The notes beneath the pieces are model-generated. The model saw only the letters and a program-made list of their open reading frames with translations. It was not told the DNA's origin and made no database searches. The position numbers and the translations under genes are program-made. From Alphaproteobacteria bacterium (GTDB taxonomy: Bacteria > Pseudomonadota > Alphaproteobacteria > Puniceispirillales > Puniceispirillaceae), in NCBI GenBank assembly GCA_018666135.1, contig JABJAN010000009.1:1-32828 (forward strand): a stretch of 32,828 bases of DNA. The letters are read 5' to 3'. Below are positions 1-32,828 of this stretch, one piece after another (position 1 is the first letter of the stretch; every line of letters begins with the position of its first letter).

Positions 1-310
<310 letters not shown>

Positions 311-567
311 AACTGAATATGCGCAAATACATGCCATATTCCTAAAGCCCACTTATGTTAGTCTTTTTCAAAGCTAAATACTGCATTTAAAAAAATACAA
401 TAAATAATCAATTATTCCAAGATTCACGTAAGCGGACATATTTGACAAAAACGATTACTCGTCTATCAGACATCGCCGCCCGCGAATCCCTTCCTATCTC
501 TTACATTTTCAAACAGCCGAAGCAAAAGCTTCCAAAATTTTTTCCTCTCAGTTAGAGAGAGTAGCGG
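311..567 (-). other. rRNA operon leader with boxB/boxA-like antitermination site
   Basis: This leader lies between the putative rRNA promoter and mature 16S. Read on the minus strand, a small hairpin GAAGC-TTTT-GCTTC (519-532) is followed at once by GCTGTTTGAAAAT (505-517), which differs from the E. coli rrn boxA core GCTCTTTAACAAT at only a few positions. The order boxB then boxA is that of rRNA antitermination sites that recruit Nus factors. Nearer the gene, an inverted repeat GAATATG/CATATTC (315-321 with 335-341) could be part of the precursor-16S processing structure. The assignment rests on motif similarity and position only. Confidence 0.6.
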
Positions 568-596
568 TTTATAGGACTGATTTAAGAACATGTCAA
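568..596 (-). promoter_or_regulatory. sigma-70 promoter of the rRNA operon
   Basis: On the minus strand there is a perfect -35 hexamer TTGACA (591-596), a 17-bp spacer and a near-consensus -10 TATAAA (568-573), pointing into the 16S gene about 250 nt downstream. The DNA just upstream (597-640) is extremely A/T-rich with T- and A-runs, as expected of an UP element that strengthens rRNA promoters. This is the best-matching promoter I found in the window. Confidence 0.8.
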
Positions 597-790
597 ACAT
601 AAAAAACTGTTTTTTAATATTTTATTATTGTTTTTTCCAACATCCAGAGATCGAGATATAATCCATCCCAAATCATGTATATTTTATAATTAAATTAGGT
701 TTATGCCTGTCATAATGTAATTATTAAAAATATTTTAAATTTAGAGTCAGATTAGAATTAGAATGCGATTATATGCCATCTGATTGCACT
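597..790. other. A/T-rich gap between patB-like gene and rRNA promoter
   Basis: This stretch lies between the end of the upstream minus-strand gene and the rRNA promoter. The part nearest the promoter (597-640) is a likely UP element. I see no ORF with a ribosome-binding site and no convincing intrinsic terminator for the upstream gene. Confidence 0.5.
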
Positions 791-1963
791 TCACTCACTA
801 TCAGAAAATGCTACTTGTAGCCTATCTAACGCCGAATCTAACATTTGTAGTGGCATCGCAATATTAAAACGCATGAATCCCTGCCCACCAGTGCCGAAAA
901 CCTCCCCATGGCTGGCAATTACTTTGGATTTTTCTTCTATTTTTTTCTTATAGTCAGACAGGCTCAGATTCAAAGAGCGATAGTCAACCCAAGCAAGATA
1001 AGTTGATTCTAAAGGCATTGATGATAATCCATATATTTGGTTGATTCGCGAATCAAATAAAGCCTTGTTTTTTTCAAGATATATTAACAGCTGGCCAAGC
1101 CATTTTTCACCCTCATTATAAGCTGCTTTAGTCATAGCAACACCAAAGCTATTTGGAGATATTGCAAGCGCCTGAAGAACATCGTCAAACTGTTTACGAA
1201 GTTTGGTGTCTTGGATAATGACATTACCTGTATGCATTGACGGTATATTAAATGTTTTCGAAGCTGAAGTTAGGGTTACAAGATACGGCTTCGCAGACGG
1301 AACAGCTTTTTCAAATGGGCGATGTGTGTATCCGCTATATACCAAATCATGATGTATCTCATCTGAAACAATCAGCAAATTATGTCTTTGTGCAAATAAG
1401 GCTGCCTCCTCTAATTCTTTAGCACTCCACACACGACCACCTGGATTATGAGGGGAACATAATAAAAGCATTTTCTCATTGCCTGTCAGATATTCTGCTG
1501 TGGCTTCAAAATCCATTTGATATTTGCCGCTAGCATTTTTTACCAAAGGCGATTCTATAATCTGTCTTCCTGAGGCGCGAATGATTCGTGAGAATGCGTG
1601 ATAAACAGGAGTAAATATTACAACACCATCTCCTGGATTAGTAAAAGCCTGTATTAAAAGCGCTATTGAATTGACGGTGCCATGAGTAGATGAGAGTGAT
1701 TCTGGGTGAATATGCCACTGGTGGCGTCGCTCCATCCACCCGCAGATTGCCTGTCTATATTCGTCATCTTCGCGGCTATAGCCATAAATACCATGCTCTG
1801 CTAGCTGGCTAATACACTTTATAACAGCCTCTGGTGCCTGAAATTCCATATCAGCAATCCACATTGGAATTGCTTCATCTGGTAAAACACCATAAGCAGA
1901 TGGCAATGAATCCCACTTAACTGAATTAGTACCAATTCGATTATGTATCTTGTCAAATTGCAT
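791..1963 (-). CDS. patB: PatB/MalY-family pyridoxal-phosphate C-S lyase / aminotransferase
   Basis: This 390-residue fold-type-I PLP enzyme most resembles the PatB/MalY branch (cystathionine beta-lyase-like C-S lyases) of class I/II aminotransferases. Seen in the sequence: a THGTVNSI cofactor-phosphate loop (about 93-100), the SPHNPGG segment (170-176), DEIHHDLVY with the pyridine-ring Asp201, the Schiff-base Lys236 in SASKTFN, and a C-terminal Arg in GFMRFNIA. DEIHHDL and SASKTFN are characteristic of PatB/MalY. Length matches the family. The expected role is beta-elimination of cystathionine, cysteine or related thioethers to a thiol, pyruvate and ammonia. It starts at an ATG with a weak AAGGG upstream and lies divergent from the next gene. 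A true aminotransferase activity cannot be excluded; the symbol is by family only. Confidence 0.85.
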   Translation of the reverse strand: MQFDKIHNRIGTNSVKWDSLPSAYGVLPDEAIPMWIADMEFQAPEAVIKCISQLAEHGIYGYSREDDEYRQAICGWMERRHQWHIHPESLSSTHGTVNSIALLIQAFTNPGDGVVIFTPVYHAFSRIIRASGRQIIESPLVKNASGKYQMDFEATAEYLTGNEKMLLLCSPHNPGGRVWSAKELEEAALFAQRHNLLIVSDEIHHDLVYSGYTHRPFEKAVPSAKPYLVTLTSASKTFNIPSMHTGNVIIQDTKLRKQFDDVLQALAISPNSFGVAMTKAAYNEGEKWLGQLLIYLEKNKALFDSRINQIYGLSSMPLESTYLAWVDYRSLNLSLSDYKKKIEEKSKVIASHGEVFGTGGQGFMRFNIAMPLQMLDSALDRLQVAFSDSE

Positions 1964-2056
1964 AGATTAACCCTTATCTGAAAATTGCATTTATGCTCTT
2001 AGCAAAATTTAAAAACTAAAATTAAACAATACATGCTTTAAGTCACTATTAAATTG

Positions 2057-2070
2057 TGAATAATTATTCA
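2057..2070. promoter_or_regulatory. 14-bp perfect palindrome in divergent intergenic region
   Basis: TGAATAATTATTCA is a perfect palindrome located about 30 bp upstream of the SDR start and between two divergently transcribed genes, a typical position for an operator. No regulator gene lies next to it. In A/T-rich DNA such a palindrome can arise by chance. Confidence 0.25.
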
Positions 2071-2101
2071 GGAAATTTAGTAAAATAGGCGGAAAAATAA
2101 A

Positions 2102-2935
2102 ATGAGACAATCAATTTTAATCACAGGGTGTTCAAGTGGTATTGGTCTTGATTGCGCCTTAAAATTTAAACAAAATGACTGGCTAGTTATAGCCTCCTGC
2201 AGACGGCCACAAGATGTGGAATTATTAAAAGCGTCTTATAATCTTGAAACAGTTCATATTGACTATGAAAAACCTGAAACAATCCATAGCGGCTTTAAGG
2301 CAGCGCTTGCCCTAAGTGGGGGCAAGATAGATGTTCTATTTAATAATGGTGCTTATGCTATTCCTGCGGCAGTTGAAGACTTACCAACAGATGCTTTGCG
2401 TTCTCTTTTTGAGGCTAATTTCTTTGGCTGGCACACATTAACACGCCTAGCACTGCCTATAATGTTCAAACAAAAATCAGGGAGAATTATCCAAAATTCA
2501 TCTGTTTTAGGGTTTGCTGCCATGCGATTTAGAGGCGCATATAATGCAAGTAAATTCGCACTGGAGGGTCTCACTGATACATTACGGCTTGAGCTTGAAG
2601 GAAGCGGTGTAAAAATTATTTTAATTGAACCAGGCCCTATCAGAACTAAAATCAGAGAAAATGCGTTTGCTCAATTTCAAAAATGGGTGCCATGGCAAAA
2701 ATCACGACAACGTTCTATTTACCAAACTGAACTAATTCCCCGTTTATCTGCGCTAAACCCACCAAAAGATATGTTTGAGTTATCCGCATCTGCTGTAAGT
2801 AACGCTGTGTGGAAGGCAGCCACTTGCAAGACACCTCACACCAGATATCGGATTACTTGGGCGACAACATTAATGATGATTACCAAACGACTATTTCCAA
2901 CCAAATTTGCTGACTATATTTGCAAACGCTTTTAA
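2102..2935 (+). CDS. short-chain dehydrogenase/reductase (SDR family)
   Basis: A 277-residue classical SDR oxidoreductase, cytoplasmic and NAD(P)(H)-dependent. Visible motifs are the dinucleotide-binding TGCSSGIG (8-15), the NNGA structural motif (81-84), the catalytic serine in QNSS (about 134) and the YxxxK pair Tyr147/Lys151 in YNASK. An Arg-rich segment after beta-2 (ASCRRP) hints at NADPH preference. The C-terminal third (QKWVPWQKSRQRS) is like that of uncharacterised bacterial SDRs of 270-280 residues. The substrate cannot be read from the sequence. It starts at ATG with AGGCGG a few bases upstream, is apparently a single-gene unit, and converges on the next gene. Confidence 0.88.
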   Translation: MRQSILITGCSSGIGLDCALKFKQNDWLVIASCRRPQDVELLKASYNLETVHIDYEKPETIHSGFKAALALSGGKIDVLFNNGAYAIPAAVEDLPTDALRSLFEANFFGWHTLTRLALPIMFKQKSGRIIQNSSVLGFAAMRFRGAYNASKFALEGLTDTLRLELEGSGVKIILIEPGPIRTKIRENAFAQFQKWVPWQKSRQRSIYQTELIPRLSALNPPKDMFELSASAVSNAVWKAATCKTPHTRYRITWATTLMMITKRLFPTKFADYICKRF

Positions 2936-2993
2936 ATATAACGCTATAAAAAAAACCTACATGACATGACATCACGTTCAATAGCCTTGAAGT

Positions 2994-3764
2994 TTAATAA
3001 GACTGCATCCAGTCAAGAGATTTATCTGTTTCTCCAGCTGGTATATATTCAGCACCAAAATATCCAGAATACCCATCTGCTAGCAACTCCGCAAATAACT
3101 CAGAATAAGAAAAAGAGTTGTAATTTGGCTCATTTCGATTAGGAAAAGCAGCGAATTGTATATGAAAAATGTTCTTCTTTAGCAAAGAATATGCCTCTAA
3201 AAGACCTGTTTTAGAGCCTGTCATATGAAGCATATGAAAGCAGTCGAACATAACGCCTAATTTGCTAGAATTCACTTTATTTATTACCTCAATTGCGAGC
3301 TGTGGCTCAGACATAAAATATCCTGGCACTGAATTAGTATTAATTGGCTCAATTATCACCTGTATTTTCGTATCTTTTACCTTATTCAGCGCATAATCAA
3401 TATTCTGACATAATGTATCAAGCGCAGCAGAAGAAGAAGTAATACCTGAAACCAAATGTATATAAGCTGCATTTGCCTCAGCTGCATAATCTATCGCTTG
3501 ATCAATAGCTTGCCTTGCTTGATGTGTAGCCTCTGGCAGTGCTGATAGACCAAATTGTCCTTGCTCACCTTTCGCTGTATTTATGGCAAGCAATGGAATC
3601 GATGCATCTTCACATGCTTTTCTTATCTGCCTTGCTGGAATATTATATGGTCGCTGGCATTCCACTGCAGAAAAACCTGCCTCTGCTGACCTAGCTATCG
3701 CCTCTGTAAGCTTATATTCTGTAAATAAATAGCCTAGATTTGCTGATAATGCATAAGCTCCCAC
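2994..3764 (-). CDS. hyi: hydroxypyruvate isomerase-like TIM-barrel protein
   Basis: A 256-residue AP-endonuclease-2/xylose-isomerase-like TIM barrel, closest to the Hyi (hydroxypyruvate isomerase) family in length and motifs. Hyi interconverts hydroxypyruvate and tartronate semialdehyde in glyoxylate metabolism. The expected metal and catalytic residues are present: Glu139 in IIEPIN, Asp174 in MFDCFHM, Gln203 in HIQFA, and Glu239 in GAEYIPAG. The usual IADxPGRHEP is altered to FAAFPNRNEP, so specificity may differ. It is a single-gene unit, divergent from gloA and convergent with the SDR. Family assignment is solid. The exact substrate is an inference, since no tartronate semialdehyde reductase or glyoxylate carboligase is nearby. 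Confidence 0.78.
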   Translation of the reverse strand: MGAYALSANLGYLFTEYKLTEAIARSAEAGFSAVECQRPYNIPARQIRKACEDASIPLLAINTAKGEQGQFGLSALPEATHQARQAIDQAIDYAAEANAAYIHLVSGITSSSAALDTLCQNIDYALNKVKDTKIQVIIEPINTNSVPGYFMSEPQLAIEVINKVNSSKLGVMFDCFHMLHMTGSKTGLLEAYSLLKKNIFHIQFAAFPNRNEPNYNSFSYSELFAELLADGYSGYFGAEYIPAGETDKSLDWMQSY

Positions 3765-3882
3765 CTCACTTCTCCTATTTTTGATTTGTGAATCGATTTA
3801 GTTAAAATTGTTTTTATTTTAAAGATCAGTTATTAGCTGTTTAATGCTATTTAATCTTACATGAGATCAGGGGATGCTATCA

Positions 3883-4323
3883 ATGCGATATGTTCATACT
3901 ATGGTTAGAATTAAAAATCTTGAGGAATCACTCCAATTTTATTGCACCAAATTAGGGCTTATTGAAACCAGTAGATATGATTCAGAAAAGGGTCGATTTA
4001 CTAATGTGTTCTTATCCGCACCTAAGGATACCACTTCTGTAAAGCAAAATAGAGCGCCAGAATTAGAGCTTACCTATAACTGGGATCCCGAAGATTATGT
4101 AGGTGGCAGAAACTTTGGTCATCTTGCATACCGTGTAGATGACATTTACCAGACCTGTCAGGATTTAATAGATAAAGGGGTTACTATCAACCGCCCACCT
4201 CGTGATGGCTATATGGCATTTATAAAATCTCCTGATGGTATTTCCATAGAACTCCTTCAAGAAGGAGAAAAACAACCTATTCAAGAACCGTGGCAATCTA
4301 TGCCTAATATAGGAAATTGGTAG
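3883..4323 (+). CDS. gloA: lactoylglutathione lyase (glyoxalase I)
   Basis: Glyoxalase I converts the methylglyoxal-glutathione hemithioacetal to S-lactoylglutathione in the cytoplasm. With the start used here the protein has 146 residues and the metal ligands fall at His5 (VHTM), Glu62 (LELTYN), His80 (FGHLAY) and Glu123 (ISIELLQ), close to the pattern of the E. coli enzyme. An in-frame ATG lies three codons upstream at 3874, but AGGGG directly abuts that codon. The same AGGGG is nine bases ahead of the ATG at 3883, the proper spacing, so 3883 is preferred. It is followed five bases later by gloB, giving a complete glutathione-dependent glyoxalase operon. Confidence 0.95.
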   Translation: MRYVHTMVRIKNLEESLQFYCTKLGLIETSRYDSEKGRFTNVFLSAPKDTTSVKQNRAPELELTYNWDPEDYVGGRNFGHLAYRVDDIYQTCQDLIDKGVTINRPPRDGYMAFIKSPDGISIELLQEGEKQPIQEPWQSMPNIGNW

Positions 4324-4328
4324 AAGAT

Positions 4329-5102
4329 ATGGCGCCTATAAAGATAGTCCAATTCCCTTATCTTTCTGATAATTATGGTATCTTATTGCATGATGAAGAT
4401 TCACAACAGACCATAGCAATTGATGCTGGTGATGCAGATGCCTATAATCACATACTTCAATCTAGGGGCTGGATTTTATCGCAAATTTGGGTCACCCATC
4501 ATCACTGGGACCATACAGACGGTATAAAAGAACTTTATCAGCGATGGAAATGTGAGGTGATTGGGCCAAAAGCACATTCGCAAGCGCCAATCGCACATTT
4601 ATCACATGGCCTGAGAGCAGGTGATACATTACAATTTGGAAACTCGCTCGTTCAAATTTTGCATACACCAGGTCATACTCTGGATATGATAAATTATTAT
4701 TTTCCAGAAGAAAAAATCCTGTTTTCAGGGGATACCCTATTTTCACTTGGCTGTGGCAGAGTTTTTGAAGGTGATATGGACATGATGTATCACAGCTTAT
4801 GCCAATTTTTGACCCTACCAGATGATATATCTATTTACTGTAGTCATGAGTACACAAGAGCGAATGGTCGTTTTGCCTTAACTGTTGATGCTGAAAATCA
4901 GGATCTTATCTCTCGCATGAGTGAGGTTGAAAAATTGCTTGATGCTGGACAGCCAACTATTCCAACGAATTTAGGCATTGAGAAAAAAACAAATCCGTTT
5001 CTCCGCACCTCTGATTCTTCAATAAGAAAAAAACATGGCTTAGAAAACGCCAGCGCAAGTGACGTTTTTGCAGCTCTTAGAACAGCTAAAGATAACTTCT
5101 AA
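4329..5102 (+). CDS. gloB: hydroxyacylglutathione hydrolase (glyoxalase II)
   Basis: This metallo-beta-lactamase-fold thioesterase hydrolyses S-lactoylglutathione to D-lactate and glutathione. From the ATG at 4329 it is 257 residues, the usual size. The metal-binding HxHxDH motif is His57-x-His59-x-Asp61-His62 (THHHWDHTDG); further ligands are His116 (TPGH), bridging Asp135 (SGDTLF) and His173 (CSHEYT). The FLRT motif and basic C-terminal segment (SIRKKHGL) match glutathione-binding regions of the family. A TTG at 4317 overlaps the end of gloA in another frame and was not taken as start. The five-base gap after gloA indicates a two-gene operon. Confidence 0.95.
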   Translation: MAPIKIVQFPYLSDNYGILLHDEDSQQTIAIDAGDADAYNHILQSRGWILSQIWVTHHHWDHTDGIKELYQRWKCEVIGPKAHSQAPIAHLSHGLRAGDTLQFGNSLVQILHTPGHTLDMINYYFPEEKILFSGDTLFSLGCGRVFEGDMDMMYHSLCQFLTLPDDISIYCSHEYTRANGRFALTVDAENQDLISRMSEVEKLLDAGQPTIPTNLGIEKKTNPFLRTSDSSIRKKHGLENASASDVFAALRTAKDNF

Positions 5103-5112
5103 TTTATATATT

Positions 5113-5146
5113 ATTACCTATTTTTAGGTATTACCTATTTTTAGGC
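5113..5146. repeat. two tandem 17-bp repeats, each with a small inverted repeat
   Basis: ATTACCTATTTTTAGG(T/C) occurs twice head to tail (5113-5129 and 5130-5146). Each copy contains CCTA-TTTT-TAGG. The first copy extends to TACCTA-TTTT-TAGGTA. It lies between the convergent ends of gloB and the CWC gene and is followed by AAAAAATTTT. It may act as a weak bidirectional transcription end or be a local duplication. Confidence 0.55.
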
Positions 5147-5155
5147 GAAAAAATT

Positions 5156-5383
5156 TTACGATAATAATTCGTTTTTATCTGCTTTTCTTTGCTCAGACTT
5201 CTTTTTACGCATTTTGATAATCTGTTTTGATTTACCTTGTGTTAAACAATCAGGACAAACACATTTCCCTGCTAGGTCAAAATTCTGTCTTAGGTTTGGA
5301 AGATTATAGCACCAACATGCCTTTTCAGTATTAGATCCACATTGAAATTTTGTGCCACACTCATCACATTGCAAGAGACTCAT
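5156..5383 (-). CDS. cysteine-rich CWC family protein
   Basis: A 75-residue protein with eight cysteines arranged as CDEC (6, 9), Cys15, CWC (23-25) and CVCPDC (41, 43, 46), followed by a lysine/arginine-rich tail. The ACWC and CxCPxC blocks match the small cysteine-rich CWC family, found widely in Proteobacteria with unknown function; metal (zinc) binding is the obvious inference. It lies 76 nt downstream of typA on the same strand and could be cotranscribed with it. It ends close to the tandem repeat that separates it from gloB. There is no signal peptide, so it is cytoplasmic. Confidence 0.8.
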   Translation of the reverse strand: MSLLQCDECGTKFQCGSNTEKACWCYNLPNLRQNFDLAGKCVCPDCLTQGKSKQIIKMRKKKSEQRKADKNELLS

Positions 5384-5459
5384 GCCACTTCCCTTTTTAT
5401 CTGCAGTGAAGGTTTGTCAGTCAAGTATCATATTTTATGAAAAAGCGATAAATATATTT

Positions 5460-7271
5460 CTAGTTTCTCGCCGCTTTTTTTCTTTCATGCGACATAAGAT
5501 ATTGTTTGCGCAATCGCAAATTCAATGGGGTTACTTCAAGCAGCTCATCCTGATTCAAATAAGCCATCATATCCTCAAGAGAGAGATGACGTGGGGGTGA
5601 GAGGGTAACCGCATCATCGGTTCCTGAGGCGCGCACATTTGTAAGTTTTTTGCCTTTTAAAACATTTACTTCAAGATCATTATCCCGGTTATGCTCACCC
5701 ACAATCATGCCCATATAAACAGGCGTTTGATGAGAGACGAACATATCTCCTCGTTCTTGAAGATTAAACAAAGCATAGGCAACAGCTTGCCCTGTATCAT
5801 TGGATATTAAAACCCCATTTCTACGCCCTGCAACATCCCCCTTATATGCAGCATAGCTATGAAACAAGCGATTGATAACCCCTGTGCCACGCGTATCTGT
5901 AAGGAACTTACTTTGAAAGCCAATAAGACCGCGCGAAGGCGCAAGGAAAGTCAATCTAGTTTTACCAGCGCCAACTTCGCGCATATCTGCCATTTCAGCT
6001 TTTCGACGATTCAGAGAGTCAATAACGGTGCTTGAATATTCTGTATCTACATCAATGATAACCTCTTCAATAGGTTCAAGCCGCTGTCCATTTTCTTCAC
6101 GATATAACACTCTTGGACGAGATACGGTGAGCTCAAACCCTTCTCGGCGCATAGTTTCTATCAATACACCAAGTTGCAATTCGCCTCTTCCGCCAATTTC
6201 AAATGAATCCTTATTATCACTCTCAGCAAAGGTAATTGCTACATTTGTTTCTGCCTCTGCTAATAAGCGTTGGCGAATCATGGTTGATGTAACTTTTTTG
6301 CCTTCTTGACCTGCAAAAGGTGAATCATTCACCGTAATTGTAACCGACATTGTAGGCGGATCAATGGGGGTTGATTTAAGAGGCTCTTTTAGTTCTGCAT
6401 TACATATTGTATCTGCAACAGACGCTTTGGTTAAACCTGCAATACAGATAATGTCTCCCGCTTCAACTCTATCTACTGGCACTCTGGTAGTGCCTTCAAA
6501 ATGCATTAATTTTGTTAACCGACCAAGTTCTATAACGCTACCATCAAGTCCGATTGCTTTTACTTGGTCATTCATTTTAGCCGTGCCTTGCACAACTTTA
6601 CCAGTTAAACACCTACCCAAGAACTGATCTGAATCCAGCAAAGTTGCAAGCATAGCAAAAGGGGCTTGTAAATCCTGACTTGGCGCTGGGACGTGCTCTA
6701 TTATAAGATCCAATAATGGCTTGAGAGAGATGCGTTCATCATCTAATTCACGCACACACCAGCCATTTCTTCCTGATGCATATAGAATCGGAAATTCAAG
6801 CTGTTGTTCATTTGCATCAAGTGCAACAAATAAATCAAATACCTCATCTACCACCTCTTCAGCGCGGCTATCTGGTTTATCAACCTTGTTAATAATCACA
6901 ATTGGTTGCAAACCAAGGGCAAGAGCTTTACCTAAAACAAATTTTGTTTGCGGCATTGGACCCTCGGCAGCATCGGTCAACAAAATAACACCATCCGCCA
7001 TATGAAGTACACGCTCTACCTCACCGCCAAAATCAGCGTGCCCAGGTGTATCAATAATGTTAATTCTAACATCTTGCCAACGAATAGAAGTTGGCTTAGC
7101 AAGGATAGTGATCCCTCTTTCTTTTTCAAGATCCCCCGAATCCATCAAGCGCTCTGTTACAGATTGGTTTTCACGAAACATTCCAGACTGCTTCATAATC
7201 GAATCAATTAATGTTGTTTTACCATGATCAACGTGAGCAATAATGGCAATATTGCGTAGTTCTTGAGTCAT
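5460..7271 (-). CDS. typA: translational GTPase TypA/BipA
   Basis: A 603-residue ribosome-associated GTPase of the EF-G/LepA superfamily, involved in ribosome assembly and stress adaptation. G1 is AHVDHGKTTL (12-21), G3 is DTPGH (74-78) and G4 is NKVD (128-131), followed by the beta-barrel domain, two EF-G-like alpha/beta domains and the BipA-specific C-terminal region (about 480-603, RERGDMFVSHQTPVYMGMIV and the ANVRASGTD-like segment). Length is that of the family. It starts at ATG with AAGGA ten bases upstream. It sits downstream of tdk-pncA on the same strand, with a 79-nt leader containing two overlapping hairpins. Confidence 0.97.
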   Translation of the reverse strand: MTQELRNIAIIAHVDHGKTTLIDSIMKQSGMFRENQSVTERLMDSGDLEKERGITILAKPTSIRWQDVRINIIDTPGHADFGGEVERVLHMADGVILLTDAAEGPMPQTKFVLGKALALGLQPIVIINKVDKPDSRAEEVVDEVFDLFVALDANEQQLEFPILYASGRNGWCVRELDDERISLKPLLDLIIEHVPAPSQDLQAPFAMLATLLDSDQFLGRCLTGKVVQGTAKMNDQVKAIGLDGSVIELGRLTKLMHFEGTTRVPVDRVEAGDIICIAGLTKASVADTICNAELKEPLKSTPIDPPTMSVTITVNDSPFAGQEGKKVTSTMIRQRLLAEAETNVAITFAESDNKDSFEIGGRGELQLGVLIETMRREGFELTVSRPRVLYREENGQRLEPIEEVIIDVDTEYSSTVIDSLNRRKAEMADMREVGAGKTRLTFLAPSRGLIGFQSKFLTDTRGTGVINRLFHSYAAYKGDVAGRRNGVLISNDTGQAVAYALFNLQERGDMFVSHQTPVYMGMIVGEHNRDNDLEVNVLKGKKLTNVRASGTDDAVTLSPPRHLSLEDMMAYLNQDELLEVTPLNLRLRKQYLMSHERKKAARN

Positions 7272-7303
7272 TTTAAAGGAGTCCTTAGAAAAGAAAAATA
7301 TAA

Positions 7304-7341
7304 AACCTGTGTCCTATAGGTTTCTTGCTATAAAAGAAACG
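7304..7341 (-). promoter_or_regulatory. two overlapping alternative hairpins in the typA leader
   Basis: Read on the minus strand, GTTTCTT/AAGAAAC (7335-7341 with 7321-7327) and AAACCT/AGGTTT (7319-7324 with 7304-7309) share the AAAC bases and so cannot form together. The second is followed by TATATTTTT. This could be a terminator of pncA or an attenuator-like switch ahead of typA. The stems are short, so support is modest. Confidence 0.3.
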
Positions 7342-7350
7342 AAAATATGC

Positions 7351-7992
7351 TTATTCTGGAATTTTTTCTAATAAGGTGATACCAGACTGTTGCATTGCCT
7401 CAAGCTGATGAGCAAGAGAACCATCTAAATCGATGGCTCGGCAGGCAGGTAAAACCACATGAACATCAAAATCAAGACGTGCTGCATCAAGTGCTGAATA
7501 TGCAACACAGTAATCTGTTGCAAGACCTGCAAGATATAGTGTTTGAATGTTTTTGGCACGTAACCAGCCATCAAGACCAGTGACGGTGCGACCATCATTT
7601 TCAAAAAAAGCAGAATAGCTATCTATTTCACTTCGAAATCCTTTACGAATAATCGTTTGAGCAGCCTGGCTATTTAATTCTGGGTGAAACTCTGCTCCGA
7701 CACTATTTTGAATACAGTGATCTGGCCATAGAGTTTGCTTACCATACGGCATTTCTATAACAGAAAATGGCTGTTTTTCTGCATGGGAGCTTGCAAAACT
7801 CGAATGATCTTTTGGATGCCAATCTTGGGTTAATACACTATTTTCAGCCCGCTTTATTAACTGATTAATCGGATGCACAACCAAATCACCTTGTTCAACT
7901 GCTAATGCACCCCCAGGGCAAAAATCTAATTGTACATCAATCACCAACAAACACGCATTATTTGCTGCAATTGTTTTATTTTTAGAATTCAT
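7351..7992 (-). CDS. pncA: nicotinamidase
   Basis: A 213-residue isochorismatase-fold amidase hydrolysing nicotinamide to nicotinate for NAD salvage. The catalytic triad is visible: Asp19 (VIDVQLDF), Lys117 (IRKGF) and Cys162 (GLATDYCVAYS). Metal ligands are Asp57 and His59 in QDWHP plus His63, and GLATDYCV is a hallmark of PncA. Length matches the bacterial family. Its ATG overlaps the tdk stop by four bases (ATGA), so the two are translationally coupled. Pyrazinamidase-type side activity would be expected for the family. Confidence 0.94.
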   Translation of the reverse strand: MNSKNKTIAANNACLLVIDVQLDFCPGGALAVEQGDLVVHPINQLIKRAENSVLTQDWHPKDHSSFASSHAEKQPFSVIEMPYGKQTLWPDHCIQNSVGAEFHPELNSQAAQTIIRKGFRSEIDSYSAFFENDGRTVTGLDGWLRAKNIQTLYLAGLATDYCVAYSALDAARLDFDVHVVLPACRAIDLDGSLAHQLEAMQQSGITLLEKIPE

Positions 7993-8579
7993 TGTGGTGT
8001 TCCTTCATCCATAGCTTTTGACCAATGGTGCCTGCATAAAGATATATATTTATCATTACCACCAATTTCAATTTGGGCGCCATCCTTAATCACCGTTCCG
8101 TCATCAGATTGACGAATCACCATGGTTGCTTTTTTGCCACAATGACAGATTGTGCGAATTTCTCTAATATCGTCCGCAATCGCTAGCAATTCTGCTGAAC
8201 CTGGGAATAGCTTTCCTTGAAAATCTGTTCGCAGACCGTAGCACATAACAGGCAGACCAAGCTGGTCAGCAATTTTAGCCAATTGCCATACCTGTTCTTT
8301 TGATAAAAACTGAGCTTCATCTACCAACACACAAGCACGCTTATTGTTTGAATGAGAGGTTTCTATTAATGACCAAAGGTCGGTATCTTCGCGAAAGGTA
8401 AAGGCGTTCGCATCAATACCAATTCTAGACGAGATAACACCTGGACCGCTGCGGGTATCAAGCTTAGCAGTAAGCAGTAGGGTCTGCATTCCTCGTTCTT
8501 GATAATTATGCGATGCTTGTAATAAAATTGTGGATTTGCCAGCATTCATCGCAGAATAAGAAAAATATAGTTTTGCCAA
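7989..8579 (-). CDS. tdk: thymidine kinase (type II)
   Basis: ATP:thymidine 5'-phosphotransferase of the pyrimidine salvage pathway, 196 residues. The P-loop is in SAMNAGKST (9-17), the Mg-binding/catalytic DE pair is Asp87-Glu88 (VLVDEAQF), the CYGLRTDF segment (113-120) matches the family, and the lasso/zinc region has CHC (145-147) and CRHH (182-185). The start appears to be TTG (codon 8577-8579), because the protein begins exactly where other Tdk proteins do (MAKLYF...) and AAAGAG lies seven bases upstream; no ATG fits. It forms an overlapping pair with pncA. Confidence 0.94.
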   Translation of the reverse strand: MAKLYFSYSAMNAGKSTILLQASHNYQERGMQTLLLTAKLDTRSGPGVISSRIGIDANAFTFREDTDLWSLIETSHSNNKRACVLVDEAQFLSKEQVWQLAKIADQLGLPVMCYGLRTDFQGKLFPGSAELLAIADDIREIRTICHCGKKATMVIRQSDDGTVIKDGAQIEIGGNDKYISLCRHHWSKAMDEGTPQ

Positions 8580-8738
8580 TTTAATACTCTTTTTTGCTTA
8601 TTTCCAAAACCCCTGAGTACGCCAAAGATGTCAAACTACACGCTATTTAGCAATATTCAGGATCGCTAAAAGATAGATATTTTTAAAATTTTTTTATATT
8701 TTTATCTTCATATGTTATTCAACTTGAGAATAACCACA

Positions 8739-8757
8739 AAAAATGGATACCATTTTT
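8739..8757. promoter_or_regulatory. perfect palindrome abutting the upp start codon
   Basis: AAAAATGG-ATA-CCATTTTT is a perfect 8-bp inverted repeat ending one base before the upp ATG, precisely where a Shine-Dalgarno sequence should lie, and no SD is visible. It could be a DNA operator between the divergent tdk and upp genes, or an RNA hairpin at the start of translation. Function is inferred from position only. Confidence 0.4.
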
Positions 8758-8758
8758 C

Positions 8759-9388
8759 ATGACACATGTAACCGAACTAGAACATCCCATCGTTAGTCAC
8801 AAACTCGCTATCTTAAGAGACGAGAATACATCTTCACCTGATTTTCGAAAAACCTTGATGGAACTTGGCAATATAATGAGCTGGCCTGTTTTTTCCCATT
8901 TAAATGTTACACCTACACAAGTAAAAACGCCTATGGAGCATACAACTCAGTCTGTTCTTGTAAAACCATATCCGTGTATTGTCTCTATATTACGTGCAGG
9001 AAATGGCATGGCAGACGCATTTTCAGCAAGCCTACCAGAAGCACCAATTGGGTATATAGGTATGCAGCGTGATTCAGATACTCATATTGCAGAGCCTTAT
9101 TTTAAAAAGCTGCCTGACCAAATAGAAGAGCGGCAGATAATTTTAGTCGACCCAATGTTAGCAACAGGGAGTTCTGCAAGTCAGGCTGCCGGTTTTTTAA
9201 AAAAAGACGGTGCTAGAAAAATATTATTTGTTTGTTTAGTTGCTGCGCCAGAAGGTATTGAATATTTTCATCAGCAACATGCCGACATTCCGATAATTAC
9301 AGCTGCGCTAGATCGAAAATTAGATGAAAACGCCTATATTCTGCCTGGGCTAGGTGATGCTGGCGATCGAATTTACGGCACTGAATAG
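8759..9388 (+). CDS. upp: uracil phosphoribosyltransferase
   Basis: Converts uracil and PRPP to UMP and pyrophosphate. The 209-residue length is standard. The PRPP-binding loop is DPMLATGSS (131-139), the GxQRD region (about 101-105) is conserved, and the C-terminal uracil-binding segment GLGDAGDRIYGT is intact. It is a single-gene unit, divergent from tdk and convergent with cdd. It would reclaim the uracil released by the nucleoside hydrolase encoded in the neighbouring operon. No Shine-Dalgarno is visible; instead a perfect palindrome lies against the start codon. Confidence 0.97.
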   Translation: MTHVTELEHPIVSHKLAILRDENTSSPDFRKTLMELGNIMSWPVFSHLNVTPTQVKTPMEHTTQSVLVKPYPCIVSILRAGNGMADAFSASLPEAPIGYIGMQRDSDTHIAEPYFKKLPDQIEERQIILVDPMLATGSSASQAAGFLKKDGARKILFVCLVAAPEGIEYFHQQHADIPIITAALDRKLDENAYILPGLGDAGDRIYGTE

Positions 9389-9473
9389 ATGTTCTTATTT
9401 TGCTAATAATAAACAGGATTAAGGCACCCAAAAATAACGAATAGCTAGAACCATAACTATTAAATTATTTAGA

Positions 9474-9881
9474 TTAAGTGTTTAAATTATCTGGCCCAAA
9501 AGAGGCTGGCAATAATTCTTCTAATAAAAATCGCCTTGCAAATGCTAATTCGTTACAGATTAAAATTTCTGTTTGGGGATTGGCAAATTCTCTTATTCTC
9601 TGCCTGCATCCTCCACAAGGTGTACATAACTCTACCCCAGCTCCACTAACTGCAATTACCTTTATTTGCTGCCCGCCTGCTGCAATCATCGCTGATATTG
9701 CGCCAGCCTCTGCACAGCTTCCTTGAGGATAGGCTGCGTTTTCAACATTAACGCCTAAATGAATATTATCAAATTCATCTAATATTGCTGCTCCAACCTT
9801 GAATTTTGAATAGGGCGCATATGCATTATGTCTGGCTGATATAGCTGCTTTGCATAAACGCTGGTCAATTTGCCTGAGCAT
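9474..9881 (-). CDS. cdd: cytidine deaminase
   Basis: A 135-residue homotetrameric-type cytidine/deoxycytidine deaminase. The zinc site is Cys56-Ala-Glu58 (SCAEAG) with PCGGC (Cys89, Cys92), and Glu58 is the proton shuttle. VNVENAAYP forms the nucleoside-binding region. It is the last gene of the long nucleoside operon, beginning six bases after the second permease gene, whose 3' end contains its AAGGAG ribosome-binding site. It would deaminate imported cytidine and deoxycytidine to (deoxy)uridine, feeding the nucleoside hydrolase and Tdk. Confidence 0.95.
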   Translation of the reverse strand: MLRQIDQRLCKAAISARHNAYAPYSKFKVGAAILDEFDNIHLGVNVENAAYPQGSCAEAGAISAMIAAGGQQIKVIAVSGAGVELCTPCGGCRQRIREFANPQTEILICNELAFARRFLLEELLPASFGPDNLNT

Positions 9882-9887
9882 CTTGAA

Positions 9888-10865
9888 TTATCGCTCCTTA
9901 ATATAGGGCTGTCCAATTGCGCGTGGCGGCGAGACACCCCCAATAAAGCCAGCAAGAAGCACAACTGTTAAAACATAAGGCAGCGCAAGCAGAAGATCGG
10001 ATGAAATTTCACCTATAATAGGGAATTCTGCACCTTGTACTCTGGCAGCAACCGCTTCTAAAAATCCAAACATCAAACAGGCAAATAAAGCTGGCACAGG
10101 CCGCCATTTTCCAAAAATCATTGCAGCTAATGCGATATACCCTTTACCAGCCGTCATTTCTTTAACAAAACCAGCCCCTGTTGCCGTAGATAAATAAACC
10201 CCTGCTAGACCACATAAAATACCCGCAATTATGATCGCTTGGAATCGCATTTTGGACACCGAAATACCAGCAGAATCAAGCGCTTCTGGCTTTTCCCCAA
10301 CTGCACGGAGCCTTAAACCAAAGGTCGTTTTAAACAAAATATAATAGGTTATGCCAACACTAGCCAATGCAAGCCAGACAAGAATGTTGTGGCCTGAAAT
10401 CAGCTCTTTATAAACAACACCCAAAATAGGAATGTTATCTGCAAAATATTGTGCAAACGGTAATTCAATTGAATTAAATCTTGCGCTTTTAGGCAGTGTT
10501 GGGGTTTGTCCACCCTGTCTGAATAAAGCGATGCCAATTATAACAGTCAGACCTGAGGCAAGAATATTTATAGCAAGCCCAGAAATAACCTGATTTCCGC
10601 GATGAATAATACAGGCAAATCCATGAATTAAACTGGCTATTATAGATACAATAATGGCAGCAATTGCGCCCAGCCAAGGAGACCCTGTTCCATAAGCAAC
10701 TGCCGCAGCCACGAAAGCAGCCATTAACATTTTTCCCTCAAGAGAGATATCAATTATACCAGAACGCTCTGAGAATATACCTGCCATTGCCCCTAATATA
10801 AGAGGCGTTGCAACCCTTATGCTTGAATCTAATGCAAGGAGAAACTGAAACCAAAAATCAGCCAT
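9888..10865 (-). CDS. BMP-type (nucleoside) ABC transporter permease, second subunit
   Basis: A 325-residue inner-membrane permease with about eight to nine hydrophobic segments, of the BPD_transp_2 type found in BMP-family nucleoside importers (YufQ/NupQ-like). The N-terminal ATPLILGAMAGIFSERSGIIDI and the GxRLRAVGEKPEALDSAGIS loop are characteristic; the latter is the coupling region that contacts the ATPase. It overlaps the preceding permease gene by eight bases, and its SD (GGAG) lies inside that gene. Together with the other permease and the two-domain ATPase it would form the membrane complex. The substrate is inferred as nucleosides from operon context. Confidence 0.88.
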   Translation of the reverse strand: MADFWFQFLLALDSSIRVATPLILGAMAGIFSERSGIIDISLEGKMLMAAFVAAAVAYGTGSPWLGAIAAIIVSIIASLIHGFACIIHRGNQVISGLAINILASGLTVIIGIALFRQGGQTPTLPKSARFNSIELPFAQYFADNIPILGVVYKELISGHNILVWLALASVGITYYILFKTTFGLRLRAVGEKPEALDSAGISVSKMRFQAIIIAGILCGLAGVYLSTATGAGFVKEMTAGKGYIALAAMIFGKWRPVPALFACLMFGFLEAVAARVQGAEFPIIGEISSDLLLALPYVLTVVLLAGFIGGVSPPRAIGQPYIKER

Positions 10866-11973
10866 TTTCTGGCTCCTTCTGTCCTTTATTCGCTAAAAAT
10901 ATGCGCTCCAAAAACGGATTGAACATATAGGCTAAGGCACCAGAAAATAAAATAATCAGACCTTGAATCATTATCACCATATCACGTGTTATTGTCTGAA
11001 ATTCAAAATCAAGCTCAGCGCCTCCTTGATATAAAGCGCCAAAAAGAAGGCTAGCAAAAATAATTCCTACAGGATGATTACGCCCCATTAAGGCTACAGC
11101 AATTCCTGTGAATCCGTACCCAGAAGTAAAATTTAAAATTACTCTATGTTGAACTCCTAAAATTTCGTTCACAGCCATCATCCCTGCCAGCCCGCCTGAG
11201 ATAGCCATAACTAATATAATAATCCATTCAGGTCTGTATCCTCCATAAGCAGACGCTTTGGTGCTAAATCCAGTTGCCCTAATGCGGTATCCAAACCTGG
11301 TTCGCCAAATCAGCACCCAGACAGCAAAACAGCATAATAACGCAAGCACAAATGATAAATTTAATGGCGATCGTGCGACAGAAAAACCCATGCTATTTAA
11401 TATCTGATGTATTTTAAACAACATCACGCCATCAGCAAAAGATACTGTCTCTGGCGACATTTGGTTTGGCGCCATTAACAAGCCTGCAAGCAACCAAATC
11501 ATTATCGAAGACGCAATAAAATTAAACATTATGGTGGTAATAACAATATGGCTACCACGTTTTGCTTGCAAATAGCCTGGGATTACGCCCCAAATTGCTC
11601 CAAAAATTGCTGAGCCTATAATAGCCAAAAGAATAACTATTGGTACAGGAAGAATACCGCCCAAACCCAGGGCAACAAGACCTATACCAAGCCCCCCCAT
11701 AGCTGCCTGCCCCTCACCACCGATATTAAACAACATTGCGTGGAAAGCGACAGCAACCGCAAGACCAGTGAATATAAAATTGGTTGTATAAAACAGGGTA
11801 TAACCAAGACCGCCCTTATAGATAAATGCTCCTTTGAGCATAATTGATAAGGCTGTAAATGGGTTTTCTCCAATGATAGCGATAATAATGCCAGCAACAA
11901 ATAAGGCCGTCAGAAGATTCAATAATGGAATAACTAGAATATCTACATATGCTGGGAGTCGAGAGGCTTGCAT
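10858..11973 (-). CDS. BMP-type (nucleoside) ABC transporter permease, first subunit
   Basis: A 371-residue inner-membrane permease of the YufP/NupP type. It has many hydrophobic segments, the family motif FNIGGEGQAAMG (about 83-94), and the coupling-loop segment FGYRIRATGFSTKASAYGGY. It starts at ATG two bases after the ATPase gene, with AAGGGTG upstream, and overlaps the downstream permease by eight bases, so stoichiometric expression is likely. No substrate can be read from the sequence; BMP-system homologues carry purine and pyrimidine nucleosides, which fits the operon. Confidence 0.88.
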   Translation of the reverse strand: MQASRLPAYVDILVIPLLNLLTALFVAGIIIAIIGENPFTALSIMLKGAFIYKGGLGYTLFYTTNFIFTGLAVAVAFHAMLFNIGGEGQAAMGGLGIGLVALGLGGILPVPIVILLAIIGSAIFGAIWGVIPGYLQAKRGSHIVITTIMFNFIASSIMIWLLAGLLMAPNQMSPETVSFADGVMLFKIHQILNSMGFSVARSPLNLSFVLALLCCFAVWVLIWRTRFGYRIRATGFSTKASAYGGYRPEWIIILVMAISGGLAGMMAVNEILGVQHRVILNFTSGYGFTGIAVALMGRNHPVGIIFASLLFGALYQGGAELDFEFQTITRDMVIMIQGLIILFSGALAYMFNPFLERIFLANKGQKEPENG

Positions 11974-11975
11974 TT

Positions 11976-13574
11976 TTACACACCCTTTTCTGCAACATTT
12001 AGCGTCATGCCAGCCATCATCTTGCCAAGCATGGGTTTTGTAGCATCCTGCTTATTTACAGTTCCTACTACCTCGCCTGCATTCATCACCATAATCCTAT
12101 CAGACAGACTTAAAATTTCTTCTAATTCTACGGAAACAACGATTATGGCACAGCCACTATCGCGCATGCTAATTAACGTATTATGAATAAATTCAATTGC
12201 GCCAATATCAACACCTCGTGTTGGTTGCCCTACCAAAAGTACTTTTGGCATAGAAGATATCTCACGTGCTAGGATAAGTTTTTGCTGATTACCACCTGAA
12301 AACTGGCTACTTAATAAGGTAGGGTTTTGTGGTCTAACATCAAATGAGTCCATTAATTGGGCGCAATATGTCCGATTAATATTTGGATCTGTTAATAATT
12401 TTACTCCAAGATTTGGGCTTTTCTCATAACCCAAAATGGCAGACTCAAAAGCTTGAAATTGCAGTATTAGCCCCTCTGCATGTCTATCTTCTGGTACATG
12501 AGCAACCCCTAATTGCCTTACTTTTTGTGGGTCAGCATGATGTGTTGCGTCGAATAATTCTTCTGCTATTTTAAATTGACCTGCTGCTGGCTGTATAATA
12601 CCAGATAGAACAGATAATAGCTCTGACTGACCATTGCCTGAAATTCCCGCAATTCCCAATATTTCGCCTGCATGAAGGTCAAAGGAAACGTTCTTTAAGC
12701 TATCAAAACCCCGTTTATCGGTAACAGATACCTTTTCTGCAGATAACGCTATATGCTTTGGGTTTCCCTTTGGATATTGTATATTTACAAGAACAGACCT
12801 GCCTACCATTTGTTCTGCAAGCCATTCTGAATTCGTCTCTTTTGTTTTTGTATGAGCTACTAATTTTCCTTGACGCATAACTGAAACGACATCTGTGATA
12901 GCCATAACCTCGTGTAATTTATGGGTAATCAGTAATATAGTCACACCCTCCGATTTTAGGGCATTTAATATCTCAAAAAGTCTTTCTGTTTCCTGCGGCG
13001 TTAGCACACCAGTTGGCTCATCTAAAATCAATACTTTAGCGCCACGATACAAAGCTTTTAAAATTTCTATTCTTTGCTGAATACCAACAGGTAAATCTTC
13101 TGTAATGCTATCAAGGTCAACTTCCAGACCATATGTTTGCGAAAGCTCTTTTAATTTTTTGCGTGCTGCATACAACCCAGATTTAAGACCCTTCTTACCT
13201 TCAGAGCCAAGAATTATATTCTCTAATGCTGTAAAATTTGGCACCAGCATAAAATGCTGATGAACCATGCCAATACCAAGGCTAATTGCATCAGATGGTT
13301 GCTTAAATGACACAGGAGTTCCAGCAACTTTAATCATCCCGCTATCAGGCTTATAAAACCCATATATAATCGACATCAGCGTTGATTTACCAGCCCCGTT
13401 TTCACCAATAATGCCGTGAATAGTACCTCTGGTTACATCCAAACTAATTGCATCATTAGCCTGCACTGGTCCAAAAGACTTACAGATATCTATCAATGAA
13501 ATAGCAAACGGCGACGATTCGTCGCCGTTTTTTATAATATGTTCTCTTTTCACCTTATTAATCTTATCTAACAC
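11976..13574 (-). CDS. BMP-type (nucleoside) ABC transporter, two-domain ATPase
   Basis: A protein of up to 532 residues with two ABC nucleotide-binding domains in tandem, as in sugar- and nucleoside-type importers. Domain 1 has Walker A GENGAGKST (57-65) and Walker B VLILDEPTGVL. Domain 2 has the degenerate Walker A GISGNGQSE and signature SGGNQQKL, so one site is probably non-canonical, as usual in this family. The start is uncertain. The GTG at 13574 has no clear SD, and another GTG at 13553 is possible. Residues 1-22 are a charged extension that homologues generally lack. Codons 17-23 lie in a perfect 11-bp stem (13506-13528). Confidence 0.9.
   Translation of the reverse strand: MLDKINKVKREHIIKNGDESSPFAISLIDICKSFGPVQANDAISLDVTRGTIHGIIGENGAGKSTLMSIIYGFYKPDSGMIKVAGTPVSFKQPSDAISLGIGMVHQHFMLVPNFTALENIILGSEGKKGLKSGLYAARKKLKELSQTYGLEVDLDSITEDLPVGIQQRIEILKALYRGAKVLILDEPTGVLTPQETERLFEILNALKSEGVTILLITHKLHEVMAITDVVSVMRQGKLVAHTKTKETNSEWLAEQMVGRSVLVNIQYPKGNPKHIALSAEKVSVTDKRGFDSLKNVSFDLHAGEILGIAGISGNGQSELLSVLSGIIQPAAGQFKIAEELFDATHHADPQKVRQLGVAHVPEDRHAEGLILQFQAFESAILGYEKSPNLGVKLLTDPNINRTYCAQLMDSFDVRPQNPTLLSSQFSGGNQQKLILAREISSMPKVLLVGQPTRGVDIGAIEFIHNTLISMRDSGCAIIVVSVELEEILSLSDRIMVMNAGEVVGTVNKQDATKPMLGKMMAGMTLNVAEKGV
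13506..13533 (+). terminator. GC-rich stem-loop with T-run on + strand, inside 5' end of ATPase gene
   Basis: AAACGGCGACG-ATT-CGTCGCCGTTT is a perfect 11-bp stem with a three-base loop, followed on the plus strand by more T residues. As DNA it has the form of an intrinsic terminator for plus-strand (antisense) transcription. On the minus strand the same stem forms in the operon mRNA about 50 nt after the binding-protein stop, but without a T-run, so there it would rather act as a stabilising or translation-modulating hairpin. It is far more GC-rich than its surroundings. Confidence 0.55.
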
Positions 13575-13579
13575 TTAAA

Positions 13580-14614
13580 TTAATAAGGACAGGTCTGATC
13601 TGTTAAATAGTCATGGACCGTTACTGAACCAGAAAGGATTGCTTCCCTTGCAGCTTCTAAAGCTGATTTAATATCTGCTGTAATTAAGGATTCATTATTC
13701 TCATCTAATGCCCAGTCAACACCGCCTTCTGCGATACCAAGCGCTTTAACACCAGAAGTGAATTTCCCATTTTTAGCATCCATGAATGTCTCATATGCAG
13801 CAACGTCAACACGTTTTAGCATTGATGTTAATACAGAACCTGGTGCTAGCCCATTTTGATTTGAATCAACACCAATAGCAAGCTTTCCTGCATCTGCTGC
13901 TGCCTGAATAACACCAACCCCAGTTCCGCCAGCTGCATGATACACAACATCTGCACCACGATCTATCTGGCTTCGTGTTAGTTCAGCGCCTCTGGCAGGG
14001 TCATTCCAAGCAGAAGGTGTTGAGCCTGTCATATTTTCATATATATCCGCATTTGGTAGGACAGATTTTACACCGCCAACATATCCACATGCAAATTTGC
14101 TAATCAGACCTATGTCTTGACCACCAACAAATCCAACTTTACCTGTTTTTGTTGCCTTTGCTGCAGCAATACCCACAAGATAAGAGCCCTCATGTTCTTT
14201 AAATACATATTGACGTAAGTTTGGGGCATCTAACCAGCCAACATCAATGATTGAAAATTGAACATTTGGGTTTTCAGCTGCAACTTTTGAAATCGCATCT
14301 GCCTGTGCAAATCCAACACCAAGAACAACAGTCGCACCCTTGTCAACCATACGGCGCATAGCCTGCTCACGCTGGGTTTCGTTAGTAACTTCAAATTCCA
14401 TTACTTCGATGCCTGTCTCTTCGGTAAATTTCTTTACCCCGTTCCAGACACCCTCGTTAAAGGATTTATCAAATTTGCCGCCCATATCAAAAACAACAGC
14501 CGGCTTAAAACTTACAGTCTCTTTTTTATCTTCAACCTGCATATCAAGATTGAAAATAATAACTGCCGCCACCACAATGACGCCAACTATTAATAAAAGA
14601 TTATTTCGTGACAT
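13580..14614 (-). CDS. BMP-family substrate-binding protein (nucleoside)
   Basis: A 344-residue binding protein of the BMP/PnrA-like family (periplasmic-binding fold, PF02608 type). Recognisable segments are VFDMGGKFDKSFNEG (about 42-56), GATVVLGVGF, GKVGFVGGQDI, GADVVYHAAGGTGVG and AIGVDSNQNG, where the DKSFN and VDSNQ residues contact the nucleoside in PnrA homologues. The N terminus is one hydrophobic segment (5-22) with no lipobox cysteine and no clear AxA cleavage site, so the protein may stay anchored by an uncleaved signal. It has a good SD (AGAGGT) and is cotranscribed with the oxygenase upstream and the ATPase downstream. Confidence 0.9.
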   Translation of the reverse strand: MSRNNLLLIVGVIVVAAVIIFNLDMQVEDKKETVSFKPAVVFDMGGKFDKSFNEGVWNGVKKFTEETGIEVMEFEVTNETQREQAMRRMVDKGATVVLGVGFAQADAISKVAAENPNVQFSIIDVGWLDAPNLRQYVFKEHEGSYLVGIAAAKATKTGKVGFVGGQDIGLISKFACGYVGGVKSVLPNADIYENMTGSTPSAWNDPARGAELTRSQIDRGADVVYHAAGGTGVGVIQAAADAGKLAIGVDSNQNGLAPGSVLTSMLKRVDVAAYETFMDAKNGKFTSGVKALGIAEGGVDWALDENNESLITADIKSALEAAREAILSGSVTVHDYLTDQTCPY

Positions 14615-14629
14615 AATTTACCTCTTTTC

Positions 14630-15463
14630 CTATTTTAATCCAATTTCTTTTAGTCGATTTAGCAGATATCCCTCTGCTGATAGCACGTCATTCAACATCA
14701 CCTCTGGTCTTGGGTGTAAAAACATGGGTATTGAAAAGCGTGAATTATTATTTTTTCCATCAGGGTTGGTTACACGGTGCGGTGTTGATGGAAAATAATT
14801 TCCAGCCGCCAACGCAAGCATGTCCCCATTATTTATAGTAATCATGCCAGGATCACAGGATATATCATGCCATTCTCCAGCCTTATCTTGTGCTTGCAAG
14901 CCAGGCTCAGAGCCCGCAACAAGTAAAGTAATAAGATTAATATCTTCATGAGCTGCTGCTCTAATTGCACCTGGTTCTACATCCCCATCGATAGGCGGAT
15001 AATGCAAAATACGAAGCAAGCTTTGCTCGCTTCCTTGCATCATTTCATCAAGCGGTTCTGAGAGATTCTCACGCACATGAGATGGTATGGTACTATCAAG
15101 CCATTTAAGAAGCGTTAATCCAAGGTTAAATAAATCATTATATAATTTTCGTGTTTCAACTTCTAATTCTGGGGGCACACGTCCCCATGGAAACACATGA
15201 TAAAATTCTTTTAAATCTTTTAAATCTACCCCTTTAGCGTTCTCAGACCGAAACGGGAAATAACCATCTTGTTTTTCCAAATCACGCAAAAATTCATGCT
15301 TTGATTCACTAGCAAAAAAATCACCCCATTTTTCATAAATGGACTGCACCTGAGTATTACTTATCGGATAGTTTTCCAAAATGGCAAACCCTGTTTCATG
15401 CAAAGAACGAGTTAATATTTCGGACACATTCTCTGCAGCGTAATTTACAGTTTGAACTTGCAT
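14630..15463 (-). CDS. 2-oxoglutarate/Fe(II)-dependent oxygenase (isopenicillin-N-synthase-like)
   Basis: A 277-residue non-haem iron oxygenase of the isopenicillin N synthase / DIOX superfamily, cytoplasmic. The iron triad is His172-x-Asp174 (AAHEDINL) and His229 (STPHRV). The 2-oxoglutarate-binding Arg242-x-Ser244 is in SRFSIP. The N-terminal DIOX_N region includes GFAILENYPI (25-34). It lies six bases after the nucleoside hydrolase gene with a strong AAGGAG SD, in the middle of a nucleoside uptake and breakdown operon. Context suggests a nucleoside or nucleobase as substrate, as for fungal thymine 7-hydroxylase of the same superfamily. That is an inference, and the substrate is unknown. 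Confidence 0.85.
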   Translation of the reverse strand: MQVQTVNYAAENVSEILTRSLHETGFAILENYPISNTQVQSIYEKWGDFFASESKHEFLRDLEKQDGYFPFRSENAKGVDLKDLKEFYHVFPWGRVPPELEVETRKLYNDLFNLGLTLLKWLDSTIPSHVRENLSEPLDEMMQGSEQSLLRILHYPPIDGDVEPGAIRAAAHEDINLITLLVAGSEPGLQAQDKAGEWHDISCDPGMITINNGDMLALAAGNYFPSTPHRVTNPDGKNNNSRFSIPMFLHPRPEVMLNDVLSAEGYLLNRLKEIGLK

Positions 15464-15469
15464 ACCTTT

Positions 15470-16432
15470 TTATTCTCCTTCATCATTTATCCGTTTGAGA
15501 TAAGCAGAATCTGCTTCAGCATATATAGACAAAAATTTCTGTCTTGCAGCCTGCGCATCTGCTTTTACTGCTACGTTTACAGCCTTTCTTCCACTATTTT
15601 CACTCACAATTGAATTACCTACTTCTTCCCCTGAAACTATGACAGATAACGGCGTTTTTTCAAATGTAAAAATTTCTGGATCGCTGATTGCCAATAATGC
15701 TGCAGGGTCATGCATGAGGCAAACCCGCTTTCCGACAATTTTCTCATAAAAATCAATATAAAATTCACAGATGTCATAAATAAAACCTCCAATTCTTGGA
15801 GATGTTTTAGCAACCTGCTCAAAAACAGCTGGTGGGAATTGAAGCGTTGCCGTAACGTCCAAACCAATTAAATCAATCTGCCAGTCTGCTGCAAGCACTT
15901 TATCTGCTGCATGTGGGTCATTCCAGAAATTGGCTTCTGCAAAAGAAGTGACGTTCCCTGGTACATGGACAGCTCCTCCCATTATCACCAATTTTTTAAC
16001 GTGATTTACAACATCAGGGTCGTAATCAAGCAGGTTTGCGATATTGGTAAGAGGACCAACTGGACATAATATTATTTCGCCTGAATGAGCTCTTAATGTT
16101 TCAGACAGATAAATATGCGCTGGTCTTGGATCTAGTGTGCCATTAATGTGTATGTCTTCTAATCTGCCAAAGCCTTCTGCACCATGTACATGAAATGAGG
16201 GAGTGTTTAATTCCTGAATAAGTGGTTTAGAGGCACCCGTAGCTACGCCACATTTATAGGCAGCCTGCTCTGATAGCCACAATGCATTCCGAGCTGCCTG
16301 CTCTACATATACATTCCCAAAAATAGTGGTTAATCCTACCACTTCTAATCTACTATCCGCAAAAGCTTGATGAATAGCCATTGCATCATCAATACCTGGA
16401 TCTGTATCAATAATTATCTTCTGTGCTTTCAT
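15470..16432 (-). CDS. inosine/uridine-preferring nucleoside hydrolase
   Basis: Splits ribonucleosides into base and ribose. The calcium-binding DTDPGIDD motif is near the N terminus, the region with Glu and Asn (EANFWNDP) binds the ribose, and the conserved LMHDPAALLA supplies the His and Asp of the active site. The protein is about 320 residues, as in RihA/RihB/IunH. Two ATG codons are available. The one at 16438 overlaps the ribokinase stop as ATGA, but GGA of the SD (AAAGGAAG) is eight bases before the ATG at 16432, so 16432 is preferred; the difference is two residues. The ribose product would be taken by the ribokinase encoded just upstream. Confidence 0.93.
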   Translation of the reverse strand: MKAQKIIIDTDPGIDDAMAIHQAFADSRLEVVGLTTIFGNVYVEQAARNALWLSEQAAYKCGVATGASKPLIQELNTPSFHVHGAEGFGRLEDIHINGTLDPRPAHIYLSETLRAHSGEIILCPVGPLTNIANLLDYDPDVVNHVKKLVIMGGAVHVPGNVTSFAEANFWNDPHAADKVLAADWQIDLIGLDVTATLQFPPAVFEQVAKTSPRIGGFIYDICEFYIDFYEKIVGKRVCLMHDPAALLAISDPEIFTFEKTPLSVIVSGEEVGNSIVSENSGRKAVNVAVKADAQAARQKFLSIYAEADSAYLKRINDEGE

Positions 16433-16434
16433 TG

Positions 16435-17322
16435 TCATCTTCCTTTTGAAATATTGCCTAAAAATAACTCTACTTCTTGGCTGTCTGGTATTGCGCGCAT
16501 AGCGCCTCTTCGTGTTATTTGAAGTGCAGCAGCAGCAGCAGCAATATGCATCGCCTCTCGCATTGGCTTTCCTTTTGTTAAATTAGCAAGCACATAACCA
16601 AGAAAGGTATCACCTGCGCCAGTTGTATCAACAACGTTAACGTCAAATGGGGCAATTGAAAAGCTGCCCTGCTCACCAACATAACGAGCGCCCTTAGAGC
16701 CAAGGGTAATAATTAGATGCGGTAATGCGAGTTTTGTAATATCTTTTTTTATAAATTCGGATAAGGATTCCGCCTCCCCCTCATTTACAATCAATAGGTC
16801 TGTTATACTAATAAGAGCGGATGTTTGTTCTGCAACAAATGGTGCTGCACTATAGCAAATTTTAAGTCCTTTTGTTTTTGCCTGAGATAAGAAATCCTCA
16901 ATTAAACATGTCTCATTTTGCGCAAGCGCCCAGTCAGACGAATTTGCTTTTTGAAGTGCTATTCGAATCTGTTCTTGCTCGATATTATAATTCGCAGATG
17001 GAGATAAAATGATCTGATTTTCCCCAGTTTTTTCATCGACCATTACTATGGCGTGTCCTGACGGCGTTTCCAAAAAAGCAACATTATCAAGCGCCACGCC
17101 TGCTTTTTGCATCTCATCTAAAAAGGGCCTATCTTTCTTTGAAATAGCACCAATATGACAAATTTCTGCCCCTGCCTTTGCTAGTGCCACAGATTGGTTA
17201 GCCCCTTTGCCTCCCAGGGAAATGCTATAATCATTTGCAGCCAATGTCTCACCTGCAGTTACTAAGTGGGAAAGGCTGTAGAAATGATCTAAATTAATTG
17301 ATCCAAGATTAAAAATAGTCAT
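16435..17322 (-). CDS. rbsK: ribokinase (PfkB family)
   Basis: A 295-residue PfkB-family sugar kinase, most like ribokinase: N-terminal LGSINLDH with the substrate Asp, the GGKGANQ motif (37-43), and the DTTGAGDTF signature (232-240) with catalytic base Asp238. It would phosphorylate the ribose released by the adjacent nucleoside hydrolase to ribose 5-phosphate. It has a strong SD (GGGGGAG) and begins 18 nt after pyrE; its stop overlaps the region of the nucleoside hydrolase start. The identity as ribokinase rather than another PfkB kinase (such as a nucleoside kinase) rests on motifs plus context. Confidence 0.87.
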   Translation of the reverse strand: MTIFNLGSINLDHFYSLSHLVTAGETLAANDYSISLGGKGANQSVALAKAGAEICHIGAISKKDRPFLDEMQKAGVALDNVAFLETPSGHAIVMVDEKTGENQIILSPSANYNIEQEQIRIALQKANSSDWALAQNETCLIEDFLSQAKTKGLKICYSAAPFVAEQTSALISITDLLIVNEGEAESLSEFIKKDITKLALPHLIITLGSKGARYVGEQGSFSIAPFDVNVVDTTGAGDTFLGYVLANLTKGKPMREAMHIAAAAAALQITRRGAMRAIPDSQEVELFLGNISKGR

Positions 17323-17340
17323 CTAGGAATCTCCCCCTTA

Positions 17341-18027
17341 TCATATATTGCTTCCACCATTAGCAGCCGACCAGCCAGTTGGGTCATGCAAAAAAGCTTC
17401 CACAGATGTGATGGTATTTTCGTCAAACCTCCCAGAGACCTTTAATTCTGCTAAAATATCCCACCAAGTTGCAAGATAATGTAAATCAAGACCATGGTCT
17501 GCCAGTTTTTTCTGAGCAGAGGAGAATATATCATAATAAAACATCACCAGAATATGGTCGCAATTTGCACCTGCAGAGCGAAGCGCATCTGCAAACATAA
17601 ATTTACTTCCACCATCTGTTGCCAAATCCTCCATCAACAGCACATTTGCACCTGGCTCAAGATGACCTTCTATCTGTGCATTTCTGCCAAACCCTTTAGG
17701 TTTTTTTCGGACATACTGCATCGGCAGCGCTAGCCGCTCACTTAAAAAAGCAGCAAACGGAATTCCCGCTGTTTCTCCCCCAGCAATTGAATCAAATGCC
17801 TCCACACCAACACGTTCAGCCAATAATGATACTGAATAAGACATCAATGCCGCTCTTATTCGAGGAAAAGAAATTAGCTTACGGCAATCAATATATACCG
17901 GACTTCTGGCGCCAGAAGTCAGCACAAAGGGTTCATTTGCATTAACGTGGACAGCTTCAATATCCAATAAAATTTTTGCTGTTGATTGGGCTATAACATC
18001 TTGAGGTGTGTGATTGTGAATAATCAT
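17341..18027 (-). CDS. pyrE: orotate phosphoribosyltransferase
   Basis: A 228-residue type I phosphoribosyltransferase making OMP from orotate and PRPP in de novo UMP synthesis. It has the orotate/PRPP-contacting [17 protein letters not shown] region (about 105-121) and the PRPP-binding loop [13 protein letters not shown] (130-142). The N-terminal part ([21 protein letters not shown]) is very like alphaproteobacterial PyrE. It is the first gene of the nucleoside operon, with AAGGG before its ATG, and lies 116 nt after potI, a gap without an obvious terminator. Having a biosynthetic gene lead a salvage/catabolic operon is notable. Confidence 0.95.
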
Positions 18028-18143
18028 AATGATAAATTACCCTTTAACCGTAATTGTTTGCATTAGTTTACGCTAAAACCCAAATTGTTAAAAGCTATCT
18101 AAGTTAGATTTATTAATTTAATATTTTATGAATTTATTTTATT

Positions 18144-18950
18144 TTATTTTTTACCATCTCTTCTCAAAACTAAAAGGCTGCCAAGTATAACAAAAGCTGA
18201 AATTGACAGAATCATCAATGTTGCAACGGCATTAATTTCTGGAGAAACTCCAAGCCGTATTTTAGAAAAAATAACAATAGGTAATGTTGAACTTCCAGGA
18301 CCACTTACAAAACTAGCGATCACTAAATCATCAAAACTAAGCGTAAATGATAATAGCCAAGCAGCTATAATTGACGGAAGGATGAGTGGAAATGTAATTG
18401 ATAAGAAAACAAAAGGTTGTCTTCCACCCAAATCCCGTGCTGCCTCTTCTAAGGATTTGTCCATATCTCTTAATCTTGTTTGAATTACCACAGCAGCAAA
18501 ACACATCCCAAATGTAGCATGTGCAATCATGATGGTATCAATACCTCTTCCAGATGGCCAGCCAAAGCTTGCCTCCATGGCTATAAATAATAACAGCATG
18601 GATAATCCCGTTACTGCCTCTGGCATAACTAGAGGTGCACTTGCCACAAGACTCAAAAACAATCTTCCTCTAAAGGAAGCAAATCTTACAAAAGCAATTG
18701 CAATTAACAATCCAAATATAGTGGAAATAGTGGCTGAACTAATACCAATCAGCACTGATTTATAAAGTGCGGTAATCAGTATATCATCTGTCCAAAGCTC
18801 TTTATACCATTTCGTTGAAAACCCTGCCCACACTGAAACTAATTTACTTTTATTGAAGCTATAAATCATCATCATTATAACAGGGACGTATAATATACCA
18901 AATCCTATGATAGCTAATAATTTAACTAAAAAGGGCACATTTCTGCGCAT
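18144..18950 (-). CDS. potI: putrescine ABC transporter permease PotI-like
   Basis: A 268-residue inner-membrane permease of the polyamine/spermidine-putrescine type (PotC/PotI). It has about six hydrophobic segments and the EAA loop SLEEAARDLGGRQPFVFLSITFPL (about 162-185) that docks on the ATPase. The IYSFNKSK segment after TM1 is typical. Its ATG overlaps the stop of the other permease (TGATG), showing translational coupling. It is the last gene of the pot operon; the gap to pyrE carries no clear terminator. It is named PotI rather than PotC because the binding protein in the operon is PotF-like. Confidence 0.88.
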   Translation of the reverse strand: MRRNVPFLVKLLAIIGFGILYVPVIMMMIYSFNKSKLVSVWAGFSTKWYKELWTDDILITALYKSVLIGISSATISTIFGLLIAIAFVRFASFRGRLFLSLVASAPLVMPEAVTGLSMLLLFIAMEASFGWPSGRGIDTIMIAHATFGMCFAAVVIQTRLRDMDKSLEEAARDLGGRQPFVFLSITFPLILPSIIAAWLLSFTLSFDDLVIASFVSGPGSSTLPIVIFSKIRLGVSPEINAVATLMILSISAFVILGSLLVLRRDGKK

Positions 18951-19843
18951 CAGCTTAGCCCCTCTTTATCCTGATACCGTGCATAAACAACTGGTAAAAT
19001 AATAATAGCAATGAGAATAATGGCGATAGCAGCTGCAACAGGCCAATCCCTATTTCGGAAAAATTCTGTCCAGATGACTTTCCCAAGCATCAATTGCTCT
19101 GGTCCACCAAGCAGAGCTGGTATAACAAACTCCCCAACTGCAGGAATAAATACCAAAAGACAGCCAGCTATTACACCAGGTAGGCTAAGAGGCAGAATTA
19201 TGGTTCGAAAAATTTCCCAATTTTTTGCGCCAAGGTCTGCTGCTGCTTCCAATAATGCATTATCAAGTCGAACTAGAGATGCATATAAGGGCAATATCAT
19301 CAATGGTAAATATGTAAGAAGCATACCTGAATAAATAGAAAAATCGGTTTGCATCATTTGTATGGGGGTAACAATTATACCTGCCCATAAAAGAAAATCA
19401 TTAATGACACCGTTCGGGTTTAATAGTCCTATTAAAGCATACATTCTAAGCAGAGAAGATGTCCAAAACGGCATCAAAACTAGTACCAGAAGAATATGCT
19501 GTAATGGTTTTTTTGAACGCGCTATCCACCACGCCATTGGATAGGCAAAAAACAAGCACCAAACAGTTGAGAAAAAAGCCAGGCGAATACTATTGACTGC
19601 TGGCCATAAATAATCCCCCCAATAATCATATATAAGCAGATAATTATCAAATACAGGTTGAAAAGAAATTCCTTTTTCACCAATTTGAAACGCTGGATTA
19701 TAAGGAGGAACTGCCCGCCTTGCTTCAGAAAATGAAACATTGATCATTTCAATTAATGGCAGCATGAAAAACAGACTAAGCCACCCAACTGGCAACCAGA
19801 TAACTAGTAAAAATCCATATTTCTGGAAAAAGATGCGCATCAT
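18950..19843 (-). CDS. potH: putrescine ABC transporter permease PotH-like
   Basis: A 297-residue inner-membrane permease of the PotB/PotH type, with six or so hydrophobic segments, the large periplasmic loop after TM1, and the EAA loop LLEAAADLGAKNWEIFRTIILPLSLPG (about 207-233). WTSSLLRMYAW-like residues (FWTSSLLRMYALIGLL) are typical of this family. Its start overlaps the potG stop by four bases (ATGA) and its stop overlaps the potI start, so potG-potH-potI form a translationally coupled unit. Confidence 0.9.
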   Translation of the reverse strand: MMRIFFQKYGFLLVIWLPVGWLSLFFMLPLIEMINVSFSEARRAVPPYNPAFQIGEKGISFQPVFDNYLLIYDYWGDYLWPAVNSIRLAFFSTVWCLFFAYPMAWWIARSKKPLQHILLVLVLMPFWTSSLLRMYALIGLLNPNGVINDFLLWAGIIVTPIQMMQTDFSIYSGMLLTYLPLMILPLYASLVRLDNALLEAAADLGAKNWEIFRTIILPLSLPGVIAGCLLVFIPAVGEFVIPALLGGPEQLMLGKVIWTEFFRNRDWPVAAAIAIILIAIIILPVVYARYQDKEGLS

Positions 19844-20922
19844 TTATCTTCCAGAATAATAATTGATTCTGGAGCAAAATGAATAAACCCAGTTTCAATT
19901 TGATCAGGTCTGAGTTGGGCATTGCTTGGCTGATTATGTGACTGAAATAGTTTTAACTTTATCCCACCTGGTCCAGTAACCCGGTATTGTGTGCCAGCCC
20001 CATAAAAAGCCCAATCATCAATTCGCACAGGAAATTCATTTATCTTTCCAGAAGCTTCTGGCGTCAGGGTGATTTTTTCTGGTCTGATGGCAAGAGTAAT
20101 CGACTTGCCAGCCTCCAAATTATGCTCACAAGCTGCATAAATTGGCACAGCTGCATCCATCAGCCAATAATCCCCGTCCTGCCTATTAATTTTTGCTGGA
20201 ACAAAGCTTATATCACCTACAAAATCCGCTATAAATCGTGTTTTAGGATTTTCATATATTTCATTTGGTGTGGCAAGCTGCACAAGCTGACCTTCATTCA
20301 TTACCCCTATACGAGTCGATAATGTCATGGCTTCTTCTTGGTCATGGGTGACAACAATAAATGTAGTGCCAAGCTTTTCTTGAATATTTACAAGTTCAAA
20401 TTGAGTATCAGAGCGCAGTTTTTTATCTAATGCGGCAAGTGGTTCATCCAACAATAATAATTTAGGTCGTCTGGCAAGGGCTCTTGCTAGGGCAACCCGC
20501 TGCCTCTGACCCCCTGAAAGGGTTGCTGGCTTACGCTCACCCATTCCTGTTAAATGAACAAGTTTTAGTAAATCTTCTACCCTGTGATTTATTTCATTTT
20601 TTGCTAGAGACGCTCGCTGTAAGCCATAGGCTATATTATTAAAAACACTCATATGAGGAAACAGAGCATAGTTTTGAAACATGATATTTACAGGCCGGTC
20701 TGCTGGGTCCACATTAGCCATGTTCTGACCATCAATTTCTACCAATCCTGAAGTTGGCACCTCAAAACCAGCAAGTATTCTCAGTAACGTTGTTTTGCCA
20801 CAACCAGAAGGCCCTAATAGGCTGAACAGCTCACCTTTTTCTAAATCAAAAGAAACAGCATCAACTGCTTGCAATACTCCATATTTTTTTGAAATATTTT
20901 GAATTCTAATAAAAGGAGGCAT
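19840..20922 (-). CDS. potG: putrescine ABC transporter ATP-binding protein PotG-like
   Basis: A 360-residue ABC ATPase of the spermidine/putrescine (CUT1/POT) type. Walker A is GPSGCGKT (37-44), the Q-loop MFQNYALFPH, signature LSGGQRQR (135-142), Walker B LLLLDE (155-160) with D-loop AALD, and switch His193 (VTHDQEEA). The C-terminal third is a TOBE-type regulatory domain. It lies downstream of potF, from which it is separated by a long stem-loop, and overlaps potH by four bases. The protein would power the PotH-PotI channel at the inner membrane. Confidence 0.93.
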   Translation of the reverse strand: MPPFIRIQNISKKYGVLQAVDAVSFDLEKGELFSLLGPSGCGKTTLLRILAGFEVPTSGLVEIDGQNMANVDPADRPVNIMFQNYALFPHMSVFNNIAYGLQRASLAKNEINHRVEDLLKLVHLTGMGERKPATLSGGQRQRVALARALARRPKLLLLDEPLAALDKKLRSDTQFELVNIQEKLGTTFIVVTHDQEEAMTLSTRIGVMNEGQLVQLATPNEIYENPKTRFIADFVGDISFVPAKINRQDGDYWLMDAAVPIYAACEHNLEAGKSITLAIRPEKITLTPEASGKINEFPVRIDDWAFYGAGTQYRVTGPGGIKLKLFQSHNQPSNAQLRPDQIETGFIHFAPESIIILEDK

Positions 20923-20956
20923 TGTCCCATCCTATCAGCTTTTGATTAACAAAAGA

Positions 20957-20994
20957 CAAAAGCCACTTTCATTTATTTTTGAAGGTGGCTTTTG
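20957..20994 (-). terminator. stem-loop between potF and potG
   Basis: A 14-bp inverted repeat (CAAAAGCCACTTTC at 20957-20970 with GAAGGTGGCTTTTG at 20981-20994; one G-T pair) with a ten-base A/T loop lies 32 nt beyond the potF stop. On the minus strand it is followed by TCTTTTGTT, an imperfect T-run. It is likely a partial terminator or mRNA 3'-end stabiliser that makes the binding protein more abundant than the membrane subunits. Confidence 0.8.
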
Positions 20995-21025
20995 ACGAAC
21001 ACATTAATCTATTTTCTGAGTTTGA

Positions 21026-22114
21026 TTAATTACCTGCAGAAAATCGGTTCCACACGCGTGTTACAATCCTATCCGTTTTGGTATCGTAAACAGGTGTTAC
21101 AAAAAGCTTTTCTTTTGCTTGGTCTGTTGGATAAATGCCAGGATGAGATAAAATTTCAGGGTCTATACTTGCTTCTGCTGCTTTATTACCACTAGCATAC
21201 CAAACATAATTAACATTCTCTGCTGCTACATCTGCACGCATCATATAATCTACAAATTTATAGGCGTTCTCGACATTTTTTGCGTCCACAGGTAGCGCCA
21301 TCACATCAAACCAAAGATTAGTGCCTTCTTTTGGAATATAGTAATCTATCACATGACCATTTTCAGCCTCTTCAGCTCTATATGCTGCTTGAAAGGCATC
21401 ACCTGACCACATGATGGCTGCACAAATATCCCCGTTAGCAATATCATTTATAGATTGGCTTGAGTTAATATATCGAAGATACGGTCTGATAGCAGATAAT
21501 GCTTCTCCTGCGGCTTCGAAATGGGCTTTGTCTGTAGATGTTCCAGGAAAGCCAAGATAGGTCATTACATTTGGCAATACATCTGTTGGCGCATCCAATA
21601 TTGCAATGCCACAATCTTCTAATTTTGCAGCGTTTTCAGGGTCAAGGATCAGCGACCAGCTATCGGTTGGTGCATCATCGCCAAGTCGCTCTGCAATCAT
21701 ATCTCCATTATATGCAATACCAGTTGAACCCCACATATATACAAGACCAGCTGATGCAGAGTTAAGCATATTATTTGCTTGTCCTTGAATATCTGCATCT
21801 TGATTTTTAGCGTTTGAAATCTTTGATAAATCTATATCTTGATAAGCACCAGCTTCCCTACCACGAGCAAGAAAATCTGCCGTTGGGACAACTAAATCAT
21901 AGCCAGATGAGCCTGCAAGCATTTTGGCTTCTAAAACTTCGTTTGAATCATACACATCATACGTAACATTGATGCCTGTCTCAGCCTCAAAATTTGCGAT
22001 TGTATCTTCGGCTATATAATCTGACCAATTATAGATGTTTAAATTTCCCTCAGCAAGCGCGTAGCCACTAATTGCTGTGAAACCAGAAAAAGCGACAACA
22101 AATCCCCATTTCAT
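21026..22114 (-). CDS. potF: putrescine-binding periplasmic protein PotF-like
   Basis: A 362-residue polyamine-binding protein. After a signal peptide (hydrophobic 4-20, probable cleavage after GYALA) the mature protein begins with LNIYNWSDYI, nearly identical to E. coli PotF, followed by DSNEVLEAKMLAGSSGYDLVVP, YMWGSTGIAYN, LDAPTDVLP, SSQSINDIANGDICAAIMWSGD and NPGIYPTD-like segments, all matching PotF. The aromatic/acidic putrescine-binding positions (WSDY, SGD) are retained. It has a strong SD (GGAGAA), leads the pot operon and is followed by a stem-loop. PotD (spermidine) is the alternative, but the PotF-like segments favour putrescine. Confidence 0.92.
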   Translation of the reverse strand: MKWGFVVAFSGFTAISGYALAEGNLNIYNWSDYIAEDTIANFEAETGINVTYDVYDSNEVLEAKMLAGSSGYDLVVPTADFLARGREAGAYQDIDLSKISNAKNQDADIQGQANNMLNSASAGLVYMWGSTGIAYNGDMIAERLGDDAPTDSWSLILDPENAAKLEDCGIAILDAPTDVLPNVMTYLGFPGTSTDKAHFEAAGEALSAIRPYLRYINSSQSINDIANGDICAAIMWSGDAFQAAYRAEEAENGHVIDYYIPKEGTNLWFDVMALPVDAKNVENAYKFVDYMMRADVAAENVNYVWYASGNKAAEASIDPEILSHPGIYPTDQAKEKLFVTPVYDTKTDRIVTRVWNRFSAGN

Positions 22115-22156
22115 CTTATTCTCCTATCAATGCAGATGTTGAAAAATTTACTCTCA

Positions 22157-22185
22157 ACTATAGACAGTTTAAAACAAGCCAACAA
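22157..22185 (-). promoter_or_regulatory. possible sigma-70 promoter of the pot operon
   Basis: Upstream of potF on the minus strand, TTGTTG (22180-22185) is spaced 17 bp from TATAGT (22157-22162, one mismatch from consensus). The -35 is weak, but the spacing and position (about 45 nt before the ATG) fit. It would give the pot genes expression independent of pyrC. Confidence 0.4.
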
Positions 22186-22201
22186 GCAGAAATAAATAAG
22201 A

Positions 22202-23254
22202 CTAGCTGCAAATCTGCCAATAAACAGGCATTTGTGGATCAAAAACGGTTATATTTCCTTGATTTGTCTCAAGTTTTTTTTTCATTTTAAGAGGTGTCTG
22301 TACTCGTTTTAACATCATTTTATGCTGATTATAGGGAAGATTATAAAAATCTGCTCCGTTTAAACTAACGAATCCTTCTAACTCATGCAAAGCATCTAAA
22401 TTATCGAATAATTGTGCTAATATTTCAATGGTATGAGGGGCATTAAACACACCTGCACATCCACATAAATCAATTTTTGCATGATCTAGATGAGGCGCGC
22501 TGTCTGTGCCAAGAAAAAATCTTTTATCTCCCTTTGTTGCGGCATCTATTAAAGCCAAGCGGTGTGATTCACGCTTTAATACTGGCAGACAATAATAATG
22601 CGGCCGAATACCGCCACTAAGCATAATATTGCGATTAACAACTAAATGATGGGGCGTTATTGAAGCCGCCAACCCACTTGAGGAATTAAGAACATATGCT
22701 GCTGCTTGACGGGTAGTGATATGTTCCATTACAATTTTTAATTCAGGATATTCGGCACGAAGAGGATCTAATACCCGTTCAATAAAAACGGCCTCTCTAT
22801 CAAAAATATCAATATCTGTATCTGTTACCTCGCCATGAATTAATAACGGTATGCCAGCATCACTCATGGCTTCTAAGACAGGATATACTGCCTTTATGTC
22901 TTTAACCCCGTTATGCGAATTTGTTGTAGCACCTGCTGGATATAGTTTAACTGCTTTGATTATCCCGTCGCGATATGCCTGCACAACATCAGCTGGGTTT
23001 GTTTCTTGCGTTAAATAAAGCGTCAAAAGGGGCATAAACTCAACATCGTTTGGAATACACGCCCGTATTCTATTTGCGTAAGCTTGTGCATCTGCGCCAG
23101 TAACAATAGGAGGCACTAAGTTCGGCATTATGATAGCTCTTGCTGCCCAGCGTGTTGTAGCTGGCAATACAGCTTTCATAATTTCAGAATCTCGAATATG
23201 CAAATGCCAATCATCTGGCTGTATGATGTTCAGTTCATTTTGTTTGGCTGTCAT
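22202..23254 (-). CDS. pyrC: dihydroorotase (class II, PyrC)
   Basis: A 350-residue amidohydrolase cyclising carbamoyl-aspartate to dihydroorotate in pyrimidine synthesis. Binuclear zinc ligands are visible: His17 and His19 (DDWHLHIRD), the carboxylated Lys103 (AVKLYPAGATTNS), His140 (LLIHGEV), His178 (MEHITT) and Asp251 (GTDSAPH). All are in E. coli PyrC-like contexts and the length matches. It starts at ATG with AAGGGC ten bases upstream. It lies 50 nt after the dadA-like gene on the same strand, so it may partly be read from the glycine-riboswitch transcript. Confidence 0.95.
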   Translation of the reverse strand: MTAKQNELNIIQPDDWHLHIRDSEIMKAVLPATTRWAARAIIMPNLVPPIVTGADAQAYANRIRACIPNDVEFMPLLTLYLTQETNPADVVQAYRDGIIKAVKLYPAGATTNSHNGVKDIKAVYPVLEAMSDAGIPLLIHGEVTDTDIDIFDREAVFIERVLDPLRAEYPELKIVMEHITTRQAAAYVLNSSSGLAASITPHHLVVNRNIMLSGGIRPHYYCLPVLKRESHRLALIDAATKGDKRFFLGTDSAPHLDHAKIDLCGCAGVFNAPHTIEILAQLFDNLDALHELEGFVSLNGADFYNLPYNQHKMMLKRVQTPLKMKKKLETNQGNITVFDPQMPVYWQICS

Positions 23255-23304
23255 TAGTCTGCTATGCCCTTATCTATTTTATACAGAGACCATAATTGGG
23301 TTTA

Positions 23305-24528
23305 TTATAATTCGGTATTCTGAATTAATTCGCCTACCATGTTCGCTGTGTAACAGGCAAGTGTCCAGCCTAGATGGCCATGACCAGTGTTATAAAATAT
23401 ATTAGGTTTTTTGCTTCTTGCCACGAGTGGCAGCATATTTGGTCTCATTGGTCTTAATCCTGCCCAAGGACATAGATCTTTAGTAGGAAGTTCTGAACAA
23501 TTTTGCTCCACCCATTTTTTCAAAGGTGTAATACGCGCATCTTCTATATCAAGATTATACCCCGCAATTTCTGCAGTGCCGGCAACTCTAAATCTATCAA
23601 CACCTAATCTTGAAGTTACTATTTTAGCTTCATCATCAAGCAAGCTAACATTTGGGGCATTTTCTTGCGCTTTAGTATCAGATAGAGGAATTGTTATTGA
23701 ATAGCCTTTAACAGGATAAATATTAACTCTATCTCCAAGTTTCTGAGAAAAATGGTGGCTTGCTACTCCTGCGCATAAAACGGCGCCATCAAATATATCT
23801 GTTTGCTGTTCTTCCTGATTTGGCTGAAAATTAATGTTGACCTGTCCATTTATAGTTTGCACATTAGTAACATCTGTCCAAAGCCTAAATTCAACACCTT
23901 TGCTTTTTGCAACTTCTGCTAAATTATATGTAAACTTATGAATATCCCCCGTTGAATCTGTCTTAGTATAATAGCCACCAATAAACTTCTTTCTCAAATT
24001 TGGCTCTATCTCTGACACCTCATTACTGGTTAGACGTTGCCGCTGCAGTCCTCCTGCAGCTAAAAGCTCATTTACCTTATGCGCATGCTCAAATTCTTTT
24101 TGGCTATTATAAACATGTAAAATACCGCAATCTGACTTATCAAATTCTATTCCGCTTGCATCCATAATTTTTTTCATCTGATGACGCGATTCGATTGCCA
24201 TTCTGGTGGTCTCTATCGTATTTTTTTTATAATGCGCTGTCTGCATAAGAAATTGACACGCCCAGCTAACCTTATGCCAATCTGGAAAATAATTTATCTT
24301 CAGTGGAGCGTCTTTTTTTAATAACCACGATGCTGCCTTCAAAATTGTACCGAAATGATTCCAAACCTCTGCATTACTAGCAGATATCTGCCCCCCATTT
24401 GCATAGGAAGTTACCACAGACGGATATCTCTGTTTTTCAAAAACAGTGACTTTATATCCAAGTTGATTTAATACCCAAGCTGTAGTAACGCCAGTTACGC
24501 CTGCGCCAATGATTGCGATTGTTTTCAT
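23305..24528 (-). CDS. dadA: DadA-type D-amino acid dehydrogenase (FAD)
   Basis: A 407-residue FAD-dependent oxidoreductase of the DAO/DadA family. The Rossmann motif is GAGVTG (8-13). The YANGGQISASNAEVW segment (about 42-56) and C-terminal GHGHLGWTLACYTA are characteristic of DadA-type dehydrogenases, which oxidise D-alanine and other small amino acids to the keto acid and ammonia, passing electrons to the respiratory chain. The expected location is peripheral inner membrane. It has a good SD (GGAG) and a long leader containing a tandem glycine riboswitch. That suggests glycine or a glycine-derived compound is a physiological substrate or signal. The precise substrate (D-Ala, Gly, sarcosine) is not decidable here. 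Confidence 0.85.
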   Translation of the reverse strand: MKTIAIIGAGVTGVTTAWVLNQLGYKVTVFEKQRYPSVVTSYANGGQISASNAEVWNHFGTILKAASWLLKKDAPLKINYFPDWHKVSWACQFLMQTAHYKKNTIETTRMAIESRHQMKKIMDASGIEFDKSDCGILHVYNSQKEFEHAHKVNELLAAGGLQRQRLTSNEVSEIEPNLRKKFIGGYYTKTDSTGDIHKFTYNLAEVAKSKGVEFRLWTDVTNVQTINGQVNINFQPNQEEQQTDIFDGAVLCAGVASHHFSQKLGDRVNIYPVKGYSITIPLSDTKAQENAPNVSLLDDEAKIVTSRLGVDRFRVAGTAEIAGYNLDIEDARITPLKKWVEQNCSELPTKDLCPWAGLRPMRPNMLPLVARSKKPNIFYNTGHGHLGWTLACYTANMVGELIQNTEL

Positions 24529-24545
24529 TTTTTAAATTCTCCAAA

Positions 24546-24581
24546 GTGTATAAATACCAAAAATTGGCTATAAAAATACAC
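24546..24581 (-). promoter_or_regulatory. candidate expression-platform hairpin of the glycine riboswitch
   Basis: Between aptamer 2 and the dadA SD, GTGTAT pairs with ATACAC (24576-24581 with 24546-24551), with an inner CCAA/TTGG. The hairpin ends six bases before the GGAG ribosome-binding site. The TTGG and TTTGGAG repeats offer competing pairings with CCAA, so control of translation initiation is plausible. No clear T-run terminator was seen. Confidence 0.45.
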
Positions 24582-24585
24582 CTCG

Positions 24586-24787
24586 CCTGTTTTTGTACCT
24601 GAAAGTTTCCTAACAGAGCTGTATTATAGCTGTGCTAGTTATCCCCGTCGGTGGCCTTTTTAGGGCTACTTTCCAGACTGTTCACGCTAATTGGTCCATT
24701 ATGCCTGAGAGATTATGAGGCTTGTACTCCTTCGGCGCTGTATAAACACGCATTATATACATGTTGCACAGACTCTCCCAATCAGCG
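24586..24787 (-). ncRNA. tandem glycine riboswitch upstream of dadA-like gene
   Basis: Read on the minus strand, aptamer 1 (24787-24685) has the conserved GGGAGAG, GCGCCGAAGGAGTACAAGCC and ATCTCTCAGGCATAATGGACC blocks. It is closed by a 10-bp P1 helix (CGCTGATTGG with CCAATTAGCG, one G-U). Aptamer 2 follows within a few bases, with CTGGAAAGTAGCC, CACCGACGGGGATAACTAGC and AAACTTTCAGGTACAAAAACAGG. These are the class hallmarks (GCCGAAGG and CTCTCAGGcAAAAGGAC-type cores). The transcript would begin only a few bases before P1. Two aptamers plus a downstream hairpin next to the SD make a complete switch for dadA. Confidence 0.9.
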
Positions 24788-24800
24788 GATAGAACGCCTA

Positions 24801-24828
24801 ATTATACCATGCTTTTTACTATTTTCCA
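24801..24828 (-). promoter_or_regulatory. promoter of the riboswitch-dadA transcript
   Basis: On the minus strand a perfect -10 TATAAT (24801-24806) lies 16 bp from TGGAAA (24823-24828, four of six consensus bases). The predicted start, near 24794, is just outside the first helix of the glycine riboswitch, which supports both calls. Confidence 0.6.
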
Positions 24829-24889
24829 CCTATATTAGAATCATTTTTACTGAATTATCCAACAGAGCTGGCGGAATAAGGGATTATAC

Positions 24890-24918
24890 TTTACAGGATA
24901 AAACTTTATTACTATAAC
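24890..24918 (+). promoter_or_regulatory. sigma-70 promoter of hppA
   Basis: TTTACA (24890-24895), a 17-bp spacer and TATAAC (24913-24918) point towards hppA and give a 5' leader of about 70 nt. That leader begins with an inverted repeat CCTAGC/GCTAGG (24918-24923 with 24939-24944) and ends with the SD AAGAGGT. It is divergent from the dadA promoter about 60 bp away. Confidence 0.6.
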
Positions 24919-24992
24919 CTAGCACGCTTGGCATTGTTGCTAGGCTTCATTATTAACAATCGTTTTCTGAACACTTTAAGAGGTACATCATT

Positions 24993-26999
24993 ATGACCAG
25001 CGCGTTTATACCTGTCGCTCTTGGGGCATTTGGCTTAATTGTCGCATTTTTCATTTATCAATGGATAAAAAAATCACCTGCTGGAAACGGCGTTGAAAAG
25101 GGTATTTCAGATGAAATACATCTTGGCGCAATGGTTTTCATGGCTAGCGAGTATAAACGACTTGCTGTATTTTGTGTAATTTGTATCGTTGCTTTATATG
25201 CAAGCCTCGGTGCAGGGACAGCAATCGCATTTACACTTGGCGCACTTTGTTCTGGAACTGCTGGCTATATCGGTATGTATACAGCAACAAAGGCTAATGT
25301 TCGCACAGCCGTCGCAGCAAATACCAAGGGCGCAGCAGAGGCCCTAAATATCGCATTTTTCGGCGGCTCTATAATGGGCTTAACTGTCGCAGCGATGGGT
25401 CTCCTTGGCGTTGGTGTGCTTTATGGTTTCATGGGAGATACCATACAAGGTATCGAATCCATTGAAGGGTTTGCTATGGGCGGATCATCTGTCGCTTTAT
25501 TTAGCCGTGTTGGCGGCGGAATATTCACAAAATCCGCGGATGTTGGTGCTGACCTTGTTGGTAAGGTGGAGGCTGGCATACCAGAAGATGACCCTAGAAA
25601 CCCTGCCGTTATTGCTGATAATGTAGGTGATAATGTGGGTGACGTTGCTGGCATGGGTTCTGACATATTTGAATCTTACTGCGGCGCCATGATTGCTTCG
25701 ATGGCACTTGCTGCATCTATGTCGTTAGCATCATTAGAGAGCTTAGGCGGTGATAGAAGTCTGCTTCAGTTTATGCCACTATTACTTGCTTCAACAGGTC
25801 TTGTTTGCTCACTTGTAGGAATTTTATCTGTTCGCATGTTCTCCAACAAAAGCCCTGATGTTGCCCTACGGTTTGGAACCATCGGTTCTGCGGTTGTTTT
25901 CATTATAGCTGCCTATTTTGTTATTACTGAAATGGGAGCGTCTGTTGGTGTTTGGTACGCCGTAGTTGTCGGAGCCATTGGCGGAATTATTGTTGGTCTT
26001 GTGACTGAATATTATACAGGTGGCGCGCCAATTCGCAAAATTGCCAAAGATGGCGAAACTGGTCCTGCTACAGTGATGATATCTGGTCTGGCAATCGGTA
26101 TGCAGTCAGTTGCAATTCCAGTTTTAACCATTGCAGCTATTATTTTCTTTGCAAACTTATCTGCTGGTCTTTATGGCGTAGGGATGGCAGCTGTTGGCAT
26201 GTTAGCCACGGTAGGTATTACTATGGCGATAGATGCGTATGGCCCAATTGCTGATAACGCTGGTGGTATCGCAGAAATGGCGGAAATGGGTCCAGAAACA
26301 AGGGAAATTACAGACTCATTAGATGAGGTTGGCAATAGTACAGCGGCAATAGGAAAAGGATTTGCTATCAGCGCTGCTGCATTGGCGGCTCTTGCGTTAA
26401 TTAGTGCGTACATTGCTAAAGTAAGCAATGGCGATCCTGATTTTGTATTGGCTATAAATGACCCTATTGTTCTTGTTGGGATGTTTATTGGCGGTATTTT
26501 CCCGTTCATCGTAAGTTCAATTACGATGACTGCGGTTGGGGATGCCGCTTTTGAAATGATTATAGAAGTGCGTCGTCAATTTAAAGAGATCCCAGGATTA
26601 ATGGAAGGCAAAGCAAAGCCAGACACAGCCCGTTGTGTAGATATTGCAACACGAGCTGCCTTACGTAAAATGATTCTTCCCGGCTCATTAGCCGTTCTTG
26701 CACCCGTTGTTATTGGATTTGGACTTGGACCAAAAGCACTTGGAGGGGCTTTAACTGGCGCTCTTATTTGTTGTGTAATGATGGCACTGATGATGGCGAA
26801 TGCAGGTGGTGCTTGGGATAATGCTAAAAAATACGTTGAAAAAGGTAACTTTGGTGGTAAAGGCTCAGAGGTTCACAAAGCAGCAGTTGTTGGCGACACC
26901 GTTGGTGACCCGCTTAAGGATACATCAGGTCCGGCCATGAATATTCTTATCAATGTTATGGCTATTGTAAGTTTGGTGATTTCACCACTTCTTATCTGA
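24993..26999 (+). CDS. hppA: membrane-bound ion-translocating pyrophosphatase
   Basis: A 668-residue integral membrane pyrophosphatase with about 16 hydrophobic segments that couples PPi hydrolysis to H+ (or Na+) export. The catalytic block [18 protein letters not shown] (178-195) supplies Lys and Asp residues for Mg-PPi, followed by [16 protein letters not shown] (209-224) and a C-terminal [15 protein letters not shown] block. At the position separating the subfamilies it has [10 protein letters not shown] (447-456): Ala451 and Gly454 where K+-independent enzymes carry Lys and Thr. A K+-stimulated enzyme is therefore inferred. The pumped ion cannot be decided. It has its own promoter, a strong SD and an intrinsic terminator. 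Confidence 0.97.
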
Positions 27000-27039
27000 T
27001 AGTTCTGTTGATTTTCTCAAAATTAACTATACTTCTTAC

Positions 27040-27069
27040 AAGGGTCGGCATAAAGTCGACCCTTTTTTT
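27040..27069 (+). terminator. intrinsic terminator of hppA
   Basis: AAGGGTCG (27040-27047) pairs with CGACCCTT (27057-27064) around a nine-base loop and is followed by a seven-T run, about 40 nt after the hppA stop. This is a textbook intrinsic terminator that ends the hppA unit ahead of the monooxygenase gene. Confidence 0.88.
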
Positions 27070-27133
27070 AATCCTTTTAATCGGCATATTGTAGCAAGTT
27101 ATGTTTACAAAAGAGCAGGATTTATAGAGCTTT

Positions 27134-28249
27134 ATGACAGAAGAATTGGTAATTATTGGCAATAATTTTAGCGGTCTTGGAAGTGCAATTGCCTGCGCTA
27201 GAAATGGCTGTAAGGTAAAAATTATTGCCCCGAAAAAGCAGTCTATTTTGCTTGGTGGTTTACAAGTAGCCCCAAATGCACGCGCTGCTCTATCTGTGCT
27301 TGGTATTGACAGCCACATTCATCAAAAAGCAACTCAATTAGCTGCTGTGGAAATAAAGTCATTTGATACTGCCGTTAATCTTGCAACCATCCCCTTGCCT
27401 AGCGAGGCACCTACTTATATTGGCATTGCACGTGAGGATTTATATCACATATTAATGGATAGCTGCTTGACCAATTCATTAATAGAATTTACGGATGCCA
27501 GCCTATTAGCTATATCACAAACTGAGGAGCAGACTAATTTAGCGCTAGATAATGGAGAAGTCGTATCTGCGTCAATAGTGATAGGCGCTGATGGATGGCA
27601 TGGCAAGACCAGACAATTTGTTAGCTCAGGAGTAACTCAGCAAAATACTGGGTATTCTATCTATAGAAGCGTTTATCCTGCAGCTAAATTACCTGCTAGT
27701 TTTTCCAGCCCAAATACACAGCTCTGGCTGGGAAAATCCTGCCATTTAGTAACCTATCCAATTAGTAATGGACGCGATGTGAATCTGGTTTTCACATTTT
27801 CTGATAAAAAATTTCCAGATAGTTCGATACATACTATTTTATCAAACCACCCAATTTTAGGCGCTCTGCTGAATCAGGAGTACAGCTGGCATTTATCACC
27901 TATCAAAAAATTTGAGACTTTATTTAATTGGCGCAGGGGCGGGATAACCTTAATAGGGGACGCTGCGCATCCCATGGCTCCACATCTTGCACAAGGTGCA
28001 GCTCAATCCTTTATAGATATAGCTTGCATGGAAAATAATCTCTCTAAAGGGCAAAGCCTAGCAGATGCGATTAGAAATATGGTTACAGTTAGAATGCCAA
28101 AAGCGCAAATTATTGCTAGAAAAAGTCAAATCTCTGGTCAGATATTTAGGCTAAATGGTCCAATAGCAACAGCGAGAAATCAAATCATTGGGGTTGCGGG
28201 TGAAATAATAATAAATGAATTTTTACAAGATTTATGGCTAACAGCATAA
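27134..28249 (+). CDS. FAD-dependent aromatic-ring hydroxylase-like monooxygenase
   Basis: A 371-residue group A flavoprotein monooxygenase-like protein (FAD_binding_3 type). The second and third FAD motifs are intact: GADG with Asp153 and the TLIGDAAHPMAPHLAQGAAQ motif with Asp276. GGLQVAPNARAALSVLGI (about 41-58) is typical of salicylate/3-hydroxybenzoate-hydroxylase relatives. The N-terminal dinucleotide motif is odd: where GxGxxG is expected it reads GNNFSG (9-14), so the middle glycine is Asn11. The enzyme may have altered FAD affinity or be a divergent member. It is a single gene after the hppA terminator, with a weak SD; the substrate is unknown. Confidence 0.82.
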   Translation: MTEELVIIGNNFSGLGSAIACARNGCKVKIIAPKKQSILLGGLQVAPNARAALSVLGIDSHIHQKATQLAAVEIKSFDTAVNLATIPLPSEAPTYIGIAREDLYHILMDSCLTNSLIEFTDASLLAISQTEEQTNLALDNGEVVSASIVIGADGWHGKTRQFVSSGVTQQNTGYSIYRSVYPAAKLPASFSSPNTQLWLGKSCHLVTYPISNGRDVNLVFTFSDKKFPDSSIHTILSNHPILGALLNQEYSWHLSPIKKFETLFNWRRGGITLIGDAAHPMAPHLAQGAAQSFIDIACMENNLSKGQSLADAIRNMVTVRMPKAQIIARKSQISGQIFRLNGPIATARNQIIGVAGEIIINEFLQDLWLTA

Positions 28250-28325
28250 AAAAAACTTCATAAATGAATTTAATATATGCTGTTAGCAGGCGTCAAATTA
28301 ATAAAGATATAAAACAACCTCCAAA

Positions 28326-28355
28326 ACATCCTTTTGGGTGGGAGACAATAACATT
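28326..28355. terminator. possible terminator hairpin between convergent genes
   Basis: CATCC-TTTT-GGGTG (one T-G pair), flanked by outer CTCC/GGAG with a bulge, lies between the end of the monooxygenase gene and the end of the convergent membrane-protein gene. There is no strong T-run on either side (ACATTTTT follows further on the plus strand), so terminator function is tentative. Confidence 0.35.
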
Positions 28356-28383
28356 TTTAATCATATCTTTTTCTTTTTAGAAA

Positions 28384-28725
28384 TTACTTTTTCATCACAT
28401 CTTCTGAACCATGAACAGCATCAATCCCTTGACCCGTGAATTTAGTAACAATCCACCCTATCAATAGTCCCCAAAAGATGCCGTCAACAACAAACATAAA
28501 CGGAGATGATAATGATGTAATTCCTGATATCGGTGAATTTGCTATGTAAACAGAAAAATGCTCATAGTTAAAAAATGTAACTGTAAAGTTTAGCCAGCCA
28601 CCAACTATTGCCGAACGAACATACCAATTTAATGGAAATTTAAAAATCGGATGTCTTACAAACATGCCTGTTAGTGCTATGATAATACCAAATGTAATAT
28701 ACCAAAAAATAAAGCCCCATCGCAT
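28384..28725 (-). CDS. small three-helix membrane protein of unknown function
   Basis: A 113-residue protein with three hydrophobic segments (about 4-22, 36-52 and 74-95), aromatic-rich, with a short polar C-terminal tail (GIDAVHGSEDVMKK). I do not recognise the family. GIFWGLLIGW near the C terminus resembles glycine-spaced helix-packing segments. It follows, after a 17-nt gap, a 33-residue membrane protein on the same strand, and the two are probably one operon and possibly one complex. The SD is weak, which suggests translation coupled to the small upstream gene. It is convergent with the monooxygenase gene. Nothing in the neighbours indicates a role. Confidence 0.7.
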   Translation of the reverse strand: MRWGFIFWYITFGIIIALTGMFVRHPIFKFPLNWYVRSAIVGGWLNFTVTFFNYEHFSVYIANSPISGITSLSSPFMFVVDGIFWGLLIGWIVTKFTGQGIDAVHGSEDVMKK

Positions 28726-28742
28726 CCAAATTGATACGTTAT

Positions 28743-28844
28743 CTACCAGAGCTGCTCTACTACGAAAAAATTGAATATGCCAACTAAAAGACCTAAAAAA
28801 GCAGCTAATTTCATTCCGTTTACAAGAGATGGATTATTTAACAT
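28743..28844 (-). CDS. 33-residue single-span membrane protein (small ORF)
   Basis: On the minus strand an ATG at 28842-28844 is preceded at ideal spacing by AAAGGAG (seven bases), the strongest SD in this neighbourhood, and opens a 33-codon frame closed by TAG at 28743-28745. The protein starts MLNNPSLVNGMK and has one hydrophobic helix (about 13-29, AAFLGLLVGIFNFFVVE) ending EQLW. Too short for most gene callers, it is supported by the SD, codon content and its position 17 nt before another small membrane protein. The function is unknown; a subunit or regulator of that neighbour is an inference. Confidence 0.7.
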   Translation of the reverse strand: MLNNPSLVNGMKLAAFLGLLVGIFNFFVVEQLW

Positions 28845-29001
28845 TTGACTTCTCCTTTTACGTTTTTTTGCCTATGCTTTTTAACCTATAATATAGACAT
28901 GAATAATTCGTTAAGAAGTTTTTTCTCTGTCAATTTGATACTAAGGTGACTTGTTTTCATCTAAAATTACCCCATTTAAAAGGGGAGGGAAATTAACGCA
29001 T

Positions 29002-29580
29002 ATGAGTAGCAATATTATGATAGATAAAGATATAAAGTGGGGCGTTATATTGATTATCAGCTTATTTTTAGGGACAGCATCGATGGCAAATGCACAGACA
29101 GCCCATATGTTTGAATTCAACTCAATCGATGGGGGTATAATCCCGCTTTCTCAATATGAAGGAAAAGTAATTCTGGTTGTTAACACAGCATCTAAATGCG
29201 GTTTTACCAATCAATATGAAGGATTACAAAATCTGTGGGAAAAATACCAGCATGATGGGCTTGTTGTCTTGGGCGTGCCTAGTAATGATTTTGGTGGGCA
29301 GGAGCCAGGCTCAGATGCGCAAATTAAAGATTTCTGCGAAGTAAATTTCAACCTTGATTTTCCAATGACCGCAAAAATAAAAATTAAGGGCAAGGATGGA
29401 CACCCATTTTATAAGTGGGTTGGAGAAGAGTTAGGCTGGACCGCACTTCCTAAATGGAATTTCCACAAATATCTGATTACAAAAGATGGGCAACTTCATG
29501 ATTCATATTCATCTTTAGTCAAACCAGAATCATCTGAACTAACCTCTGACATAAGGCTGCTAATCGCACGCGCTCAATAA
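29002..29580 (+). CDS. glutathione peroxidase-family thiol peroxidase, exported
   Basis: A 192-residue glutathione peroxidase homologue of the cysteine (non-seleno) type. The catalytic tetrad is visible: Cys66 (NTASKCGFTNQYEGL), Gln100 (SNDFGGQEPG), and Trp152-Asn153 (KWNFHKYL). Cys112 (FCEVNF) is where thioredoxin-dependent members keep a resolving cysteine, so it may use thioredoxin-like partners rather than glutathione. The start is set at the ATG at 29002, preceded by GGGGAGGG; an upstream TTG frame lacks an SD. Residues 12-31 form a signal peptide ending ANA, so the protein should be periplasmic, which is less common than the cytoplasmic form. Confidence 0.9.
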   Translation: MSSNIMIDKDIKWGVILIISLFLGTASMANAQTAHMFEFNSIDGGIIPLSQYEGKVILVVNTASKCGFTNQYEGLQNLWEKYQHDGLVVLGVPSNDFGGQEPGSDAQIKDFCEVNFNLDFPMTAKIKIKGKDGHPFYKWVGEELGWTALPKWNFHKYLITKDGQLHDSYSSLVKPESSELTSDIRLLIARAQ

Positions 29581-29586
29581 GGGTTT

Positions 29587-30750
29587 TCAGGCCTCAAGCA
29601 ATACGCCTTTTCTGCTTGCAAGTGATGTGTTACCTGCAATCTTGGCAACCATTGCTCCTTTCCAAATATATTTCTGAAGCATGAGCGAAAATACTATACC
29701 ACTAGTGCCAGCATATATTGGCATCTTTTGGCGAAAGGCATTCTCCCCATCTAGCAGTAGAATATTGGCAATTAAATCCCCTTCCTGAACACGCGCGCCA
29801 AGCTTTACATGATAGCTAATTAAACCCGCTATTTCTGCTTTTATAATTTGTGTAGCGTCAAAAGGAACTGCAACAGGCATAGATGCAGGAGCGCCTTCTA
29901 ATTCTTTATTCACAAAGCCTCTGCCAATAAAAAATCCCATTAAATTTTTAGCGTCTTTCTTGTTCAACGCATCTTCTACATCAATCAATCCTCTATATTC
30001 AAGCGTAGCTGATAGAACAGGGGAAGGTAGTGGTTTATTTGGGACAAGACGCTGTAGGTCAATCCATAATCGAGGCCATACTTCATCAAAAGAACCGCCT
30101 CCTGAATTTTCTGCCGTTAAGGTAACCTCAGAACCCATCCAATCAGCTAAATCCTGATATTCTGGCATTAATTGAGGGACAATATAAATATGGTTTGTGG
30201 CTTGAATATCACAATGTAAATCAAGCACCACATCACACTTAATAACCTGTTTTATGATTTGAAATCTTAGCTTTTCAATTGCTGTAATAGCTGTTTGTTG
30301 GTCTATCCATTCTGATATGGCATCTATTATAATTTTTTTGTTTTCTTGCTCGTCAGCTTGCAGCTGGTCAAGTATTTCTGGCTTTTCGTTGATGATGGTT
30401 AACGCAAGGTCTGGCCATGCACGATTAAAATTCAAGCCAGTAGACATATCAAATCTTCCGCTATGATGGTGATTTTGTATCTGTGCCATTCCAATTGGAT
30501 TCACCATTGGCATAATAATAAATTCTGCTTGCAGCTGACCTAGTTTTTCTGCCTCATCTAATAACGCTAGCAAATAATGGAGAATAAGCGTGCCTGGTTG
30601 CTCATCAGCATGCAGCCCCGCCTGTAAAAATATTTTAGGAGCGTGTCCTATCATATCTGGCAAATCTGGCTTAAAATGATAATAAGAAAGCCTGTAGCTG
30701 CACCCTGGCGTATCTGCTGGAATTTCTATAGTAATATGTTCTATGCTCAT
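29587..30750 (-). CDS. succinylglutamate desuccinylase/aspartoacylase-family (M14) deacylase
   Basis: A 387-residue zinc carboxypeptidase-fold amidohydrolase of the AstE/AspA family, which removes acyl groups from N-acyl amino acids. Zinc ligands are His47 and Glu50 (GLHADEQPG) and His179 (DLHCD). Arg110 in GLNFNRAWP and the catalytic Glu251 (TLEYRG) are also present. The C-terminal part (about 305-387) is a beta-rich biotinyl-like domain (GARVQEGDLIANI). It begins 33 nt after the second amino-acid permease gene and so belongs to the transporter operon. An imported N-acylated amino acid is the likely substrate, but which one is not evident. No signal peptide, so cytoplasmic. Confidence 0.86.
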   Translation of the reverse strand: MSIEHITIEIPADTPGCSYRLSYYHFKPDLPDMIGHAPKIFLQAGLHADEQPGTLILHYLLALLDEAEKLGQLQAEFIIMPMVNPIGMAQIQNHHHSGRFDMSTGLNFNRAWPDLALTIINEKPEILDQLQADEQENKKIIIDAISEWIDQQTAITAIEKLRFQIIKQVIKCDVVLDLHCDIQATNHIYIVPQLMPEYQDLADWMGSEVTLTAENSGGGSFDEVWPRLWIDLQRLVPNKPLPSPVLSATLEYRGLIDVEDALNKKDAKNLMGFFIGRGFVNKELEGAPASMPVAVPFDATQIIKAEIAGLISYHVKLGARVQEGDLIANILLLDGENAFRQKMPIYAGTSGIVFSLMLQKYIWKGAMVAKIAGNTSLASRKGVLLEA

Positions 30751-30783
30751 TTCACCCTTCCAAATTAGATCATAACAAGCTTT

Positions 30784-31626
30784 TCAGCGTAAAAGATTGA
30801 TAGAAAATTTCAATTGGGATTTTTGCTTTAAATCTAAATGCCTGTTTAAATGATGATTAACCCTGCCAAATAGATAAATAATCAGCAATGTTACCGCAAT
30901 AAAATACCCCGCAACTATGGGATAAGGCAGGAACGGATTAAAGGTTTTATCTGCAAAGTAGCTGGCATAATATAGGGCGTCTCCTGACTGGCGCCATGCT
31001 GGAAACCCTGAGAAAAATATCAGCGCTGTTGCGTGAAATAAAAATATGGCTTCATTAGTATAGGCTGGCCACGCTAAACGAAGCATCGACGGCCAAATAA
31101 TACGCCAAAATTTTTTAAAACCTGTTATGCCATATGCATCTGCTGCTTCTATTTCTGTTGAAGGGACGGAGCGAATAGCCCCATAAAAAATTTCTGCTGA
31201 ATAAGCAGACGTATTACAAAACAAAACAATTATACCTCCCAACCACGCCCGTGTAAGCCAGCGTGTTTCTGCTGATAATATAACAAAGCCCAAATCTAGG
31301 GTGATACCAGCCTTTGGCAAAAGTACAAATAATTCATAAGCAAAGAAAAACTGTATGAATAATGGCGAACCTCTAAATAAGAAAATAAAGCTATTAGAAG
31401 GCACTCGATACAAGCCTGACCGACTATTTTTTCCAATTGCTAGAATGATAGCAAACCAAAAACCAAAAAATACAGCGATTAAACCAAAATAAATATTCCA
31501 AATAAGCCCAGAGCCTATTAATACAAATTGCTCGCAGAATGTAATATCCGATTTTGGTAAAATGCGCTCCCCAATACCAAGAGAGCGAAGTCCATAATCT
31601 TGTATGGTTGCCCAGCAACTACTCAT
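30784..31626 (-). CDS. polar amino acid ABC transporter permease (HisM/OccM-like)
   Basis: A 280-residue inner-membrane permease of the histidine/octopine/glutamate type with about five or six hydrophobic segments. The RGSPLFIQFFFAY segment (about 84-96) is the family hallmark, and the EAA loop is TEIEAADAYGITGFKKFWRIIWPSM (about 160-184), which docks on the ATPase. The start ATG overlaps the stop of the other permease (TGATG). The ATPase gene is not in the window and may lie upstream of the binding protein. Confidence 0.9.
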   Translation of the reverse strand: MSSCWATIQDYGLRSLGIGERILPKSDITFCEQFVLIGSGLIWNIYFGLIAVFFGFWFAIILAIGKNSRSGLYRVPSNSFIFLFRGSPLFIQFFFAYELFVLLPKAGITLDLGFVILSAETRWLTRAWLGGIIVLFCNTSAYSAEIFYGAIRSVPSTEIEAADAYGITGFKKFWRIIWPSMLRLAWPAYTNEAIFLFHATALIFFSGFPAWRQSGDALYYASYFADKTFNPFLPYPIVAGYFIAVTLLIIYLFGRVNHHLNRHLDLKQKSQLKFSINLLR

Positions 31627-32504
31627 CAGATATCACCTTGCAATTCTTTGCCTGCCATTGTTGCTTGCCCATGACTTAAATTATTTTGCAGTCTAATTAA
31701 TATTTTTTCGCTTACCCATGTCATTGACAGATAAAAAATTAAAAGACCTGCAAAATAATACACACGCCAATCTGGATGTGGATAGGCATATAATGAGGTT
31801 TTAGAGCCTCCTAATTCACGTGCCCAATAAACAATATCTTCCACCCCAAGCAGAAATAATAGTGGCGTTGCTTTAATAAGAATCATCCATAGATTTGATA
31901 AACCAGGAATAGCATATACCCACATTTGCGGGACCAATATTCGCCAGAATATCTGCTTCTGAGTAAAGCCATACGCAGCAGCTGTATCTGTCTGATCTTT
32001 TGGAACAGCTTTCATTGCGCCTGTTAAAACATTACCCGCAAATGCCCCAAAAACAATCGCAAATGCAATCAATGCCAAGATAAAGGAATACAGCTGATGC
32101 ACCCATAAATCTGCTGTCGATAAGGGTAGTTTAGCCGCACTGCACACCATAAAATCTGTCCCACGCCAAATAGGCTCAACCACATCTGAGCAGAGTGTTT
32201 TATGCCGGATAAGTTCAAATAACTGATCTAACGCTAATGGTACAAATAAGAAAAAAACAACATCAGGAATACCCCTGACCATATTGATATAGGCTTTCGC
32301 ACATATCCTTACAAACCAAACTGAAGAGCGAACAGCGGTAGAAGCTGCAAAACCAAATAATAGCGATAGAGGTGCTGCCAGTATAAGCAACATAAGAACT
32401 ACGATAAAAGAAAAGTAAAATGCAAAATGTTTTGCAGTAGTTAAATAGCAAATAAGCCAAATAGTGCCTTCAAGAGAAGATGGATTAGCACAAATGTTAA
32501 ACAT
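31626..32504 (-). CDS. polar amino acid ABC transporter permease (HisQ/OccQ-like)
   Basis: A 292-residue partner permease with several hydrophobic segments. INMVRGIPDVVFFLF (about 73-87) corresponds to the RGxP family motif, and the EAA loop is AVPKDQTDTAAAYGFTQKQIFWRILVPQ (about 166-193). A charged insertion (about 102-125, HKTLCSDVVEPIWRGTDF) lengthens a loop relative to typical 230-240-residue members. It is translationally coupled to the downstream permease and separated from the binding-protein gene by a terminator-like hairpin. Annotated substrate classes include histidine, lysine/arginine and octopine; specificity is unknown here. Confidence 0.9.
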   Translation of the reverse strand: MFNICANPSSLEGTIWLICYLTTAKHFAFYFSFIVVLMLLILAAPLSLLFGFAASTAVRSSVWFVRICAKAYINMVRGIPDVVFFLFVPLALDQLFELIRHKTLCSDVVEPIWRGTDFMVCSAAKLPLSTADLWVHQLYSFILALIAFAIVFGAFAGNVLTGAMKAVPKDQTDTAAAYGFTQKQIFWRILVPQMWVYAIPGLSNLWMILIKATPLLFLLGVEDIVYWARELGGSKTSLYAYPHPDWRVYYFAGLLIFYLSMTWVSEKILIRLQNNLSHGQATMAGKELQGDI

Positions 32505-32560
32505 GGGTAATCCTTACATCCGAGCATAAACATAATGATATTTTTATTTATGGATATTTA

Positions 32561-32597
32561 TAAAAACAGACGCAGGTTATCGTATAAACTGCGCCTG
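32561..32597 (-). terminator. terminator-like stem-loop between binding-protein and permease genes
   Basis: On the minus strand CAGGCGCAG (32589-32597) pairs with CTGCGTCTG (32567-32575; one G-T) around a 13-base loop and is followed by TTTTTAT, 18 nt after the binding-protein stop. It should end or trim most transcripts after the binding-protein gene while letting some continue into the permeases. Confidence 0.85.
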
Positions 32598-32615
32598 CCA
32601 GAAATTTTTTAACCC

Positions 32616-32828
32616 CTAGAATAATTCACCAATTTCCCACTGCTTTATAAGCTCATTGAGTGTTCCATCTGCTTTCATTGACTTAATCGCAGCGTTGAAT
32701 TTTTCCTTCAATGCTGAGTCAGATTTGCGAATGCCCATTCCGATGCCGCCGCCGATAAGCACACTATCGCCAACAAAACTTAATTCACCACCAGACTCAT
32801 TTACAAACGGTTCCAAAAAGGCTTTATC
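32616..32828 (-). CDS. amino acid ABC transporter substrate-binding protein, C-terminal fragment
   Basis: The last 70 residues of a periplasmic amino-acid binding protein (SBP_bac_3 type), cut by the window edge. GGIGMGIRKSDSALKEKF and the ending MKADGTLNELIKQW are the standard closing strand and helix of this family (xGTxxxIxxKW). The reading frame continues to the edge without a start. The gene would lie first, or after the ATPase gene, in the operon with the two permeases and the deacylase. Confidence 0.88.
   Translation of the reverse strand, partial: DKAFLEPFVNESGGELSFVGDSVLIGGGIGMGIRKSDSALKEKFNAAIKSMKADGTLNELIKQWEIGELF

Follow-up and report, generated by a model that had tools for sequence, protein, structure and literature searches.

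A tandem glycine riboswitch ahead of a dadA-type gene in Puniceispirillales and the proposed glycine dehydrogenase it may control

Glycine riboswitches and the dadA leader

Glycine riboswitches have been reported upstream of gcvT, glcB, serC, sdaA, glycine transporters and COG4198 in the accessible text of two earlier studies (PMC2211319; PMC3766115), the second of which (Sun 2013) places twelve orthologs of glycine-metabolism genes under such control. The system closest to the one described here is the riboswitch of gcvT or gcvTHP, which belongs to the same RNA family (RF00504), shares the tandem layout and the single expression platform and stands before gcvT in sister genomes of the order studied here. 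At our locus, however, the controlled gene is a dadA of the NF009074 branch, and the source genome gave no match to gcvP. In SAR11, a riboswitch lies on the malate synthase gene glcB itself (PMC2211319; PMC5069720, citing Tripp 2009) and feeds carbon to the same glyoxylate-malate node, whereas the present one lies on a presumed glyoxylate-making enzyme and glcB is found in the same gene string as riboswitch-dadA only in some Rhizobiales.

Two DadA-like enzymes offer a comparison on the protein side. DadA of Escherichia coli hardly turns over glycine (kcat/KM 0.275 per M per s; PMC9436414). DadA6 of Cupriavidus necator is called a glycine oxidase in the accessible text of one paper (PMC11879842) and, in that of another, is credited with a share in formate assimilation by engineered C. 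necator (PMC12421819). DadA6, whose oxidation of glycine in vivo has been reported, is only possibly related to our enzyme; the same portions of both papers mention no glycine riboswitch for it, and the published DadA6 primers found no match in C. metallidurans, among the named loci described below or in six genomes. The literature searched held no relevant link between a glycine riboswitch and dadA or another (D-)amino acid dehydrogenase, although a listing in the supplement of Sun 2013 is possible.

The window analysed is the whole stretch of 32,828 nucleotides at positions 1 to 32,828 of contig JABJAN010000009.1 (assembly GCA_018666135.1), from an alphaproteobacterium of the Puniceispirillales. 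A preliminary description had placed two aptamers, a short linker, a promoter just before the first helix and a hairpin next to the Shine-Dalgarno (SD) sequence on its minus strand, ahead of a DAO/DadA-family gene, and each of these was recovered:

24801-24828, minus strand: promoter-like sigma-70 site, TGGAAA-16 nt-TATAAT with TG before the -10 (a 10/12 consensus match only)
24682-24790, minus strand: glycine riboswitch aptamer 1 (RF00504, cmscan of the whole window, 53 bits, E 2.4e-8)
24679-24681, minus strand: inter-aptamer linker of about 3 nt, the gap between the RF00504 matches
24585-24678, minus strand: glycine riboswitch aptamer 2 (RF00504, 28.1 bits, E 0.0011, scan of a 421-base stretch)
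24678-24674 (GUCUG) and 24589-24585 (CAGGC), minus strand: the two arms of aptamer-2 P1
24542-24585, minus strand: expression-platform hairpin of 10 pairs, 24585-24576 with 24551-24542
24539-24542, minus strand: SD motif GGAG, read from the sequence, 10 nt ahead of the ATG
23305-24528, minus strand: dadA-like gene of 407 aa, NF009074/PRK12409 branch, proposed glycine dehydrogenase (PF01266, 205.7 bits; NF009074)
22202-23254, minus strand: pyrC, dihydroorotase (TIGR00856, 404.7 bits), 50 nt downstream of dadA

The covariance-model check that had been proposed supports both aptamers. The curated RF00504 cut-off of 32 bits is passed by aptamer 1 and, in a scan of the whole genome, by aptamer 2 (24577-24686, minus strand, 34.4 bits), which falls below it in the scan of the shorter stretch. 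P1 and P3 of aptamer 1 are formed in the minimum free energy (MFE) fold. The tandem aptamers are in sense with dadA, which begins about 50 nt further down the same strand, and form the sole RF00504 locus found in the source genome (1.77 Mb scanned, 92% complete). As a tandem glycine riboswitch, the element in the dadA 5' leader is ordinary and belongs to a known class.

Transcription is predicted to start a few nucleotides ahead of aptamer 1, at a putative promoter to be read against the 10 promoter-like sites found in a 1951-bp region, where shuffles lead one to expect 5.7. The last base of aptamer-2 P1 is also the first of the hairpin's 5' arm, the 3' arm ends on the first SD base, and the helix is conserved in the genus (98.8% of cells paired among eight leaders); these eight leaders held no two-sided compensatory changes. 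An intrinsic-terminator mechanism was considered and rejected, since the leader is devoid of any terminator-like site. At the contig end, positions 1-310 of the minus strand carry the 5' end of a 16S rRNA gene (292 bits).

The NF009074 branch and its link with the riboswitch

The window protein passes NF009074 (PRK12409, labelled D-amino acid dehydrogenase) with 599.4 bits against an equivalog cut-off of 494. It does not pass the canonical DadA model NF001933 (PRK00711; 348.8 bits, cut-off 383), on which canonical members score 431-460 bits. The NCBIfam cut-offs split nine tested proteins, three canonical ones passing only NF001933 and five others of the branch only NF009074; the protein of locus L066 lies below both, and the riboswitch is absent there too. 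Canonical DadA thus shares the DAO fold family with the window-type dadA, at 33-39% identity, but passes the other family cut-off, and its E. coli representative is the enzyme nearly inactive on glycine cited above. For ThiO the proposed reaction is the same and glycine oxidases are the nearest solved structures, but the window protein reaches only 119 bits on the ThiO glycine oxidase model TIGR02352, whose cut-off is 250.8.

A survey of the leaders of orthologous dadA genes, also proposed in the preliminary description, found the association to be strict. An ortholog (47-100% identity) is present in 73 of 136 genomes of the order, and in 71 of these the riboswitch precedes the gene on its strand at a distance of 20-206 nt. 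Two genomes gave no match: in G027 the gene is cut by the contig start, which leaves 72 testable genomes and a count of 71/72, and G060 is truly devoid of the riboswitch. Within the genus, the element is kept in all nine genomes where dadA was found. Beyond the order, a sample of the class contained five genomes with dadA at 49-54% identity, all with the riboswitch, and two at 43-48%, both without it. Among 87 named loci of Alpha-, Beta- and Gammaproteobacteria outside the order, 85 carry it; these are the best 80 of at least 592 relatives plus seven plasmid loci, a choice biased to the best matches that gives no family-wide fraction. Independent confirmation with Rfam succeeded at all 20 named loci tested, including Rhizobiales, Burkholderiales and Granulosicoccus. 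In the tree, the riboswitch precedes 121 of 125 members of the dadA branch and none of the 21 canonical DadA loci examined outside it. The riboswitch is a rule, close to universal, for the NF009074 DadA branch. The target had been called unusual, which holds for the literature searched but not for genomes, where the link is near-universal in this branch.

Two leaders deserve a separate mention. The ortholog of G060 (locus L183, G060:C226; 54% identity) has another reading frame about 110 nt upstream, in a genome with neither an RF00504 match nor a real gcvP. In a Granulosicoccus MAG, the leader of an NF009074-type dadA (L173:2081-2500) holds an apparent 3' remnant of aptamer 2 only (AAACTCTCAGGTTCCAAGACAGATGGGATG), and an intact tandem riboswitch is found on contig 25 of the same MAG.

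The label given to this family by NCBIfam and GenBank would fit a true D-amino acid (D-alanine) dehydrogenase, controlled by the riboswitch because an excess of glycine upsets the metabolism of D-alanine and the cell wall, and an alanine racemase gene indeed lies downstream of dadA at one plasmid locus (L089). A similar racemase was seen at no other locus compared, for which reason it was rejected as a general partner of dadA, and canonical DadA, the characterised D-alanine enzyme, is never preceded by the riboswitch in our sample. Moreover, an ON switch that burns D-alanine while glycine competes with it would work the wrong way round. We consider this explanation unlikely, the more so as it leaves unexplained the distribution of gcvP and the glcB neighbours presented below.

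Predicted direction of the switch

When glycine is abundant, it would bind both aptamers and aptamer-2 P1 would form, taking up a strand that may otherwise base-pair with the region of ribosome binding; translation of dadA would therefore rise with glycine. Support for such an ON switch comes from the leaders taken together. Of 103 distinct leaders, 64 show complementarity between the 3' region of aptamer-2 P1 and the SD or start region beyond shuffles at p ≤ 0.05, against an expectation of about 5, and 43 do so at p ≤ 0.01; in leaders of the f4 family, TTCCGTGACAGA pairs with TTTGTCACGGAG, SD included. From this complementarity one would expect dadA to be repressed when glycine is absent and released when it is present. 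The detail varies: the best duplex takes in the P1 strand together with the SD or start codon in only 40 of the 108 leaders compared.

In the window leader, the SD is predicted to be largely open with or without P1. Forcing P1 changes only the first G of the SD, from 0.16 to 0.89 unpaired, and the SD hairpin shares a single base with P1. A switch at the ribosome site is thus weakly predicted by the fold of this leader, and for the source genome we infer the ON logic mostly from its relatives and from the catabolic role proposed below.

The same features, namely a hairpin that barely competes with P1 and a weak second aptamer (28-34 bits in the window), would suit an OFF switch, or a non-functional relic inherited with dadA in the source genome. 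Retention in nine of nine genus genomes with dadA and a linkage conserved across three classes argue for function, and this alternative appears quite unlikely next to an ON switch.

Glycine cleavage, glyoxylate and the proposed enzyme

In the order, dadA and the glycine cleavage gene gcvP tend to exclude each other. A real gcvP was found in 42 of the 136 genomes and dadA in 73, with three genomes having both, 70 dadA only, 39 gcvP only and 24 neither. Fisher's test gives p = 4e-14 for all genomes and 0.002 for the well-assembled ones, both values being overstated as the genomes are related; many of the genomes are also incomplete. By genus, about eight have dadA without gcvP, seven gcvP without dadA, two include genomes with both and three have neither; no intact gcvP was found in the source genus. 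At the inspected loci of the order without dadA, the tandem riboswitch stands before gcvT, in many cases with gcvH and gcvP after it, and the genomes G014 and G032 harbor one riboswitch locus of each type. Four larger genomes of the class sample have both dadA and gcvP, which suggests that outside the order dadA adds to gcvP and does not replace it.

Two further observations were made on these genes. Six nearly complete f2/g15 genomes (G040, G043, G049, G052, G056 and G058) have no glycine riboswitch, gcvP or dadA. In the source genome, a 378-aa GCV_T-like gene (locus L056, G000:C59:4085-4795) lies beside a 3-hydroxyisobutyrate-dehydrogenase-like gene; from this context it is probably a DMSP demethylase gene and not gcvT.

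The neighbours of dadA point to its product. On plasmid pMET1 of Aminobacter sp. NyZ550, the riboswitch and dadA are followed by malate synthase G after a gap of 34 nt, and malate synthase G also comes directly after riboswitch-dadA in other Aminobacter, Mesorhizobium L-8-3 and Microvirga VF16. This position suggests glyoxylate as the product and therefore glycine as the substrate. In the order, 42 of the 43 good genomes encode malate synthase G. RidA-type genes near three loci would fit an imine product, but the evidence is thin. Clustering of gene neighbours in high-GC loci was too noisy for use.

The NF009074-type enzyme would thus oxidise glycine to glyoxylate and ammonia and pass the electrons to what we infer to be the respiratory chain; malate synthase G would then condense glyoxylate with acetyl-CoA to malate, and in the source genus, which has no intact gcvP, the enzyme may serve for glycine disposal in place of the glycine cleavage system. 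A glycine dehydrogenase switched on by its riboswitch, leading to glyoxylate and then malate and standing in for glycine cleavage in the genus, is in our opinion the probable reading of this locus. Oxidation of glycine is the most likely function given the genomic context and the possibly related DadA6. Among the substrates that the preliminary description had considered, glycine gained support from the anticorrelation with gcvP, from the malate synthase G neighbours and from the lack of riboswitches on canonical DadA, while sarcosine and D-alanine remained unsupported.

The AlphaFold2 model of the dadA protein (mean pLDDT 80.6) matches glycine oxidases (Z 34-36), sarcosine oxidases (Z 33-34) and D-arginine dehydrogenase (Z 30.8). 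It supports the reaction class, FAD-dependent oxidation of amino acids or amines, and leaves the choice of substrate to other evidence; the nearest solved structures were discarded as proof of glycine specificity, since sequence searches with canonical DadA likewise give glycine oxidases as the first hits. As the predicted fold is nearly as near to sarcosine oxidases as to glycine oxidases, and as N,N-dimethylformamidase-like genes adjoin two loci, the substrate might be an N-substituted glycine (sarcosine or an iminodiacetate-like compound), with glycine as product or proxy. We hold this to be very unlikely, for NF009074 stands much closer to DadA than to sarcosine oxidases, the adjoining malate synthase points to glyoxylate, and an enzyme producing glycine should be turned off by it. 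Four positions, V55, I196, N269 and S372 in the numbering of the window protein, separate the riboswitch-dadA clade almost fully from canonical DadA, most of the clade having G at S372; they are candidates for substrate specificity.

Extended to the whole NF009074 branch of Alpha-, Beta- and Gammaproteobacteria, the glycine dehydrogenase reading would make of it a riboswitch-defined group of glycine-inducible respiratory enzymes that replaced glycine cleavage in SAR116-type marine bacteria, a generalisation that we favour only slightly over its denial. The interest of the locus lies in its target, a probably mislabelled enzyme branch marked by a riboswitch. If the reading is true, a widespread family label is wrong and hundreds of genes are annotated as D-amino acid dehydrogenase in error. 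Glycine disposal in SAR116-type bacteria would shift from a route yielding one-carbon units to one yielding glyoxylate, which would provide a glycine route for marine bacteria without glycine cleavage and bear on their one-carbon supply. Glycine oxidation is also a known leak in glycine-based synthetic carbon fixation, and work in that field would gain a glycine-inducible control element together with its matching enzyme.

Shared control of pyrC was suggested earlier, and read-through from riboswitch-dadA into it is possible. The order dadA-pyrC-potF is kept in genus g1 and also in a second genus of the family (g3). In the f4 family, a convergent gyrB-like gene comes after dadA, suggesting that the riboswitch follows dadA rather than pyrC. 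The dadA-pyrC-potF arrangement is shared by locus L041 and the genus loci L033-L035, L042 and L046-L048, between which dadA differs at nearly half of its residues.
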